The position numbers and the translations under genes were made by a program. Below are positions 1 to 64,000 of a stretch of 64,000 bases of DNA, piece after piece. The stretch is from NCBI RefSeq assembly GCF_017355855.1, contig NZ_JAFEWD010000005.1, positions 186,001-250,000 on the forward strand, written 5' to 3'. Source of the DNA: Pedobacter sp. SYSU D00535 (GTDB lineage: Bacteria; Bacteroidota; Bacteroidia; Sphingobacteriales; Sphingobacteriaceae). The notes below the pieces were generated by a model. That model was not told the origin of the DNA and ran no database searches. It saw only the letters and a list, made by a program, of their open reading frames with translations. Each line of letters begins with the position of its first letter. Position 1 is the first letter of the stretch.

Positions 1-219
1 GCGAATGCAGCTAAACGTTTACGTAACCGCTACCAGGCAAAAACTACACGTAACGCAATAAAGAAATTACGTAGCACTACTTCAAAGGCGGAAGCAACTC
101 CACTTTTAACTAAAGTTGTATCTATGCTTGATCGCTTGGCTAAGAAGAATGTAATCCACAAAAATAAAGCGTCTAACAATAAATCTAAATTGACTAGATT
201 CGTTAACGGTTTACAATAA
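1..219 (+). CDS. rpsT: 30S ribosomal protein S20, 3' part
   Basis: The window opens inside this gene; 72 C-terminal codons are present, ending in TAA at 217-219. S20 is a primary 16S rRNA-binding protein of the small ribosomal subunit. The visible protein is very basic, starts with the typical [20 protein letters not shown] stretch and ends with [10 protein letters not shown], with the helical, lysine/arginine-rich composition and the [21 protein letters not shown] core of the family. The start codon lies before base 1. A good intrinsic terminator follows directly, so the gene is probably transcribed alone. Confidence 0.93.
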
Positions 220-243
220 GATATTTTACTATTAGTAGGAGAG

Positions 244-275
244 GGATTCTTTTGGAGTCCCTTTTTTGTTTTTAT
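244..275 (+). terminator. Intrinsic terminator of rpsT
   Basis: A stem GGGATTC (245-251) pairs with GAGTCCC (257-263), with one G-U pair and a five-base loop, and is followed by a run of six T, a G and five more T. It lies 25 bases after the rpsT stop codon. Confidence 0.8.
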
Positions 276-297
276 AAAGGTTTTCATAGCTTTAAGT

Positions 298-999
298 ATG
301 GAAACCTACAACCACCAAAAAATCACAATTAAATCCTGGGCCGAGGAGGATCGGCCGCGGGAAAAGCTGCTTTCCCAGGGCAGAAGAAGTTTATCAGACG
401 CGGAGCTTATTGCCATATTAATTGGTTCAGGCAATCGTGAAGAAACAGCAGTGGAGTTAAGCCGGCGAATTTTATATTCTTTTGATAACGATCTGGATAA
501 ACTTGGACGCTTGTCTGTTAACGAGCTTTCCAAATTTAAAGGGATAGGAGAGGCAAAGGCGATTACAATTATGGCAGCTCTTGAGCTGGGCAGAAGGAGG
601 CGGGAAAGCGAAAAGCCTCAATTATCAAAAATTACAGGCAGCCGGGATATCTATCAGCTTCTGAACCGCTACTTTTCAGATCTCAATCACGAAGAGTTTT
701 GGATTCTGCTCCTGAACCGGGCCAACGGTGTCCTATCTCGTCACCTCATTAGCAAAGGAGGGCAGTCGGGGACTATTGCCGATCCCAAAATTATCTTCAA
801 GTCAGCGCTCGAGAATAATGCGGCATCCATCATTCTTGCTCATAATCACCCTTCCGGGAATTTGAAGCCGAGTCAGGCGGATATATCACTTACCAGAAAG
901 TTAAGAGAGGCCGGGAGTTTTCTCGACATCGCGGTGCTCGATCATTTGATCTTCACCAATAGCTCCTATTTCAGCTTCGCGGATGAAGGGCTTTTGTAA
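298..999 (+). CDS. radC: RadC family JAB/MPN-domain protein
   Basis: 233 residues, the normal length of RadC. The N-terminal half (about 1-100) carries the helix-hairpin-helix-like UPF0758 region (LSDAELIAILIGSG, then LSKFKGIGEAKAITIMAALELGRR). The C-terminal half is the JAB/MPN metal-binding domain with the conserved LAHNHPSGNLKPSQADISLT segment, whose two His, Ser and Asp form the JAMM zinc site. Despite the name, a role in DNA repair is not established for the family. Transcribed alone between the rpsT terminator and the pheT promoter. The start ATG gives the usual N-terminus (SWAEEDRPREKLLSQG). Confidence 0.93.
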   Translation: METYNHQKITIKSWAEEDRPREKLLSQGRRSLSDAELIAILIGSGNREETAVELSRRILYSFDNDLDKLGRLSVNELSKFKGIGEAKAITIMAALELGRRRRESEKPQLSKITGSRDIYQLLNRYFSDLNHEEFWILLLNRANGVLSRHLISKGGQSGTIADPKIIFKSALENNAASIILAHNHPSGNLKPSQADISLTRKLREAGSFLDIAVLDHLIFTNSSYFSFADEGLL

Positions 1000-1089
1000 T
1001 TGCTGTCCGGAACGCCTGTCTTATCAGTGTCGCTTTCCCATTAGGCGGCAAAGTATAAACTGTCAACTGTAAACTATTGGCCTTTTTCC

Positions 1090-1097
1090 TATCTTTG
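1090..1097 (+). promoter_or_regulatory. Possible -7 element upstream of pheT
   Basis: TATCTTTG matches the Bacteroidota -7 consensus TAnnTTTG exactly and lies 22 bases before the pheT start codon. No TTTG or TTG stands at the expected 19-20 nt further upstream, so the assignment rests on the -7 element alone. Confidence 0.4.
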
Positions 1098-1119
1098 CCG
1101 CTCATTAGTTTGAACACGA

Positions 1120-3519
1120 ATGAAAATATCATATAACTGGCTAACTCAGTTCATAAATACAGATAAAACACCTGAGGAAATCTCGCAAATATTAACGGAC
1201 ATTGGTCTGGAAGTGGAGAGCCTGGAGCAGGTGCAGACTATTCCCGGCGGACTAGAGGGCTTAGTTATCGGGTACGTGAAGGACTGCGTTCAGCATCCCA
1301 ATGCAGACAGATTAAGAGTTACAAAAGTAGATGTAGGCGCAGGTGAGGACTTGCAGGTGGTTTGCGGAGCACCGAATGTGGCCACCGGCCAGAAAGTGAT
1401 TGTGGCTACGGTAGGCACTACGGTACATACTAACTCAGGTGAGCCTTTCAAAATCAATAAGTCCAAAATCAGAGGCGAAGTATCCGAAGGGATGATTTGT
1501 GCAGAGGATGAAATTGGTTTGGGCGAATCTCATGCAGGTATCATGGTGTTGGCTGACGACGCTCCGGTAGGAACTCCTGCAAAAGCATACTTTCAGATAA
1601 AAGACGATTATCTCTTTGAAATCGGGTTAACCCCGAACAGAGCAGATGCAGCTTCTCATTTGGGTGTCGCCAGAGACCTTGCAGCCTACCTGCGAACTTC
1701 TATTACGCTGCCTGATGTTTTCAGCTTCGAGGTGGAAAATCGGGACCTGGAAATTCCTGTTATAGTCGAGAACGAACAGGCTTGTCCGCGATATACTTCT
1801 GTTACCATTTCAGGCGTAGAGGTGAAAGAGTCGCCGGACTGGTTGAAAGATAAGCTGAATGTGATTGGCGTGCGCACCATTAATAATGTGGTGGATGTTA
1901 CCAATTACGTGCTCCACGAGCTGGGACAACCGCTACATGCTTTTGACGCGAACGAAATTGCCGGAGGAAAGGTGCTTGTTAAAAACGTTGCCGAAGGGTC
2001 TTTGTTCACTACACTAGATGAAGTAGAGCGCAAACTTTCGGCGGAAGATTTGATGATTTGCAGCACGGAAGCACCGATGTGCATCGCAGGTGTTTTTGGT
2101 GGTGTTTCATCAGGAGTAAAAGCTTCAACAACAAGCGTGTTTTTGGAGAGCGCCTATTTTAACCCTGTCTCAGTTCGTAAAACCTCCAAACGGCACGGTT
2201 TAAAAACGGATGCTTCTTTTCGTTTTGAGAGAGGAACAGATCCGGAGATTACGGTGTTGGCTTTAAAAAGAGCGGCTTTGCTGATAAAAGAGGTAGCTGG
2301 TGGCAATATATCTTCAGATATAGCGGATTTTTATCCATCTCCAATTCCTGCTTTCCGAGTATCGGTAGCTTACGCCAGCGTAAACAGATTAATCGGAGAA
2401 GCTATTCCGGCAGATACGGTGAAAGAGATCGTAACTTCTTTAGGGATAACAATTCTGCAGGAAACTGCGGAGGGGCTGGAGCTGGAAGTGCCAACCTATA
2501 AGGTGGACGTCACTCGGGAAGTAGATGTGATTGAAGAGATTTTAAGGATCTATGGATACAATAATATCGCTATCCCTTCTCAAATTCGCGCCTCCCTCAA
2601 TTTCGCCGTTAAACCGGACAAAGAAGTGGTGATGAATCAGGTGGCCGATATGCTTTCAGCTAATGGCTTTTCCGAAATTTTGTCCAATTCGCTAACGAAA
2701 TCTTCGTACACTGAGAATACAGAAACCGCTGTTAAAATCCTTAACCCTTTGAGCGGGGACTTGGACACGATGCGTCAAAGCATGCTGTTTTCCGGTTTGG
2801 AGGCGATTGCCTATAACCAGAACCGACGCAATCCGGACTTGAAATTGTATGAGTTTGGGAAGGTGTATGAGCAACTGGAGAGCGGGTATAAAGAAAGTCA
2901 ACGCCTCGCGGTTTTTCTAACAGGCCGTAAAGCGGGACAGCAATGGAACCATACAAATGCAACTTCGTCCTTTTATGATTTAAAAGCTGCCGTAGATGCA
3001 ATCGTTCGCCGTTTAAATATCCATGGTCTTAGCCAGGATAGCTTTGATAGCAAGGATTTTCAGCAGGCGCAGCAATATAAAAAAGGGGAGAAAGTCCTGG
3101 TTTACTTCGGTATTGTTGCTAAAACTGTCTTGAAGAAGTTTGATATCGAAAAGGAAGTTTATTACGCTGATTTCGACTGGGATGGAATATTGAAGGCAAT
3201 TAAGAAGAACAAAATCACCTATCAGGAGGTTGCTAAAATCCCTGCAGTCCGTCGGGATTTGTCGATGCTCATTGACAGACAGGTTACCTTCAACCAGTTG
3301 AAGCAACTAGCATTGAAAAGCGAGAAGAATCTCCTGAAAGATGTTAATGTGTTCGACGTGTACGAAGGAGAAAAGCTGGCCGCTGAGAAAAAATCTTACG
3401 CCCTTAGCTTCCTGTTGCAGGATGAAGAGAAAACGCTAACAGACAAGCAGATAGATGCGGTAATGACTAAATTAATTGCTATTTTCGAAAAGGAACTAGG
3501 AGCAGAGGTTAGGAAATAA
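1120..3519 (+). CDS. pheT: Phenylalanine--tRNA ligase beta subunit
   Basis: 799 residues, full length for the bacterial beta subunit, which pairs with PheS in an alpha2-beta2 enzyme that charges tRNA-Phe. Domains in order: a tRNA-binding OB fold (about 40-150, GLVIGYVKDCVQHPNADRLR and VVCGAPNV), the B3/B4 editing region (about 210-385), the B5 domain (about 400-475), the catalytic-like core (about 480-690), and the C-terminal ferredoxin-like anticodon-binding domain (about 705-799, PAVRRDLSMLID). pheS is not adjacent, which is common. The start gives the canonical MKISYNWLTQF. Confidence 0.97.
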   Translation: MKISYNWLTQFINTDKTPEEISQILTDIGLEVESLEQVQTIPGGLEGLVIGYVKDCVQHPNADRLRVTKVDVGAGEDLQVVCGAPNVATGQKVIVATVGTTVHTNSGEPFKINKSKIRGEVSEGMICAEDEIGLGESHAGIMVLADDAPVGTPAKAYFQIKDDYLFEIGLTPNRADAASHLGVARDLAAYLRTSITLPDVFSFEVENRDLEIPVIVENEQACPRYTSVTISGVEVKESPDWLKDKLNVIGVRTINNVVDVTNYVLHELGQPLHAFDANEIAGGKVLVKNVAEGSLFTTLDEVERKLSAEDLMICSTEAPMCIAGVFGGVSSGVKASTTSVFLESAYFNPVSVRKTSKRHGLKTDASFRFERGTDPEITVLALKRAALLIKEVAGGNISSDIADFYPSPIPAFRVSVAYASVNRLIGEAIPADTVKEIVTSLGITILQETAEGLELEVPTYKVDVTREVDVIEEILRIYGYNNIAIPSQIRASLNFAVKPDKEVVMNQVADMLSANGFSEILSNSLTKSSYTENTETAVKILNPLSGDLDTMRQSMLFSGLEAIAYNQNRRNPDLKLYEFGKVYEQLESGYKESQRLAVFLTGRKAGQQWNHTNATSSFYDLKAAVDAIVRRLNIHGLSQDSFDSKDFQQAQQYKKGEKVLVYFGIVAKTVLKKFDIEKEVYYADFDWDGILKAIKKNKITYQEVAKIPAVRRDLSMLIDRQVTFNQLKQLALKSEKNLLKDVNVFDVYEGEKLAAEKKSYALSFLLQDEEKTLTDKQIDAVMTKLIAIFEKELGAEVRK

Positions 3520-3595
3520 TATCGCAACAATTGATTACAAAGGCTGAAAGAACTAGCCTTAATTCATCTAATTAATTTTTGCTTCATTTTAAGAT

Positions 3596-3904
3596 ATGTC
3601 GGTAGCTGGCCAATTAGATAACGTACTGAATAAAACTCGTCAATTGATCGAGTTGTGCAACGCTTTGCAGGAAGAGAACGACTTGTTGAAGCTTGAGAAT
3701 CAGTCGCTACAAGTAGCTTTTGATACCAGCAAATCAAAAATTGCAGACCTTGAAGAAAAATTAAGGGCTTTGAAACTAGCGCGCTCTTTAGAGCAAATAG
3801 CCGTTCCGAAAGATGGTTCGAGTGAAAAAGCACTTGACATGAAGCAAAAAATTAGCGAATTTGTGCGGGAAATAGATAAGTGCATAGTGTTACTGAAAAA
3901 GTAA
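3596..3904 (+). CDS. Small coiled-coil protein upstream of zapA
   Basis: 102 residues, mostly heptad-like: LDNVLNKTRQLIELCNALQE, then ENDLLKLENQSLQVAFDTSK and IADLEEKLRALKLARSLEQI. It has no signal peptide or membrane segment. Its stop lies 23 bases before the chosen zapA start, so the two are probably co-transcribed. A short cytoplasmic coiled-coil protein just before ZapA suggests a division-associated partner, as ZapB is for ZapA in enterobacteria, but that is inference from position and composition, and no ZapB name is given here. Confidence 0.8.
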   Translation: MSVAGQLDNVLNKTRQLIELCNALQEENDLLKLENQSLQVAFDTSKSKIADLEEKLRALKLARSLEQIAVPKDGSSEKALDMKQKISEFVREIDKCIVLLKK

Positions 3905-3927
3905 CACGTTGTGAAACAAAAGCTCAA

Positions 3928-4218
3928 ATGGGAGAAATCTCAATAAAAATAAATATAGCTGACCGCGTTTATCCCCTGAAGGTGAACATGGACGAGGAAG
4001 AGGTGATTCGCAAGGCAGCTAAGCTGATAAATGATCGCATAAAAGAATATCAGGACAATTATGCGGTTAGAGATAAACAAGACCTGCTTTCGATGTGTGT
4101 GTTGCATTACGCCACAGCTACGCTGAAGGCAGAAAAACGAATGGTTGACGAGGATACACAGGTGGCGGATAAAGTTTATCAGTTAGATCAGTTACTAGAG
4201 GGATTTTTTTCGAAATAA
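3928..4218 (+). CDS. zapA: Cell division protein ZapA
   Basis: ZapA binds FtsZ and bundles its filaments at the division septum. With the start at 3928 the protein is 96 residues, normal for the family, and begins MGEISIKINIADRVYPLKVN. An upstream in-frame ATG at 3880 would add 16 residues overlapping the preceding gene and not matching the family, so it was rejected. The N-terminal globular domain contains DEEEVIRKAAKLINDRIKEYQ, and the C-terminal half is the dimerising helix (LLSMCVLHYATATLKAEKRM). A predicted 6S RNA follows, the same order (zapA then ssrS) as in many other bacteria. Confidence 0.9.
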   Translation: MGEISIKINIADRVYPLKVNMDEEEVIRKAAKLINDRIKEYQDNYAVRDKQDLLSMCVLHYATATLKAEKRMVDEDTQVADKVYQLDQLLEGFFSK

Positions 4219-4257
4219 TATATCGTTCTTTATATAAGCTTAGAGCGCTAAAGGTTT

Positions 4258-4430
4258 AACCGCAGTTAACTTTTAGGTTTCACTATTTTATAAAACTTAA
4301 CGCTTCAATATCAGCAGAGTTAAATAAATGCAAATCATCTGGCAACGTCCACCTGATTATGATTAAAACTCAAATCATGTTTGCTGAAGTTTTAAAATAC
4401 ATGGGACCTGAATTTTAACTGCGGTTTTTT
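4258..4430 (+). ncRNA. ssrS: Probable 6S RNA (6S-Flavo type)
   Basis: The 228-base gap between zapA and rny holds a sequence that folds back over about 170 nt. The ends AACCGCAGTTAA (4258-4269) and TTAACTGCGGTT (4415-4426) are perfect 12-bp complements, the second running into a T tract. Inside, AGGT (4275-4278) pairs with ACCT (4406-4409), ATTTTATAAAACTT with AAGTTTTAAAAT, CTTCA and TCAGCA (around 4303-4316) with TGCTGAAG (around 4382-4390), and AATCAT/TGG with CCA/ATGATT forms an apical hairpin. A long rod with unpaired interruptions, this length, an intrinsic terminator made by the closing stem, and the position after zapA fit 6S RNA, which binds the housekeeping RNA polymerase. The family name is inference from structure and context. 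Confidence 0.75.
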
Positions 4431-4446
4431 TATTTAAGAGAAATAT

Positions 4447-6000
4447 ATGGATATAGTACTTTACATTTTTTTAGGATTAGTGATAGGGGTAGCGATTGGG
4501 AGGTACCTGCTGCAACGGGTGCTGAAAAATCAGGAGATCGCTGCTCAAAATAAGGTAAAAAAGATTTTGAAAGACGCGGAAAATAACGCGGAGATCTTAA
4601 AGAAAAACAAACTGCTGGAAGCGAAGGAGAAATTCCTTCAGATGAAAGCCGAGCATGAGCAGGAGGTTAATAACCGGAATAATAGTCTCAATCAGCGCGA
4701 GAACTCTCTGAAACAGAAAGAACAGTCCTTGAATCAGCGGATGGAGAATGTGAACCGGAAAGAACAGGAGCTTGACAATCAACGCAAAAACCTGGAAAAG
4801 CAGCTGGAGCTTACGCAGAAAAAGCAGGAAGAAGTAGAGTCGCTGAAGAACCAGCACATCACACAACTCGAAACTATAGCTGGGCTGTCTGCTGAAGAAG
4901 CTAAAAATCAGCTGGTACATTCCCTAACGGAAGAGGCTAGAAGTAAAGCCATGATCCAGATTAAGGACATTGTAGACGAAGCTAAACTAACCGCTAACAA
5001 AGAGGCTAAAAAAGTCGTAATTCAAACGATCCAGCGTACTGCTACAGAAGCGGCTATCGAGAATACAGTCTCGATCTTCAATATTGAGAATGATGAGATT
5101 AAGGGCCGCGTGATTGGAAGGGAAGGAAGAAATATCCGTGCACTGGAGGCAGCTACAGGGGTCGAAATTATAGTAGACGATACACCTGAGGCGATCATTC
5201 TCTCCGGCTTTGATCCGGTAAGACGCGAAATTGCACGTCTGGCGCTTCACCGCCTTGTTACCGACGGTCGGATCCACCCGGCCCGTATCGAAGAAGTGGT
5301 AGCCAAAACCAAAAAGCAAATTGAAGACGAGATCGTCGAGATTGGTGAACGCACGGTCATTGATTTAGGTATTCACGGACTGCATCCTGAGTTGATTAGA
5401 ATGGTGGGAAGAATGCGTTACCGTTCTTCCTATGGACAAAACTTGCTGCAACACTCGCGGGAGGTAGCTAATTTCTGTGCTACTATGGCTTCAGAACTAG
5501 GCTTAAACGTGAAACTAGCGAAACGTGCAGGATTGCTTCATGATATTGGTAAAGTACCAGATGACAATCCAGAGCTGCCACACGCCATTTTGGGAATGCA
5601 GTTAGCGGAGAAGTATAAAGAACATCCTGAGGTGTGCAACGCAATCGGCGCCCACCACGACGAAATCGAGATGACCTCTTTGATCTCTCCAATAGTGCAG
5701 GCTTGTGACGCCATTTCAGGCGCTCGTCCGGGTGCTCGCCGTGAGGTAGTGGAAAGCTACATCAAGCGGTTGAAGGAACTGGAGGAACTTGCGTTATCGT
5801 ATCCAGGCGTAGAGAAAACTTTTGCTATCCAGGCAGGTCGCGAGCTGCGTGTGGTGGTAGAGAGTGAACGTGTAACCGATGCGCAAGCTGAAATTCTCGC
5901 TACCGATATTTCAAACCGCATACAAACAGAGATGACCTATCCAGGACAAATCAAGGTGACGGTAATAAGAGAAACCCGTTCGGTTTCTTACGCAAAATAG
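4447..6000 (+). CDS. rny: Ribonuclease Y
   Basis: 517 residues, typical length. A single N-terminal membrane helix (about 3-20, [20 protein letters not shown]) anchors the enzyme. A long Glu/Gln/Lys-rich coiled coil follows (about 30-165), then a KH RNA-binding domain (about 205-270, [17 protein letters not shown]) and an HD metal-dependent phosphohydrolase domain (about 330-425) with [12 protein letters not shown] and [13 protein letters not shown] supplying the HD residues. RNase Y is an endonuclease that starts mRNA decay. It is probably transcribed from its own promoter after the 6S RNA terminator. Confidence 0.97.
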
Positions 6001-6022
6001 TCTTTTGCCAAAACTCAATATA

Positions 6023-6060
6023 ATCCCTTCCGGATCTATCCGGGAGGGTATTTTTATTTT
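6023..6060 (+). terminator. Intrinsic terminator of rny
   Basis: CCCTTCCGGAT (6025-6035) pairs with ATCCGGGAGGG (6038-6048), followed by TATTTTTATTTT. The T tract ends one base before the ATG of the next gene, so that gene either starts its transcript inside the tract or depends on read-through. Confidence 0.85.
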
Positions 6061-6567
6061 ATGAAGAAGCCCACAGAACTACGAAAAGTCGATCAGCTTT
6101 TCGCGAAATATTCAGAATCGCATCAGAATCCTACCAACAAGGCTATTCATTGGTTTTGCGTTCCGCTTATCGTGTTTAGTCTCCTTGGTCTGGTATGGGC
6201 AATACCCTTTCCTCAGCTTGAGTTCTTAGGAAGGTATAACGGATACGTGAACTGGGCTTCGTTCCTTCTCGCATTTTCGATTTATTATTACTATAAGCTT
6301 TCTCCGGTCTTGTCTTACGGCATGCTCTTAATGGTGTTTGTGTTTTCTGCAGCGATAGTTACCCTGGAGAAGAAACACCGGCTCGAAGGCTGGCCGGAGA
6401 TGTGGCAAGTATGCCTGGTTATATTTATTCTGGCATGGATAGGGCAATTCATCGGGCATAAGGTAGAAGGGAAGAAACCTTCTTTTCTGGACGACCTGAA
6501 ATTTTTATTGATCGGACCAATCTGGCTACTCCATTTCTTGTTTAAGAAGGCAGGCATTCGCTACTAA
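6061..6567 (+). CDS. DUF962 / Mpo1-like membrane protein
   Basis: 168 residues with four predicted membrane helices (about 30-50, 60-80, 85-100, 115-135). It has the DUF962 signature near the N-terminus, ending in NPTNKAIHWFCVPLIVFSLL, with the conserved N and H residues. The yeast member Mpo1 is an iron-dependent dioxygenase acting in 2-hydroxy fatty acid breakdown; the bacterial function is not established, so only the family is named. The ATG directly follows the rny terminator T tract, leaving no room for a ribosome binding site. Confidence 0.85.
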   Translation: MKKPTELRKVDQLFAKYSESHQNPTNKAIHWFCVPLIVFSLLGLVWAIPFPQLEFLGRYNGYVNWASFLLAFSIYYYYKLSPVLSYGMLLMVFVFSAAIVTLEKKHRLEGWPEMWQVCLVIFILAWIGQFIGHKVEGKKPSFLDDLKFLLIGPIWLLHFLFKKAGIRY

Positions 6568-6619
6568 TTCATTTCTTGGCAGCGTATTTGTACAGGTGTA
6601 ATATCTAATAGATTACGCT

Positions 6620-6859
6620 ATGGAAAATAAGAAAAATATAATGGCAGCGATCTTGTCTGCTATCATACCGGGACTTGGACAAATTATAAAAGCTCAATAC
6701 GTAAAAGGTCTGCTGATCATCGTTGTCGGTAGCACAATAGGGTTTATGTTAGCCTTCACAATCATTGTTCCCTTCCTGATATGGGCTTGGAACGTGTACG
6801 ATGCTTACACATCTGACATGGACATTGTCAATACAAAAAGTAAAAGGGTTGGGGTATAA
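6620..6859 (+). CDS. Small TM2-like membrane protein
   Basis: 79 residues with two hydrophobic segments. The first contains AAILSAIIPGLGQIIKAQYV followed by KGLLIIVVGS, the Pro-Gly-x-Gly-Gln turn typical of TM2-like and DUF5683-like small membrane proteins; the second is IGFMLAFTIIVPFLIWAWNV followed by YDAY. The function is unknown. It lies 52 bases after the DUF962 gene on the same strand and may be co-transcribed. A GC-rich imperfect stem followed by six T (about 6843-6876) overlaps its stop codon and could end the transcript. Confidence 0.75.
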   Translation: MENKKNIMAAILSAIIPGLGQIIKAQYVKGLLIIVVGSTIGFMLAFTIIVPFLIWAWNVYDAYTSDMDIVNTKSKRVGV

Positions 6860-6879
6860 CCTCCTCCCTTTTTTGTGTT

Positions 6880-6958
6880 CTTAATATTATCTTAACAAAA
6901 CCCTCACCTATCCTTAATTAACTTCTAACATACACCTAACACTGGGGTAATACTTTTG
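6880..6958 (+). promoter_or_regulatory. PHO-box-like array and -7 element before the TonB receptor gene
   Basis: Six heptamers stand at exact 11-bp intervals: CTTAATA (6880), CTTAACA (6891), CCTCACC (6902), CTTAATT (6913), TCTAACA (6924) and CCTAACA (6935), consensus CYTAACA. A perfect Bacteroidota -7 box, TACTTTTG, follows at 6951-6958, with no -33 TTTG where one is expected. Tandem heptamers on an 11-bp period replacing the upstream promoter element are the known layout of PhoB/PhoP boxes. Assignment to a phosphate-starvation regulator is inference; the spacing is directly visible. Confidence 0.65.
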
Positions 6959-6979
6959 CGATGAACAAATAAAGCAAAA

Positions 6980-9763
6980 GTGAAAAATAATCTAATTTTC
7001 AGAATCTTAGGTCTCATGATCTTCTTTGGGTTAATAACCCTTGAGATTTTCGGTCAGGCAACAGGCAAGATTGCGGGGAAAGTAACGGACCAGAAAACGG
7101 GAGAAGCCTTAATCGGTGTAACTGTAAAGGTGAAAGAGTTGGCCAAGGGCATTGCAACCGATGTTGAAGGTCGCTACCTTCTTTCCGGACTAGCCACCGG
7201 AACTTATACATTGCAGTTTTCATACATTGGTTTTCCTACGAAGAACGTTTCGGACGTTGCAGTAAAATCGGGAACGGTGACGAATCTAGATGTTGTGATG
7301 GAGGAGTCTGAAGGCACTCAGCTACAGCAAGTAGTAATTAACGTTTCAGCGCGCCAAGAGTCCATCTCAGGATTGTACGCGCAGCAAAAGAATGCTGTTA
7401 GTGTGTCAAGTGGGATTGTTGCGGAACAAATTAGAAGGTCTCCGGATCGAAATACATCAGAAGTGTTGCGGCGGGTAAGTGGAGCGAGTATTCAGGATGG
7501 CAAGTTTGTGATCGTAAGAGGGTTGTCGGACCGGTACAATACGGCACTTATCAACAACGCTATCTTACCAAGTAGTGAGCCGGACAGAAAAGCATTTTCT
7601 TTTGATATTATTCCATCGAACCTGATAGATCGGATCGTAATTAATAAAACAGCTAGCCCTGATCTTCCCGGGGACTTTTCCGGCGGCCTAACTCAGGTCT
7701 TTACAAAAGATGTTCCTGATCGAAACTACTTGGGTATTGCTATTACAAGTGGTTATAATACCCAGTCAACTTTTAATGACTTCCGTTCAAATGGTCGCAA
7801 TTCAAGAGATTTTTTAGGCTTTGATGACGGTACCCGTAGCATTCCAGAAGGGTTTCCAACTTCGAGGCGCGAGTATAACGGTTTAAGCGAGGGGCAACGA
7901 GCTCAGTATTCTAGGTTATTCCAAAACCCTTACGGAGTGCAAACGTCGGTAGCTAAGCCCGTTCAAAGTTACCAGTTGAATCTGGGGAATGTTAAGCGGC
8001 TTAAAAACGATGGGACTTTCGGCTCTATAGTATCACTGTCTTACCGAAATTCCCAAAATATCCAAAATGCATCTCGTGAAACTTTTGATGGTCTAGATAC
8101 TTACTACTCATACAATGATGACCTCTACAGATATAGTACAACGTGGGGAGTCCTGGGTAACTTTAGTTATAAAAACGACAGGACAAAGATTTCCTTGAAG
8201 AACCTATACAACCAGACTTTTGACGATAATTATATTGATAGGTCTGGCTTCAATCAGAATAATAATAATATCATTTATAGTGGGTCAGATTTGACACAAA
8301 AAAGTCTACTGAATTCGCAGTTGGAGGGAGAACACCGTTTGGGCTCGAAAAATCTTCGACTGGAATGGAATCTAAACTACTCTTTGTTAAAAAGAGAGCA
8401 GCCAGATTTACGTAACATCATGTATGGCATCAATTCTGAGGGACAACGCTCGCTGGTAGATAGCTATACTCGTCGTCTGTTTTCTGATCTGGATGAAAAT
8501 ATCTTAGGAGGAAGTACCGCGTTTACGATGCCTTTTCAGTTTCTGGGAAATAAGAGCAGTTTCAAGGCAGGCTTCATGAAGCAAATGAGAACGCGTGAGT
8601 TCTCTTCGAGAACCTTCCTTTATACCCCAGCTTCCGGTCAGACAGATCCAGAGAAAAGGTCGTTGCCTATGGAGACTATTTTCAATCCGGAGAATATTAG
8701 TGTTGATGGGTTCATCCTAGACGAGATTACAAACAATTCGGATAGTTACGATGCATTAACAGATCTTAATGCGGCTTATGTAATGTTAGACAATCAGCTA
8801 TCCGAGAAGTTGAGACTAGTTTGGGGAGTAAGGGCTGAAAGTTACTACCAGAATGTTGACGCGTTACTTAATGCTGGCTCTTATGTAGACGGGGAACAAA
8901 CCTTCTTTAATTTGCTTCCGTCTTTCAATATGAGTTATGCTTTGAATGACAAAGCTAATCTAAGACTATCAGGATCGAAAACGGTATCCAGGCCAGAATT
9001 GAGAGAACTTGCACCTTTTGCTTTTTATAATCAGGAAGAGAATACCCAGATAACTGGTAATCCCAATCTGAAGCTAAGCGATAACACCAATCTGGATTTG
9101 CGATATGAGCTCTATCCAAATGCAGGAGAAGCGCTGACAGCCAGTGCTTTCTATAAAAACTTTCAGAATCCAATTGAGCAGGTAGTGGGAGGCGGAGGTA
9201 ACTACGGGAATCTTCCGTTTGGATATGCAAATGCGAAGAGCGCCTATTCGTACGGGGTAGAGTTTGAAGTAAGGAAAAGAATGAGTTTCCTGGCTGCCGC
9301 ACTAGAAAATTTCACAGCTTCGGCAAACGTGACATTTATTAAATCACAAGTGGATATAGGACAAGCTGGTCAGGCTAAGCGGTCGCTTCAGGGACAGTCA
9401 CCTTATCTTTTAAACGCCGGACTGCAATATGCTGCTCCTAAATCTCAAATTATAGTAAATGCTTTGTATAACCGAATCGGCTCCAGAATCTGGCGCGTAG
9501 GTAATTCAACTGCAGGTATTCCAGACTTCTATGAGAACGGAAGAGACGTGTTGGATTTGCAATTTGCAAAACGAATTTTGAGAAACAGAGCAGAGTTGAG
9601 GCTGAATGTAGGAGATGTATTTAATCAAAGTCAGGTGTTTTACCAGAATTTCGGTTCCGGGAACAAGAAGTATAATGCCAACGACGATATTGAGTTCTTC
9701 AAATACAAGTCAGGAACCACCTTTACCCTTGGTTTGACTTATGATTTCAGTTTTGCCAATTAA
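6980..9763 (+). CDS. TonB-dependent outer-membrane receptor
   Basis: 927 residues starting at a GTG. This start gives a full signal peptide (MKNNLIFRILGLMIFFGLIT, then cleavage near FGQ); the next ATG, 36 bases later, would shorten it. An N-terminal carboxypeptidase-regulatory-like domain (about 28-112, GKIAGKVTDQKTGEALIGVT) precedes a TonB plug domain (about 130-245, containing FVIVRGLSDRYN) and a C-terminal barrel ending in TLGLTYDFSFAN with a terminal aromatic-type strand. It is not SusC-like, since it lacks the SusC signature and a SusD partner. The neighbouring beta-helix lipoprotein gene has the same type of promoter array, so both probably act together, perhaps in uptake of a phosphorus compound (inference). 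Confidence 0.93.
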   Translation: MKNNLIFRILGLMIFFGLITLEIFGQATGKIAGKVTDQKTGEALIGVTVKVKELAKGIATDVEGRYLLSGLATGTYTLQFSYIGFPTKNVSDVAVKSGTVTNLDVVMEESEGTQLQQVVINVSARQESISGLYAQQKNAVSVSSGIVAEQIRRSPDRNTSEVLRRVSGASIQDGKFVIVRGLSDRYNTALINNAILPSSEPDRKAFSFDIIPSNLIDRIVINKTASPDLPGDFSGGLTQVFTKDVPDRNYLGIAITSGYNTQSTFNDFRSNGRNSRDFLGFDDGTRSIPEGFPTSRREYNGLSEGQRAQYSRLFQNPYGVQTSVAKPVQSYQLNLGNVKRLKNDGTFGSIVSLSYRNSQNIQNASRETFDGLDTYYSYNDDLYRYSTTWGVLGNFSYKNDRTKISLKNLYNQTFDDNYIDRSGFNQNNNNIIYSGSDLTQKSLLNSQLEGEHRLGSKNLRLEWNLNYSLLKREQPDLRNIMYGINSEGQRSLVDSYTRRLFSDLDENILGGSTAFTMPFQFLGNKSSFKAGFMKQMRTREFSSRTFLYTPASGQTDPEKRSLPMETIFNPENISVDGFILDEITNNSDSYDALTDLNAAYVMLDNQLSEKLRLVWGVRAESYYQNVDALLNAGSYVDGEQTFFNLLPSFNMSYALNDKANLRLSGSKTVSRPELRELAPFAFYNQEENTQITGNPNLKLSDNTNLDLRYELYPNAGEALTASAFYKNFQNPIEQVVGGGGNYGNLPFGYANAKSAYSYGVEFEVRKRMSFLAAALENFTASANVTFIKSQVDIGQAGQAKRSLQGQSPYLLNAGLQYAAPKSQIIVNALYNRIGSRIWRVGNSTAGIPDFYENGRDVLDLQFAKRILRNRAELRLNVGDVFNQSQVFYQNFGSGNKKYNANDDIEFFKYKSGTTFTLGLTYDFSFAN

Positions 9764-9837
9764 CATTCACTTAATGTTATTCGTTCAATTTGTTAATCTG
9801 AATTTAATCTTACAGTAATTTCCCAATCCGTCCTTTG
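9759..9837 (+). promoter_or_regulatory. Second PHO-box-like array before the beta-helix lipoprotein gene
   Basis: Six heptamers at exact 11-bp intervals: ATTAACA (9759), CTTAATG (9770), TCGTTCA (9781), GTTAATC (9792), TTTAATC (9803) and AGTAATT (9814). The third is a poor match. A partial -7 element GTCCTTTG ends at 9837. Its TTTG starts 20 bases after the start of the last heptamer, exactly as in the array at 6880-6958. The first unit overlaps the stop codon of the receptor gene. The lipoprotein gene therefore probably has its own promoter under the same regulator. Confidence 0.55.
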
Positions 9838-9854
9838 TATCAAATTAAACAAGT

Positions 9855-11210
9855 ATGAAAAAGTTAAATTATCTATTATTTGCACTTTCCACTCTCTTCG
9901 TTTTCTCTTCTTGTAGAGATAAAGATGATCCAGAACCTATTGTTCATGCTCCTGAAACAATCCCCAATAATATTACTACTAATATGACATTGACCTCCGA
10001 TAGGACATGGGTTTTGTATGGAGAAACGCACGTTAAATCCGGAGCTGTACTGACAATTCAACCTGGAACAGTTATAAAGAGCGACATTACTCAAAAAGGG
10101 TCACTTGTAATTGACAAGGGAGCTAGAATTGAAGCTGTAGGAACGGCGACTCAACCGATCGTATTTACTTCAGGAAGACCTGCAGGAAATAGATTGCCTG
10201 GTGATTGGGGTGGACTAGTAATCATCGGAAGAGCACCAACTAACAGAACTTCTGTTGGTCCTGTAGAAGGTGGTGTTGCTGGCGAATACGGTTTAGATAA
10301 TATTCCTAATGATAATTCAGGAACCTTGAAATATGTTCGTGTTGAGTATGCTGGAGTTTCTGTGGCACAGGGTTCAGAGGTAAACGCAATCAGTTTTTAC
10401 GCTGTAGGTTCAGGTACTACGCTAGATCACGTGCAAGTATCTTATGCTAAAGATGACGCGTTTGAGTTTTTCGGAGGTACAGTGAACGGTAAACATCTTA
10501 TCTCATACGGAACTTCTGACGATGACTTTGATTTCGATAACGGCTACACCGGAAAGCTTCAATTTGGTATAGTATTGAGAAGACCAGAGTTGGCAGATCC
10601 TAACGATCAAGGTAATGGTATCGAAGCAGACAACGAGTCAACTGTTCCTGCAACAGGACCATCACAACCAAATACTCGTTTTGTAATGTCGAACTTCACT
10701 ATATTAGGATCAAATGGTGCGGCAGGCGAACACGAGAGACAATGGTATGCAATGCGTTTAAGAAGAGCAGTACAATTCTCGATTACAAATTCAGTTATTG
10801 CAGGATTTAAAGAGGGTGGAATGGTATTAGAGTCATCTCACACTGCTACTGCTTATAATAACGGAACTTCAGTCTTCAGAAATAACGTTATTACAGCACT
10901 TAAGCAAACTTACTTCGCTGGTGACGCTGCTGCAACTGGAATTCTTTCATCAGCGGCTCTTCAGACAAAGGCTGAAGCTGACGGAAATGCCACACTGGCA
11001 AACGCCGCAGCATTAAATCTTGTTGCTCCGTTTAATTTAACAGCACCGAATTTCCGCCCGCAAACTGGTTCTCCAGCTCTACAAGGTACCTGGGTTGCTC
11101 CGGATAACTCTGGTTTCTTTACTCAGGTAAATTACAGGGGCGCTGTTAGCGCAAATGATACTTGGTTGGATAACTGGACCAACTTCAATCCAGGTAATAC
11201 TACTTATTAG
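9855..11210 (+). CDS. Outer-membrane lipoprotein with parallel beta-helix fold
   Basis: 451 residues. A lipoprotein signal peptide ends in FVFSSC with Cys20 as the lipidation site; the following RDKDDPEP is acidic, as in Bacteroidota surface-export signals, so the protein is probably on the cell surface. The rest is repetitive and Gly/Asn/Thr-rich, with successive beta-helix rungs (VKSGAVLTIQPGTVIKSD, IEAVGTATQPIVFTSG, GTLKYVRVEYAG, GTTLDHVQVSYAKDDAFEFF). No catalytic motif is recognised. The receptor gene upstream and the matching promoter arrays suggest joint function. A strong terminator follows. Confidence 0.85.
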   Translation: MKKLNYLLFALSTLFVFSSCRDKDDPEPIVHAPETIPNNITTNMTLTSDRTWVLYGETHVKSGAVLTIQPGTVIKSDITQKGSLVIDKGARIEAVGTATQPIVFTSGRPAGNRLPGDWGGLVIIGRAPTNRTSVGPVEGGVAGEYGLDNIPNDNSGTLKYVRVEYAGVSVAQGSEVNAISFYAVGSGTTLDHVQVSYAKDDAFEFFGGTVNGKHLISYGTSDDDFDFDNGYTGKLQFGIVLRRPELADPNDQGNGIEADNESTVPATGPSQPNTRFVMSNFTILGSNGAAGEHERQWYAMRLRRAVQFSITNSVIAGFKEGGMVLESSHTATAYNNGTSVFRNNVITALKQTYFAGDAAATGILSSAALQTKAEADGNATLANAAALNLVAPFNLTAPNFRPQTGSPALQGTWVAPDNSGFFTQVNYRGAVSANDTWLDNWTNFNPGNTTY

Positions 11211-11228
11211 TCTAAACAGACAAAATAA

Positions 11229-11260
11229 AAATCCCGCCCTGCTTCAGGCGGGATTTTTTG
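11229..11260 (+). terminator. Intrinsic terminator after the beta-helix lipoprotein gene
   Basis: AATCCCGCC (11230-11238) and GGCGGGATT (11247-11255) form a perfect 9-bp stem with an eight-base loop, followed by a T run. Confidence 0.9.
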
Positions 11261-11332
11261 TTATATCAATTTTCTGCTATTCTGCTGTATCACGAAACCT
11301 GTTTATGCCGTACCTATAAAAAATCGTCACCT

Positions 11333-11847
11333 ATGAAACTACCTATTATCCTTTGAACTCTTTGCATTATGCGCTGCTGCAAGGACAAAGCCGACACCTT
11401 TATCAATTCAGACAACCTCACGGAATGTCCCACAGGTACTCAGTGTCATTACATGTTTTCTGAACTTGCTGATTGGAATGCATCTTTCCAACCCGTGCCG
11501 GGGCAGTACAGAGTTTTCAAGGCCTCCCTTGTAAAATCTATTAGTGCAGGCGAGATCGCATCGCAACTACTTATTAAAGGCCAATGCAGGGAACCTCTTT
11601 TTCGTTCGCAGATAAAGAAGTTAAAACGAATGTGAATTTTAAAACCATCTGCACGGTCTGCAATACCTTTGACCTGAAACCTTTATCAGGAAGTGTGAAG
11701 GGATTGAATACAGACCCACAGAAACCGGCTGATCAGACCAAATGGCTTTTGGATATACATGTGGTACTCGGGACGGTCGATACAGAAGTTCCTGTAGATA
11801 CCATTCTCCTCAAACAGTATTTCTATCCCAATTTCATCTACAACTAA
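11333..11847 (+). pseudogene. Decayed lipoprotein gene (stop in signal peptide plus frameshift)
   Basis: ATG at 11333 opens a lipoprotein-like signal peptide, MKLPIIL, then an in-frame TGA (11354-11356), then TLCIMRCCKD with a plausible lipobox cysteine. The frame continues to about 11577 (DNLTECPTGTQCHYMFSELA, ending near SAGEIASQLLIKG). After that the sensible reading passes to the +2 frame (TSFSFADKEVKTNVNFKTIC and onward), ending at 11847 with YFYPNFIYN. The shift must lie between 11578 and 11637, because the second frame has a stop at 11575. Two independent lesions in one continuous protein suggest a pseudogene; sequencing error could explain one of them. The family was not recognised. 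Confidence 0.65.
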
Positions 11848-11853
11848 GCTAGC

Positions 11854-12798
11854 TTACAAGTCCACCTTCACAAACTTTAGGTCCTTTGATTGCTCCCGAT
11901 CAAACCTTATCCAGTTGTCGCGCTCCCGCTGACTAGTCTCATAGCTAGCGGTGTAGGGATAAGTGCGAGCGATTTCATCGGAGGGTATAGACGGGTTCCG
12001 TAAATGCATCAGGCCATCTTCTATCTGGAAGTCCGGATTATTTAAGATAGCGATCAGCTGGTCTTCGTTCACCTGCTCCCGCAGGTTACCTATAAGGCAA
12101 TTGAAGAATTCATGCTGCAGGTCTTCTGCGGCATATTCATCGGCGTAAGCCGGTACCGGGAAGGAGTCTGTGTAATAAACTTCGTTGCCGCTGCGGAGGT
12201 AGTAAAAGGTGTAATAGGCAGGTTCGGAGACGAAGAAGCAAGATGGAGATTTCGTTTCCGATATTTTATTGACTGGTTTTTTGGCCGCTACCGGCTTTCT
12301 TGAACTGGCCGCAGTCTTTCCCGGAGAAACTTTGGCTACTACCCGGGAGCTGTTCGATTTGGAGGTTTGCGTTTTTGCTACCGGCCTGGCCGTGATTTTT
12401 CCCTCGGTAACTGCATCGGTCAGTTTGTTCATCTGCGTAAGCGTATTGATTTTGCTGCTCAGATTAATATTGGCCTGAGGCCGATACTTGACGTTCAGCT
12501 TCGTCCTTCCCGCCGTCGGAGTGGACAAGGGGACGATCGTTCGCTGCCCTGCCTTCAGTAACTTCCACGATGCGTCGCCCTGCTTGTAACTGAAGGGATG
12601 CTGGTCGGAAGCTTTTATAGAAATGTACTTCCCCTTAGGAGAGGCTTTCCCCGAAGCATCACACACAAAAGCGATGACACCTCCCTGCAGGTACAATACG
12701 GGATTGACATAATGACTTACATGCACGATACTAGTCCGCTCCTGCCCGTAAACAAAAACAGTTATAACCACCAGGAGAATGGTAATATACGTTTTCAT
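11854..12798 (-). CDS. Secreted protein of unknown function
   Basis: 314 residues with the start chosen at 12798, which gives a clean signal peptide (MKTYITILLVVITVFVYGQ); in-frame codons upstream would add a polar extension. The N-terminal part (about 20-110) looks beta-rich, a central segment (about 130-190) is a Lys/Ser/Ala/Pro-rich, low-complexity basic linker, and the C-terminal part (about 195-314) holds SCFFVSEPAYYTFYYLRSGN and many acidic residues. No known domain is recognised. Its 3' end lies six bases from the decayed lipoprotein gene, which is convergent. Confidence 0.75.
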   Translation of the reverse strand: MKTYITILLVVITVFVYGQERTSIVHVSHYVNPVLYLQGGVIAFVCDASGKASPKGKYISIKASDQHPFSYKQGDASWKLLKAGQRTIVPLSTPTAGRTKLNVKYRPQANINLSSKINTLTQMNKLTDAVTEGKITARPVAKTQTSKSNSSRVVAKVSPGKTAASSRKPVAAKKPVNKISETKSPSCFFVSEPAYYTFYYLRSGNEVYYTDSFPVPAYADEYAAEDLQHEFFNCLIGNLREQVNEDQLIAILNNPDFQIEDGLMHLRNPSIPSDEIARTYPYTASYETSQRERDNWIRFDREQSKDLKFVKVDL

Positions 12799-13154
12799 AG
12801 AAAGTTGAATTATTGCATTAAAAACTCCGTAGCTCACACATCGCACAAAACTCGTTTTCGAAGGATGACGGTTCAGGATAAAAGGAGTAAATAAGGAATT
12901 TGTTTCCGTTAATTTGAAATTAAGGAGCCTGAAACTTGTTAAAGCTTAAATGAAGTTATGGCTTTGAACAGCCTGCATATTCTACGAGGCTACCCCGAAA
13001 GTGCTGCTTACCTGCAGCATTCCCTTTGGTACTTTTTATATTGACAGGCATATTGAAAGAGGCTGCAGCTTTTGAGCTAAAGGCAAGAAGAGGCGTAATT
13101 GTTCGTGATTCAACGTGTCGGGCTCTTATGGAAAAGGTTCAAGCCTACGGTTGC
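12799..13154. other. 356-base intergenic region without a recognised gene
   Basis: It lies between the start of the secreted-protein gene and the end of the TonB-C-domain gene, both on the minus strand. Short open frames on the plus strand have no start context, composition or similarity supporting them. A weak stem GCTGC (13003-13007)/GCAGC (13014-13018) is present without a T tract. No promoter matching TAnnTTTG with correct spacing was found. Confidence 0.5.
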
Positions 13155-13913
13155 TCAGTCCTCAAGTTCAAACCGGATAGCTACAGTCTGTTCGGCTACA
13201 ACTGGCCTGCTGCTACGCACGAATGGATACCAGTTCTTTGAAAGTTTCATCACACGCAAGGCTTCTTCATCGCATCCATATCCAATGCCGTCAAGGACAA
13301 CGAAATTACTTAGAGAGCCATTCTTTGCGATCCTGAATCCGATCTTTACCGTTCCCTCAATGTTTTTTTCTATCGCTTTGTTTGGATACCGAAGGTTTGC
13401 CTCAATAAACTTTTTGAAAGCCTCTTCGCCGCCGGGATAACCTGCATTGACGGTGACTGGAGGGCAGCCACAGTTGACGAATTCAGCCGGACGATAAATG
13501 GTAAATGCGGGAACAAGCTTCGTCTGTATCCGTTTCGCTTCAATTCCAGCTGCGACGTCTTGCGATGCAGCGGTAGGAATTTGGATGGTGATGAAGCGGC
13601 TACCCTTGTTCTGGTACTGGATCGTATAGTTTCCATAGGGCGCCAGGCTTATTGTATCATGATGATGTGCACCACGGATCTCAAACCGACCCAAGCTGTC
13701 GGTAAGAGCGCCAAGATAACACTGCCCGTACCTCAGGTCGGCTGATTCTGATCGCAGACTAATAAACGGAACCGGTGCCCCGTTCATATCGACCACGACT
13801 CCTTTTAAATGAATCGTATCCCTTTTGATCACTTCTAGAGGTACATCCTCCTGCGCCTGGCTATAAAAGGGAAGAAAAGAGAGGTAGCTAAAGAACAAGG
13901 TCAGGACTTTCAT
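13155..13913 (-). CDS. TonB C-terminal-domain protein with regulatory-like domain
   Basis: 252 residues with the ATG start at 13913 (MKVLTLFFSYLSFLPFYSQ); an upstream TTG was not used. After the signal peptide there is a carboxypeptidase-regulatory-like beta domain (about 30-100, IHLKGVVVDMNGAPVPFISL), then a TonB C-terminal domain (about 160-252: GGEEAFKKFIEANLRYPNKA, IEGTVKIGFRIAKNGSLSNF, then CDEEALRVMKLSKNWYP). There is no proline-rich linker or N-terminal membrane anchor like that of true TonB, so it is a periplasmic or envelope protein using the TonB fold. Its role is unknown. Confidence 0.85.
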   Translation of the reverse strand: MKVLTLFFSYLSFLPFYSQAQEDVPLEVIKRDTIHLKGVVVDMNGAPVPFISLRSESADLRYGQCYLGALTDSLGRFEIRGAHHHDTISLAPYGNYTIQYQNKGSRFITIQIPTAASQDVAAGIEAKRIQTKLVPAFTIYRPAEFVNCGCPPVTVNAGYPGGEEAFKKFIEANLRYPNKAIEKNIEGTVKIGFRIAKNGSLSNFVVLDGIGYGCDEEALRVMKLSKNWYPFVRSSRPVVAEQTVAIRFELED

Positions 13914-14085
13914 ACACAAATGTGATGAACTTTTCTGTTGATTTTCACAGTTGGCATCAACAAAGGTCTAAAATAATCCGCAATGCCAGCTTCAGGTCGC
14001 TTCACAATAGAATCCCCGATCCGCCCTTAAAAAAAACCTGCTCAATCGCAAATTCCCTCCGCAAGACTTACCTTTACATCTCCAC

Positions 14086-14742
14086 ATGAAGATCTATTTC
14101 ATCAGCGGACTAGGTGCTGATCGGCGAGCGTTCCAGCGAATTCAATTGCCGGCAGGTTTTGATGCTGTGCATGTCGAGTGGCAGCCGGTAAGGGGAGGGG
14201 AAGGTATAGAGGAGTATGCTGCGATGCTTGCAAGTCAGATAGATCCAAAAGAACCCTTTATACTTGCGGGACTGTCTTTCGGCGGGATCATGGCGGTGGA
14301 GATCTGTAAGTTCTTAGCTCCGGTAAAGCTTCTTCTCTTTTCGACAGTTAGAACCCGTGATCAGCTACCTTACTCCTATCGTTTAGCAGGCTACCTGCAG
14401 CTTCACCGATTATTGCCCCGACAGCTCCTTCCTTTTAGTTTACCTTATCTCTATTGGTTCTTTGGTCCCTTGAATGCGGAAGGAAAATTGCTCGTTGCCT
14501 CTTTCCTAAGGAATACAGATTATACCTATTTAAAATGGGCACTAGGACAGATAAGCAGATGGAAGAACACGAGCTTGTTAGACAATACCATTCACATCCA
14601 CGGAGAAATAGACAGGGCCTTCCCCTGCCGTCTGGTAGCGGCGGATTACGTGATACCAGCGGCTGGTCACTTTTGTGTGTTCACTCATGCAGGAGCAGTA
14701 AACGCAATTCTAAAGGCTGAGCTCGAGCCGCTTTTGATCTAG
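14086..14742 (+). CDS. Alpha/beta-hydrolase fold protein
   Basis: 218 residues. It opens with the oxyanion-type MKIYFISGLGADRRAFQ, has the nucleophile elbow GLSFGG (Ser64), a possible acidic residue in HGEIDRAFP (about 169-177) and a candidate catalytic His in IPAAGHFCVFTHAG (about 190-200). The helical lid between about 85 and 140 is hydrophobic. There is no signal peptide, so it is cytoplasmic. The substrate is unknown; esterase or thioesterase activity is possible. It has no operon partner and lies before the LytTR-box promoter of the next unit. Confidence 0.85.
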   Translation: MKIYFISGLGADRRAFQRIQLPAGFDAVHVEWQPVRGGEGIEEYAAMLASQIDPKEPFILAGLSFGGIMAVEICKFLAPVKLLLFSTVRTRDQLPYSYRLAGYLQLHRLLPRQLLPFSLPYLYWFFGPLNAEGKLLVASFLRNTDYTYLKWALGQISRWKNTSLLDNTIHIHGEIDRAFPCRLVAADYVIPAAGHFCVFTHAGAVNAILKAELEPLLI

Positions 14743-14751
14743 GTTCACTTT

Positions 14752-14839
14752 TTCACCGACAAAAAATCACCGTTCACCGACTTTTCCCTTTTCTCTGCCT
14801 AAATGGTGTTGTAACGGCTTCTTTCTTATCCTACATTTG
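14752..14839 (+). promoter_or_regulatory. Promoter with LytTR-type direct repeat
   Basis: Two identical 9-mers, TTCACCGAC (14752-14760 and 14773-14781), are separated by exactly 12 bases, giving a 21-bp period. This is the layout known for LytTR-domain regulators. About 28 bases further come TTG (14809-14811) and, after 20 nt, a perfect -7 box TACATTTG (14832-14839), 16 bases before the ATG of the three-gene unit that encodes a LytTR regulator. Autoregulation by that regulator is the simplest reading (inference). Confidence 0.65.
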
Positions 14840-14855
14840 ATTAAAATTAAACTGC

Positions 14856-15650
14856 ATGGATAACACACATTTTGAGAAGCGGCGGGGGAAAGGAAAAAAG
14901 TGGATAGGAATTATATTTCTGTTGCTGGGAACCATCATGTTATCCCGCTCGCTGGGGCTTTTTATTCCCGACTGGCTAATCAGTTGGCCAACGGCACTTA
15001 TCGCGATCGGTTTTTTCACGGGTAGCCGTCATCAGTTTCGTAACCCCGCCTCCTATATTTTAATTATTATCGGATCTATCTTTCTGCTCGACAGGATGAT
15101 TCCTTATATCGATTTGGGCGATTTCGTATTTCCGCTAATCATCATGGGTCTGGGACTTTACCTGCTCACGGGAAGGAACCGTCGTGCTGCAGACCTTCAT
15201 CGCCGACAGCACATTGCTGAGCCAGTGGATTGGGACAGACGCGTAAATCCGGAGGATGCAACCGGCGCCCATACGCCACCTGTAGAGCCTGTTAATCCTA
15301 CCTATGAAGACTATCTTGATACCGTATCTATTTTTGGCGGGGTAAAAAAGACCATCGTATCCAAAAATTTCCGGGGAGGAGAGATTGTGACGGTGATGGG
15401 TGGTGCGGAGATCAATTTAAGTCAGGCGGATATCATCACGCCGACGGTAACTTTAGATGTGACCCAGGTGTTTGGGGGTACAAAAATTATCATTCCGCCG
15501 CATTGGAAAGTGTCCTCGGACCTGGTGGCCGTGTTCGGCGGAATTGAAGATAAACGCCAGCTGATGACCGGCATCACCCCTTCCGATGAAAAGCACCTGA
15601 TCATCAAAGGAACTTCGATTTTTGGAGGAATAGACATTCGTAGCTTCTGA
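14856..15650 (+). CDS. LiaF-like/DUF5668 membrane protein
   Basis: 264 residues. The N-terminal half has about four membrane helices (about 15-35, 40-55, 63-80, 85-100). A charged linker (about 105-150) leads to a C-terminal beta domain of LiaF type, with repeated Phe-Gly-Gly motifs (SIFGGVKKTIVSKNFRGGEI, VFGGTKIIIPPHWKV, AVFGGIEDKRQLMTGI, TSIFGGIDI). LiaF proteins inhibit a histidine kinase in the cell-envelope stress response of Firmicutes. Here the next two genes encode a LytS-type kinase and LytTR regulator, so a similar sensory link is likely but unproved. First gene of the unit. Confidence 0.85.
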   Translation: MDNTHFEKRRGKGKKWIGIIFLLLGTIMLSRSLGLFIPDWLISWPTALIAIGFFTGSRHQFRNPASYILIIIGSIFLLDRMIPYIDLGDFVFPLIIMGLGLYLLTGRNRRAADLHRRQHIAEPVDWDRRVNPEDATGAHTPPVEPVNPTYEDYLDTVSIFGGVKKTIVSKNFRGGEIVTVMGGAEINLSQADIITPTVTLDVTQVFGGTKIIIPPHWKVSSDLVAVFGGIEDKRQLMTGITPSDEKHLIIKGTSIFGGIDIRSF

Positions 15651-15660
15651 TCTGCTAGAC

Positions 15661-16716
15661 ATGGGCTTACCGCTTTTATCATCAACCCGGGTTTTAACCT
15701 TTCTATTAACCTCCTGGCTAATATGGATCGGTTTGCATGCAGCCACCCTTTACTGGCTCGGCTTTAGCCTGGAAGAGTCTGCACTTGATGCGGCAGCAAG
15801 TAACGTGCTCTTTGTGCTGTCCTCGCTGATAGTAAGCAACACATTAAGATACTACCAACCCGGAAGGGGCAAATATTTCTACATCGTGGTGTGGTGTATC
15901 TTACTGGCTGCCTTATCGGTGTTTCTCTACCGTTTGTTAGTAATCAACTACTTTTCAGCGAATGCTGTCTACCTGAATATCGTAGAGAAGACCCTGGTGG
16001 TTCGTTTTTGTATCGGATTTCTCCTGATCAGCGGAATGGGTTTGCTCAGTGTGCTATGGTACACGCAGCAGGATTACAAGGAAAATCAGCGGCGCAAGGC
16101 GGATGCAGAGCGTTTAGCCCGGGAGGCCGAGCTGTACAACTTACGTCAGCAGTTGCAGCCGCACTTCCTTTTCAATAGTTTAAATTCCATTAGTGCTTTA
16201 ATAGGCCGCCGGCCGGAGGAGGCCAGAACAATGATCTATCAGCTTTCTGACTTTCTGCGTGGTACCCTGCGTAAGGAGGAGAACGAGTTTGTGAGTCTGG
16301 AAGAGGAGCTTAGGCACCTTCAGCTGTACCTGGATATCGAGCGGGTGCGTTTCGGGCACCGCTTAAAAACGGAGATAAGCAAAGAGGAATCCTGTGATGC
16401 CTTGATCCTGCCCGCCATGCTTTTGCAACCTATTGTAGAGAACGCCATTAAGTTTGGATTGTATGATACCACCGGAGAAGTAATTATCACCGTGACTGCG
16501 GCCTGTGTTCAAAATTACCTGGTGCTCACCATCAAAAATCCTTACGACCCTCATACCGCCCGCCCTAAAAGTGGAACCGGTTTTGGCTTAAGTGGGATAA
16601 AAAGACGACTTTACTTATTATTTGCTCGTACGGATCTCATTGAAACCACAGGAGAAAATAATACTTTTACAACTACAGTAAAAATACCCCAGAATGATAA
16701 GGGCAATATTAATTGA
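15661..16716 (+). CDS. LytS-family sensor histidine kinase
   Basis: 351 residues. Four N-terminal membrane helices (about 10-30, 45-60, 73-95, 112-133) are followed by a short coiled coil and the His_kinase domain: LRQQLQPHFLFNSLNSISAL carries the phospho-accepting His168, PIVENAIKFGL is the N box and GTGFGLSGIKRRL the ATP-binding G box. There is no extracellular sensor domain, so the stimulus is probably sensed in the membrane, perhaps through the LiaF-like protein. It starts 10 bases after that gene and overlaps the regulator gene by 23 bases. Confidence 0.93.
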   Translation: MGLPLLSSTRVLTFLLTSWLIWIGLHAATLYWLGFSLEESALDAAASNVLFVLSSLIVSNTLRYYQPGRGKYFYIVVWCILLAALSVFLYRLLVINYFSANAVYLNIVEKTLVVRFCIGFLLISGMGLLSVLWYTQQDYKENQRRKADAERLAREAELYNLRQQLQPHFLFNSLNSISALIGRRPEEARTMIYQLSDFLRGTLRKEENEFVSLEEELRHLQLYLDIERVRFGHRLKTEISKEESCDALILPAMLLQPIVENAIKFGLYDTTGEVIITVTAACVQNYLVLTIKNPYDPHTARPKSGTGFGLSGIKRRLYLLFARTDLIETTGENNTFTTTVKIPQNDKGNIN

Positions 16717-17437
16717 TGACGAACCGCTGGCCAGAGAAGTAGTAAAGGAATATTTGGAGGAATTTCCAGAAATTGAAGTGGTAGGAGAGTGCAATGATGG
16801 ATTTGAAGGAGTGAAAGCGGTCGGCCAGCATCAGCCCGATCTGATCTTCCTGGATATCCAGATGCCCAAAATTACCGGCTTTGAGATGCTCGAACTGCTG
16901 GATAACCGTCCCGCAGTGATCTTCACCTCCGCCTTCGATGAGTTTGCCATCAAAGCGTTTGAAGCGCATGCTGTTGATTACCTGCTGAAGCCTTTCGCCA
17001 AAGACCGGTTCAAAAAGGCTGTAGAAAAGTTTCTGGAGCATAAAAATCTGGCGGAAGCCAAACAACAGGTACAGGCCATGCTGGAAACAACGGCAGCACC
17101 GCAGGGAAGCAACGAGCGGATCGTGGTGAAGTCGGGCAGCTCAATTAAAATCATTCCTGCCTCCGAAGTGCGCTATCTGGAGGCCTATGACGACTACGTG
17201 AAAATTCACACCGCAGAGGGAACCTATCTGAAGAACAAAACCATGACTTTCTTCGAAAGCTCGCTGGATGAGAAGCAATTTGTGCGGGTGCACCGCTCGT
17301 TCATCGTGCAGGTTCCGCAAATCACCGGACTGGTTCCTTACGAGAAAGATTCTTACAAGGTCGTACTCAAATCGGGCGAAAGCCTGCCGGTAAGTAAAAC
17401 GGGCTACGGCAAGCTGAAACAGTTGCTGCAAATCTAG
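16694..17437 (+). CDS. LytTR-family response regulator
   Basis: 247 residues. The receiver domain (about 1-118) has the acidic pair in LIDDEPLAREVV, the phospho-acceptor Asp54 in FLDIQMP, and the conserved Lys in DYLLKPFAKDRF. The LytTR DNA-binding domain (about 140-247) shows SIKIIPASEVRYLEAYDDYV, VRVHRSFIVQV and the C-terminal LPVSKTGYGKLKQLL. It is translationally coupled to the kinase by overlap. The direct repeat at 14752-14781 is a candidate target. Confidence 0.95.
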   Translation: MIRAILIDDEPLAREVVKEYLEEFPEIEVVGECNDGFEGVKAVGQHQPDLIFLDIQMPKITGFEMLELLDNRPAVIFTSAFDEFAIKAFEAHAVDYLLKPFAKDRFKKAVEKFLEHKNLAEAKQQVQAMLETTAAPQGSNERIVVKSGSSIKIIPASEVRYLEAYDDYVKIHTAEGTYLKNKTMTFFESSLDEKQFVRVHRSFIVQVPQITGLVPYEKDSYKVVLKSGESLPVSKTGYGKLKQLLQI

Positions 17438-17958
17438 AAGTCCACGAATTGACGGATCTGCTGACTAGTAAATTTGAGGGTGTCCTCCTTAAAAAAGTTT
17501 CCGGTTTCATCCAGCTCTTTATTGATGTAGGGGATGTGTATCCGCAGTGGAAGCACGTGCATGTTGATGTAGTGACAAACCCCCGTGAAGTGGTCGAGGC
17601 CCCTGATGTTTCCGTATTTGCCCGTGGAAACACCCACCAGGGCAGCCTTTTTTCCGGAAAAGCTCTCGGGGAATTTGCAGGTATCGATGAAGAGTTTCAG
17701 GATCCCCGGAAAGCTCCCATTGTACTCGGGGATGACGAATAAGAATTTGGAGGTAGCACTCACCAGCTCCTGTACCGGCTCCCAGCTCGCCAGCTTATGT
17801 TTTTCGTACATCTCCGGATGAATAATGCCCTCCGGCAAATTGGCAAGCGAAAGTATTCCCGCCTCCATTCCCAGCTCTTTTAATTTCCTCTGGTAATATT
17901 CTGCCACCTTCAACGTATAACTATCAGGGCGGTTGGTACTTGCAATTATTGTAGTCAT
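17434..17958 (-). CDS. NADPH-dependent FMN reductase family protein
   Basis: 174 residues of the flavodoxin-like NAD(P)H:FMN oxidoreductase family, cytoplasmic. The N-terminal TTIIASTNRPDSYTLKVAEY forms the phosphate-binding loop for FMN; FVIPEYNGSFPGILKLFID is the typical Pro-Glu-Tyr-Asn flavin-contacting motif; AALVGVSTGKYGNIRGLDHF follows. The reduced substrate cannot be told from sequence. It is convergent with the response-regulator gene, overlapping it by four bases at the 3' end, with no terminator visible between them. Confidence 0.9.
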   Translation of the reverse strand: MTTIIASTNRPDSYTLKVAEYYQRKLKELGMEAGILSLANLPEGIIHPEMYEKHKLASWEPVQELVSATSKFLFVIPEYNGSFPGILKLFIDTCKFPESFSGKKAALVGVSTGKYGNIRGLDHFTGVCHYINMHVLPLRIHIPYINKELDETGNFFKEDTLKFTSQQIRQFVDF

Positions 17959-18132
17959 TACTGTGGATAATATGTGTAAAACCAGCTAGCAGCGCTCAGT
18001 TTAAATTGTTTAAAGTTCGTATCTTAGGCGATTGTTTTGTAAAGCGCTAAGGTCGGCAAAATTAGTATTTTAATCGTGCTAAATGCAGCCTGAGGCTTAG
18101 AGAGTATACAATCCGTAAATTTAGGATAAGGA

Positions 18133-18939
18133 ATGAGTAAGATTATCGCGTTAGCTAATCAAAAGGGCGGAGTAGGGAAGACCACGTCATCAATTAACCT
18201 GGCAGCCAGCTTAGCAGTACTAGAGTTTCGTACGCTACTGGTAGATGCAGATCCACAGGCCAATTCAACATCAGGAATCGGCTTTGATCCGCGCGCAATA
18301 AAGGCGAGTATTTATGAGTGTATCATCAATGATGTGGATCCACGGGATGCAATACAACCAACAGAAACACCTAACCTGGACCTGCTACCTGCTCATATTG
18401 ATCTGGTAGGTGCGGAGATAGAGATGATCAATCTGACTGACCGGGAGTATAAAATGCGGGCGGTGCTGGATAAAGTGAAGGATGACTACGATTTCATTAT
18501 CATTGATTGCTCCCCTTCATTAGGGTTGATTACGATCAACGCTTTAACGGCGGCGAATTCGGTAATCATCCCGGTGCAATGCGAATATTTTGCATTGGAG
18601 GGCCTAGGTAAACTGTTAAATACAATTAAGATTGTACAAAGCCGTTTAAATACGGATCTGGAGATAGAAGGTATTTTGCTGACGATGTACGACGTACGTC
18701 TGCGTTTGTCGAACCAGGTAGTAGAAGAAGTGAAAACTCATTTCCAGGATCTGGTTTTTGAAACAATTATACAAAGAAACACCCGATTGAGTGAGGCACC
18801 CAGCTTTGGTGTGTCGGTAATTATGCACGACGCGAACTGTAAAGGCTCCATCAACTATTTAAACCTGGCAAGAGAAATTATCCGTAAGAACGGTTTGGTA
18901 AAAGAAGAATCAAGAAAACACGAAACAGTTAATTCATGA
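18133..18939 (+). CDS. parA: Chromosome partitioning ATPase ParA
   Basis: 268 residues, the size of chromosomal Soj/ParA without an N-terminal HTH. It has the deviant Walker A motif KGGVGKTTSSINLAASLA, Walker A' (LLVDADPQANSTSG) and Walker B (DFIIIDCSPSLG). ParA binds DNA nonspecifically and moves ParB-parS complexes. A purine-rich AGGATAAGGA precedes the ATG. The stop overlaps the parB start by four bases (ATGA), so translation is coupled. Confidence 0.97.
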   Translation: MSKIIALANQKGGVGKTTSSINLAASLAVLEFRTLLVDADPQANSTSGIGFDPRAIKASIYECIINDVDPRDAIQPTETPNLDLLPAHIDLVGAEIEMINLTDREYKMRAVLDKVKDDYDFIIIDCSPSLGLITINALTAANSVIIPVQCEYFALEGLGKLLNTIKIVQSRLNTDLEIEGILLTMYDVRLRLSNQVVEEVKTHFQDLVFETIIQRNTRLSEAPSFGVSVIMHDANCKGSINYLNLAREIIRKNGLVKEESRKHETVNS

Positions 18940-19847
18940 CGAATCAAAGAAAGACAGGATTAGGAAAAGGATTAAGTGCGCTGTTAAATGATTCTGAATC
19001 AGTTCAAACTGCGTCGAAGCCACAACCGAGTCGCAACGGAAGTGAGAGTGTTTCTCCCGGGAATATAAGTTTCATCAAGGTAGCAGAAGTAGAGGTAAAC
19101 CCCTTTCAGCCACGTACAGAATTCGATCCGGAAGCTTTAAGAGAGCTTTCAGAATCCATTAAGCTGCAGGGCCTGATTCAGCCTATCACGGTAAGAAAGG
19201 CCGGAGCAAATGCTTATCAGCTAATTTCCGGAGAGCGACGTCTTCGGGCTTCCAAACTTGCTGGAATTACTGAAATACCCGCTTATATCCGGACGGCCAA
19301 CGACCAGCAGATGCTGGAGATGGCACTCATCGAGAATATTCAGCGTGAAAATCTGAACTCGATCGAGGTAGCGTTAAGCTTCCAGCGGATGATTGACGAG
19401 TGCAACCTGAAGCAGGAAGAGCTGGGAGACCGGGTGAGCAAGAACCGCTCTACGGTTACAAATTATTTACGTTTATTAAAACTTCCTCCGGCTATACAAG
19501 CTTCTATCAGGGATAATCAAATTTCCATGGGACATGCTAAGGCGATCCTGGGAGTAGAGGATGTTGATAAGCAATTATATGTTCATGATCAGATTATCCG
19601 GGAAGGGTTATCCGTTAGGAAAGCCGAGGAGCTTGTCAGGGAAATCAATCAGGCAGGGACGAAGAAAGCTCCTACAGCAAAAGAGGAGGCTATCTCTTTT
19701 CAATATCAGAAGATTCAGGATGACCTTGCTTCAAAGTTTGCCACCCGTGTAAAATTGAAAGTACAAGGTAAGGGTAAAGGAGCAATTGAAATACCATTTG
19801 TTTCTGAGGATGACCTGAGCCGTATCCTTGAATTATTAGATTGGTAA
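18936..19847 (+). CDS. parB: Chromosome partitioning protein ParB
   Basis: 303 residues. The N-terminus (RKTGLGKGLSALL) is the ParA-stimulating segment; the ParB/sulfiredoxin CTP-binding domain (about 45-140) includes NPFQPRTEFD and LISGERRLRASKLAG; the HTH region (about 150-210) includes LGDRVSKNRSTVTNYLRLLK; the C-terminal dimerisation segment ends in DDLSRILELLDW. It binds parS sites; none was noticed in this window. The next gene starts on the base after its stop. Confidence 0.97.
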   Translation: MTNQRKTGLGKGLSALLNDSESVQTASKPQPSRNGSESVSPGNISFIKVAEVEVNPFQPRTEFDPEALRELSESIKLQGLIQPITVRKAGANAYQLISGERRLRASKLAGITEIPAYIRTANDQQMLEMALIENIQRENLNSIEVALSFQRMIDECNLKQEELGDRVSKNRSTVTNYLRLLKLPPAIQASIRDNQISMGHAKAILGVEDVDKQLYVHDQIIREGLSVRKAEELVREINQAGTKKAPTAKEEAISFQYQKIQDDLASKFATRVKLKVQGKGKGAIEIPFVSEDDLSRILELLDW

Positions 19848-20540
19848 ATGAATTTTAGGACGACTTTTCTGTTGCTGAGTTTTTTATTGCTGGCTGTATC
19901 TGCCTTTCCACAGACGGATACGAGCGCTGTAAAAAGAGATTCGGCAGCGGTTCGTCCTACACAACCCCGTACACGTTCGGCTGCTACCGATACCGTATCT
20001 AACCTGCGGCGAGCAGAAACGGCGGAAAGAAATCCACCTGTAGTAAAAGATTCAGCCAGGTTAGTGCTGGAGCGCCTTCCGCGGCAAGCGGCCCTAAGTT
20101 CTGCCATCATCCCCGGCTGGGGACAGATCCGCAATGGACGTTGGTGGAAAGTTCCATTTATCTATGGAGGTATTGTGGGGCTGGTGTTGACGGCTGAATG
20201 GGAGCAAAGGCACTACAAAGAGATCCTGCACGAGATTCAATATTACCAGGAAAACGGTGGTAAATTTGATCCCGAAGGTCTTTTTGCAGGACGGACTGAT
20301 ATCTCTGACCAAAACTTAATTCCTTTTAAAGACTATTACCGTCGTAACCGGGATCTCAGTATTTTGGGAATAGCCGCCGTTTATGCGATCAATATTATTG
20401 ATGCCTACGTAGACGCCAAGTTCTTTCGGTTCGATGTGAGTGACGACCTTGCTATAAAAATACAACCCTCGTTACAGCCTCAATTATCACACGCTTATAG
20501 CGCGCCGGTTCCGGCCATAAAAATCAAAATATCATTATGA
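19848..20540 (+). CDS. DUF5683 membrane protein
   Basis: 230 residues with a signal-like N-terminus (FLLLSFLLLAVSAFPQTDTS), a Thr/Arg/Ala-rich low-complexity segment (about 28-75), then the DUF5683 core: LSSAIIPGWGQIRNGRWWKV, a hydrophobic stretch (FIYGGIVGLVLTAEW) and NRDLSILGIAAVYAINIIDA, then YVDAKFF. The function is unknown. Its position between parB and dapB recurs in Bacteroidota (known context). It abuts parB and overlaps dapB by four bases, so it is translated as part of that operon. Confidence 0.88.
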   Translation: MNFRTTFLLLSFLLLAVSAFPQTDTSAVKRDSAAVRPTQPRTRSAATDTVSNLRRAETAERNPPVVKDSARLVLERLPRQAALSSAIIPGWGQIRNGRWWKVPFIYGGIVGLVLTAEWEQRHYKEILHEIQYYQENGGKFDPEGLFAGRTDISDQNLIPFKDYYRRNRDLSILGIAAVYAINIIDAYVDAKFFRFDVSDDLAIKIQPSLQPQLSHAYSAPVPAIKIKISL

Positions 20541-21280
20541 AAATAGCCCTTCTTGGTTATGGCAAAATGGGCCGTATCATCGAGCAGTTTGCTGTAGATC
20601 GCGGTCATGAGATAGTTCTGAAAATTGACGAAAGTAATTTAGCAGAGAAAACTTCTGAAAATCTGCAGAAGGCGGATGTCGCCATTGATTTCAGCACCCC
20701 ACATTCGGCCCTTGGAAATATTGAAAGTTGCTTCGCCGCAGAGGTCCCGCTGGTAATGGGAACTACCGGCTGGTACGACAGCATAGACGAGATAAAAGGT
20801 AAGTGCGAGGCCGGTAACAATTCATTTTTGTACGCATCTAATTTCAGCGTTGGAGTAAACGTTTTTTTCTTTGTCAACAAGGTGTTGGCTAAGATTATGA
20901 ATCGTTACCCCCAATACGATGTACAGGTGGAAGAAATTCATCATACTCAGAAGCTCGATTCTCCAAGCGGGACTGCAATCACCATTGCAGAAGGAATTCT
21001 GGAAGGCGTGAAGAGCAAAAAAGAGTGGGTGAACGAATTGGTGGGTGGCCCTGAAGAAGTAGTCGCGAAACCAGATCAGCTGCTTATCGAATCTCACCGT
21101 ATAGAAGCAGTACCGGGCACACACACCGTTATTTATAGTTCAGAAGTCGATGACATTGAGTTTAAGCACACTGCACATAGCCGGGCTGGTTTTGCCTTAG
21201 GAGCTGTGCTTGCGGCAGAATGGCTGCAGGGTAAAAAGGGCTTCTATTCGGTAACCGACATGTTTGATTTTAATATTTAA
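20537..21280 (+). CDS. dapB: 4-hydroxy-tetrahydrodipicolinate reductase
   Basis: 247 residues. It reduces 4-hydroxy-tetrahydrodipicolinate with NAD(P)H in the lysine/diaminopimelate pathway. The N-terminal Rossmann motif is LLGYGKMGRIIE. VAIDFSTPHSAL and MGTTGWYD follow, and EEIHHTQKLDSPSGTAITIA carries the catalytic His pair and Lys with the substrate-binding SPSGTA. It starts in an overlap with the DUF5683 gene, and lepB follows five bases after its stop. Confidence 0.96.
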   Translation: MKIALLGYGKMGRIIEQFAVDRGHEIVLKIDESNLAEKTSENLQKADVAIDFSTPHSALGNIESCFAAEVPLVMGTTGWYDSIDEIKGKCEAGNNSFLYASNFSVGVNVFFFVNKVLAKIMNRYPQYDVQVEEIHHTQKLDSPSGTAITIAEGILEGVKSKKEWVNELVGGPEEVVAKPDQLLIESHRIEAVPGTHTVIYSSEVDDIEFKHTAHSRAGFALGAVLAAEWLQGKKGFYSVTDMFDFNI

Positions 21281-21285
21281 TATTT

Positions 21286-22716
21286 ATGGAACTTGGCTCG
21301 ATATTAATTGCCATACTTTTTATAGTTGCTTATTTAGCGGGGCTTTGGAAACTGTTTGAAAAAGCAGGTCGGCCAGGCTGGGAAGCACTTATTCCTATTT
21401 ATAATACGTACGTTATCGTAAAGCTTACCGGACGTCCCCTGTGGTGGTTTTTTTTGATGCTGATCCCTGTGATCGGATTTATTGTGGCAATCGGCATTAT
21501 GGTTGATTTTGCTAAAAGCTATGGTAAGTATACATTTTGGCAGCATGTGGGTGCTGTTGTGTTACCTTTTATTGCCTTCCCAATTTGGGGATTCGATAAG
21601 GAAACACGGTACCTGGGACAGTCGGCCACAGAAGAATTCAAAGAGAAGTATCCCTACAAAAAATCAACTACCAGGGAGTGGGCCGACGCCATTGTTTTTG
21701 CGGTAGTCGCTGCAACACTAATCAGAAGTTTTTTGTTGGAAGCCTATACCATTCCGACCGGCTCTATGGAGAAATCCCTGCTGATCGGTGACTTCCTTTT
21801 TGTAAGCAAAGTGAATTATGGTCCCCGCGTGCCGATGACGCCTGTGGCGTTTCCCTTTGCGCACCATACGATGCCAATCATCGGTACTAAGGCCTATTGG
21901 GAAGGCATCAAACTGGACTACTACCGTTTGCCAGGTTTGGAGCCGATTGAGCGCAATGATGTGGTTGTGTTCAACTATCCTATGGACGCGGATGAACCCT
22001 TTAACAGGCCGGTGGACAAGCGGGAGAACTATATTAAAAGATGTTTAGCAATTGGCGGCGATACGCTTCGTATTATTAATGCGCAGGTATATGTTAATGG
22101 CCAGCCGGCAGAAAAACCGGAGTTTGCCCAAAAATTATACTATGTGAAGTCGGACGGAACAGATTTTAATCTGGACAAGCTCCGAGAAATGAATATCGAC
22201 GTTCACCATTCTACTGCTGACGAGTACTATTTCAACATGACGAGCCAGGAGGCAGAAGAGGTAAAGTCCTGGCCCATCGTGAAAGAAGTTCGTCAACGCA
22301 ACCAGGAAGAATTATTTTACGATCCGGAAATTTTCCCTCATAACCCCAACTTCAAGTGGAACGCCGACAGCTTCGGTCCTGTTATTGTTCCGGCCAAAGG
22401 CTGGACTGTTAAGCTGGATAGTACCACAATCCCATTGTACCGCAGAGCAATTGAAGTGTACGAAGGAAATAAAGTGGAGCAGAGTGGGGCACAATTGATG
22501 ATTAACGGAAAGGTAGCGAACTCTTACACCTTCAAACAGAACTATTACTGGATGATGGGAGATAATCGTGATAATTCCCTTGACTCTCGTTTCTGGGGAT
22601 TTGTACCCGAAGATCATATCGTGGGGAAGGCACTGTTTATCTGGATGAGCTGGGATACCAACGGAGAATTCTTAGGGAAAATTCGTTGGAACAGACTGTT
22701 CAAGGGGATACATTGA
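21286..22716 (+). CDS. lepB: Signal peptidase I with N-terminal DUF5684 region
   Basis: 476 residues, longer than most bacterial signal peptidases I. The first 115 residues form a separate hydrophobic domain of DUF5684 type (several membrane helices, GWEALIPIYNTYVIVKLTGR). The S26 peptidase follows: a membrane helix (about 132-150), the nucleophile Ser160 in YTIPTGSMEKSL, the general base Lys251 in ENYIKRCLAIGGD, and box E GDNRDNSLDSRFWGFV. An unusually long insert separates the two catalytic boxes from the C-terminal box. It removes signal peptides from exported proteins. Last gene of the parA unit, followed by a bidirectional terminator. Confidence 0.95.
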   Translation: MELGSILIAILFIVAYLAGLWKLFEKAGRPGWEALIPIYNTYVIVKLTGRPLWWFFLMLIPVIGFIVAIGIMVDFAKSYGKYTFWQHVGAVVLPFIAFPIWGFDKETRYLGQSATEEFKEKYPYKKSTTREWADAIVFAVVAATLIRSFLLEAYTIPTGSMEKSLLIGDFLFVSKVNYGPRVPMTPVAFPFAHHTMPIIGTKAYWEGIKLDYYRLPGLEPIERNDVVVFNYPMDADEPFNRPVDKRENYIKRCLAIGGDTLRIINAQVYVNGQPAEKPEFAQKLYYVKSDGTDFNLDKLREMNIDVHHSTADEYYFNMTSQEAEEVKSWPIVKEVRQRNQEELFYDPEIFPHNPNFKWNADSFGPVIVPAKGWTVKLDSTTIPLYRRAIEVYEGNKVEQSGAQLMINGKVANSYTFKQNYYWMMGDNRDNSLDSRFWGFVPEDHIVGKALFIWMSWDTNGEFLGKIRWNRLFKGIH

Positions 22717-22736
22717 TGTCTGCCAAACGCTAAATG

Positions 22737-22776
22737 AAAAAGGCCCGGAATAAGGATTTATTTCGGGCCTTTTTTT
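22737..22776. terminator. Bidirectional terminator between lepB and the dehydrogenase gene
   Basis: AAAGGCCCGGAATAA (22739-22753) pairs with TTATTTCGGGCCTTT (22758-22772). T runs follow the stem on the plus strand and, read from the other side, on the minus strand as well, so it can serve both convergent genes. Confidence 0.88.
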
Positions 22777-22789
22777 GAGCTTAACACTT

Positions 22790-23878
22790 TTATACCGGTA
22801 GTCCCGCGATTCCCAACCGGTCAGCCAGCTCATTCAAATCCTCGACAACGGGCTCTACCAGAGGGATTCCCTTGATTTTCCTTTCCTTCTCCGCTTCAAG
22901 TTCCGGTTCACCCGGTATAACAACCGGCTGTTCTTCTGTAATTGGTTTAGCAGCTTTAAAGCGCTTTATCCAATTATCCATATGTTGCTTGAACTCTTCT
23001 ACAGGTCGGAAGCCATCCACACGCATCGCGCCAACGAAATGACCAATTCCCTCTCCTGGCAAATTTGGAAGCGGATCCAAAAAGGCTACAAAAGGAGGCG
23101 CCCAGGGGCCGTAATTTGCGCCCGAGAGCACGGCAGAAAGGATGTCAACAGTAGCACTCAGGCCGAAGCCTTTATGGCTGCCATGCTCTCTATCGCTTCC
23201 AAGGGTGAGAAGAGATCCACCCGCTTTTAATGCATGAGCGTCTGTAGTTGCATCGCCTTTGTTGGATTGCACCCAGCCTTCAGGGATCGGCTTTCCAGAT
23301 CGTTGTGCAATTTCCAGCTTGCCATTCGCAGCTGCCGAAGTGGCCATATCGACCACCACCGGAGGGAAATTACCTGCCGGAAATGCGTAGCACATCGGGT
23401 TGGTCCCGAGCAAACGTTCAGTAGTAAAGGTTGGGGCTACCAGTGGGCTGGCGTTAGTCATCGCAAAGCCAATCATATCTTTGGCTACTGCCTGCAGCGC
23501 ATGATAGCCAGCTATTCCAAAGTGGTTGGAGTTACGTACAGACACCCAGCCCGAGCCGTATTTCTCTGCCTTTTCCATCGCAATTTGCATAGCAAATGGA
23601 GCAACTACAAGCCCAAGGCCGCGGTCACCATCGACCGTTGCGGTACTGGCTGTTTCATGAACAACGCGGATATTTGGGCTAGCGTTTATACGCTCCTTTT
23701 CCCACAACCGGACGTAACCACTTAGCCGGGCTACCCCATGAGAATCAATACCTCTCAAATCAGAGGCTAATAAGACGTCGGCGGCTAGTTCTGCATGTGA
23801 TTGCGAACAGCCAATGCTTAAGAAAACAGACTCAGTAAACGATCTGAGCGTATTTTCATCAAAAATGAAAGAACTCAT
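22790..23878 (-). CDS. Malate/L-lactate/ureidoglycolate dehydrogenase family oxidoreductase
   Basis: 362 residues of the Ldh_2 family, NAD(P)-dependent dehydrogenases of 2-hydroxy acids unrelated to the classical MDH/LDH fold. Visible motifs: LLASDLRGIDSHGVARLSGY near the N-terminus (the His is the conserved catalytic candidate), VSVRNSNHFGIAGYHALQA, and LGTNPMCYAFPAG with VVVDMATSAAANGKLE. The C-terminal PVVIPGEPELEAEKER is typical. The substrate cannot be assigned. It overlaps the bshC gene by four bases, so they are co-transcribed; no functional link is known. Confidence 0.9.
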   Translation of the reverse strand: MSSFIFDENTLRSFTESVFLSIGCSQSHAELAADVLLASDLRGIDSHGVARLSGYVRLWEKERINASPNIRVVHETASTATVDGDRGLGLVVAPFAMQIAMEKAEKYGSGWVSVRNSNHFGIAGYHALQAVAKDMIGFAMTNASPLVAPTFTTERLLGTNPMCYAFPAGNFPPVVVDMATSAAANGKLEIAQRSGKPIPEGWVQSNKGDATTDAHALKAGGSLLTLGSDREHGSHKGFGLSATVDILSAVLSGANYGPWAPPFVAFLDPLPNLPGEGIGHFVGAMRVDGFRPVEEFKQHMDNWIKRFKAAKPITEEQPVVIPGEPELEAEKERKIKGIPLVEPVVEDLNELADRLGIAGLPV

Positions 23879-25473
23879 ATTTCTGGTTCAAGAATAGTAA
23901 ACTGGGGTGCTAGCGGATGAAAGGATTTAACGAGTTCCGCGATTAAAGTTTCGCCGTACTTTACATAGAACAAGGCAAAGTTCTCCGATCGCTCCTGAAG
24001 GCCTTCGTTTGGGAAATATTTTGCGCGTAGCGATTCGATCTTGTTTAAGGCATCGTTATGATTTCGCTTTTCTGCCTTTAGAAGTTTGGCTTCTAAATTG
24101 GCTATAGCCCTGTGAAGTCTGCTGCGCACTGCTTCAGTACTAGGTCCAAGCGTTGGGTCTATCTTCGTGACCCGTGTCTTTAGCTCCTCAAATATTGCGT
24201 CTACTTTAGCCTCTTCTTCCGCAAGCGATAGTGTATGGCTGGAATGGGCTAGTACCCACTCTTTTTTGAGTTGAGAAGTGTTTTTAAAGAGGTCAGGCAG
24301 CGAAATGCCTATTCGTTCTGCCCTCTTGGTCAATGCTTCTGTGGTTACCAGCGCAGAGTTTCTAAGTATCAAGATCGGAAATTCTACCCCTAGCTCATCG
24401 AAATTTTTCTTCAGCTGCAACCAGTAAACGACCTCTGCCCCGCCCCCAATGTAAGCGAGGTTAGGAAGAATAACTTCCTGATACATCGGACGCATAATTA
24501 CGTTGGGACTGAAGCGCTCCGGATACATCTCTATCTCCGCCTTAAGCTCCTCATCAGAAAAAGAAATTTCAGTATTGAGGACGCGGTAGCGGTTTCCCTC
24601 AAACACAATTCTTTCCCGGAGATTCTCTTCTAAATAGAAAAAGTTAATCTCACGGGCATTCACCTGGGTGCTATAACCAGCTTGCTCGAGTGCCTTGCTG
24701 GTTTCTGAGATATTGGTGAAACTTCGTTGTTCTATAATGTCTTGTTGAATGATCGTTGTGAACTGACGTTTTAGGCGGCGTTCATCAGCATCAACTATCA
24801 ACAGTCCATACTCATCAAACAATGCATTGACCAAACATCGGGTAGCATCAGCAAGGCAGCGCTGCTTCAGATAGGCTTCTTCGATAATCTCACAAAGCCT
24901 GGAAGAATTTTCCGAGAGTCCCAAAATCTTCTGGTACTCCCGCACCGCATCTTGAATAGATTCCGTGCTTAACCTGCCCGTAGCCCCTTTTGCTACTGTA
25001 TCCCAGCTTATTTTCTTCCCCTGAATTTTAGTATGATTTATCTCTTCAAAATCGTGGTCTTCTGTTGCCATCCAATAGACGGGGACAAATTTTTTGTCGG
25101 GATAGGCTTCTCCTAACTCTTTTGCCAGATTGATTGCCGAAACAATTTTGTAAATGAAATAGAGGGGACCCGTGAAAATATTGAGTTGGTGGCCAGTAGT
25201 AATGGTAAAGGTGTTCTCTTGCCTTAAAAGCTCGATGTTTTGCAGAACCTTCGCGTGGATCTCGGTTCCCAAATTCGCGTATTGGTCCTCAAGCACCTCT
25301 GCTAAAGCGGATCGATCGGCAGCTACTTTTTTGGCCTTCATGATCTGCCCAAAATTTTCCACACTCGGAAAGTATGAAATGAAGGGCTCCAGTTTGGGGT
25401 CTTGCTCGAGATAAGCGAGAACAGTTGATGAAAAACTGTTGGTGTCTTTATAGTCGATATAAGTGGCTTTCAT
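23875..25473 (-). CDS. bshC: Putative cysteine ligase BshC (bacillithiol synthesis)
   Basis: 532 residues, usual for BshC, which adds cysteine to glucosaminyl-malate in the last step of bacillithiol synthesis. Motifs: TGHQLNIFTGPLYFIYKIVS near residue 100, FVPVYWMATEDHDFEEINHT around 155-175, and ILRNSALVTTEALTKRAERI around 370-390. A coiled-coil segment follows in the C-terminal third (AIANLEAKLLKAEKRNHNDA). bshA and bshB are not in the window. First gene of the two-gene unit with the dehydrogenase. Confidence 0.94.
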   Translation of the reverse strand: MKATYIDYKDTNSFSSTVLAYLEQDPKLEPFISYFPSVENFGQIMKAKKVAADRSALAEVLEDQYANLGTEIHAKVLQNIELLRQENTFTITTGHQLNIFTGPLYFIYKIVSAINLAKELGEAYPDKKFVPVYWMATEDHDFEEINHTKIQGKKISWDTVAKGATGRLSTESIQDAVREYQKILGLSENSSRLCEIIEEAYLKQRCLADATRCLVNALFDEYGLLIVDADERRLKRQFTTIIQQDIIEQRSFTNISETSKALEQAGYSTQVNAREINFFYLEENLRERIVFEGNRYRVLNTEISFSDEELKAEIEMYPERFSPNVIMRPMYQEVILPNLAYIGGGAEVVYWLQLKKNFDELGVEFPILILRNSALVTTEALTKRAERIGISLPDLFKNTSQLKKEWVLAHSSHTLSLAEEEAKVDAIFEELKTRVTKIDPTLGPSTEAVRSRLHRAIANLEAKLLKAEKRNHNDALNKIESLRAKYFPNEGLQERSENFALFYVKYGETLIAELVKSFHPLAPQFTILEPEI

Positions 25474-25524
25474 CAGAGTTGACGAAAATAGGGGAATTTG
25501 ATTAATTCCCCATTCCTATATCAT

Positions 25525-26859
25525 TTATTTGACAATCTGTCCATACAGATCGAAATCTTCCGCTCGTTCAATAGTGGCATGAACGAAGCTTCCGATAGTT
25601 GCGTAGTTCGTGCTTGCATGCAGCAGAACTTCGTTGTCAACCTCAGGAGAGTCAAATTCAGTGCGTCCCACGAAGTAGTCGCCCTCTTTTTTATCAACTA
25701 ATACCTTGAAGGTTTTTCCAACTTTTTCCTGGTTTTTATCGAAGGAAATGCCCTGCTGGACCTCCATGATTTCTTCTACTCGTTGCTCTTTAACCTCCTG
25801 CGGAACGTTATCCTCCAGGGTGTGGGCATGAGTTTTTTCTTCGTGGGAATAAGTGAAGCAGCCAAGACGGTCGAACTTGGTTTCTTCCACCCAGTCTTTC
25901 ATCTCCTGGAAATCCTGTTCTGTTTCACCGGGATAACCACAAATCAGAGTGGTGCGCAGCGCAATATCGGGAACTTTAGTACGAATATCGTTAACCAGGT
26001 CAATAGTTTTTTGCTTGCTGATGCCTCGGCGCATTGATTTCAACATATTATCAGAAATGTGTTGAAGTGGCATGTCCAGGTACTTGCAGACGTTCTCCCG
26101 CTCGTTCATCACATCTAAGATTTCCATAGGGAAGCCAGAAGGATAAGCGTATTGCAGTCGTATCCATTCTACTCCGTTAACATCAGAGAGCCTTCTCAGA
26201 AGCTCGTCCAGGTTACGTTTTCCGTACAGGTCAAGACCATAATATGTCAGGTCCTGTGCAATTAGGATCAGCTCCTTCGTGCCGTTTCTTACCAGTCCCT
26301 GCGCCTCTTTTACCAGCTCTTCCATCGACTTGGATAGGTGTTTTCCACGCATTAGCGGAATGGCGCAAAAGGAACAGGGTCGATTGCAGCCCTCAGCAAT
26401 TTTAAAGTAAGCAAAATGAGATGGGGTAGTGAGTAATCTCTCTCCGATCAGCTCATATTTATAGTCAGCACCAATGCTCGAAAGGATATCCTGAAGGTCG
26501 TTAGTGCCAAAATAAGCGTCTACATTTGGGATTTCGCTTTCCAGCTCCGGCTTATACCGCTCTGAAAGACATCCGGTAACGATCACTTTCCCTACTTTTC
26601 CTTTCTCTTTCAGTTCGCTGTACTGAAGAATGGTATCAATAGATTCTTGCTTGGCGTTGTCGATGAAACCGCAGGTGTTAATGACGATGATATCGTCTTT
26701 TCCTACGTTATCCGCTTCATGAACAACATCAAACTGGTTACCTTTCAGCTGTCCCATCAGGACTTCCGAATCGTATAAGTTTTTAGAACAACCCAACGTG
26801 ACTACATTGACACGCGGCTTAGTTGTAATAGTATTTTGTATGGCTTTTTTCGTCCGCAT
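25525..26859 (-). CDS. rimO: Ribosomal protein S12 methylthiotransferase
   Basis: 444 residues. RimO inserts a methylthio group on the conserved aspartate of S12, using two iron-sulfur clusters. The N-terminal UPF0004 domain supplies three cysteines (TLGCSKNLYDSEVLMG, INTCGFIDNAKQ, VTGCLSERY). The radical-SAM motif is GCNRPCSFCAIPLMRG. The C-terminal TRAM domain (about 375-440) follows. The ftsY gene lies just upstream, 21 bases away on the same strand. Confidence 0.97.
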   Translation of the reverse strand: MRTKKAIQNTITTKPRVNVVTLGCSKNLYDSEVLMGQLKGNQFDVVHEADNVGKDDIIVINTCGFIDNAKQESIDTILQYSELKEKGKVGKVIVTGCLSERYKPELESEIPNVDAYFGTNDLQDILSSIGADYKYELIGERLLTTPSHFAYFKIAEGCNRPCSFCAIPLMRGKHLSKSMEELVKEAQGLVRNGTKELILIAQDLTYYGLDLYGKRNLDELLRRLSDVNGVEWIRLQYAYPSGFPMEILDVMNERENVCKYLDMPLQHISDNMLKSMRRGISKQKTIDLVNDIRTKVPDIALRTTLICGYPGETEQDFQEMKDWVEETKFDRLGCFTYSHEEKTHAHTLEDNVPQEVKEQRVEEIMEVQQGISFDKNQEKVGKTFKVLVDKKEGDYFVGRTEFDSPEVDNEVLLHASTNYATIGSFVHATIERAEDFDLYGQIVK

Positions 26860-26880
26860 TCCCGGCCCCTCTTTGTCTTC

Positions 26881-27846
26881 TTATTTAAATAATGATTCTA
26901 CGAAGTCTTTTTTATTGAATAGTTGAAGGTCATTCATTGCTTCTCCAACTCCGATGTATTTAACGGGAATCTTAAACTGATCAGAGATGCCAATTACAAC
27001 TCCGCCTTTTGCTGTTCCGTCGAGTTTTGTTAATGCGAGTGCATTTACATCTGTTGCCTGCGTAAATTGCTTACACTGTTCAATGGCGTTTTGTCCGGTG
27101 GAAGCGTCAAGAACGAGGAGGATCTCATGCGGGGCTCCCGGAACAACTTTCTGCATCACGTTTTTTATTTTGGTTAGCTCATTCATTAAAGCCACCTTAT
27201 TATGAAGACGTCCTGCTGTGTCGATTATTGCTACATCTTCCCTGTTGGCAACAGCTGACTGTAAGGTGTCGAAGGCAACAGAAGCGGGATCAGAGCCCAT
27301 AGCTTGTGCAACAACACGCACATCCACGCGTTCACCCCAAAGTTTCAACTGATCCACTGCTGCGGCGCGAAATGTATCGGCCGCTCCGAGTACTACCTTA
27401 TTACCCGCCTGTTTAAGCTTGTGAGCCAATTTGCCGATCGTAGTCGTTTTTCCCACGCCGTTGACGCCCACCACCATGATAACGTAGGGTTTGTGGTTGC
27501 CATATTCGAAATTTTCAAAGTCGTTGCTGTTGTTTTCAGCAAGAAGTTCCTGGATTTCTGCCCTCAAAATTCCATTTAACTCAGACGTGCTCACGTATTT
27601 GTCTCTTGCAACGCGAGCCTGAATGCGTTCAATGATTTTTAGGGTGGTACTAACGCCAACGTCAGAAGTTACTAAAATCTCTTCCAACTCGTCCAAAACA
27701 TCATCATCTACACTCGACTTGCCGACAACGGCTTTAGTGAGTTTCGAGAACAAACCTTCTTTGGTTTTTTCCAGGCCTTTGTCTAAGGCTTGTACTTCCT
27801 CCGGTTCAGGAGCCTGTTTCTTTTTGAAAAAATCGAATAATCCCAT
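26881..27846 (-). CDS. ftsY: Signal recognition particle receptor FtsY
   Basis: 321 residues with the start at 27846 (MGLFDFFKKKQAPEPEEVQA); a longer in-frame extension upstream lacks family character and was rejected. The NG domain has GVNGVGKTTTIGKLAHKLKQ (G1), DTFRAAAVDQLKLWG, IIDTAGRLHNK (G3), LTKLDGTAKGGVVIGI (G4/closing loop), then IPVKYIGVGEAMNDLQLF. FtsY receives SRP-ribosome complexes at the inner membrane. The acidic A domain is very short, as often seen in Bacteroidota. Confidence 0.97.
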   Translation of the reverse strand: MGLFDFFKKKQAPEPEEVQALDKGLEKTKEGLFSKLTKAVVGKSSVDDDVLDELEEILVTSDVGVSTTLKIIERIQARVARDKYVSTSELNGILRAEIQELLAENNSNDFENFEYGNHKPYVIMVVGVNGVGKTTTIGKLAHKLKQAGNKVVLGAADTFRAAAVDQLKLWGERVDVRVVAQAMGSDPASVAFDTLQSAVANREDVAIIDTAGRLHNKVALMNELTKIKNVMQKVVPGAPHEILLVLDASTGQNAIEQCKQFTQATDVNALALTKLDGTAKGGVVIGISDQFKIPVKYIGVGEAMNDLQLFNKKDFVESLFK

Positions 27847-27985
27847 TCTTGTGTCAGATAAGGTAAACGGAAACAGGGCCTTCCTGTTTTCGCTCTTCCA
27901 TTCGAGCAACTTTTATGAGCAAATGCCCGCAAAAAAATGAAAGTGTGGAGAGGATCCTTTCTTTGAAAAACAAACCAACTTTCAT

Positions 27986-28016
27986 GAAAAAAGCCCTCCT
28001 GATAAATCGGGACGGC
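27986..28016 (-). terminator. Terminator of the rpmB-rpmG-DUF4295 operon
   Basis: Read on the minus strand, AGCCGTCC and GGAGGGCT form a stem with one mismatch around CGATTTATCA, followed by TTTTTT. It lies between the DUF4295 stop and the ftsY start, so ftsY probably needs its own promoter. Confidence 0.8.
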
Positions 28017-28040
28017 TCTTCAATATTTTAAAGAAAAAGC

Positions 28041-28208
28041 TTACTGAGCGTTTTTAGCTTCAGCAATAGCGTCTTTAACGTGATCGTTATGTGCAATGAT
28101 CTCTTTAAAAGTGTAAGCGCCGGTTTTTGGAGACTTCACCATGGTAATAACCTTTGAATATTCTTTACCTTTACCGGTCTTCAGGGTTGCAACTACTTTC
28201 TTTGCCAT
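28041..28208 (-). CDS. DUF4295 small basic protein
   Basis: 55 residues: MAKKVVATLKTGKGKEYSKV, ITMVKSPKTGAYTFKEIIAH, NDHVKDAIAEAKNAQ. It matches the DUF4295 family, small basic proteins encoded beside rpmG and rpmB in Bacteroidota. The conserved ribosomal context and basic composition suggest association with the ribosome, which is inference. It is the last gene of the rpmB operon before the terminator. Confidence 0.88.
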   Translation of the reverse strand: MAKKVVATLKTGKGKEYSKVITMVKSPKTGAYTFKEIIAHNDHVKDAIAEAKNAQ

Positions 28209-28291
28209 CTTATTTTAATGATTGAATTGATGATCGATTGAATATTGAATAACTTTCGCAGTTCTTCTTTGCTCAATCCTTCAATTATTAA

Positions 28292-28474
28292 TTACTTAAT
28301 TTCTTTGTGAACAGTAACCTTCCTCATGAATGGGTTGTATTTTTTCAACTCCAAACGCTCAGTAGTATTCTTTTTATTTTTTGTGGAGATATAACGAGAC
28401 ATCCCAGGTACGCCACTTTCTTTTTGCTCGGTGCATTCCAAAATCACCTGAACTCTGTTACCTTTCTTTGCCAT
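28292..28474 (-). CDS. rpmG: 50S ribosomal protein L33
   Basis: 60 residues, full length: [18 protein letters not shown], then [20 protein letters not shown] and [18 protein letters not shown]33 lies near the E site of the large subunit. This copy lacks the CxxC zinc pairs, having a single Cys, so it is the zinc-independent form. Between rpmB and the DUF4295 gene. Confidence 0.95.
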
Positions 28475-28494
28475 TTTCTATTCTTCTTTAACGA

Positions 28495-28728
28495 TTAAAC
28501 GTATCCTTTTTTAAGGAATTTATTAATTACCGCAGTAATACCATTTTTGTTGATGGTCTTGATTGCTGAAGTAGAAACTTTCAGCGTAATCCAACGGTCT
28601 TCCTCAGGGATGTAAAATTTCTTCACCTTCAGGTTAGGATAAAACTTGCGCTTGGTTTTAACGTTTGAGTTAGAAACGTTATGACCGTTCATTGGCATTT
28701 TTCCTGTTAAATCACAAATTCTCGACAT
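28495..28728 (-). CDS. rpmB: 50S ribosomal protein L28
   Basis: 77 residues: [20 protein letters not shown], then [20 protein letters not shown] and [20 protein letters not shown]. Typical L28, a large-subunit protein. First gene of the operon rpmB-rpmG-DUF4295. The 221-base divergent region upstream (28729-28949) holds the promoters for this operon and for the acetate unit, but no element with correct spacing could be fixed. Confidence 0.95.
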
Positions 28729-28949
28729 GACTATGTAGTGTATCTTGTTGTTGTAAAACTCAGCCTCTTAAAGAGTTTGCAAATATCAGAAGAATAAATC
28801 ACAATCGCAACAAAATTTACTTTATTTATAAGTGAGGAACAGTAAGACAGCGATTACAAAATTGGCTCTGATTTTTTAGAAATATTTCTAATTTACGTGC
28901 CATCAAACCACTGCTAATTAATTAACCAGTAAATTAAATTATAGAAAGT

Positions 28950-29234
28950 ATGATTCATGAACCCGCTGCGGAGTCAGGTATTGATAATGCCTCGAAAAAA
29001 AAAGCTAAACTAGGAGTCCGGTTTTTTTTCCTGTACCTGTTGTTCTATGCAGGATTCGTAGTAATCGGAGTGTTTAATTACGAACTACTGGCGAGCGAAG
29101 TTGGAGCAGGTTTGAACCTGGCCCTGGTGTATGGAATGGGCTTAATTGTCTTTGCCGTACTACTCGGCATTTTGTACAACAACTTCTGCTCCAGGTACGA
29201 GGATGAAATGAACGGCGAGGAGGGTAAAGCATGA
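28950..29234 (+). CDS. DUF485 membrane protein (symporter partner)
   Basis: 94 residues with two membrane helices (about 25-47 and 60-82). VRFFFLYLLFYAGFVVIGVF is the typical DUF485 segment. Its stop overlaps the start of the symporter gene by four bases. DUF485 genes regularly precede acetate/cation symporter genes (the yjcH-actP pair of E. coli), so it probably acts with the transporter. Confidence 0.88.
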   Translation: MIHEPAAESGIDNASKKKAKLGVRFFFLYLLFYAGFVVIGVFNYELLASEVGAGLNLALVYGMGLIVFAVLLGILYNNFCSRYEDEMNGEEGKA

Positions 29235-31174
29235 TTTATCAGGTATCGTACATCGCCCTCTTTTTCTTTGTGATCTTTGTTGGGCTGGTTCTAGGTCTTT
29301 CTTTTTACTACGCTCGCAAAACAAGGTCGGCATCTTCTTACTATGCCGCTGGCGGTCAGATACATTGGGCAGTCAATGGCATTGCCTTTGCCGGCGACTA
29401 TCTTTCGGCAGCCTCCTTTTTAGGGATTTGCGGGATGATAGCAACGGTAGGATTTGACGGATTTCTCTACTCTATAGGTTTTCTGGCCGGCTGGATAGTG
29501 GCGCTATTTTTAATTGCCGAACCCCTGAAGCGTCTGGGAAAATATACTTTTACGGATGCTCTGAATTCTACTTTCAAATCCAGAGCAATTACCTTAACTG
29601 CTGCCATTAGTACCTTGATCGTTTCTATTTTTTATCTGATCCCTCAAATGGTAGGAGCCGGTGATTTGGTTACTCCGCTTCTCGGATTTCCTCATTGGGT
29701 GGGAGTGGTGCTGGTAGGCCTCGTGGTAATCTTTATTGTGGCAAGTGCTGGAATGACTTCCACCACTTACGTTCAGTTTCTTAAAGGAGCGCTTCTGTTA
29801 GTTCTTTCGACCGTTCTGACGATATACATATTAAGGAACGGCCTGTCATTGAATCCTGGCTTTGGTAATCAGAGCTATCACAAATTTCAGGAGATCTATC
29901 CGGAAGTCGAAAATGGTAAAATTGTAAGTGCCGGAGATTGGAATGTGGTATTGCAGCAGGAATCTAAAGGCAAGCAGTTTGTAAAATTGCAGCTGGGCGG
30001 ACAAGCACGATGGTACCGGCTCAGTGAAAAGGACGGCGCCCCCGTGTTGCAGGAAGCATTATCGATCGAAGAAGGAGAGGGCGGAGAATTACTATATAAC
30101 GGGCAGCCAAAGTCGAAGGCTGAATTTTTCCAAGTGGGACATTTGAGCAAAATTGTAGTGGATGGAAAAGAAGTAAGCAAGACAGGCCCTGTTGGACCGT
30201 TTAAATTTCTTTCCACAGTTGGCAATAGTGAAGTTGTGCGCTTCTCAGAGGCTAAGTTCGAGAGTAATGGGAAGAAAGTTACGGTGTTTTATCAGAACCC
30301 CACCTCAGGGCAGTCGTTCATGTTACCAGGACTGAAGTATAAGATTGGTAAGGGTGCAAGTATCTGGAGCCAGATGGATTTTATCTCGCTGATGCTTGCC
30401 TTATTCCTTGGTACAGCGGCGCTTCCTCACATTCTGATTCGCTACTATACAGTTAAATCTCCCCGTGATGCACGTAAATCTACCATTCTCGCCATAGGAG
30501 CAATTGGGATGTTTTATGTGCTTACTTTATTTATGGGATTAGGTGCGGCGGTCAATGGTGTATTGGATGTGGAGTCAAGTAACATGGCAGCCCCACTGCT
30601 GGCAAGAGCATTTGGCGTAGTATTATTTTCTATAATATCTGCAGTTGCCTTTGCCACCATCCTTGGAACAGTCGCCGGTTTGATCATCGCCTCTTCGGGG
30701 GCCATCGCCCACGATCTGCTGGATAATTATTTCAATTTAGACCTCACGGACGGTAAAAAGGTGAGAGCCGGTAAAATTGCCGCCTTCGGTGTTGGGATTA
30801 TTGCCATTGGTCTTGGCATTGCATTTAAAGGAATGAATGTTTCTTTCCTGGTGGGATGGGCCTTCTCCATTGCAGCCTCAGCTAACCTTCCGGCCATCCT
30901 CTTTCTTCTATTTTGGAAGAAGTCGACAGCCAAAGGTATTGCAGCATCTATTGTAACCGGAATCGTAGCGTCTTTGGGTATCATCCTCACTTCTCCAACC
31001 ATGTGGGAGAGGTACGGACTTGATCCTGCTACGGCGATCCATAAGTTGGATAATCCTGCTATTATCTCTTTTCCCTTAGCGGTGATTGCTGCTTACGTGG
31101 TTTCCAAGGCTACTCAAAAAGACAACAGGGAAAGGTCTGAATATGTTAAATCATTAGAACAAACCACAGCTTAA
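29231..31174 (+). CDS. Sodium/solute (acetate-type) symporter with large soluble insertion
   Basis: 647 residues, about 100 more than typical ActP. The SSS core has about 13 membrane helices, with FAGDYLSAASFLGICGMIAT and GTAALPHILIRYYTVKSPRD as family signatures. Residues about 205-375 form a hydrophilic, beta-rich segment between helices (YHKFQEIYPEVENGKIVSAG, WYRLSEKDGAPVLQEALSIE, FYQNPTSGQSFMLPG). The next gene is acs, so acetate or a similar short carboxylate is the likely substrate. Coupled to the DUF485 gene by overlap. Confidence 0.92.
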   Translation: MIYQVSYIALFFFVIFVGLVLGLSFYYARKTRSASSYYAAGGQIHWAVNGIAFAGDYLSAASFLGICGMIATVGFDGFLYSIGFLAGWIVALFLIAEPLKRLGKYTFTDALNSTFKSRAITLTAAISTLIVSIFYLIPQMVGAGDLVTPLLGFPHWVGVVLVGLVVIFIVASAGMTSTTYVQFLKGALLLVLSTVLTIYILRNGLSLNPGFGNQSYHKFQEIYPEVENGKIVSAGDWNVVLQQESKGKQFVKLQLGGQARWYRLSEKDGAPVLQEALSIEEGEGGELLYNGQPKSKAEFFQVGHLSKIVVDGKEVSKTGPVGPFKFLSTVGNSEVVRFSEAKFESNGKKVTVFYQNPTSGQSFMLPGLKYKIGKGASIWSQMDFISLMLALFLGTAALPHILIRYYTVKSPRDARKSTILAIGAIGMFYVLTLFMGLGAAVNGVLDVESSNMAAPLLARAFGVVLFSIISAVAFATILGTVAGLIIASSGAIAHDLLDNYFNLDLTDGKKVRAGKIAAFGVGIIAIGLGIAFKGMNVSFLVGWAFSIAASANLPAILFLLFWKKSTAKGIAASIVTGIVASLGIILTSPTMWERYGLDPATAIHKLDNPAIISFPLAVIAAYVVSKATQKDNRERSEYVKSLEQTTA

Positions 31175-31191
31175 ATAATTTTATCGAAGAA

Positions 31192-33099
31192 ATGAATTTA
31201 AAGATCACATCTTTTAGCGAGTATAAAGAAGTTTACGATTACAGCGTACGGGAGCCTGAAAACTTTTGGGCAGAAATCGCTGACTCCTTCCGCTGGAGAA
31301 AGAAATGGGATAAGGTCTTAGAATGGAATTTCAAGGAGCCTTCCATTAAATGGTTTCAGGGTGCCAAGCTAAATATTACTGAAAACTGTTTGGACAGGCA
31401 TCTCGAGAAGCATGGCGACAGACCCGCTATTATCTGGGAACCCAATGATCCGGATGAAGCCCACCGCGTTTTATCATACAAGCAGCTGCATGACAAGGTA
31501 TGCCAGTTTGGTAATGTCCTTAGAAATAATGGCGTTAAAAAAGGCGACAGAGTCTGTATTTACCTGCCGATGGTGCCAGAGCTGGCCATTGCTGTGTTAG
31601 CCTGTGCGCGTATTGGGGCGATTCATTCGGTGGTTTTCGGGGGATTTTCCGCTCAATCTATTGCAGACAGAATAAACGACGCAGAATGTTCCCTGGTAAT
31701 TACTGCCGACGGTGGTTTCCGTGGGGCTAAAGATATTCCGCTAAAGGATATCATTGACGATGCCCTTGTTCAATGCCGCAGTGTTCAGAAGGTAATTGTA
31801 CTTACACGCAGTCGTTCTCCTGTTTCCATGATCAAAGGCCGGGATGTATGGTGGGAAGATGAGATCAAAAAGGTAGAAACGCAGGGTAATCCTCCTTGTC
31901 CTGTAGAAATTATGGATGCCGAAGATCTGCTGTTTATCCTGTATACGTCAGGTTCAACCGGTAAGCCTAAAGGGGTAGTGCACACCTGCGGTGGGTACAT
32001 GGTTTATGCTGGATATACTTTTGCAAATGTCTTTCAATACCATCCAGGGGAGGTTTATTTCTGCACAGCGGATATTGGCTGGATTACGGGGCATTCTTAC
32101 ATTGTCTATGGTCCGCTTTCTCAGGGGGCCACGACGGTCATGTTTGAAGGTGTTCCTACCTATCCGTCGCCATCCAGATACTGGGATATTGTAGAAAAGT
32201 ACAAGGTTAACATTCTTTATACAGCGCCTACCGCTATTCGCTCTTTAATGAGTTTTGGTACCGGGCCGCTGGAAGGGAAAGATTTAAGCTCGATAACGAA
32301 ACTAGGCTCCGTGGGAGAACCGATCAATGAAGAAGCATGGCATTGGTTTGATGAAAAGATAGGAAACAAACAGGCTCCAATTGCAGATACGTGGTGGCAG
32401 ACGGAGACAGGGGGTATCATGATTTCGCCAATTGCAGGGGTAACTACAACTAAGCCAGGTTACGCTACCTTGCCCTTACCGGGAGTGCAGCCGGTGCTGG
32501 TGGACGAAAACGGGAAAGAAATTGAAGGCAATGGCGTTTCTGGCAACTTATGCATTAAGTTTCCATGGCCGGGCATGCTGCGCACTACTTATGGAGACCA
32601 TGAAAGGTGCCGGCAAACGTATTTCTCGACTTACGAAAATATGTATTTCACCGGCGATGGCTGCTTGCGCGATGAAGATGGCTATTACAAGATCACCGGT
32701 CGGGTAGACGACGTATTGAATGTTTCCGGACACCGGATTGGAACTGCAGAAGTAGAAAACGCGATCAACATGCATACGGACGTGGTTGAAAGCGCAGTAG
32801 TTGGTTATCCTCACGAGATTAAGGGACAAGGAGTTTATGCCTACGTTATTCTTGGAGAATCAGTTCATGATAAAGAACTTACCAGGAAGAATATCCTCCA
32901 AACGGTGACTCGTATCATTGGAGCTATCGCGAAGCCGGACAAGATTCAGTTTGTGTCGGGATTGCCGAAAACACGGTCGGGTAAGATTATGAGACGTATT
33001 TTAAGAAAGATCGCTGAAGGTGAAACGTCTAACCTGGGTGATACAAGCACATTGCTTGATCCGGGAGTGGTGGATGAGATTAAGGCCGGTGCCCTGTAA
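31192..33099 (+). CDS. acs: Acetyl-CoA synthetase
   Basis: 635 residues, full length for the ANL-family AMP-forming acetate--CoA ligase. It has the P-loop-like LYTSGSTGKPKGVVHTCGGY, WWQTETGGIMISPIAG, FTGDGCLRDEDGYYKITGRV and the C-terminal GLPKTRSGKIMRRILRKIAE, whose Lys is the site of regulatory acetylation in this family. It lies 17 bases after the symporter gene, so uptake and activation of acetate are encoded together. Confidence 0.97.
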   Translation: MNLKITSFSEYKEVYDYSVREPENFWAEIADSFRWRKKWDKVLEWNFKEPSIKWFQGAKLNITENCLDRHLEKHGDRPAIIWEPNDPDEAHRVLSYKQLHDKVCQFGNVLRNNGVKKGDRVCIYLPMVPELAIAVLACARIGAIHSVVFGGFSAQSIADRINDAECSLVITADGGFRGAKDIPLKDIIDDALVQCRSVQKVIVLTRSRSPVSMIKGRDVWWEDEIKKVETQGNPPCPVEIMDAEDLLFILYTSGSTGKPKGVVHTCGGYMVYAGYTFANVFQYHPGEVYFCTADIGWITGHSYIVYGPLSQGATTVMFEGVPTYPSPSRYWDIVEKYKVNILYTAPTAIRSLMSFGTGPLEGKDLSSITKLGSVGEPINEEAWHWFDEKIGNKQAPIADTWWQTETGGIMISPIAGVTTTKPGYATLPLPGVQPVLVDENGKEIEGNGVSGNLCIKFPWPGMLRTTYGDHERCRQTYFSTYENMYFTGDGCLRDEDGYYKITGRVDDVLNVSGHRIGTAEVENAINMHTDVVESAVVGYPHEIKGQGVYAYVILGESVHDKELTRKNILQTVTRIIGAIAKPDKIQFVSGLPKTRSGKIMRRILRKIAEGETSNLGDTSTLLDPGVVDEIKAGAL

Positions 33100-33147
33100 G
33101 AACAAATTCAGTCTCAGTCTGTTGTCTTCTTACATAACCTAAGAGAC

Positions 33148-33333
33148 ATGGACAAATTAGAACTAAAAGGTAAATGGAACGAATTAAAGGGCAAAGTAAA
33201 ACAGGCCCATGGTGACATGACCGATGACGACTTAACATACGAGGAGGGAAAGGAAGATGAGCTTTACGGCCGTCTCCAGTCCAAAACCGGAAAAACCCGC
33301 GAGCAAATAATTGACTGGTTGCGGAGTTTATAA
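33148..33333 (+). CDS. CsbD family stress protein
   Basis: 61 residues, with the CsbD pattern [61 protein letters not shown]. Small, hydrophilic and charged; members are stress-induced in several bacteria, with unknown mechanism. A terminator follows at once. Confidence 0.92.
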
Positions 33334-33340
33334 AACAAGA

Positions 33341-33368
33341 AAGCCCGGCAGTATCCTGTCGGGCTTTT
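33341..33368 (+). terminator. Intrinsic terminator after the CsbD gene
   Basis: AAGCCCGGCAG and CTGTCGGGCTT form an almost perfect stem with a three- to five-base loop, ending in TTTTC. It lies between convergent genes. Confidence 0.75.
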
Positions 33369-33387
33369 CTATTAACATGGCTTTCAA

Positions 33388-36318
33388 TTAATAACCGAAG
33401 ATGGTTTCCAAACTCAGCTTCGTCAGCTCTCCGTATTTGTTAAGATCTGCTTCATTTACTTTCGCTTCTGAAGCCACTACACAATAGGTATAAGGCTTGT
33501 TTCTCAGCTCAGTTTCGTGGAACTTTTTGATATCAGTAAACTGTAGCTTGTCGATCGACTCAAACGTGTTTTTTCGGATGTCACTATCCAGACCTTTGCG
33601 TTGTGCATTAAGATAGTTAAAGATAATGTCCTCGTTGATGATTCGTTCGGTCTCCAGTGATTTTCGCATGTTCGCTTTCGCTACTTCAATCACTTTTTCT
33701 GACTCAGGAAGCTCAGTTAACAGCTCATTCATACTTGCGATAGCTTCATTGAGCTTATCTGCCTGAGTGCCCACATAAGCCAGCATCGTGTAGCGATCGT
33801 CCTTTTTAGCAGGACCATTATAAACGGCGTACGTGGAGTAGGCCAATGCTTTGGACTCCCTGATGGTTTGGAACACTATTGTGCTCATCCCGTTTCCAAA
33901 GTAATTGTTAAAGAGCTCGATAGCAGGAACCTCCTGCACGCTAAAACCTGAACCGTTTCTAATCCACTGAATTTCGGCCTGAACCATATCGTAGTTAGCA
34001 AAGAGTACCTGGTTTTTGCTCTGCACTACCTTGGCAAATGTGGGTCCTTCTGGAAGTGGTTTGAATGATGCCGGGCTGGGATGTAGCGATTTTAGAGACG
34101 TTGCAATGGTATTGGCTGATGCAGGTCCGTAGTATGCAATCGTGTGCTCGTACAAACTCAGTTCTCGTAAGGCTCCAATCAGTTGATCCGCCGTTAGCGC
34201 GTCAAGCTCCGCGTTACTCAGCACGTTATTAAAGGGATTGGAAGGCCCGTACTGAGCATATGTCACCAAGCCCTGCATGATAGAGGCTTTGTTCAGCTTC
34301 GCATTTTCCCTGCTTTTCTTTAGCCTTGCTTTCAATCCTGCCAGCGCAGCTTCATCGGGCTTGCAATTTGCCAACAGGTTTTCATACAGCGCGACCGTCT
34401 TTTCATAGTTTTCCTGCAGTCCGGTGATGTTAACCGTTGTTATTTCACCGGAAACAGATATCCGGAAAGAGCCGGCAAGTTTATAAAACTCCTTGCTAAT
34501 CTCTTCCGCGCTCATTTTATCTGTAGCCAGGAACTGGATGTACTCTGCTGCAATTGGAAGCAACTTATTATGCCAGCTCCCGGTGTTGTACCGATAATAC
34601 AATTTGAAAATGCTGTTCTCTTTGTTTTGTACTGACAGAACATCCAGGTTGCCTGATTTCGCTCTTGCTATATCTTTGGAAAAGTCGAGCCAGACCGGTT
34701 TTACCTGGCTGACAGGCATACTGTTGATCTGTTGAAGAAAGGGTGATTGAGCCTCTCTGTTTACTTCCACGGCTGTAATGGTCGGCTTCTCAACCTTTAG
34801 CTTGTTTTTGTCTTCGCCCTGGCGCTTGTATACAACCACATAGTTGTTACCCAGGTATTTCTTCGCAAAAGCCATCACTTGCTGTTTAGTCACTGCCGAT
34901 AACTGATCTGCGGTAGCTACCGTAGTTTTCCAGTCCACTTCCGAAGTGAATGCGTCCATAAGGGCTCCAGCTCTGGATCCATAACTTTCATTTTCTTCCA
35001 GAATGCTTTTCTTCAGGTTGTTGACAATGGAAGGAATCAGGTCCTCATCAAAATCCCCCTTTTTCAGCTTTTCAATCTCCGCAATCATCAGCGCTTTCAC
35101 ATCATCGAGGGATTGTCCTTTGATAGGATTTCCCTGTAGCAATAGCGTGCTATAGTCTTTTAGGTTATAGTTAAAGGCCGATGCTGCCAGCAATTTTTGC
35201 TTTTTAACCAGGTTAAGATCAAAAAGTCCTGCTTTCCCGTTTGTTAGGATACTTCCGAGTAAGTTAAGCATTTGGGCATCGCTTGTATTAGCGCCAGGGA
35301 AGCGGAAGCCAATCATAATGCTTTCAGGGTTAGGTCCCCACACTTCTTTCGCAACTGCAGTGCTGAGGGGCTTTTCAGGGCTGAACGTATACGCAGGGAC
35401 CGGCTTAGCTTTCATATAGGCAAAGCTGCGATCGATCTTTTTTACCATTTCATCCGGGTTGAAATCGCCCGATAGAATGATGCCAATGTTATTGGGAACG
35501 TAATATGTCTTGTAGTATTCGCGAATGGCCTTCAGGGATGGGTTTTTAAGATGTTCAACTGTTCCGATCGTTGTTTGCTTCCCGTAACTGTTAGGGAAGA
35601 GGTTCTCAAACATTTTTTCAAAGACCTTCCGACCATCGTTATCCAGTGTTCTGTTTTTTTCTTCGTATACAGCTTCCAGCTCGGTATGAAAAATCCGTAG
35701 AATGGGATTTCTGAAACGCTCGGCCTGCACAGCCAGAAATTTATCCACCGCATTGGAAGGGATGTCTTCGGTATACACCGTCTGTTCAAATGAGGTGAAA
35801 GCGTTCGTACCTTGGGCACCCATGGATGCCATCACTTTATCGTATTCATTGGCGATAGCGTATTTTGCCGCCTCGCCCGAAACTTTGTCTATCTGCTTGT
35901 AAATCTCCCTGCGTTTCTGCTCGTCTTTGGTAGAGTTATACTGTTCGTAAAGGTTGTCGATTTGGTCCAGTAGCGGCTTTTCCTTGTTCCAGTCCAGTGT
36001 TCCAAATTTATCTGTCCCCTTAAACAGCATGTGCTCCAGATAGTGAGCTAAACCTGTGTGGTTTTCCGGATCGGTTTTGCTCCCCGCTTTTACAGCAAAA
36101 TAAGCCTGAATTCGCGGTTGCTTAGGGGTGGGACTAAGAATAACGGTGAGCCCGTTCTTCAACTGGTAGAACCGCGCGTTAGTGGGGTCATTGCTTACAT
36201 ATCTGTAGGTATAACCTCCTGAACTGGCACTTTTCCATTCATACTTCTTCTTTACCTGGCTATTGCTTGCTGAAGTAAAGGCAAGCAATAACATTGCAAT
36301 AAGTAACTTTTGCCTCAT
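33388..36318 (-). CDS. M16 family zinc metallopeptidase, periplasmic
   Basis: 976 residues with a signal peptide (MRQKLLIAMLLLAFTSASNS). It has two M16 units. The first holds the inverted zinc motif HYLEH (92-96) in GLAHYLEHMLFKGTDKFG and the distal Glu in ELEAVYEEKNRTLDNDG. The second half (about 540-976) repeats the fold without HxxEH, and its RESKALAYSTYAVYNG is the usual substrate-facing segment. Double-length M16 proteins form a clamshell that degrades peptides. Transcribed alone. Confidence 0.93.
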   Translation of the reverse strand: MRQKLLIAMLLLAFTSASNSQVKKKYEWKSASSGGYTYRYVSNDPTNARFYQLKNGLTVILSPTPKQPRIQAYFAVKAGSKTDPENHTGLAHYLEHMLFKGTDKFGTLDWNKEKPLLDQIDNLYEQYNSTKDEQKRREIYKQIDKVSGEAAKYAIANEYDKVMASMGAQGTNAFTSFEQTVYTEDIPSNAVDKFLAVQAERFRNPILRIFHTELEAVYEEKNRTLDNDGRKVFEKMFENLFPNSYGKQTTIGTVEHLKNPSLKAIREYYKTYYVPNNIGIILSGDFNPDEMVKKIDRSFAYMKAKPVPAYTFSPEKPLSTAVAKEVWGPNPESIMIGFRFPGANTSDAQMLNLLGSILTNGKAGLFDLNLVKKQKLLAASAFNYNLKDYSTLLLQGNPIKGQSLDDVKALMIAEIEKLKKGDFDEDLIPSIVNNLKKSILEENESYGSRAGALMDAFTSEVDWKTTVATADQLSAVTKQQVMAFAKKYLGNNYVVVYKRQGEDKNKLKVEKPTITAVEVNREAQSPFLQQINSMPVSQVKPVWLDFSKDIARAKSGNLDVLSVQNKENSIFKLYYRYNTGSWHNKLLPIAAEYIQFLATDKMSAEEISKEFYKLAGSFRISVSGEITTVNITGLQENYEKTVALYENLLANCKPDEAALAGLKARLKKSRENAKLNKASIMQGLVTYAQYGPSNPFNNVLSNAELDALTADQLIGALRELSLYEHTIAYYGPASANTIATSLKSLHPSPASFKPLPEGPTFAKVVQSKNQVLFANYDMVQAEIQWIRNGSGFSVQEVPAIELFNNYFGNGMSTIVFQTIRESKALAYSTYAVYNGPAKKDDRYTMLAYVGTQADKLNEAIASMNELLTELPESEKVIEVAKANMRKSLETERIINEDIIFNYLNAQRKGLDSDIRKNTFESIDKLQFTDIKKFHETELRNKPYTYCVVASEAKVNEADLNKYGELTKLSLETIFGY

Positions 36319-36437
36319 GATGTTGTGTTAAAATAGGCTTAAAGATAAGTATTTATTAGATTTTTTCATGTCTCCCGGCAATAGGGGGAAGATTGGCAGA
36401 TTCAGAGGTTCATGTATCTTTTTTGTAGCTTTGCGCG

Positions 36438-37217
36438 ATGAAAAGAACACCTACCATACTCGTTGTAAATGATGACGGCATTGATGCACCTGGCATCAAA
36501 GTGCTTATCGACGCGATGAAAGAGTTGGGGAATGTAGTAGTGGTAGCTCCTGATAGTCCTCAATCAGGTATGGGGCACGCCATTACTATCAGCAAACCCC
36601 TTCGCCTGGATCGCGTGCACATCTATCCCGAAGTGGAAATGTATAAGAGCTCTGGGACACCGGTGGACTGTGTGAAACTGGCAGTAAACAAAATATTTAA
36701 AGGTAAAAAGCCTGATCTGTGTGTATCTGGTATTAATCATGGTCTCAATCATTCGATCAATGTAATTTATTCGGGAACCATGTCGGCTGCTGTCGAAGGT
36801 GCAATTGAAAGCATCCCTTCTGTAGGTTTTTCATACGATGACTTTGGCTATGATGCGGACTTTTCAGCCTGCGTACCATTTGTGAAAATGGTTGCTGCCA
36901 AAGTACTTGAACATGGCCTCGCACCCGGAACACTACTTAATGTAAACTTTCCCAAGACCGACAAGATTAAAGGGATAAAGGTGTGCCGGCAGGCTAATGC
37001 CAAGTGGGCCGAGGAGTTTGATGAAAGAAAAGATCCGAATAACCGGGATTATTTTTGGTTAACCGGGAAATTTCAACTGAATGACCGGGGAGAAGACACC
37101 GACGTTTGGGCGCTTACAAATGGCTACGCTTCGCTCGTTCCCGTTCAGTTTGATCTGACTGCACACCACGCTATTCCTCATTTAAATAACTGGCAATTCA
37201 ATGTTGAAGCGGAATAA
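36438..37217 (+). CDS. surE: 5'/3'-nucleotidase SurE
   Basis: 259 residues. The N-terminal ILVVNDDGIDAPGIKVLIDA supplies the metal-binding Asp pair; VVVAPDSPQSGMGHAITISK has the conserved Ser; VSGINHGLNHSINVIYSGTM holds the metal-binding Asn. SurE dephosphorylates nucleoside monophosphates. A -7-like TAGCTTTG stands at 36426-36433, only four bases before the ATG, so if it is used the mRNA would be nearly leaderless; no matching -33 was seen. It overlaps the next gene by 17 bases. Confidence 0.95.
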   Translation: MKRTPTILVVNDDGIDAPGIKVLIDAMKELGNVVVVAPDSPQSGMGHAITISKPLRLDRVHIYPEVEMYKSSGTPVDCVKLAVNKIFKGKKPDLCVSGINHGLNHSINVIYSGTMSAAVEGAIESIPSVGFSYDDFGYDADFSACVPFVKMVAAKVLEHGLAPGTLLNVNFPKTDKIKGIKVCRQANAKWAEEFDERKDPNNRDYFWLTGKFQLNDRGEDTDVWALTNGYASLVPVQFDLTAHHAIPHLNNWQFNVEAE

Positions 37218-37461
37218 TGTTTGGCTGGGTACTGTTCTCGGACTCGTGCTTCCGGGAATAGCCTTTTTTGTTGTGGAGGTATTAAAGAAAAACCTTGTGT
37301 TTTTGCAGAAGGCAGACCTTCTTTATATCGGTTGTGTCGCGTTAAACCTGCTACTCGTAAAGTACTACTCCAAAAAATATATGGACGAAACGGCCAGAGG
37401 TATAATTGGGTCTACCTTTATTTGTGCCTTTATCTTCTTTTACTACAAAGTTAACCAATGA
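37201..37461 (+). CDS. Small membrane protein between surE and lpxB
   Basis: 86 residues with three hydrophobic segments (about 8-28, 38-55, 65-83), e.g. VWLGTVLGLVLPGIAFFVVE. No known function. Overlaps surE by 17 bases and lpxB by four, so it is certainly part of the same translated unit, which supports its being a real gene. Confidence 0.8.
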   Translation: MLKRNNVWLGTVLGLVLPGIAFFVVEVLKKNLVFLQKADLLYIGCVALNLLLVKYYSKKYMDETARGIIGSTFICAFIFFYYKVNQ

Positions 37462-38573
37462 GATATTATCTGATTGCAGGCGAGGCTTCAGGCGACTTGC
37501 ATGGCGCTAATCTGATGAAGGCGTTGCGGCTGGTAGATGCAGAGGCGGAATTTCGTTTCCTTGGAGGAGATTTGATGGTTTCCCAAGGCGGTGATCTGGT
37601 AAAACATTACAAGGAAATGGCCTACATGGGTTTCTTGGAGGTGTTGATGAACCTACCAGCGATCATGCGGAATTTGAAGCAAGCCAAATCAGACTTATTG
37701 AAATATAAACCAGATGCACTGGTTCTTATTGACTTTCCCGGCTTCAATCTGAAGGTCGCTGAATTTGCCAAGCAGAACGGAATCAAGGTTTTTTATTATA
37801 TCTCGCCGAAAGTATGGGCCTGGAATCAGCGACGGGTTCTTAAGATCAAGAAGGTGGTTGATAAATTGTTTTGTATCCTTCCTTTTGAGGTAGATTTTTA
37901 CAAAACCTGGGGAATGGAGGTAGACTACGTAGGTAATCCCCTGCTTGATGCAATAGCAGCTTTCGAAGCAGATAAGAACTTTAGGGAGAAACACGGCTTT
38001 TCAGACAAGCCCATTGTTGCTTTATTGCCTGGAAGCAGGAAGCAGGAGATTCTCAAAATTCTGCCAGAGATGCTGCACACTGCAAATCGCTTCCCCAATT
38101 ACCAGTTCATTATTGCGGGAGCTCCGAGTTTCACAGCTGACTTTTATACGCAGGCTGCTTTTGGAACACAGGCCCTTCCAGTAGTTTTTAGCGACACTTA
38201 TAATCTTCTGAACTGCGCCCATGCAGCTATTGTGGCTTCGGGGACTGCTACCCTGGAAACGGCCCTGTTTCATGTTCCCCAGGTCGTTGTCTACAAAACG
38301 AGTGCAGTTTCTGTGGCAATCGCCCGCACGCTGATAAAAATTAAGTATATCTCGCTGGTAAATTTAATCATGGATAAGCCCGTGGTGAAAGAGTTGATTC
38401 AGGAAGACTGTAATCCGCAGATGATTGCTGAAGAATTGGAGAAGTTGTTGGATGGAAATTACAGGCATGAGATGCAGAAGAACTACATAGACCTGTCTCT
38501 TAAAATGGGAAGTCCTGGAGCCTCAGAGAAAACGGCCCAGTTAATACTACAAACCCTCACGAATAAGCATTAG
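37458..38573 (+). CDS. lpxB: Lipid-A-disaccharide synthase
   Basis: 371 residues. LpxB joins UDP-2,3-diacylglucosamine and 2,3-diacylglucosamine-1-phosphate in lipid A synthesis. Motifs: YYLIAGEASGDLHGANLMKA at the start, VLIDFPGFNLKVAEFAKQNG, YYISPKVWAWNQRRVLKIKK, VGNPLLDAI, LLPGSRKQEI and IVASGTATLETALFHVPQVV. A GT-B glycosyltransferase at the cytoplasmic face of the inner membrane. A long perfect inverted repeat spans its stop codon. Confidence 0.97.
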   Translation: MRYYLIAGEASGDLHGANLMKALRLVDAEAEFRFLGGDLMVSQGGDLVKHYKEMAYMGFLEVLMNLPAIMRNLKQAKSDLLKYKPDALVLIDFPGFNLKVAEFAKQNGIKVFYYISPKVWAWNQRRVLKIKKVVDKLFCILPFEVDFYKTWGMEVDYVGNPLLDAIAAFEADKNFREKHGFSDKPIVALLPGSRKQEILKILPEMLHTANRFPNYQFIIAGAPSFTADFYTQAAFGTQALPVVFSDTYNLLNCAHAAIVASGTATLETALFHVPQVVVYKTSAVSVAIARTLIKIKYISLVNLIMDKPVVKELIQEDCNPQMIAEELEKLLDGNYRHEMQKNYIDLSLKMGSPGASEKTAQLILQTLTNKH

Positions 38574-38587
38574 TGAGGGTTTGTAGT
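38546..38587 (+). terminator. 15-bp inverted repeat across the lpxB stop codon
   Basis: ACTACAAACCCTCAC (38546-38560) and GTGAGGGTTTGTAGT (38573-38587) are perfect complements around a 12-base loop. The left arm encodes the last lpxB residues. There is no T run, so it may act as an mRNA 3' stabiliser or a weak terminator. Confidence 0.6.
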
Positions 38588-38592
38588 AAATA

Positions 38593-38706
38593 TTATCTGT
38601 TAACTTTACCGCTTCTTTGCTGGTTTCTAACCGGAACTAAAGCTGGTTCTTTTTTCTTTAAGCTTTCGATAAACTCTGAAACTAGTTCTTTCAATCTCTC
38701 AAACAT
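38593..38706 (-). CDS. Possible 37-residue protein
   Basis: It starts MFERLKELVSEFIESLKKKE and continues PALVPVRNQQRSGKVNR. An amphipathic, charged N-terminal helix is followed by a basic tail. AAAGGGA stands six bases before the ATG, better than most ribosome binding sites in this window. There is no family assignment. Confidence 0.35.
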   Translation of the reverse strand: MFERLKELVSEFIESLKKKEPALVPVRNQQRSGKVNR

Positions 38707-38783
38707 AAAAATCCCTTTTCTATCAATACTCTAATTTACGCTCTTTTCTCAAATTTATTGTAAAACTCACCCTGATTTCTGAT

Positions 38784-38957
38784 TTATTTCAAGTGGTGGT
38801 TTTGATCCAACGTCGGTGCGTCCGATTTCTTTTCAAACTTCCTTTGCTGTTCATTAAGATCTATCCACAAGGAATGGATCTGTTGGTTAACAGCAACTGA
38901 AGAGTTTGACTGTCTTTTTTTAAAAAGTTTAATTATCAATCTTCGAAGAAGATGCAT
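38784..38957 (-). CDS. Possible 57-residue protein
   Basis: From the ATG at 38957: MHLLRRLIIKLFKKRQSNSS, then VAVNQQIHSLWIDLNEQQRK. A basic amphipathic start and a polar tail. No family and no supporting context; it may be chance. Confidence 0.2.
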   Translation of the reverse strand: MHLLRRLIIKLFKKRQSNSSVAVNQQIHSLWIDLNEQQRKFEKKSDAPTLDQNHHLK

Positions 38958-39071
38958 TGTATCCAAGAGTGTAAGCTATGGTACGAAAACGAGGGCCAGA
39001 GGTTTCCCTTTTTTTAATTTAGGATCTTCTAATTTGATTTTTTTGATTTTCTTCGCGACAAATTCATATAG

Positions 39072-39731
39072 ATGAAAGCTTTTTTGTTCGATTTGAATGG
39101 TACCATGATAGACGACATGGACTATCATACTGATGCCTGGCACAATATCATAAATAACCAACTCGGAGGAAATATGTCGCGGGAGGCAGTTAAGATGGAG
39201 ATGTATGGCAAAAATCAGGAGGTGCTTGTGAGAGTGTTCGGTGAGGGACGTTTCAAAGCGGAGGAGATGGATCAGATATCATTTGAAAAGGAGAAGAAGT
39301 ACCAGCAAACTTATAAACCGCATTTGAGGCTTATTAGTGGGCTTGACTCCTTTTTAGAACGCGCTTATCAGAAAGGGATAAAAATGGCAATAGGCTCGGC
39401 TGCTATCACGTTCAATATCGATTTCGTTCTAGATGGCCTTGATGTCAGAAAATATTTTCCGGTTGCCATCAGTGCCGATCATGTGACGAAGAGTAAACCA
39501 GATCCGGAAACTTTCATTAGTGCTGCCCAGGGACTGGGTGTGCAAGCGGAAGACTGCCTGGTTTTCGAAGATAATCCAAAAGGGGTTGAAGCAGCCAGAA
39601 GGGCGGGTATGAAATCAGTGGTAATTACTACGATGCACCAGGAGCACGAGTTTGAGGGGCTGGATAATATCCTTTGTTTTATAAAAGATTACCACGATCC
39701 CTATCTGCAGGAGTTATTGGAACAAATATAG
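39072..39731 (+). CDS. HAD-family phosphatase / beta-phosphoglucomutase-like
   Basis: 219 residues, HAD subfamily IA with an alpha-helical cap (about 16-90). Motif I FLFDLNGTMIDDMDYHTDAW has Asn where the general acid/base Asp usually stands: D-L-N-G-T in place of D-x-D-G-T/V. Motif II is AIGSAAI, motif III ADHVTKSKPDPETF and motif IV VFEDNPKGVEAARRAG. In phosphoglucomutases and phosphatases the second Asp of motif I protonates the leaving group; DxN variants exist among phosphatases and phosphonatase-like enzymes, so the activity is uncertain. Confidence 0.88.
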   Translation: MKAFLFDLNGTMIDDMDYHTDAWHNIINNQLGGNMSREAVKMEMYGKNQEVLVRVFGEGRFKAEEMDQISFEKEKKYQQTYKPHLRLISGLDSFLERAYQKGIKMAIGSAAITFNIDFVLDGLDVRKYFPVAISADHVTKSKPDPETFISAAQGLGVQAEDCLVFEDNPKGVEAARRAGMKSVVITTMHQEHEFEGLDNILCFIKDYHDPYLQELLEQI

Positions 39732-39765
39732 ATAGCTTACCGGTTATCCTCCTGGTAAGCTATCT
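39730..39765. terminator. Inverted repeat between convergent genes
   Basis: AGATAGCTTACC (39730-39741) and GGTAAGCTATCT (39754-39765) are perfect 12-bp complements around a 12-base loop. It overlaps the stop of the HAD gene and the last codons of the opposing gene. No T run; it can form in both transcripts. Confidence 0.6.
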
Positions 39766-40064
39766 GCTCCATTGAAAGTGGGATGACGTACGATTTGGGC
39801 TGCAATGCCTAGTAACTCATCCCCGGATAGGGTACCACCACCTTCAAAATCAAAATCTTTTTCTGTCCTGATGGTGATTTGGCCCAGCGTACTGTCGGTC
39901 GGGATGTCATCAATATCAACCGGGTCTTTTTCAGCAAGTGAGCTGTTGATATCCGGATCAGTGATGCGGAATACGTTTGTGTAGCCCGATGTTTCTTGTA
40001 CAATTACAGGCTCAATAACCAGTCTTCGTCTCTCCTGTCCAATCTGTATTTCGAAGTTTTCCAT
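39744..40064 (-). CDS. Hypothetical acidic cytoplasmic protein
   Basis: 106 residues: MENFEIQIGQERRRLVIEPV, then acidic (DINSSLAEKDPVDIDDIPTD), then FDFEGGGTLSGDELLGIAAQ and the C-terminal FNGADSLPGG. No signal peptide, membrane segment or recognised domain. Transcribed alone, convergent with the HAD gene. Confidence 0.65.
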   Translation of the reverse strand: MENFEIQIGQERRRLVIEPVIVQETSGYTNVFRITDPDINSSLAEKDPVDIDDIPTDSTLGQITIRTEKDFDFEGGGTLSGDELLGIAAQIVRHPTFNGADSLPGG

Positions 40065-40189
40065 AGCGCGTGATTTCTCATAGTACAGCCCGCTTCAGGA
40101 AAAGTTTTAGGAAACAGGAGGTCTTAAAAAGTGAAACCGCCAGAATTCCTTCTATGCGGTTTCGGTGATAAGGGTGTACGTCTTAAATA

Positions 40190-41005
40190 TTATTTTATTT
40201 CCAGGTCCATTTCTGCCGCCTGGACATCTTCTTTGCTACCATAGTCTACTACCCCGGTTACGGTGTACTTGCCTTGGGCCATGTCGGTAGGTAGAACAAA
40301 CTTCATTTCTCTGGATCCGCCGGGCAAAACAGTAAACCCTGCCGGCTTAAGCCGTTCTTTTTTACCTGTCTTAAGATTTACATATTCAACATAAGAAGCG
40401 CAATCTAAAATCGCTTCCCCTGTATTTTTCGTAACAATCGCTACTGCCCTTTCTGTTGGCGTTACACCATCAACTTGTTTGAAACTGACAATTTCGGCCT
40501 GTTTCAAGGTGACACTTGGAGGAGTTTGAAACAGGTGGACAACAAACTGAAACGTTTCTATAATACCCATCCCCACGCTATTGCTTCCAAGATTCGCAGC
40601 TTCTGACCTTTCTTTTGCAAGTTTGATAAGCATTGTTCCCCATTTTACTTTATTTGATTCCGGAAGATTAGGAAGCTCAAGGATTACTTGTACATCTTTA
40701 CTTTCGCCTGCTTCTAATTCGAAAAAGGATGGATTAGCAGAGATGTTTTTTGCGAGTGAATTAGGGCTCTCGCCAGGCTTAAGAAGAGTCGACTTTCCTG
40801 TACTGCCTGGGGCAGCAAAGTCGCCAAATGTAATTTGAAAGGCCTGTTTCTTACTAGAGTTGTTGGTGATTTTCAGCGACTGAGTTTTACTTTCACCTGG
40901 GTTTACTTTGTAATAAATCCGACTTGGAGCTACTGATACACTTTGTGCTCTAACTGTTGAAATTAAGATTACTAAGAATAGTAAGGCGTTAATTGCTTTA
41001 TTCAT
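40190..41005 (-). CDS. Periplasmic Ig-like protein resembling a pilus chaperone
   Basis: 271 residues with a signal peptide (MNKAINALLFLVILISTVRA, cleavage at RAQ). Two beta-sandwich domains are suggested. The first (about 22-155) opens with VSVAPSRIYYKVNPGESKTQ then SLKITNNSSKKQAFQITFGD, the N-terminal pattern of PapD-like and MSP-like domains. The second (about 160-271) has AIVTKNTGEAILDCASYVEY and ends in VQAAEMDLEIK. It is the last gene of the minus-strand four-gene unit and overlaps the barrel gene by eight bases. Signal peptide, two Ig-like domains, and a neighbouring outer-membrane barrel and secreted subunits suggest a periplasmic chaperone. Function is inferred. Confidence 0.8.
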   Translation of the reverse strand: MNKAINALLFLVILISTVRAQSVSVAPSRIYYKVNPGESKTQSLKITNNSSKKQAFQITFGDFAAPGSTGKSTLLKPGESPNSLAKNISANPSFFELEAGESKDVQVILELPNLPESNKVKWGTMLIKLAKERSEAANLGSNSVGMGIIETFQFVVHLFQTPPSVTLKQAEIVSFKQVDGVTPTERAVAIVTKNTGEAILDCASYVEYVNLKTGKKERLKPAGFTVLPGGSREMKFVLPTDMAQGKYTVTGVVDYGSKEDVQAAEMDLEIK

Positions 41006-44000
41006 CTTGTTTATTCGATTTACTGTTATTGTCTTTCGTTTCTATTACTTTTCCTTGCTGATCAAATCGTTTGATGTTGAGTTTTCTCTTTTTCTCCAGC
41101 ATATTAAAGGTGATGTTGTAGTTGTCAGCAACGGTGAGCATATCTACCACAATTCGTTTTTGTTGGAGTTCGAAGTTTTCTGGAAGCACATTCTCATTGA
41201 CGCTCACACTGTATGTTCCAACTGGAAGTTTCAAAACAAAGCGTCCATTGCCATCTGTGAGGGTCGAGTATATTTTCCCAAGGGAATCGATAGCGGTTAC
41301 GCGAATCTTACTTACATCCACGCTTCGTTCATAGTCCGCAGAGACAACATCTTTTTGAGCCATTAAAATCCCTGTTAGTTGAACTCCCTGATTAAGCGGC
41401 ATTAATACTGTTTCGTCATCTTTTAAGGACAGAATTCTTTCATTGGCAGCGAAAAAGCCAGAATTCTCAGACAATGGGACAAGAGTGATTTTATACTCAC
41501 CTTTCGGTAGATTATTATAAGCAATTTTTCCCTGTTGATCAGTAACAAAGTTTTCCCCGATCTCTTTTAAACGCGACTGACTGTTGTCCGTGCTATCAAC
41601 ATTAAGAGACTTCACGTTAATTAGTACATTTTTTATCCCCTGCTCATTCTTGTCCTGTTGCCCATTGCCATTCAAATCTTTAAACACTGCGACTTTCAAA
41701 GCCTTATATTTCTTTCCAGATACTGGCACTCCTATTCTTTTTTTGAAACCAAATCCGAAAAAAATATTTGAGGTGCTCATCGATTGGTCGAACGCCTCCA
41801 CATTATCTAGATTAATAAAAGGGTTGTTTTTTTGATTATTGTTAATGTACTGCCCATAGAATCTGAACTCAAGACCACTTTTGGGCATGTAGTAGAATTC
41901 GGGTCTGGCGCTAATTCTATGTCTCTTGAATAGGGTTTCGTAGCTGTAAACGAAGCTGGGCTCAAAACTTAACTTGTTTCTAAGCACCCACAGTTTCAGG
42001 TTAGTATTAGTATATATAGACTGGTTATTCACCTTTGTATTTGCGAAAAGAAGTTGCTCGAAAGTCTGGTAAGGTCCGTAAAAATACCGGATACTCGAAG
42101 TTAAGCCCCTGTGTCTGACCATCGTCCTGAGCTGAGCTGAGAAGTAAGGATTCAAATTATAATCAGGAAGTTCGTTGTATGCGCCGAAAACGGAAAGGTA
42201 AAACCTCGTGTTGCCCGTCTGCCTCGGTCTAAAATCTACTCCAAGGCCATTTGATCTTGTTCTTAGATTAAAAATATTATTTTCCTGGTGTTGTAGCTTT
42301 AGAGCTGTTGTGTAATTATAGGGACTGTAAGTATATTTCAACTCGTATAATGCACTAGCACTGGGCCGACTGGTTAGAAGAAAGCCTGAGGTGCTTAAAT
42401 ACTGTGGATTTTGGTCATAGCTGTAGTAGTTCGCCTCGGCGCTATTCGTGTAATTGAATCTGTATAAGACATTGGCGCCAAAGCTGGTAATGCCGCGGTA
42501 GCTGGTGTTGAATTTGCTACCATAGGTGTGGTGAAAGCCAAAAGTGAATTTCCGGATGGCACCGAAGTAATTAACAGCGTACGCATAGCCAGTTTTAACG
42601 ACCGGCGTAGTAAAATCATAATAATTTTCTTGAGAAAGTGCCGAGTTAAGCGTAATACTGTGGTTTCGAGCAAAAGGCAGTCGGAGGCTGTTACTGTACT
42701 GCAGTCCGTCAAATTTTAATAACGAATTCTCTGTCCGTTGAAAATAGTTATCGAAGCGGGTTCTCCCAATTCGGAGTCCGTAACTAAAGCCGTAGTCTGT
42801 TCTGTTTACACTGTTGAATAGACGAGGATTCTGTAAGTAGAAAGCTCCGAACGTGTGGTTGCGAAGGACTTCTTGCGTAACCCTTATACCTCGCCCTGTT
42901 GGTGTTAAGCCAAAATTTGGGCTACCGCTAACGTCACCAATTTCGACTGTGGTCTTCGGGCTAGTATAGCCAACATAATGTGAATTTCCTAAATAGGGGA
43001 GGTAACTGTAGAAGTTGTCCGCGAAAAAAGTCTGGAACCGATAAATCAGGCTCCTATTGCCCGGAAGGGTAGTGTTGCCATATAAACTTAGATTGAGTAT
43101 GGTTGAATTATCAAGGATATTATCAACATTTGCTTCTATCGTTAAGGGCGCGGATTCATAACGGTATTCCCGCATTCGAGCTTGTGTTCCAGTTCGTATG
43201 AAATCAATGGTGGTTCTCCAGGTCTTCGGTGCCGAATACTCATCAGCCTCGTTCTGAACAGTAATTTTTAATGGATATACATCTGCTTTGGTAACATCAT
43301 AAATCACGTCAAAGTCTTCCCTAAACGATCTCTGAGGAAGGCTCAGCTTTTCAGCTGTAAAATATAACGTGGTATCCGTTTTAATAGGGAGAGTAACGTT
43401 GAAATGCTTGATTTCAATAGGTGTGTTGCTATTGTCCAGTACCCTCAACCTCCGGTCGCTGGCAAAGTTGATTTTTATTTTCTCCTCCGCATTGCCGTTG
43501 TTCTGTAGTTTAATTGCGAACTTCGCCGTGTTACTACCTTCGAGAAAAAACACCTTGTTTTCAGCAGCGGCAGCGTTCCAATCAGTTTCTTTTTTTATGC
43601 TGAGATACCAAATAGCGGAGCCGAATTGAATATTATCATCATTGATTAGTGACGCATTAATAACGTGATTGACGTTTCCGTTACTTGTTTTCTTGGGAAT
43701 AAGGTTTACAGGGATGAACAAAGAATCATAAGGGGATATAGTATAGTTTGTGTTCATCCGCGAAACAAACTTCCAAGAATCAGGAGCGGAAATAGCCAAA
43801 CTAAATGTGTATTCTCGATTTGAGTTATTTTTAACCCTTAGGATGTTGGATGAAAGCTCATTACTTTTCTGTTCCGTTTTTTTATTTACGAAAGCGACTT
43901 CAAATCCCCGTGCATTATTTACGTCTTGGCCTTTTACTTGCTTAGCCGGCAACAAGATTATTACGAGCTGAAAAAAAAGCGCGTAGCAAAAGCTGTGTAA

Positions 44001-44024
44001 ATGGTTGGGGGTAGGAGCTCTCAT
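40998..44024 (-). CDS. Large outer-membrane barrel protein, usher-like
   Basis: 1008 residues. After a signal peptide (about 1-32) come two Ig-like domains (about 35-145 and 150-260). Residues about 285-765 alternate polar and aromatic strands as in a large outer-membrane barrel; near its start, EIGDVSGSPNFGLTPTGRGI (361-380) recalls the G-D and F-R-G-x-x-L stretch of fimbrial ushers. The C-terminal part has an SdrD-B-like domain with a calcium-type loop FKDLNGNGQQDKNE (781-794) and a transthyretin-like domain (about 875-945, VTAIDSLGKIYSTLTDGNGR). The tail is Lys/Asp-rich. It is not a TonB-dependent receptor: no plug or TonB box was seen. It probably exports or anchors the two small upstream proteins (inference). 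Confidence 0.8.
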   Translation of the reverse strand: MRAPTPNHLHSFCYALFFQLVIILLPAKQVKGQDVNNARGFEVAFVNKKTEQKSNELSSNILRVKNNSNREYTFSLAISAPDSWKFVSRMNTNYTISPYDSLFIPVNLIPKKTSNGNVNHVINASLINDDNIQFGSAIWYLSIKKETDWNAAAAENKVFFLEGSNTAKFAIKLQNNGNAEEKIKINFASDRRLRVLDNSNTPIEIKHFNVTLPIKTDTTLYFTAEKLSLPQRSFREDFDVIYDVTKADVYPLKITVQNEADEYSAPKTWRTTIDFIRTGTQARMREYRYESAPLTIEANVDNILDNSTILNLSLYGNTTLPGNRSLIYRFQTFFADNFYSYLPYLGNSHYVGYTSPKTTVEIGDVSGSPNFGLTPTGRGIRVTQEVLRNHTFGAFYLQNPRLFNSVNRTDYGFSYGLRIGRTRFDNYFQRTENSLLKFDGLQYSNSLRLPFARNHSITLNSALSQENYYDFTTPVVKTGYAYAVNYFGAIRKFTFGFHHTYGSKFNTSYRGITSFGANVLYRFNYTNSAEANYYSYDQNPQYLSTSGFLLTSRPSASALYELKYTYSPYNYTTALKLQHQENNIFNLRTRSNGLGVDFRPRQTGNTRFYLSVFGAYNELPDYNLNPYFSAQLRTMVRHRGLTSSIRYFYGPYQTFEQLLFANTKVNNQSIYTNTNLKLWVLRNKLSFEPSFVYSYETLFKRHRISARPEFYYMPKSGLEFRFYGQYINNNQKNNPFINLDNVEAFDQSMSTSNIFFGFGFKKRIGVPVSGKKYKALKVAVFKDLNGNGQQDKNEQGIKNVLINVKSLNVDSTDNSQSRLKEIGENFVTDQQGKIAYNNLPKGEYKITLVPLSENSGFFAANERILSLKDDETVLMPLNQGVQLTGILMAQKDVVSADYERSVDVSKIRVTAIDSLGKIYSTLTDGNGRFVLKLPVGTYSVSVNENVLPENFELQQKRIVVDMLTVADNYNITFNMLEKKRKLNIKRFDQQGKVIETKDNNSKSNKQDE

Positions 44025-44027
44025 TTC

Positions 44028-44600
44028 CTATAAATCTTGCATCAAAATAAAGTCTACCCGTAGCGAGTAGGAGCCAGCTCTATAGTTAAGCCCCGGTGTC
44101 GCTTTTAAGTCAACCTTGAAAGTGTAGCACTGTGGTTGCGTGTTATATGATCCGGCAGCATTTGCTCCTGTAACCCCACATGGTGCAGCAGGATCGTTTC
44201 CCGAGCTGCCGATGATATAATTTGGACTGGATATGTCCGAAAGATTGAAAAATGAAGTTCCTGTCTGTGTTGTGTTTGCAGTATTATATACCCTAGCTTG
44301 TAAGATGTTTACGGGAATGGAAGAATTCCCTGAGCTTCCGTAAGCATTGTTAACATCAAAGAAGCCGTTGGTAGTAGTAGTGGTACCAACATACAAGTCC
44401 CACTCAGCCCCAGGCGACTCAACTCGCAAAGTGAGAAAGGAAGGGATTATAATGCCCTTTTGATATTTCTCAATAGTGTTAAAATCGAAATTTACGTTAG
44501 GTGTTGTCTTCAAGGCGAAGCTTACAGTCTGCGCATTGATATGCGAAAAACTCGCTGCGCTTAAAAGAAAGAATGTAAATAGAGGCAGTAAATTCTTCAC
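44028..44600 (-). CDS. Secreted subunit-like protein B
   Basis: 190 residues with a GTG start and a signal peptide (MKNLLPLFTFFLLSAASFSH, cleavage at NAQ). It contains NVNFDFNTIEKYQKGI (35-50), WDLY (67-70) and a Cys pair (around APCG and QPQC) that could form a disulfide. It ends in AGSYSLRVDFILMQDL. The same motifs stand at matching places in the upstream protein, so the two are paralogues. Strongly beta-rich, Ser/Thr/Asn-rich. It lies three bases before the barrel gene. Probably a fibre or surface subunit (inference). Confidence 0.8.
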   Translation of the reverse strand: MKNLLPLFTFFLLSAASFSHINAQTVSFALKTTPNVNFDFNTIEKYQKGIIIPSFLTLRVESPGAEWDLYVGTTTTTNGFFDVNNAYGSSGNSSIPVNILQARVYNTANTTQTGTSFFNLSDISSPNYIIGSSGNDPAAPCGVTGANAAGSYNTQPQCYTFKVDLKATPGLNYRAGSYSLRVDFILMQDL

Positions 44601-44693
44601 TTGCGCTATCCCCCGGGGGTGTAAAAAAGAGAGTTAAATTAGATTAGTTTGAAAAGGGGCACAAGAATCCTTGTGCCCATCTTTCGGTTGATA

Positions 44694-45353
44694 TTATAAA
44701 TCTTCAACTAGTGCGTAAACTACTTCAAGGTAGTAATAACCTGCCTGAGCATATCCAGGTGCACCTAGTGGCACTACTGAATTAGGAAATGTTGCAGGGA
44801 TACCAGGCTTAATTTTGTAATGAAGTCTAAATTGATTGGTCGCGGGGTTAGCAGCGGCGGCCCCCGGAGCGTAAGATTGATTCACGGCTGTACCCACCTG
44901 GCCGGCAAGGAATTGCGTTGCAACCGTAGGGATGCCGTTTCCTACTTGTGAATTTCCCAAACCTTTCAAACTCACAAACGAATTAAAGTTGTTTGTAGCA
45001 CCACTCGCATTTGGTCTGATTGCTTGAATTTCCAGGATTTCAGCTGGTAAAAGAGGCGTTCCATTGGTGGAGTAGGCATCTACTTGAACCCATCTATCCG
45101 TACTAGCATAAGCAAATAGATCCCATGCAACAGTTGCATCAACGTCCAGTTTGGTAGCGTTGAATTTAGTAATACCTTGCTGGTAGTCTGGAATAGATTT
45201 GAATGAAAAGTTTACGGTCGGGTCAGTAGTCATCGTCAGGTTTAAAATTCCCTGAAGGTCCATTGTCACGTAAGCGTACTCTTCATCTGATAGTTGTGCG
45301 AAGGACGTCGCCGAGAAGCCAAGCATGGCCAAGAAAAGAAAAATTTTCTTCAT
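44694..45353 (-). CDS. Secreted subunit-like protein A
   Basis: 219 residues with the start at 45353 (MKKIFLFLAMLGFSATSFAQ); a longer in-frame extension lacks sense and hides the signal peptide. Shared motifs: TVNFSFKSIPDYQQGI (46-61), WDLF (77-80), and the C-terminal AGYYYLEVVYALVEDL, like protein B. There is a low-complexity Ala/Pro/Asn stretch (about 155-185, SYAPGAAAANPATNQ). First gene of the unit and, by its place, perhaps the main subunit. No cysteines in the mature part. Confidence 0.8.
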   Translation of the reverse strand: MKKIFLFLAMLGFSATSFAQLSDEEYAYVTMDLQGILNLTMTTDPTVNFSFKSIPDYQQGITKFNATKLDVDATVAWDLFAYASTDRWVQVDAYSTNGTPLLPAEILEIQAIRPNASGATNNFNSFVSLKGLGNSQVGNGIPTVATQFLAGQVGTAVNQSYAPGAAAANPATNQFRLHYKIKPGIPATFPNSVVPLGAPGYAQAGYYYLEVVYALVEDL

Positions 45354-45593
45354 GTGTAACGGTTTAATTGTTTTAAAAAAGGTTTTATTTCTGTCCTTGT
45401 ACTTAAAAAGGGGGAAAGGGTTACAAGAAATTTGTCTCCTGGTAAAATTTTTCCACAATCGGATCGTTATCAACAATTCCTCTGGAAAATAATTATCTCT
45501 CAGCTTTTTTTGAGAGTCTTGAAGGCTCGGTTTGATATAGGGGAGTCGGAGCTAGAAGATCAGAACCTGTTACATGATATAGGATGACATAAC
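45354..45593. other. Upstream region of the subunit/barrel/chaperone unit
   Basis: About 240 bases, AT-rich, that must hold the promoter of the minus-strand unit. No TAnnTTTG element with a correctly spaced TTTG was found, so an alternative sigma factor or an activator is possible. A short hairpin CTCTCA/TGAGAG with a T-rich loop stands at about 45498-45514. Confidence 0.45.
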
Positions 45594-45629
45594 AAAAAAG
45601 GCCGGGAGAATTTTGCTCCCAGCCTTTTT
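45594..45629 (-). terminator. Intrinsic terminator of the ara operon
   Basis: On the minus strand, AAAGGCTGGGAG and CTCCCGGCCTTT pair around CAAAATT, followed by a T run. It lies 18 bases after the araA stop. T and A runs on both sides could let it work in both directions. Confidence 0.88.
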
Positions 45630-45647
45630 ACTTTTGAAAAAATGGAT

Positions 45648-47150
45648 TTACGACTTGTTCAACTGGTAGTATACTTCGCTCCAGCGCAGTTCATTTTTGA
45701 ACTGATACAGGTCGGTGTTTTTGCCGATTTTTACGAATTCAATACCTGCCATCTCCGCAAAGTCTTGCATGTGCTCAGCGGTTAGGTTTTGACTGTAACC
45801 CGTGTGGTGAGCACCGCCGGCTAAGATCCAGGCAGCACATCCTGTTTTCATATCAGGATATGGCTTCCATAGCACGCGGGCTACCGGAAGTTTAGGAAGA
45901 TCGTGCTCAGGAGCAACTGCTTCTACTTCGTTCACCAGCATCCTGAAACGGTTACCCATATCAACGATTGATGCATTGATTGCTGGTCCTGCTGCTACAT
46001 TGAAAACCAGACGCACCGGATCAGCTTTGCCACCGATACCCAGAGGATAAATTTCACACTTAGGTTTTCCATCAGCAATCGACTCACAGATTTCAAGCAT
46101 GTGCGAACCAAGAACCATTGGGTTAGCAGGATCAAAATGGTAAGTGTAATCTTCCATGAATGCGTTGCCGCCAGGAAGGCCAGTCCCCATTACTTTCATA
46201 GCGCGTACCAAAGCTGCTGTTTTCCAGTCGCCTTCGCCGGCAAATCCGTATCCTGCATTCATCAAGCGCTGAGAAGCGATGCCCGGTAGCTGAGCCATTC
46301 CATGCAGGTCCTCAAACGTGTCAGAGAAACCTTTGTAATTACCAGCTTCCAGAAAAGCTTTCATTCCCAACTCAATGCGGGCAGCATCTCTTAGCGAAGA
46401 GTATTGTGCTCCTCCTTTACGAAGAGAATCCATTACGGCGTACCTTTCCTCGTATTCAGCGGTTAACTTGTCTACTTCGCTATCGCTGATTTGGTTGATT
46501 ACTGCCACCAGATCTCCGATACCATGGGTATTTACAGAGAAACCAAACCGAAGTTCTGCTTCCACTTTGTCTCCATCAGTTACAGCTACATAGCGCATAT
46601 TGTCGCCGAAACGAACAAAGCGGGCACCTTGCCAATCGTTCCATCCTGCTGCTGCACGAGACCATGCACCTAGTTGCTCGATTACTTCAGGGTCTTGCCA
46701 GTGACCAACTACTACTTTGCGGTTGATACGCATTCTTGACATGATGAACCCAAACTCACGATCGCCGTGTGCACTCTGGTTTAAGTTCATGAAATCCATA
46801 TCGATAGAATCCCACGGAATATCCCGGTTGAACTGAGTGTGTAAATGCGCCACTGGTTTTTGCAGGCTTTTCAAACCTGTAATCCACATTTTGGCTGGAG
46901 AGAATGTGTGCATCCAGGTGATAACACCAATACACTCGGGGGCTACGTTAGCTTGTTGGCAAATAGCGAAGATCTCTTCGGTGCTTTTTACAGTGGGTTT
47001 GAAAACAACGCGTACCGGCATTCCGGCTGCGTTATTCAATGAGTTCGCAATTTCCTGAGAGTGAGCAGCAACTTGTTTTAAAGTTTCTTCTCCGTATAGA
47101 TCCTGGCTTCCTGTTACAAACCAGACTTCAAACTTTTTGAGATCAAGCAT
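45648..47150 (-). CDS. araA: L-arabinose isomerase
   Basis: 500 residues, full length, cytoplasmic. Converts L-arabinose to L-ribulose. Recognisable stretches: [20 protein letters not shown] at the start, [74 protein letters not shown] (metal/substrate-binding Glu and His) and [15 protein letters not shown]. Last gene of araR-araB-araD-araA, 41 bases after araD. Confidence 0.98.
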
Positions 47151-47191
47151 TATTTTATTTAGGGTTATGATTTATAAATATCTTACAATAA

Positions 47192-47890
47192 TTACTGGCC
47201 ATAATAGGAATTAGGCCCGTGTTTTCTTTCGTAGTGTTTCGTGATCAAAGAATCTTTGAGACGGGGAGACTGCGGATTGATCTGCTCGGTAAGCAGCGCC
47301 ATTTGTGCCACTGTTTCGAGTACGGCACTGTTGTACACGGCTTTATCGGCTGTTTTTCCCCAGGTAAAGGGCGCGTGGTTACCTACCAGCACCATTTCCA
47401 CTTCCTTATAGTCCAAACCTTTTTCTTCAAAACAATTCATGATCTGAAATCCGGTCTGATATTCATAATCACCCTGAATCATTTCATCGCTCATTGGAGG
47501 AGCGCAGGGGATATCGACCGTATTATGGTCAGCATGGGTAGTCCCGAAGATAGGAATGTCGCGCTGGCTTTGTGCCCAGGCTGTCGCATAGGTGGAATGG
47601 GTATGAACAATTCCGCCTATCCCTTCCCAATGCTTGTACAGTACCGCATGGGTAAGCGTATCTGAGGAGGGGCGAAGAGTACCTTCGATGATTTTTCCGT
47701 CGAAATCCACAATCACCATTTTTTCTGGCGACAGTTCTTCATACGGAACTCCGCTTGGTTTAATCGCAAAAACACCAAGGTCCCGATCGGCTGCACTTAC
47801 ATTTCCGAAAGTGAAAAGCACCAGACCAAGTTTAGGAAGCTGCATATTCGCATCATATGCAGCTTGTTTAATATGTTGATATTGGCTCAT
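47192..47890 (-). CDS. araD: L-ribulose-5-phosphate 4-epimerase
   Basis: 232 residues. A class II aldolase-fold, zinc-dependent enzyme that makes D-xylulose 5-phosphate. GLVLFTFGNVSAADRDLGVF binds phosphate; VHTHSTYATAWAQSQRDIPI and FGTTHADHN supply the zinc-binding His residues; VEMVLVGNHAPFTWGKTADK follows, and the C-terminal KHYERKHGPNSYYGQ is diagnostic. Third gene of the ara operon. Confidence 0.97.
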   Translation of the reverse strand: MSQYQHIKQAAYDANMQLPKLGLVLFTFGNVSAADRDLGVFAIKPSGVPYEELSPEKMVIVDFDGKIIEGTLRPSSDTLTHAVLYKHWEGIGGIVHTHSTYATAWAQSQRDIPIFGTTHADHNTVDIPCAPPMSDEMIQGDYEYQTGFQIMNCFEEKGLDYKEVEMVLVGNHAPFTWGKTADKAVYNSAVLETVAQMALLTEQINPQSPRLKDSLITKHYERKHGPNSYYGQ

Positions 47891-47931
47891 TAATAAAAGT
47901 CTAGTTTCCTTTGGACTACTAAATATTAGGG

Positions 47932-49632
47932 TTAACTGTGGATAGTATGTTCAGTTTCTTCCGATATGAAATCTTCAATGAAGGAACCTGCCTCCAGATA
48001 TTTCTGATAGCGCTTCGCGTACAATGCTACTCTATCCGCATTAGGTTGATACTCGGCATCAAATCCCTGGCCCATTGCACTCATCGCATCTTCAACCTTT
48101 GGATAAATGCCGGCAGCAGTAGCAGCAAACATGGCTGCACCAATAGCGCAAGTTTGTTCTGATTTGTGAATTTTGATCGGCATGTTCATCACATCCGCCA
48201 TCATCTGCATAATGAAAGGAGATTTTTTAGCAACTCCGCCCATTCCGATCAGTCCCTTTACAGGCACACCTTGCTCGATAAATCTATCTACAATTCTTTT
48301 TGCACCAAAGCAGGTCGCTTCTACTAAAGAGCGGAAGATTTTTACCGCGTCACTACCCAAATCCAAGCCGATAAAGGCTCCTTTAAGCAGCTGACTTGCA
48401 TCTGGCGTGCGCCGACCGTTTAGCCAATCTATAGCAATTTCAGCGTCTTCCTCCAGCGGAAGTTCATTCGCTCTTTTGCTTAATTCAGGAATTATTTTTC
48501 CTTCTACTTCGTGTAAGAGTTTTTCTGCAGTGGCAGCATCGATAACATCAGATTGCGCCAGCAAATTCTTTAGAGGCCATGCCAGAACGTTTTTGAACCA
48601 GGCGTAAGCGTCACCAAATGCTGATTGACCTGCTTCCATTCCGATCATGTTAGGGATAATCGAACCATCCACCTGTCCGCAGATACCATTAACTAAGGTT
48701 CCTTTTACTTCATCCTTCGGTGCAACCAGCATGTCGCAGGTAGAGGTACCCATTACTTTACTTAAATAATAAGGCTCAATTTGTCCTCCCACTGCTCCCA
48801 TGTGCGCATCGAACGCTCCGATGCCGATCACTACATCGGTTGAAAGGCCGAGTTTTTCTGCCCACTCCTGACTTAACGTTCCAGCTTTCTCAGCGGATGT
48901 ATAAGTCCTGTTACCTAGTTTCGAAGTAAATCCTGCCAGAAGCGGATCCAGTGTTGCGAAAAACTCGTCAGGAGGGAAGCCACCAAATTCTTCTGCCCAT
49001 AATGATTTATGTCCCGCTGAGCATACGCCTCTTTTTATGTCTTCGGCTTTTTGTCCGCCAGTCAATAAGAAAGGAATCCAGTCGCAATGTTCTACCCAAG
49101 TATACATTGCCTTACGTACCTGCTCGTCTTGCCGGATCACATGCAATAACTTCGCCCAAAACCATTCCGATGAATAGATCCCCCCAACAAACTGAAGGTA
49201 ATTGGTATCAAACTTTTCTGCATGCTCGTTTATTTCCTGCGCTTCATCTACCGCAGTGTGGTCTTTCCACAGTACGAACATTGCATTAGGGTTATTTTCA
49301 AAGCCGGGCTTTAGGGCCAGAGGCGTACCACTCTCATCAACAGCAACAGGAGTTGAACCTGTTGTGTCAACAGAAAGAGCTTTAATGTTTTTTGCGACGT
49401 CGGTACCCGCCTTCGCCAGACACTCCTTAACTGTTGTTTCAAGTCCTTCTACGTAATCCAGGGGGTGTTGTCTGAATTGATTAGCAGCCGGATCACAGAA
49501 CTCTGCTCTTTTCCAACGGGGATAATAAAATACAGATGCTGCAACTTCTTGCCCTGTATGAGCATTAACTATCACTGAGCGTACGGAATCTGTTCCATAA
49601 TCTACTCCTATAACAAAACTTTGGTTGGCCAT
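47932..49632 (-). CDS. araB: Ribulokinase
   Basis: 566 residues from the ATG at 49632 (MANQSFVIGVDYGTDSVRSV); nine extra in-frame residues upstream were not used. FGGY-family kinase phosphorylating L-ribulose. Domain I: phosphate-binding VIGVDYGTDSVRS; HCDWIPFLLTG mid-way; domain II: IGIGAFDAHMGAVGG, KVMGTSTCDML and GLIGMGGVAKKSPFIMQMMA. araR lies 80 bases upstream on the same strand. Confidence 0.97.
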   Translation of the reverse strand: MANQSFVIGVDYGTDSVRSVIVNAHTGQEVAASVFYYPRWKRAEFCDPAANQFRQHPLDYVEGLETTVKECLAKAGTDVAKNIKALSVDTTGSTPVAVDESGTPLALKPGFENNPNAMFVLWKDHTAVDEAQEINEHAEKFDTNYLQFVGGIYSSEWFWAKLLHVIRQDEQVRKAMYTWVEHCDWIPFLLTGGQKAEDIKRGVCSAGHKSLWAEEFGGFPPDEFFATLDPLLAGFTSKLGNRTYTSAEKAGTLSQEWAEKLGLSTDVVIGIGAFDAHMGAVGGQIEPYYLSKVMGTSTCDMLVAPKDEVKGTLVNGICGQVDGSIIPNMIGMEAGQSAFGDAYAWFKNVLAWPLKNLLAQSDVIDAATAEKLLHEVEGKIIPELSKRANELPLEEDAEIAIDWLNGRRTPDASQLLKGAFIGLDLGSDAVKIFRSLVEATCFGAKRIVDRFIEQGVPVKGLIGMGGVAKKSPFIMQMMADVMNMPIKIHKSEQTCAIGAAMFAATAAGIYPKVEDAMSAMGQGFDAEYQPNADRVALYAKRYQKYLEAGSFIEDFISEETEHTIHS

Positions 49633-49712
49633 AATTTGGTATTCGTGTCTAAATAACACTTATTTATTCAAAAATAAAAATCCTGACTTAAGATTCTCTA
49701 AATTATTAAAAG

Positions 49713-50420
49713 TTAGGCACTGAGTGCTTGGGGATTTGGGATAAAGTTAAGGAAGGATTGAAACTTGTCTTTGTAAATACCCGGATCAAGTTTATAGAAA
49801 TAAGCGCCTTTTTTTGAGTTCTCTTTGTCCTTTTCATCCTGACGGATCAGCAGGCCGGTAGATAGTAATTTCCTGCTAAAATTGCGTTTGTCCAAAACCG
49901 TATCGTACACATTCTCATAAAGGGTTTGAATTTGCGGTATGGTGAATTTCTCAGGTAGCAATTCAAAAAGGATGGGGTGGAGAGCGGCTTTGTACCGTAA
50001 TTTTTCTCTGGCCATTTCCACCATCTCATTATGGTCAAAAATAAGCTTCGGTACATCCTTTAAATGAAACCATTCTGCGTGATATTCTTCACTCAGCTGC
50101 TTTTCGTATTTATGAACATCAATAAAGGCAAAGTAAGTGATACTCAAGGTGCGCTCGATCGGATCTCGCTTAGGTTCCCCAAAGACATGCATTTGTTCCA
50201 TGTACACTCCTTCTAGCCCGGTAAGTTGTTTCAGGATGCGGGAGGCAGCTGCTTCAGGTCCCTCATGCGGTTCTATGAATCCGCCCATCAGGCTCCACTT
50301 ATTCTTCTCAGGTTCAAATCCGCGCTGAATAAGCAGGAGCTTCAAATGCTCGCCATCAAATCCGAAAATTATACAGTCAACGGCAACAAGAACGCGCGTC
50401 TGTTTAGAGTACCTCGTCAT
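49713..50420 (-). CDS. araR: AraR-type Nudix-domain transcriptional regulator
   Basis: 235 residues. The N-terminal Nudix fold (about 8-135) retains the frame of the Nudix box (47-69: GFIEPHEGPEAAASRILKQL) but has Ile-Leu-Lys-Gln-Leu where the catalytic Glu residues of REUxEE belong, so hydrolase activity is not expected. The C-terminal half (about 145-225) is a winged helix (FTIPQIQTLYENVYDTVLDK, RNFSRKLLSTGLLIRQDEKD), as in NrtR-type regulators. Bacteroidota arabinose repressors of this class release DNA on binding L-arabinose (family knowledge). It lies upstream of araB on the same strand. Confidence 0.9.
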   Translation of the reverse strand: MTRYSKQTRVLVAVDCIIFGFDGEHLKLLLIQRGFEPEKNKWSLMGGFIEPHEGPEAAASRILKQLTGLEGVYMEQMHVFGEPKRDPIERTLSITYFAFIDVHKYEKQLSEEYHAEWFHLKDVPKLIFDHNEMVEMAREKLRYKAALHPILFELLPEKFTIPQIQTLYENVYDTVLDKRNFSRKLLSTGLLIRQDEKDKENSKKGAYFYKLDPGIYKDKFQSFLNFIPNPQALSA

Positions 50421-50433
50421 TTGGTTTTATATA

Positions 50434-50468
50434 CAATGATAAAGGATATATGTGTAAGAGACAATTGT
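50434..50468 (-). promoter_or_regulatory. Possible araR operon promoter with operator half-site
   Basis: On the minus strand TATCATTG (7 of 8 matches to TAnnTTTG) at 50434-50441 is preceded, after 20 nt, by TTG at 50462-50464. The TTG lies inside ACAATTGT (50461-50468), a half-site of the operator found at 50551. This would allow autoregulation by AraR. Only a half-site is visible. Confidence 0.45.
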
Positions 50469-50550
50469 TCAATAAATTTTCTTCTTAGGAAAGCGGTAGT
50501 ACCAGCCCGATTGACGGCCAATTAAATAACCCGAACAGTATAAAATTTTT

Positions 50551-50590
50551 AATTGTAATATTGACATTTAACGAAAACCTCTTAACTTAG
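50551..50590 (+). promoter_or_regulatory. AraR operator 1 and promoter of the first GH51 gene
   Basis: AATTGTAATATTGACATTT (50551-50569) matches the 19-bp consensus AAWTGTWWTWTTGACAWTT. Its TTG (50561-50563) is followed after 19 nt by TAACTTAG (50583-50590), a 7-of-8 match to TAnnTTTG. The operator covers the -33 element, as expected for a repressor. A second -7-like box, TACTTTTG, stands at 50635-50642, and an imperfect operator-like AATTGT...ACAAAT at 50650 reaches the start codon. Confidence 0.65.
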
Positions 50591-50667
50591 TTTCTCGAAC
50601 CATTATAAAATAAAGGGCAAAAGAAGGACAACGGTACTTTTGCTAACACAATTGTAATCCTTAACAA

Positions 50668-52230
50668 ATGAACTTATTTACGAAAACAAAGAAACTGGGG
50701 TTTGTTGCTGGCCTGTTAGTGGCTGGTACTTTGACTTCCCTTGCTCAGGACAAGGTAGAAATTAAGCTTAATCCGAACGAGGCTAAGCACACCATCAGCA
50801 GGCATATCTACGGCCATTTTGCAGAGCACCTCGGGAGGAGCATTTATGGCGGGTTTTATGTTGGGGAAGATTCGAAGATTCCAAATACGAATGGTATTCG
50901 AAATGACGTAGTAGCTGCATTGCGAACATTGAAGATTCCAAACCTTCGCTGGCCCGGTGGATGTTTTGCCGATACGTATCACTGGAAGGATGGAATCGGA
51001 CCCAAGGAGAAGCGGCCAACAATTGTGAACACCTGGTGGGGCGGGGTGACTGAGAATAATAGTTTCGGGACCCATGACTTCTTAAATATGTGTGAGTTAC
51101 TGGGTACTGAACCTTATTTAGCGGGCAACTTGGCCACGGGCACTCCTCAGGAACTGGTCGACTGGGTACAATACGTGAATTTTGCCGGAGAGAGCCCCAT
51201 GTCGAAACTCCGTCGTGAAAACGGAAGAGAGAAACCATGGAACGTAACTTATTGGGGTGTTGGAAATGAAGCCTGGGGATGTGGTGGTAATATGACTCCT
51301 GAGTACTATTCAGACTTGTATCGTAAATACGCGACGTTCATGACGGGCTGGAGTAATGATAAATTGTTCAGAATTGCTTCCGGTGCCAACTCTTCCGACT
51401 ATAACTGGACTGAAGTGGTGATGAAAAATGTGCCTAAGAACTTAATCGAAGGCATGGCGCTTCATCATTATTCGGTAATCGATTGGAATAAAAAGGGGCC
51501 GGCAACCGATTTTACCGAGCAACAATACTTTACCACTATGCAAAGGGCGCTTTTTATGGAAGAGCTGGTGACAAAGCACCTTGCTATTATGGATAAATAT
51601 GACCCACAGCATAAAGTAGCTCTTGTTGTGGACGAATGGGGTGGCTGGTATGACGTGGAGCCCGGAACCAATCCAGGTTTTCTGTATCAGCAGAACACCA
51701 TTCGAGACGCTATGATTGCGGGTGCGACACTTAACATTTTTAATAATCATGCCAATCGTATTAAAATGGCGAACCTCGCTCAAGCTATCAACGTGTTGCA
51801 GGCAGTCATTCTTACTAAGGAAGAAAAAATGATCCTTACGCCCACCTATCATGTGATGGAGATGTATAACGTTCATCAGGATGCTACCCTGATTCCGCTA
51901 AAAATAGAGGCGGCTAATGAGTATAAAATGGGCAATGAAAGCCTACCCGCAGTTTCTGCATCTGCATCTAAAGCTAAAAATGGCTTGGTGCATATTTCCC
52001 TGACTAATATCGATCATAAGAATTCCCGCGAAATCTCTATCGATGTGAAGGATTTAAAAGCAAACGCTGTTAGCGGAAGGATTTTGACATCGAAAAAAGT
52101 TCAGGATTACAACTCGTTCGAAAATCCCACTTTAATTAAGCCCGTAGCATTTAAGGGCGCCAGCATCAAGGGAGGAAAGTTAAATGTTAAATTACCTCCT
52201 GTTTCTGTAGTGGTACTGGAATTGAAGTAA
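50668..52230 (+). CDS. Alpha-L-arabinofuranosidase, GH51
   Basis: 520 residues with a signal peptide (KTKKLGFVAGLLVAGTLTSL, cleavage at LAQ), so probably periplasmic. The catalytic TIM barrel shows IYGHFAEHLGRSIYGGFYVG, LRWPGGCFADTYHWKDGIGP, the acid/base Glu201 in YWGVGNEAWGCGG and the nucleophile Glu323 in ALVVDEWGGW. A C-terminal beta domain follows (about 425-520). It removes terminal arabinofuranosyl units from arabinan or arabinoxylan oligomers. Has its own operator-bearing promoter and terminator. Confidence 0.95.
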   Translation: MNLFTKTKKLGFVAGLLVAGTLTSLAQDKVEIKLNPNEAKHTISRHIYGHFAEHLGRSIYGGFYVGEDSKIPNTNGIRNDVVAALRTLKIPNLRWPGGCFADTYHWKDGIGPKEKRPTIVNTWWGGVTENNSFGTHDFLNMCELLGTEPYLAGNLATGTPQELVDWVQYVNFAGESPMSKLRRENGREKPWNVTYWGVGNEAWGCGGNMTPEYYSDLYRKYATFMTGWSNDKLFRIASGANSSDYNWTEVVMKNVPKNLIEGMALHHYSVIDWNKKGPATDFTEQQYFTTMQRALFMEELVTKHLAIMDKYDPQHKVALVVDEWGGWYDVEPGTNPGFLYQQNTIRDAMIAGATLNIFNNHANRIKMANLAQAINVLQAVILTKEEKMILTPTYHVMEMYNVHQDATLIPLKIEAANEYKMGNESLPAVSASASKAKNGLVHISLTNIDHKNSREISIDVKDLKANAVSGRILTSKKVQDYNSFENPTLIKPVAFKGASIKGGKLNVKLPPVSVVVLELK

Positions 52231-52240
52231 AGATTAAAAA

Positions 52241-52270
52241 TTATACCCCTCGAAAAAGGGGTATTTTTTT
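52241..52270 (+). terminator. Intrinsic terminator after the first GH51 gene
   Basis: ATACCCCT (52243-52250) and AGGGGTAT (52257-52264) pair around CGAAAA, and the T run extends to 52270. Confidence 0.9.
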
Positions 52271-52283
52271 TGAAGAAATGTTT

Positions 52284-52323
52284 AATTGTTATTTTGACAA
52301 TTGTGATTTATTGGTTATACTTG
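52284..52323 (+). promoter_or_regulatory. AraR operator 2 and promoter of the ECF sigma gene
   Basis: AATTGTTATTTTGACAATT (52284-52302) is a perfect match to the shared consensus and a palindrome (AATTGT/ACAATT). TTTG (52293-52296) is followed after 19 nt by TATACTTG (52316-52323), 7 of 8 to the -7 consensus. The 5' leader of the sigma gene would be about 100 nt. Confidence 0.65.
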
Positions 52324-52430
52324 GGTAACTAATTATAAGCTGGCAGCTGTATGCCAATAGTAACCTCTTTTTCATTCATACGTATTTACTAAACATTCTC
52401 CAGGGCCAGGTAAATTATAAGTATTTCTAG

Positions 52431-53039
52431 ATGGAAGCAGTTCGCAATATTCGGATTTCTGAAAGCCAGACAGAGGAGAGGCTGTTATGGCGGAAATTCA
52501 AAGATGGAGACAAGACTGCTTATTCATATTTTTATTCCACCTACGCATCTTTGTTATTCCGCTATGGCTGCAAGTTGATGTGCGATCGCGAGTTGGTGAA
52601 AGATTGTCTGCATGATTTGTTTACCGATCTATGGCGCAATAAAGCGGGTCTTGGTGAGCCTGAGTCGATTAAAAACTACTTGGTTAAGTCTATGCGTAAT
52701 AAGCTTGTAAGGGAGCTGGGCAGGCAAACAAAATTCGTAAGTACGGAGGAAGTTATACAGGAGGGAAGTTTAGGAGAAGTAATATCTCACGAACTCTCAC
52801 TCATCAATCAGCAAAGTAAAACAGTTCAGGAAGTTCGTCTTATCCAAGCTTTAAAAAAGCTTACCAGCAAACAGAAAGAGATCATTTTTCTCATCTATTA
52901 TAACAATCTGAGCCCCGTAGAAGCAGCCGCTATTATGTCTGTGTCCGTTCGCACCATCTACAACACTACTTTTAATGCCATTCAAGCCTTGAAAAGCGAG
53001 ATGGTTGTTCCCGTTCTATTAGCGGTTATTTTTCTCTGA
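52431..53039 (+). CDS. ECF RNA polymerase sigma factor
   Basis: 202 residues. Region 2 (about 28-95) has FKDGDKTAYSYFYSTYASLL and VKDCLHDLFTDLWRNKAGLG; region 4 (about 140-195) has LTSKQKEIIFLIYYNNLSPV and EAAAIMSVSVRTIYNTTFNA. It belongs to the Bacteroidota sigma factors paired with FecR-type anti-sigma genes and SusC receptors that carry an STN domain. Probably directs susCD transcription. The gene has its own AraR-type operator. Confidence 0.95.
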   Translation: MEAVRNIRISESQTEERLLWRKFKDGDKTAYSYFYSTYASLLFRYGCKLMCDRELVKDCLHDLFTDLWRNKAGLGEPESIKNYLVKSMRNKLVRELGRQTKFVSTEEVIQEGSLGEVISHELSLINQQSKTVQEVRLIQALKKLTSKQKEIIFLIYYNNLSPVEAAAIMSVSVRTIYNTTFNAIQALKSEMVVPVLLAVIFL

Positions 53040-53181
53040 TTTTTTATTTTTTTCAGCCACATTTTACTGTTCCCCCAAAGCTCCAACAGGGCTTTTTTCA
53101 CTCGATAAAAAAAAGTTGAAATTTTCTTGGTAAAAAAGCAGACCTCCTGTCTAATTACCTATATCAATTATAAACCAACGT

Positions 53182-54201
53182 ATGTACTCGAAGAAGTATA
53201 GCCTGGAGGACCTCATTGTCGATCCCGGTTTTATTAAGTGGGTGAAAGCTCCACATCAGCACAATGGTGCTGTATGGGAGGCTTGGGCCGCTCAGAGCTA
53301 TGAAAATAGTAATGTGGTCGACGAAGCCAGGGAAATCGTCCTGGGATTCGCATCCGATATTGACGAGCCAATGCAACAGGAGCTGAATGACGTCTGGAAC
53401 AGGATCGTCGCAACCAACGAAGAATTTGATTCTCAAACCACTCCAACAAAATCTATCCGTTTTTCCAGTTTCGTAGCGGCCTGGCAAAAAGTCGCGGCGG
53501 TCACAGTTGGCTTCCTGGTCCTGTCTGCGGCAGTTTTCTTTTATCTAACCGGAAAAGAGGAGCAACGAACTGACTTCGCTGAAAATAAAAGGATCGTATT
53601 GCCCGATCAATCAGTGGTGATCCTCAATGCTAACTCCTCCATCTCATTCACTAATAACTGGGGCGAGGATAAACCGAGAGAAGTGTGGCTGAAGGGAGAG
53701 GCTTTTTTCTCTGTTACTCATAAGAAGAATTCCCAAAAATTTGTGGTGCATACTCCTGATCTGGACGTACAGGTTCTGGGTACAAAATTCAACGTGAATA
53801 CTCGCCGTGGGAAAACCAAGGTGATTCTTAATTCCGGGAAGGTGAAGTTATTTCTTCTCCAGGACGTCCATCAAGTGGTGGATATGAAGCCTAATCAGAT
53901 GGTAAACTTCAGCCAAAAAACAAAGCAGGTGGAAAAGTTGCAGGTAAGCGCACCCGATTTCAGCTCATGGACAGAGCAGAAGCTGGTGTTTGATGAGACG
54001 CCTCTAAAAGAAATAGCCGATTTACTTGAAGACAATTATGGTTATCAGGTAAGCTTCTTAGATCATGAAGTGGCAACATTGACCTTTACAGGATCTATAG
54101 ACGCTGCCAATGTTGATCTGCTGCTTACCATTTTGAAAAAGACATTTAATATATCAATAGTTAAAAAGGAGGACGCCATCATTATAGATTCTGCACCGTA
54201 A
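53182..54201 (+). CDS. FecR-type anti-sigma factor
   Basis: 339 residues. The N-terminal cytoplasmic part (about 1-95) is followed by one membrane helix (about 100-121, KVAAVTVGFLVLSAAVFFYL). The periplasmic FecR domain (about 130-225) has LPDQSVVILNANSSISFTNN, EVWLKGEAFFSV and LGTKFNVNTRRGKTKVILNS. The C-terminal DUF4974 domain (about 265-335, LVFDETPLKEIADLLEDNYG) contacts the receptor's STN domain in this family. It passes the outer-membrane substrate signal to the sigma factor. Lies 142 bases after the sigma gene. Confidence 0.94.
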   Translation: MYSKKYSLEDLIVDPGFIKWVKAPHQHNGAVWEAWAAQSYENSNVVDEAREIVLGFASDIDEPMQQELNDVWNRIVATNEEFDSQTTPTKSIRFSSFVAAWQKVAAVTVGFLVLSAAVFFYLTGKEEQRTDFAENKRIVLPDQSVVILNANSSISFTNNWGEDKPREVWLKGEAFFSVTHKKNSQKFVVHTPDLDVQVLGTKFNVNTRRGKTKVILNSGKVKLFLLQDVHQVVDMKPNQMVNFSQKTKQVEKLQVSAPDFSSWTEQKLVFDETPLKEIADLLEDNYGYQVSFLDHEVATLTFTGSIDAANVDLLLTILKKTFNISIVKKEDAIIIDSAP

Positions 54202-54204
54202 TCA

Positions 54205-54239
54205 TAACCAATTTTTAAGAAATCCAGTCGTAACCAATT
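54205..54239 (+). repeat. Direct repeat TAACCAATT before susC
   Basis: TAACCAATT occurs at 54205-54213 and again at 54231-54239, a 26-base period, in the 58-base gap between the fecR stop and the susC start. It could be a target of the ECF sigma factor or a chance repeat. Confidence 0.3.
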
Positions 54240-54259
54240 ATAACTAGTACAGAAGTAAT

Positions 54260-57200
54260 ATGAGAAGTTTTACATTGAAAGTTTCTGCACTTATGCTAAT
54301 GACCGCAAGTTGTTTGCATTCGTCTGCATTTTCGCAATCCTACGCCTATTTGGCCGCGGAGAAGCTTGATTCTACACTTCCAAAGAAGGAAAGGATGCAG
54401 CCCCTTTCGTCGGCTCTCCGGAAGTTGGAAGAGCAGTTTAAAGTGAATTTTAATTACAACTCCAGGGTAGTAAGGGACAAAGTCGTTAATACCGCTATCC
54501 TGTCAGAAGATGCTGCACTTGATGAGCTGCTAACAAAAATTTTAGATCCTCTTCATTTAGCCTATGAGAAAGTAAAAGAGAATAGTTACGTCATTACGAA
54601 TACAAGAGCCAGATTTGCTGACATCACCGTTAGGGGTGCAGTTAAAGATTCGGCTGGCGTTTCTTTACCCGGAGTTAGTGTACGACTGAAGGGGAGTTCC
54701 ATCGGAACTACTACCGATATCAACGGAAATTACGTTATCAATATTCCGGATGGTAACGGGGTGCTTGTTTTTACCTATGTAGGGTTTCAAACGAGAGAGG
54801 TAGCTGTAAATAACCGAACATCCATTAACGTAACGCTGGTAGAGAGCCAAAATACTCTTAACGAAGTAGTTGTTGTGGGATATGGAACACAGCGTCGGGC
54901 AGACATCACTGGTTCAGTTGCTATTGTTGATGTTCAAGATATGAAGAAAGTATCTACAAACGATGTAGGTCAAATGCTTCAAGGCCGGGCCGCAGGGGTT
55001 ACGGTGAATAGTGACGGACAGCCGGGGGCCTTTCCGCAGGTAAGGCTTCGGGGTATCAGTACTTTTGGAAACTCTGATCCTTTATATGTAATTGACGGTG
55101 TGCCAATTAACGGGGTTCCCCGGGATTTTAACCCGAACGATGTAGAAAGTATCCAGGTTTTAAAGGACGCTTCGGCAGGAGCTATCTACGGTTCTCGTGC
55201 AGCTAACGGGGTAATTATCGTGACTACCCGTCAGGGGAAAAAAGAAACTCCGCTCCAGGTGGAGTATAATGCCTATTATGGTTTTGATAACGTATGGCAA
55301 ATCATGCCGGTTACTAACAGTCATAACTACCAGGTGCTAAACAACGAGGCTCGGTTAAATTCCAATAACAAACCGTTGGCTCCGGGGAATGACCCGAATT
55401 CGCCAAACTTTATAAGTAACGTAGATACAGATTGGCAGGCCGAGGGCTTGAAGAACGGTAACCGTCAAAACCACAACCTGAACTTTTCAGGAGGTAGTAC
55501 GAACAGTACATACAACGTATCTCTTGATTTCTTTGATAACGAGGGGACCTTTGTTGGGAATGGGCCATCTTACACCCGTTATACGGGGAGAATCAATACC
55601 TCTCAGGAAAAAGGCATCTTCAGGTTTGGTCAGTCTTTGTTCTATGCTCGTTCCAATGAAAATGCACTGGTAACCGGAGACGGTGTGCTGCCAGGGGGAA
55701 GACCTCCGCTTATTAACGACCTGGTTTTTGCTATTCCTACCATGCCACTTTATGATGCTAACAGAAAAGGTGGATTTGGAGGTACGGCCAGTGAACTTCA
55801 CAATGCAATCTCATTAAATGGGGTGGGTTACAACAGCCTCATTGAAAACCGTACCGACGTGGATCGCACCTTCGCAAGTATTTTTGGAGAGGCAAACCTG
55901 GTAAAACGTAGCGGCCACAACCTCAAATACCGGTTGAATCTCGGTTATGATGCGGTTTCAGCCCGCGACTTTAGCTTCGTTCCTACGTTCAATCTCGGTT
56001 ATTTCTTTATTAATCCTACTGCCCGGCTGACCGATGCCAGCAGACGCTATGATAGTAAATTGATAGAAAATACTCTTAACTACCAGAAGAGCCTAGGGAA
56101 GCATTCTTTCGATTTGCTGGTCGGTCAGATGTTCCAGGAGAACGGTACACTGGAGAGGACAGCCACTGCCCAGAACTTCGCAAATGAAGATTTCCGGACA
56201 ATTGGCAACGGCGCTGAGAGAACCTCGAACAGTGTACAGCGTAGCAATGCGATATTTTCCCTGCTTTCTCGTTTAAACTACAATTTTGGAGACAAATACT
56301 TAGTAACGGGTACAGTTCGCCGTGACGCTTCTTCCCGCTTTGGCTCAGATTACCGGGTAGGTTATTTCCCTTCTGTAGCTCTGGGATGGCGTCTTAGCAA
56401 TGAGGGTTTCTTCAAAGTTCCTAAATCCATAGTTTCAGACTTGAAGTTAAGGGGAAGTTGGGGTAAACTCGGAAATGAAAATATAGGCGACTATCTTTTT
56501 CAGGCCGTTATCAACCCGGGCATGGTGTACACCTTTGACGGAACTAGGGTACTTGGGGGCCTTCAAACGAACGTAGTCTCTGAGACATTGAAGTGGGAGG
56601 ATAGGATTACGAGTAACGTTGGCTTTGATGCACAATTGTTAAACGGCCGCGTAGACCTTTCTGCGGAGTATTATTACAGCAAGAGTCAGGATATCCTGGT
56701 TCCTATCCCAATTCCGATGTCTGTGGGATCTATTAACAGCCGTCCTGTAGTAAACGCCGGTACCCTGCAAAATTCGGGAATTGAATTAACAACAACTTAT
56801 CATAAATCTTCGGGAGCTTTCAAATTTGACATCTCCGGTAACATCGCAACAGTTAAAAATAAGGTTTTAGCGCTTGGGAATAACGTTCAACGCCGAATTG
56901 ACGGGGCCTTCATCACAGAGGTCGGTGGTGAAGTTGGAAGACATTATGGTTTCCTGACCGATGGGCTTTTCAGAACTCAGGAGGAAGTCGATAATCATCC
57001 CCAACAATTTGATGGTGCAAGCGTCGGAGATGTACGGTTCAGAGACATTAGTGGACCAAACGGAACACCTGACGGCGAGATCAATGACTGGGATAGGACT
57101 TATCTAGGTAGCGGTGTTCCTAAATTCACTTACGGATTCAACTTCGGAGCATCTTACAAGAATTTCGACTTTACCCTGTTTGCCTCAGGAGCGGGTGGTT

Positions 57201-57610
57201 ACTTAATCAACAGTCGCTTATACCGGGATTTGATGCACTCCGGAGGGGATGCGAATTATCACGAGGATATGTTGAACCGCTTTACATCTCTTAACACAAA
57301 TACAAATATCCCCCGGATGACCTGGGAAGATCCGAACCGTAACTGGGAGAGTTCTGACCGGGAGGGATGGTTGCAGGACGGAACGTTTCTGCGAATTAAT
57401 ACTGTCTCCCTCGGCTATAACATCCCTCAGAAATGGGTAAAAGGAATCAACAGGTTGAGAGTGTATGGTACCGCCCAAAACTTCTACACCTTCCAAAAAT
57501 ACAAAGGTTATAACCCTGATTTTGCATACGGAGTATTTACTCCCGGTTTAGATAACGGTTCCTATCCAAGACCTCGCTCCATCATGTTTGGTGTTCAGGT
57601 GGGTTTTTAG
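54260..57610 (+). CDS. susC: SusC-like TonB-dependent receptor with STN domain
   Basis: 1116 residues. Signal peptide (about 1-27), STN secretin/TonB N-terminal signalling domain (about 48-115, LEEQFKVNFNYNSRVVRDKV), carboxypeptidase-regulatory-like domain (about 125-200, VSVRLKGSSIGTTTDINGNY), the SusC signature LNEVVVVGYGTQRRADITGS, plug (about 215-325, VRLRGISTFGNSDPLYVIDG), and a barrel ending in MFGVQVGF. Imports oligosaccharides through the outer membrane together with the SusD protein; the surrounding glycosidases point to arabinan or arabino-oligosaccharides. The STN domain links it to the FecR/sigma pair. Confidence 0.96.
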   Translation: MRSFTLKVSALMLMTASCLHSSAFSQSYAYLAAEKLDSTLPKKERMQPLSSALRKLEEQFKVNFNYNSRVVRDKVVNTAILSEDAALDELLTKILDPLHLAYEKVKENSYVITNTRARFADITVRGAVKDSAGVSLPGVSVRLKGSSIGTTTDINGNYVINIPDGNGVLVFTYVGFQTREVAVNNRTSINVTLVESQNTLNEVVVVGYGTQRRADITGSVAIVDVQDMKKVSTNDVGQMLQGRAAGVTVNSDGQPGAFPQVRLRGISTFGNSDPLYVIDGVPINGVPRDFNPNDVESIQVLKDASAGAIYGSRAANGVIIVTTRQGKKETPLQVEYNAYYGFDNVWQIMPVTNSHNYQVLNNEARLNSNNKPLAPGNDPNSPNFISNVDTDWQAEGLKNGNRQNHNLNFSGGSTNSTYNVSLDFFDNEGTFVGNGPSYTRYTGRINTSQEKGIFRFGQSLFYARSNENALVTGDGVLPGGRPPLINDLVFAIPTMPLYDANRKGGFGGTASELHNAISLNGVGYNSLIENRTDVDRTFASIFGEANLVKRSGHNLKYRLNLGYDAVSARDFSFVPTFNLGYFFINPTARLTDASRRYDSKLIENTLNYQKSLGKHSFDLLVGQMFQENGTLERTATAQNFANEDFRTIGNGAERTSNSVQRSNAIFSLLSRLNYNFGDKYLVTGTVRRDASSRFGSDYRVGYFPSVALGWRLSNEGFFKVPKSIVSDLKLRGSWGKLGNENIGDYLFQAVINPGMVYTFDGTRVLGGLQTNVVSETLKWEDRITSNVGFDAQLLNGRVDLSAEYYYSKSQDILVPIPIPMSVGSINSRPVVNAGTLQNSGIELTTTYHKSSGAFKFDISGNIATVKNKVLALGNNVQRRIDGAFITEVGGEVGRHYGFLTDGLFRTQEEVDNHPQQFDGASVGDVRFRDISGPNGTPDGEINDWDRTYLGSGVPKFTYGFNFGASYKNFDFTLFASGAGGYLINSRLYRDLMHSGGDANYHEDMLNRFTSLNTNTNIPRMTWEDPNRNWESSDREGWLQDGTFLRINTVSLGYNIPQKWVKGINRLRVYGTAQNFYTFQKYKGYNPDFAYGVFTPGLDNGSYPRPRSIMFGVQVGF

Positions 57611-57634
57611 GTAAAACGAATAATCAAAAAAGAG

Positions 57635-59209
57635 ATGAAAAAACTACAATATTTTCTAGTGGCGCTGGTAGTAATTCTGGCAGGCTGCGACAAAAAATTG
57701 GATCTTGCCAATCCTAACTACCCTACAACCGCCACTTATTGGAAAACAGCAGACCATGCGTTTGCCGGTATCAATGGCGTGTACAATGCATTGGCTCTCG
57801 AGGGAACCTACACCCGCTCATTTCCTGGTCTTACAGATAGCAGGGGCGACGACTTCTATGGCGCCAGCCCCTGGGCTGATTTAGTTCTCGTAGGCCGTTT
57901 TACTATCCCCAGCAATTCGGCTCCTGTTGAATGGATTTGGAGAGATCACTTCCTGGTAGTTTACCGGGCGAACCAGGTGATTGCAAACGTGGGAAAAATG
58001 GATGAGGGTGTATTATCCGCGGAAGCGAAAAACAGGATAGTTGGACAAGCTTACTTCTTAAGAGCTTTAGCTTACTACAACTTGGTTACCACTTTCAAAG
58101 CGGTCCCTCTTATCACAGAGCCACCAGCAGATCAAAATAACTATTACCCTCCAACTGCCTCGGAGGAAGCTTTGTGGACCCAAATTTTTGAAGATTTGAA
58201 GGATGCGGAAGAACTGCTTCCATTGGACTACGCGAATGTGACAGGTCCGGATAGGGGCCAAAAAGGACGTGCTACAAAAGGGGCTGCAGCCGGGTTGTTA
58301 GGGAGAGCTTATCTCTATAGAAAACTTTATCCGTTAGCAGCCCAGCAATTTGAGAAGTTTTTACTACCTGGTGGAGTATTATACAACAAATACTCCCTGA
58401 TGCCGAATTACCGCGATAACTTCAAATCTGTAAATGAAAACAATGCGGAGTCTTTGTTTGAAATTCAATTTACGGCTGAGGGCGGAACTGACGGAAACTG
58501 GACAGGTGAGCCGAACGCCAATTGGAGACAATTTGAAGCATTTTCAGTAACCTACGCTCCTCCGGGAGAGACCTGGGGTGGATTCAAAGATTACCAGCCA
58601 ACGCGATGGATCTATAATGAATTCAAGCAGGAGAAAACTATTACCGGTCAGAGCGACCCGCGATTACTTGCCACCATTACTTCCTACGAACCTGCTGATA
58701 ACTCGACAACGGTTTATGGAAGGCCTTGGCCCTATGCAAGTACCAACGAGTTGTACACCAGAAAGTATACTTATGATGGTCTAGGACTGCATCAAAAGGA
58801 AGCCTTCGAGACAGGAGGTATTAATTATCGGATCTTAAGGTTTGCAGATATTCTCCTGATGTATGCGGAGGTGCTGAATGAACTTGATAGAACAGCAGAG
58901 GCTTATCCGTTCATACAGGCAGTGCGAAACAGAGCGAATCTTCCAAATCTGGCAACTACCAAGCCTAGCATGAATAAAGTGCAGATGAGGGAACAGATTG
59001 CGCATGAAAGAGCTCTTGAATTTGCGATAGAAGGTCAGCGGATTAATGACATTATTCGGTGGGGATGGCTTTATGATCCTGCAAAACTTGCAGAGTTGCG
59101 TCAGCATGATTCTGATTTTAACAGCTGGCAGCCCGGAAAGGAGTATTTACCAATCCCATTCCAGGAGTTAAATACAAACAAGAATCTTTCACCCAATTCA
59201 GCCAACTAA
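57635..59209 (+). CDS. susD: SusD/RagB-like surface glycan-binding lipoprotein
   Basis: 524 residues. Lipoprotein signal peptide with Cys18 (LVVILAGCDKKLDLANPNYP). The N-terminal SusD domain has TYWKTADHAFAGINGVYNAL and AKNRIVGQAYFLRALAYYNL (TPR-like helices); the C-terminal RagB part has NYRILRFADILLMYAEVLNE, EQIAHERALEFAIEGQRIND and the end KEYLPIPFQELNTNKNLSPN. Forms the lid on the SusC barrel and captures glycans at the surface. Lies 24 bases after susC. Confidence 0.96.
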   Translation: MKKLQYFLVALVVILAGCDKKLDLANPNYPTTATYWKTADHAFAGINGVYNALALEGTYTRSFPGLTDSRGDDFYGASPWADLVLVGRFTIPSNSAPVEWIWRDHFLVVYRANQVIANVGKMDEGVLSAEAKNRIVGQAYFLRALAYYNLVTTFKAVPLITEPPADQNNYYPPTASEEALWTQIFEDLKDAEELLPLDYANVTGPDRGQKGRATKGAAAGLLGRAYLYRKLYPLAAQQFEKFLLPGGVLYNKYSLMPNYRDNFKSVNENNAESLFEIQFTAEGGTDGNWTGEPNANWRQFEAFSVTYAPPGETWGGFKDYQPTRWIYNEFKQEKTITGQSDPRLLATITSYEPADNSTTVYGRPWPYASTNELYTRKYTYDGLGLHQKEAFETGGINYRILRFADILLMYAEVLNELDRTAEAYPFIQAVRNRANLPNLATTKPSMNKVQMREQIAHERALEFAIEGQRINDIIRWGWLYDPAKLAELRQHDSDFNSWQPGKEYLPIPFQELNTNKNLSPNSAN

Positions 59210-59219
59210 ACGAGATCTG

Positions 59220-59240
59220 TCCGGGGACTTGTTCCCCGGA
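59220..59240 (+). other. Hairpin between susD and the GH43 gene
   Basis: TCCGGGGA (59220-59227) and TCCCCGGA (59233-59240) form a perfect 8-bp GC-rich stem with a five-base loop, ten bases after the susD stop and 17 before the next ATG. No T run, so it may protect the susCD transcript or be a weak terminator. Confidence 0.6.
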
Positions 59241-59257
59241 GTAAATAGCAATCAATT

Positions 59258-60736
59258 ATGAACAAGATATTTAAAATGCCTTTTATCCTGTTGTTGACCT
59301 TGGCGGTGGTGGCAGGCTGTAAAAAATCGGAAGAGCCGCTGACAGAAGTGGACCCCGGCATATTTACCAAACCCTTCAATATTAATGATCTTAACGATAC
59401 CTATGCCAATGTAGCTGATATCTCTTTTTCGTGGAAATGGGGACCTTACAACCTGCATGACCCATCCATTATTAAAGATGGGGAATGGTATTACTGCTAC
59501 AGTACCGATGTGGCTTACGGAATGACTCCTCGAGTGGGTATCATGGTTCGGAAATCTAAGGACCTCGTCGACTGGAAATATGTAGGCTGGGTGCTTGATG
59601 GACTTCCGGAGATGGGAGCGAAATACATCAGAGATAATGGAGGGACCCCAGTACAAGGACTGTGGGCGCCTTATATCATGAAAGTAGGAAATGAGTACCG
59701 GCTTTACTATTCACTTGCGCCCACAGCAGGTAGGACGAGTGCTATCGGTCTGTTAACTTCCAATTCGCCTGAAGGCCCATGGGTAGAAAAAGGACTTGCA
59801 GTAACCTCTGTCAATACCGGTCCGGGTACCAACGCAATAGACCCTTCAGTGGTCGTAACGCCTTCGGGTCAGCATTGGATGGTATACGGTTCTTCCTGGG
59901 ATGGATTATATGAATTGCAGCTAAACCCACAAACGGGACTGGCAATGACATCTGGAGACAGAGGTACGCGAATTGTCCGCAGAGGAAGGACGAATGGAAT
60001 GGTAAACGGAAACCTGGAAGGTCCGGAGATTATTTATAACCCGACCACCAACATGTACTACCTCTTTGTGGCCTACGACTGGTTGTCCACCAAATACAAT
60101 GTACGTGTGTTCCGCTCCACCAGTCCGAACGGTCCATTTTTGGATTGGAATGGCGTAAACGTAGATAATCTTGCCGATAATGGTCCGATGATCTTAGCCC
60201 CTTACCGTTTCGATGGTCATAGCGGCTGGGCCGGTGTTTCTCACTGTTCGGTGTTCAAAGACGATAACGGGCAGTATTATATGGCTCACCAGGGAAGACC
60301 TGGAATAGACCGGGCATTTATGGTGATGCATGTTCGAAAGATGTTCTGGACACCTGAAGGATGGCCTATTGTTTCACCTGAGCGCTACGCGAATGTTCCA
60401 AATACCCCGATAACCGCAAATGAAATTGCAGGCAAGTATGAGCAAATCGTTCAGGGTTATGCTACAGTACCCGGCTTTGATGCAGAGCAAACAGACCCTC
60501 AGTACAACGTATTCTTCGAGACCAATTTAAATCCCGATGGGAAAATCAACGGCGATCCCAACAATACCTGGGCTTATAACGCGCCGTGGATAGAATTGAG
60601 ATGGGCAGGCGGGCTTTTTGTAGATAAACTACATGTTTCCCGCGAACGAGACTGGGAGAAGAAAAAGGAATCGACGCTTGTGATGACAGGACTTAACGGT
60701 GGTGGCTTGTCGATCTGGCTTAAAAAAGTACAATAG
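59258..60736 (+). CDS. Surface lipoprotein arabinanase, GH43
   Basis: 492 residues. Lipobox LAVVAGC with Cys21, followed by KKSEEPLTE. The GH43 five-bladed propeller (about 60-375) has the general base Asp68 in NLHDPSIIKD, the pKa-setting Asp in NAIDPSVVVTPSG and the acid Glu in GNLEGPEIIYNP; the first blade is WGPYNLHDPSIIKDGEWYYC. Residues about 390-492 form an extra C-terminal beta domain. Probably an endo-1,5-alpha-L-arabinanase (GH43 subfamily 5-like) cutting arabinan at the surface before SusCD uptake. Activity is inferred. Confidence 0.92.
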   Translation: MNKIFKMPFILLLTLAVVAGCKKSEEPLTEVDPGIFTKPFNINDLNDTYANVADISFSWKWGPYNLHDPSIIKDGEWYYCYSTDVAYGMTPRVGIMVRKSKDLVDWKYVGWVLDGLPEMGAKYIRDNGGTPVQGLWAPYIMKVGNEYRLYYSLAPTAGRTSAIGLLTSNSPEGPWVEKGLAVTSVNTGPGTNAIDPSVVVTPSGQHWMVYGSSWDGLYELQLNPQTGLAMTSGDRGTRIVRRGRTNGMVNGNLEGPEIIYNPTTNMYYLFVAYDWLSTKYNVRVFRSTSPNGPFLDWNGVNVDNLADNGPMILAPYRFDGHSGWAGVSHCSVFKDDNGQYYMAHQGRPGIDRAFMVMHVRKMFWTPEGWPIVSPERYANVPNTPITANEIAGKYEQIVQGYATVPGFDAEQTDPQYNVFFETNLNPDGKINGDPNNTWAYNAPWIELRWAGGLFVDKLHVSRERDWEKKKESTLVMTGLNGGGLSIWLKKVQ

Positions 60737-60749
60737 TTTAAAACCTGAA

Positions 60750-60785
60750 AAGGGCCGGTTGACAGTATTTCAGCCGGCCTTTTAT
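60750..60785 (+). terminator. Terminator after the GH43 lipoprotein gene
   Basis: AGGGCCGGTTGA (60751-60762) pairs with TCAGCCGGCCT (60770-60780) with one bulged G and one G-U pair, followed by TTTATT. It ends the sigma/fecR/susCD/GH43 region and precedes an independent promoter. Confidence 0.75.
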
Positions 60786-60805
60786 TGTTTACCGAGCATT
60801 TTAGG

Positions 60806-60850
60806 AATAATAAATGTTTTTTTGACATTTATTATTCTTTGTTATCTTTA
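60806..60850 (+). promoter_or_regulatory. AraR operator 3 and promoter of the second GH51 gene
   Basis: AAATGTTTTTTTGACATTT (60812-60830) matches the shared 19-bp consensus and lies within a longer perfect palindrome: AATAATAAATG (60806-60816) and CATTTATTATT (60826-60836). TTTG (60821-60824) is followed after 18 nt by TATCTTTA (60843-60850), 7 of 8 to the -7 consensus. The start codon is at 60914. Confidence 0.7.
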
Positions 60851-60913
60851 ACTACCGATTATAAACTCACTACAAATCACACTTATTTTCACCATTTAAG
60901 GGACTCTTTTAAT

Positions 60914-62893
60914 ATGAGAAAAGCAGATCTACTATGTTTTATAGGGTTGACCTGTGGCATTGCAGCAGAAAGTTTAGCCCAAACCAGCACATTTACCGTA
61001 AAGGTAAACCAGCCTACTGCCACCGTTCAACCCACCATGTGGGGCGTCTTTTTTGAGGATATCAACATGGGCGCAGACGGCGGTATTTATGCGGAATTAG
61101 TAAAAAACAGATCCTTCGAGTTCTACAAACCGCTAATGGGTTGGACCTTACAGGGGAACAGAAATGAAGGAGATATTCTGGTTCTTAACCGTCAGGAGGC
61201 TAAAAGTAATAATCCCAGGTTCCTTCGGGTGAAAGTTGCCAATAGAGCAAAAGGCGACCTTGGGATGACCAATGAAGGCTTCAGAGGGATGGGGATCAAA
61301 AACGGCCTGCGTTATGATTTTTCAGTGATGTACCGGCAGGCAGCACCAGGCGTAAAGATGCATCTGGAGCTGGTTAATCCCAAAGGGGAGATAATAGGAA
61401 AGGGAGAGATCTCGCCCAGTGGTTCAGGCACAGATTGGAAAAAACAATCTGTCAGCTTTAGTGCCACCGCTACAGAACCCAAAGCTAAGTTCAATATCTG
61501 GTTTGAAGGGAACGGCTCAATAGATTTAGACATGATTTCACTGTTTCCGTCAGATACCTGGAAAAACCGTCCCGGTGGCATGAGGGCGGATATGGTTCAG
61601 ATGCTGGCCGACATGAAACCAGGCTTCATCCGCTTCCCGGGCGGTTGTATTGTGGAAGGTCACGACCTGTCGGTTCGGTACCAGTGGAAAAAGACGATTG
61701 GTCCGGTAGAAGAACGAGAGTTGATCGTCAACCGGTGGAATACCGAGTTTGCACATCGTCCCACTCCAGACTATTATCAAACATTTGGTTTGGGCTTTTT
61801 TGAGTATTTCCAGCTGGCTGAAGACATTGGAGCTGAAGCTCTTCCCATTTTAAATTGCGGAATGGCTTGTCAGTTTAACACTGCCGAAGTTGTTCCCCTG
61901 GATCAGTTGGAACCCTATATTCAGGATGCACTCGATCTCATTGAGTTTGCTAATGGGGATGTAAATACCAGGTGGGGAAAGGTACGTGCAGAAATGGGAC
62001 ACCCAAAACCGTTCAACTTAAAGATGATGGGGGTTGGAAACGAGAACTGGGGACCGCAATATGTGGAGCGCCTTAAGCTCTTCACCAAAGCCATCAAAGA
62101 GAAATACCCGAATATCCAACTGGTAAGCAGCTCAGGCACGGATCCAAACGGCGAGCGCTTCGAGTATTTAAATACAGAGTTGCGTAAAATGAAGGCTGAT
62201 ATTATTGATGAACACTACTACCGTCGTCCGGAGTGGTTTCTGGAGAATGCAGCTCGATACGACAACTATCCACGCAATGGTTCAAAAGTTTTTGCCGGGG
62301 AATATGCTGCACAAAGTGACAAAACAGTTAGTGTAAACAACAAAAACAACCTCCGTACAGCTATCTCGGAAGCAGCTTTCCTGACCGGACTTGAGCGAAA
62401 TGCGGACGTAGTGGTCATGGCTTCTTACGCACCCTTGTTTGCCCATGTGGAAGGCTGGCAGTGGACCCCTGATATGATTTGGGTGGATAACCTGCGCACC
62501 TACGGCACGCCTAACTATTATGTGCAAAAACTATATTCGCTAAATAAGGGAACTAATGTGGTGCCGATCCAGTTGGATGGTAAAAATGTAACAGGACAGA
62601 ATGGTTTGTATGCTTCCGCTGTGATTGACAAAAACACAAAAGAATTAATCCTCAAGGTGGTGAATACTACGGATAAGGAGACGGAAGGGGAGTTTTCCAT
62701 TCAGGGTGTCAACAGGCTTGCTGCTAAGGGCACAATGATTGTTCTCGCAGGTAACAACTTGGAAGAAGTCAATTCTTTAGACAATCCTTTAAGCATCAGT
62801 CCAAAGCAGAAAGACATTTCCGTCAAGAAGCAATCCGTTAAATCGAAGTTGGCTCCAAACTCCTTCAACGTGATTAAAATTAAAATGATTTAG
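60914..62893 (+). CDS. Alpha-L-arabinofuranosidase, GH51 with N-terminal carbohydrate-binding-like domain
   Basis: 659 residues from the ATG at 60914 (MRKADLLCFIGLTCGIAAES); an in-frame upstream start would overlap the operator and hide the signal peptide. Residues about 80-215 form a CBM4-like beta sandwich inserted in the N-terminal part (WFEGNGSIDLDMISLFP). The barrel has MKPGFIRFPGGCIVEGHDLS, the acid/base Glu in MGVGNENWGPQYVE and the nucleophile Glu in VFAGEYAAQSDK. The C-terminal beta domain is about 560-659. It is a longer GH51 type than the one at 50668 and probably prefers different linkages. Confidence 0.94.
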   Translation: MRKADLLCFIGLTCGIAAESLAQTSTFTVKVNQPTATVQPTMWGVFFEDINMGADGGIYAELVKNRSFEFYKPLMGWTLQGNRNEGDILVLNRQEAKSNNPRFLRVKVANRAKGDLGMTNEGFRGMGIKNGLRYDFSVMYRQAAPGVKMHLELVNPKGEIIGKGEISPSGSGTDWKKQSVSFSATATEPKAKFNIWFEGNGSIDLDMISLFPSDTWKNRPGGMRADMVQMLADMKPGFIRFPGGCIVEGHDLSVRYQWKKTIGPVEERELIVNRWNTEFAHRPTPDYYQTFGLGFFEYFQLAEDIGAEALPILNCGMACQFNTAEVVPLDQLEPYIQDALDLIEFANGDVNTRWGKVRAEMGHPKPFNLKMMGVGNENWGPQYVERLKLFTKAIKEKYPNIQLVSSSGTDPNGERFEYLNTELRKMKADIIDEHYYRRPEWFLENAARYDNYPRNGSKVFAGEYAAQSDKTVSVNNKNNLRTAISEAAFLTGLERNADVVVMASYAPLFAHVEGWQWTPDMIWVDNLRTYGTPNYYVQKLYSLNKGTNVVPIQLDGKNVTGQNGLYASAVIDKNTKELILKVVNTTDKETEGEFSIQGVNRLAAKGTMIVLAGNNLEEVNSLDNPLSISPKQKDISVKKQSVKSKLAPNSFNVIKIKMI

Positions 62894-62922
62894 GCCGGCT
62901 TCAGCAGTTGAAACCTCCTTAA

Positions 62923-62946
62923 CCCCGATGTTTTAATCGGGGTTGT
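62923..62946 (+). other. Hairpin between the second GH51 and second GH43 genes
   Basis: AACCCCGAT (62923-62931) and ATCGGGGTT (62938-62946) form a perfect 9-bp stem with a six-base loop, 20 bases before the GH43 start. No T run; a transcript-stabilising or attenuating element is possible. Confidence 0.6.
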
Positions 62947-62966
62947 ACAGACCAATTAAAACATAT

Positions 62967-63983
62967 ATGAAAAGATTCAGCCTCCTCCTTGCTCTCTTGT
63001 TAAGTGTTTCCCTGTTCGCCCAGGATTCCAAATCCAATATTTCTGTACACGATCCCGTAATGGCTAAGGAAGGCGATACTTATTACCTTTTTGCTACGGG
63101 TTGGGGTATTTCTGCTTGGTCCTCCAAAGATTTGAAGGAGTGGAAAAAAGAGCCTGCAGTATTTGCTTCTGCTCCTAAATGGGCAGTAGAGGCTGTTCCC
63201 ACTTTCAAGGGCCATATCTGGGCTCCTGATATTAGTTTCCACAATGGAAAGTACTACCTGTATTATTCGATCTCTGCTTTCGGCAAAAACACTTCGGCAA
63301 TTGGCGTGGCTACAAACGAGACATTAAATCCAGCGAGCCCTAAATTTAAGTGGGTGGACCACGGAAAAGTGATTCAATCTTACCCGGGACGCACCAATTG
63401 GAACGCCATCGACCCCAATATAATTACTGATAAAAAGGGAAAAGCGTACATGGCCTTTGGATCCTTCTGGGACGGGCTAAAAATTATTGAGCTTAGTCCA
63501 GACCGGCTTTCTGTAGTGGGAGATACCATTACTTTAGCGACTATTGCAAGCAGGAAAAAGACGGCCAGCGCAGATAATCCTCCGGCTGTAGATGATAACC
63601 CTAAGGATGCCGGGGGGAATGCCATTGAGGCGCCCTTCATTTTCAAAAAAGGTAAGTATTACTATCAGTTTGCCTCCATCGATTACTGTTGTAAAGGCGT
63701 GAACAGTACCTATAAAATGATCGTTGGCCGTTCCAAGAATGTCAAAGGACCCTATCTGGACAGGAACGGTGTATTAATGAGTCAGGCGGGCGGCACGCTT
63801 CTGCTGGAGGGCAACAAGGATTGGTATGGCGTGGGACACAACTCCGTGTATAACTTTGACGGTACCGATTATCTCATTTTTCATGGATACGCAGCTGCCG
63901 AAAATGGTCAACCAAAATTGAGAATTGAGAAGCTAGGCTGGGATAAGAAAGGCTGGCCTTATGTTGCTCCGGATAAGCGGTAG
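62967..63983 (+). CDS. Secreted arabinanase-type GH43
   Basis: 338 residues from the ATG at 62967 (MKRFSLLLALLLSVSLFAQ, signal peptidase I type), so periplasmic or exported. GH43 propeller: base Asp29 in ISVHDPVMAK, WAPDISFHNGKYYLYYSISA, the Asp in NWNAIDPNIITDKKG and the acid Glu in GNAIEAPFIFKKGKYYYQFA. It lacks the C-terminal extra domain of the first GH43. Probably endo-1,5-alpha-L-arabinanase or exo-arabinanase. Follows the second GH51 by 73 bases. The stop codon is complete, 17 bases before the window ends. Confidence 0.92.
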   Translation: MKRFSLLLALLLSVSLFAQDSKSNISVHDPVMAKEGDTYYLFATGWGISAWSSKDLKEWKKEPAVFASAPKWAVEAVPTFKGHIWAPDISFHNGKYYLYYSISAFGKNTSAIGVATNETLNPASPKFKWVDHGKVIQSYPGRTNWNAIDPNIITDKKGKAYMAFGSFWDGLKIIELSPDRLSVVGDTITLATIASRKKTASADNPPAVDDNPKDAGGNAIEAPFIFKKGKYYYQFASIDYCCKGVNSTYKMIVGRSKNVKGPYLDRNGVLMSQAGGTLLLEGNKDWYGVGHNSVYNFDGTDYLIFHGYAAAENGQPKLRIEKLGWDKKGWPYVAPDKR

Positions 63984-64000
63984 GTTTGTATGAAATTAAA

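Follow-up and report, generated by a model that had tools for sequence, protein, structure and literature searches.

Four adjacent genes of Pedobacter sp. SYSU D00535 raise the question of whether a member of the Bacteroidota can build fibres by a pathway of the chaperone-usher type, as a preliminary description of this DNA had suggested. We analysed the 64,000-nt stretch in which they lie (the window; all coordinates are positions within it, 5′ to 3′). The four genes very probably encode a chaperone-usher-like pilus system, and on the best reading they represent chaperone-usher pili in a new form belonging to the Bacteroidota.

The four-gene unit and its conservation

The open reading frames lie on the minus strand in one close unit (40190-45353), as the preliminary description had it, and the ORF coordinates give the same intergenic gaps of 93, 3 and −8 bases. 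The features of the unit, in the direction of transcription, are as follows.

45595..45629, minus: terminator-like hairpin upstream of the unit
44694..45353, minus: sub1 (219 aa), pilin-like subunit read as the major one, with a signal peptide and a mature chain starting near residue 20 (TLP-1/TLP-2 homology, model)
45246..45296, minus: residues 20-36 of sub1, the N-terminal extension, which we propose as donor strand (outside all strands of the model; length compared with other subunits)
44657..44678, minus: 9-bp perfect stem-loop directly 3′ of sub1, which may determine how much major subunit is made relative to downstream products
44028..44600, minus: sub2, pilin-like paralogue without N-terminal extension, 190 aa, GTG start, proposed tip subunit (paralogy, extension length)
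40998..44024, minus: usher-like outer-membrane barrel protein, 1008 aa (Pfam domains, AF2 model, Foldseek, VIA)
43347..43904, minus: residues 41-226 of the barrel protein, two N-terminal Ig-like domains, presumably on the periplasmic side (AF2 model)
41733..43166, minus: transmembrane barrel, residues 287-764, predicted with ~26 strands and without an insertion of plug size (AF2 model, VIA)
41001..41732, minus: C-terminal SdrD_B/transthyretin-like domains of the barrel protein (Pfam)
40190..41005, minus: PapD-family-like periplasmic chaperone, 271 aa, with an 8-base overlap with the barrel gene (hhalign)
40919..40921, minus: chaperone Arg29, at the Arg8 position; His157 is at the FimC Lys112 position (alignment)
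40529..40570, minus: chaperone residues 146-159, aligned to the G1 donor strand of FimC (alignment)

Sub1 was taken to start at the ATG at 45353, which gives 219 aa; the ORF list begins it at an upstream TTG. The terminator-like hairpin (45629-45595) separates the unit from the upstream gene. Scans before sub1 for promoters of the sigma-70 type and for TANNTTTG, which we take to be the Bacteroidota −7 type promoter element, returned nothing convincing. Pfam and NCBIfam did not name the system from the window proteins and family members, and PADLOC gave no match.

None of the refuting results named beforehand was seen, poor conservation of the gene set being one of them: the chaperone family lies in the barrel's cluster in 92 of the 95 typed loci. 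Two loci had been counted twice (L080 is L151, and L079 is L165), so that there are 93 distinct loci, 90 of them with the chaperone. Chaperone and barrel share a strand in 83 of the 92, and the three loci without a clustered chaperone carry truncated or split barrels, two of the three at contig edges. In two relatives, L186 and L187, the same four genes stand in the same order, with a 14-base overlap of barrel and chaperone genes as called; the flanks there differ from those of the window, and the grouping is therefore more than chance. One named collection has the order subunit(s)-chaperone-tip-barrel in 53 of its 56 loci.

Chaperone and subunits

The last gene encodes a two-domain Ig-like periplasmic protein, as had been proposed, which we assign as a remote PapD-family chaperone. 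By hhalign, a profile of 40 mature chaperone sequences matched six E. coli K-12 chaperones at 91.0%, collinear across 195 columns; 30 column-shuffled controls reached at most 8.3%, and the reversed control 0.2%. The window clade alone (four sequences) gave 78.9%. Single K-12 chaperones were matched unevenly (YbgP 88.7%, SfmC 51.6%, EcpB 17.2%, four others below 6%). With the Ig-like domains at the barrel's own N-terminus the same profile gives 72.1%, so a general Ig-like fold accounts for part of the signal. Only 3 of 20 family members reached Pfam PapD_N at E 0.01. Among 36 members, the Arg8 position holds Arg in 26 (the window's among them), Lys in 4 and other residues in 6; the Lys112 position holds Lys in 18, His in 12 (window included), Gln in 5 and Tyr in one. 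Weak sequence-only searches of the PDB put FimC first, at 0.059, with 20 chaperones; with 40, WxLIP was first at 0.0059 and PapD-family chaperones came at 0.37 or worse. The likeness to WxLIP of Gram-positive bacteria is remote (PF06030, E 0.0018; 9i25, E 0.0059), and Pfam and NCBIfam matched none of the four window proteins to a WxL protein.

Sub1 and sub2 had been described as two paralogous secreted proteins in the place of pilins. Their paralogy stood (phmmer 2.1e-9 and 2.3e-9), and a major pilin with a tip subunit fits better than a pair of equivalent pilins. In Foldseek, the predicted model of sub1 (pLDDT 77.3, pTM 0.72) had TLP-1a/b and TasA at the top ranks and CfaB, of the CFA/I type, next; in VIA it matched TLP at Z 11.7/11.1, followed mostly by donor-strand pilins at Z 5.6-7.3. 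The fold of sub1 is, as modelled, donor-strand-pilin-like. One pilin profile did not match the E. coli K-12 pilins (hhalign 2.1%), and a second did not reach the E. coli pilins in the PDB.

The N-terminal extension of sub1 is paired in no strand of the single-chain predicted model. From the mature start to the core Tyr there are 37 residues in sub1 versus 22 in sub2, and we propose sub2 as the tip subunit since its sequence is without such an extension. Just five of 142 scorable single-domain subunits have 22 residues or fewer over this distance, and these five sit in five loci that lack a longer tip-like protein; a protein of that kind is present in 83 of the 95 typed loci (81 of 93 distinct). 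By eye, a like pair of subunits is seen in six further loci. Each of the 10 four-gene loci examined has one subunit with an extension and one without. Loci hold up to five subunit genes.

Sub1 is homologous to TLP-1/TLP-2 (PDB 9ikj and 9ikk; phmmer E 1.5e-10 and 1.1e-10, respectively). The sequence match to TLP-1a/TLP-1b spans TLP chain residues 4-198 of 236-237, and the fold alignment with TLP-1 covers the chain (VIA Z 11.7, 173 aligned, rmsd 3.8). Both entries contain 16 identical chains, and a TLP relative lies within the same gene set in all eight genomes where one was found. We take 9ikj and 9ikk to be the filaments of the CryoSeek pond-water study; this relative of sub1 appears to have been solved by cryo-EM as a filament, and the four-gene type of system is probably the source type of the TLP filaments. 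The pond-water filaments found by that group had no conclusive identification, according to a review (PMC12967142).

The barrel in comparison with ushers

Pfam and AF2 agree with the earlier account of a 1008-residue barrel protein with an Ig-like N-terminus and an SdrD/transthyretin-like C-terminus, the latter matching SdrD_B (2.7e-12) and CarboxypepD_reg (1.3e-7). The expected barrel of about 24 strands with an internal plug was not borne out: the AF2 model, of modest quality (pLDDT 72.8, pTM 0.45), has ~26 predicted strands, no inserted plug and no plug-sized gap between barrel strands. The position of the plug within the FimD barrel served for comparison. Pfam detected no plug or receptor domain in the window barrel or in 20 barrels.

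Against the PDB, the best eight Foldseek matches of the barrel were FimD chains (E 4e-11 to 6e-10), at TM-scores of only 0.20-0.24 by query length; ciliary proteins came next (E 1e-9). VIA ranked chain B of the Mtr complex at Z 19.5, then AlgE and porins, with FimD at 15.1 and PapC at 13.7; a family missing from a VIA list was never counted as evidence. The usher family PF00577 had no match at E 0.01 in 20 barrels, and in 296 Bacteroidota genomes it gave 0 matches over the cut-off and 3 below, while the E. coli control was detected. Direct hhalign comparison with five K-12 ushers gave nothing (0.8%); EcpC was matched at 80.3%, but only across 117 C-terminal columns. The barrel profile found SdrD, NOMO, FixG and weaker pieces among PDB sequences, and no usher.

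We also looked for intermediates that would link the barrel by sequence to the ushers of Proteobacteria. By hhalign, L091/L094 match the window's barrel family (97.5%, 834 columns) and, at 99.3%, a second usher-like family from another order, of which two members matched K-12 ushers at 75.9%. With 18 members of the second family the value is only 6.1%, and with L091/L094 0.2%, so the last step to the K-12 ushers is not established. The barrel is the divergent part of the set; it may be usher-like as a very remote or a convergent usher.

Alternatives, known systems and proposed assembly

The reading as a chaperone-usher-like fibre system draws its support from the chaperone, the pilin-like fold with its unpaired N-terminal extension, the extension-less tip subunit, the conserved gene set and the Foldseek rank of FimD. 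A rival reading is an usher-free matrix fibre of the TasA or archaeal-thread kind, formed by donor-strand exchange, in which the barrel would export proteins generally and the Ig-like protein would have a stabilising role. The TasA fibre is third for sub1 in both Foldseek (7.4e-4) and VIA (Z 7.3), VIA places the barrel nearest to chain B of the Mtr complex, and the usher family gave no match in the barrels searched and none over the cut-off in the genomes. We consider such a fibre improbable, since a PapD-family chaperone (in 92 of 95 loci) and a dedicated barrel are clustered with the subunits, and the pattern of tip and extension fits ordered assembly starting at the tip. Slightly less probable again is an ordinary channel or receptor in the barrel, with the small proteins as its accessories at the surface: in VIA, FimD is outranked or equalled by other exporters and by porins, but a homologue of sub1 was solved as a 16-chain assembly, several subunit genes and a longer tip-like protein are found in loci of this kind, and Pfam found no plug or receptor domain.

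Type V (FimA/Mfa1-like) fimbriae, built from protease-activated lipoprotein subunits, are another alternative. They are the fimbrial type described for the phylum (PMC5789003). We give this explanation hardly any credence. No FimA/Mfa Pfam match was found in sub1, sub2 or 32 subunits (A4), in neither sub1 nor sub2 did inspection by eye show a Cys where the signal peptide is cleaved, and the PapD-like chaperone present here stands against P. gingivalis, for which, according to PMC5789003, chaperone and usher genes had not been described.

Proteobacterial chaperone-usher pili (type 1 Fim and P pili; class 5/alternative CFA/I) have in common with the proposed pilus system a PapD-family chaperone, a pilin-like fold, an N-terminal extension on the major subunit, a tip that is extension-less or longer, and a large predicted barrel flanked by beta domains at either end. 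The Bacteroidota barrel differs from their ushers in having no PF00577 signature and, as modelled, no inserted plug; it is predicted with ~26 strands, and its ends are Ig-like (N-terminal) and SdrD/transthyretin-like (C-terminal). Type V fimbriae (FimA, Mfa1) resemble the putative window system in phylum, surface fibres and supposed strand exchange; they differ in their lipoprotein subunits, which undergo stepwise protease maturation. The open-licence PMC texts consulted (including PMC10716499, PMC9452303, PMC5789003, PMC12967142, PMC13336489 and PMC12689565) hold no description of a Bacteroidota chaperone-usher system, and PMC4793230 excluded chaperone-usher from its scope.

We lean towards a wider reading, in which the genes represent a widespread Bacteroidota pathway, undescribed in the literature that we searched, with a plugless usher-like translocon. 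Such a pathway would make donor-strand fibres, and the orphan environmental filaments of TLP-1 would come from systems of this type. If so, chaperone-usher-type fibre building would reach common Bacteroidota (Chryseobacterium, Flavobacterium, Sphingobacteriaceae), in contrast to the differently made type V fimbriae described for the phylum, and the cryo-EM filaments would gain candidate producers. A plugless usher-like barrel would also be a test of how far the full FimD machinery is needed.

In the assembly that we propose, signal peptides would take sub1, sub2 and the chaperone across the inner membrane. There the chaperone would complete each unfinished Ig-type pilin domain with a strand of its own and hand the subunit over to the Ig-like domains at the barrel's N-terminus. 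Assembly would begin with sub2, which has no N-terminal extension and would form the tip; sub1 copies would be added next, each N-terminal extension entering the preceding subunit and displacing the chaperone, and the fibre would exit through the barrel.

The stem-loop after sub1 may hold the major subunit in excess. The window's stem-loop alone is marginal (z −1.98; 8 of 200 shuffles fold equally well). Across loci, 78 of 87 major subunit genes have a stem-loop with z ≤ −2 behind them (76 of 85 when the two doubled loci are left out), compared with 13 of 92 after chaperone genes, 13 of 83 after tip genes and 9 of 96 after barrel genes.

Distribution of the gene unit

Pilus assembly by a chaperone-usher-like route is the most likely function of the system encoded at 40190-45353 (minus strand). 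The translocon differs in sequence and predicted architecture from those of known chaperone-usher pili, and, as far as our searches of the open-licence literature reach, Bacteroidota is a new phylum for such a route; we therefore regard the system as a variant of the chaperone-usher kind.

An ORF check placed the four genes where the preliminary description had put them. They are transcribed in the order sub1 (major pilin-like subunit), sub2 (its paralogue, the proposed tip), barrel (usher-like outer-membrane protein) and chaperone. Two same-family relatives, L186 and L187, share this order, with identities to the window of 78% (sub1), 64-67% (sub2), 53-54% (barrel) and 66-69% (chaperone). Since the order is kept while the flanking genes are unlike the window's, the four-gene block is a unit on its own. 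A 106-aa ORF downstream (39744-40064) has no family match.

Within the order, 201 genomes were searched with the window barrel; 31 matched at E 1e-5, and these represent 8 of 16 genera. Of 395 genomes across the phylum, 16 matched a 20-barrel profile at E 1e-10, 12 strongly (E below 1e-90) and four in parts only, a count that is a lower bound, two candidates per genome having been scored. A named collection yielded 56 loci, in Chryseobacterium, Flavobacterium and one Weeksellaceae bacterium; the order is subunit-subunit-chaperone-tip-barrel in 39, subunit-chaperone-tip-barrel in 14 and chaperone-tip-barrel in one, and two have barrel pieces only, at contig edges.

Typing covered 95 loci: the window, 20 of the 33 places from the within-order barrel search (a total that counts the window's own), 16 from another set of 20, the 56 of the named collection and 2. 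L091-L094, the rest of that other set, are distant or partial matches and were omitted beforehand. Conservation of the gene set across Bacteroidota, proposed earlier as a check, is evident: a chaperone accompanies the barrel in 92/95 loci and a longer tip-like protein is present in 83/95 (90/93 and 81/93 distinct loci, as L080 equals L151 and L079 equals L165). Nine of the 92 loci with a chaperone have it on the strand opposite to the barrel; in the other 83 the two genes share a strand and are separated by no more than one typed gene.

In L031-L033 three subunit genes and the barrel gene are transcribed away from the chaperone gene. The 392-aa barrel remnant of L038 (5759-6937), in a one-contig genome, stands without a typed chaperone or subunit next to it and probably represents a decayed system. 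Scanning six proteins with Pfam revealed regulator genes beside or near some loci; none of these kinds is among the immediate neighbours of the window unit.

Regulator genes, AraC-type or LuxR-type/response-regulator
L078 990-1823
L087 11554-12384
L034 4199-4873
L086 4964-5641
L085 3225-3872
L039 4543-5169

Chaperone and barrel

The chaperone family aligned with six E. coli K-12 chaperones in hhalign at 95.0% with signal peptides and 91.0% without, the latter versus at most 8.3% for 30 column-shuffled controls. Against single K-12 proteins the profile was uneven (YbgP 88.7%, SfmC 51.6%, EcpB 17.2%, the other four below 6%), and it also matched the barrel's own N-terminal Ig-like domains (72.1%). 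The G1 strand region aligns with that of FimC, and in this alignment the window chaperone carries Arg opposite Arg8 and His opposite Lys112.

The AF2 barrel model, built from 20 sequences (pLDDT 72.8, pTM 0.45), has two Ig-like domains and C-terminal beta domains. About 24 strands with an internal plug had been anticipated; the prediction instead has about 26 strands, in residues 287-764, and no plug-sized insert. Foldseek ranked FimD first, with low TM-scores, VIA preferred chain B of the Mtr complex (MtrB), and no match to the usher family PF00577 was found in 20 barrels, or over its cut-off in 296 Bacteroidota genomes. Thus, we infer that the barrel would work like an usher, and do not assign it to the usher family.

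In another Bacteroidota order a second usher-like family occurs beside chaperone-like and pilin-like genes (L093 3598-8689, L092 4391-9392), with a match at E 1e-10 in 74 of 116 genomes; three members match PF00577 weakly, below its cut-off.

Subunits and TLP filament proteins

Sub1 is homologous to TLP-1 and TLP-2 (PDB 9ikj and 9ikk, titled as cryo-EM structures of TLP-1a and TLP-1b). In VIA its predicted fold aligned with these entries at Z 11.7 and 11.1, over model residues 20-218 and the whole TLP chain; TasA and the P-pilus, CFA/I, type 1 and Csu pilins came next at Z 5.6-7.3, a range shared by unrelated folds. A 195-residue TLP stretch matched two of 395 Bacteroidota genomes (E 1e-5), the window's and G513, and seven of 216 genomes of the G513 family, G513 included. 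All six further genomes carry the four-gene set, ordered barrel, chaperone, sub1, sub2, so that this barrel and chaperone accompany it in 8/8 genomes found with a TLP relative. Of the consequences of the pilus reading, the connection with TLP-1 filaments lends itself best to testing.

We typed 173 single-domain subunits and scored in 142 the distance from the mature N-terminus (signal-peptide cut set by a simple rule) to the core tyrosine position. It was ≤22 in only five and ≥25 in the other 137; two subunits did not align, and 28 of the 29 aligned but unscored are short minor subunits (121-154 aa) with the extension visibly kept. These five, the window's sub2, the corresponding subunits of L081, L186 and L187 and a subunit of L089, come from loci in which the longer tip-like protein is lacking. 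A count by eye gives 22 residues for sub2 of the six further TLP-relative loci too. L031-L033 and L090 likewise have no typed tip-like protein. Tip-like proteins and subunits have their C-terminal domain in common (hhalign 99.7%).

In pilus operons, hairpins after subunit genes set subunit ratios. Comparing the 90 bases 3' of each gene with dinucleotide shuffles, we found a stem-loop (z ≤ -2) after the major subunit gene in 78/87 cases (median z -3.92), or 76/85 without two doubled loci; medians after chaperone, tip and barrel genes were -0.29, -0.43 and -0.01. Outside the 53 named-collection cases it was found in 26/34, and many loci are closely related. The window's own stem-loop is marginal by shuffling.

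L031-L033 include one subunit whose N-terminus is unusual and contains Cys; this might be the tip. Chryseobacterium loci encode an extra short subunit (121-154 aa) with the N-terminal extension kept and the core reduced, possibly a base or terminator subunit; one is at L078 1877-2311, and many loci among L122-L175 have a gene like it. L082-L085 and L088 contain tandem runs of two to five subunit genes that resemble one another, which suggests variation among the subunits or high dosage.
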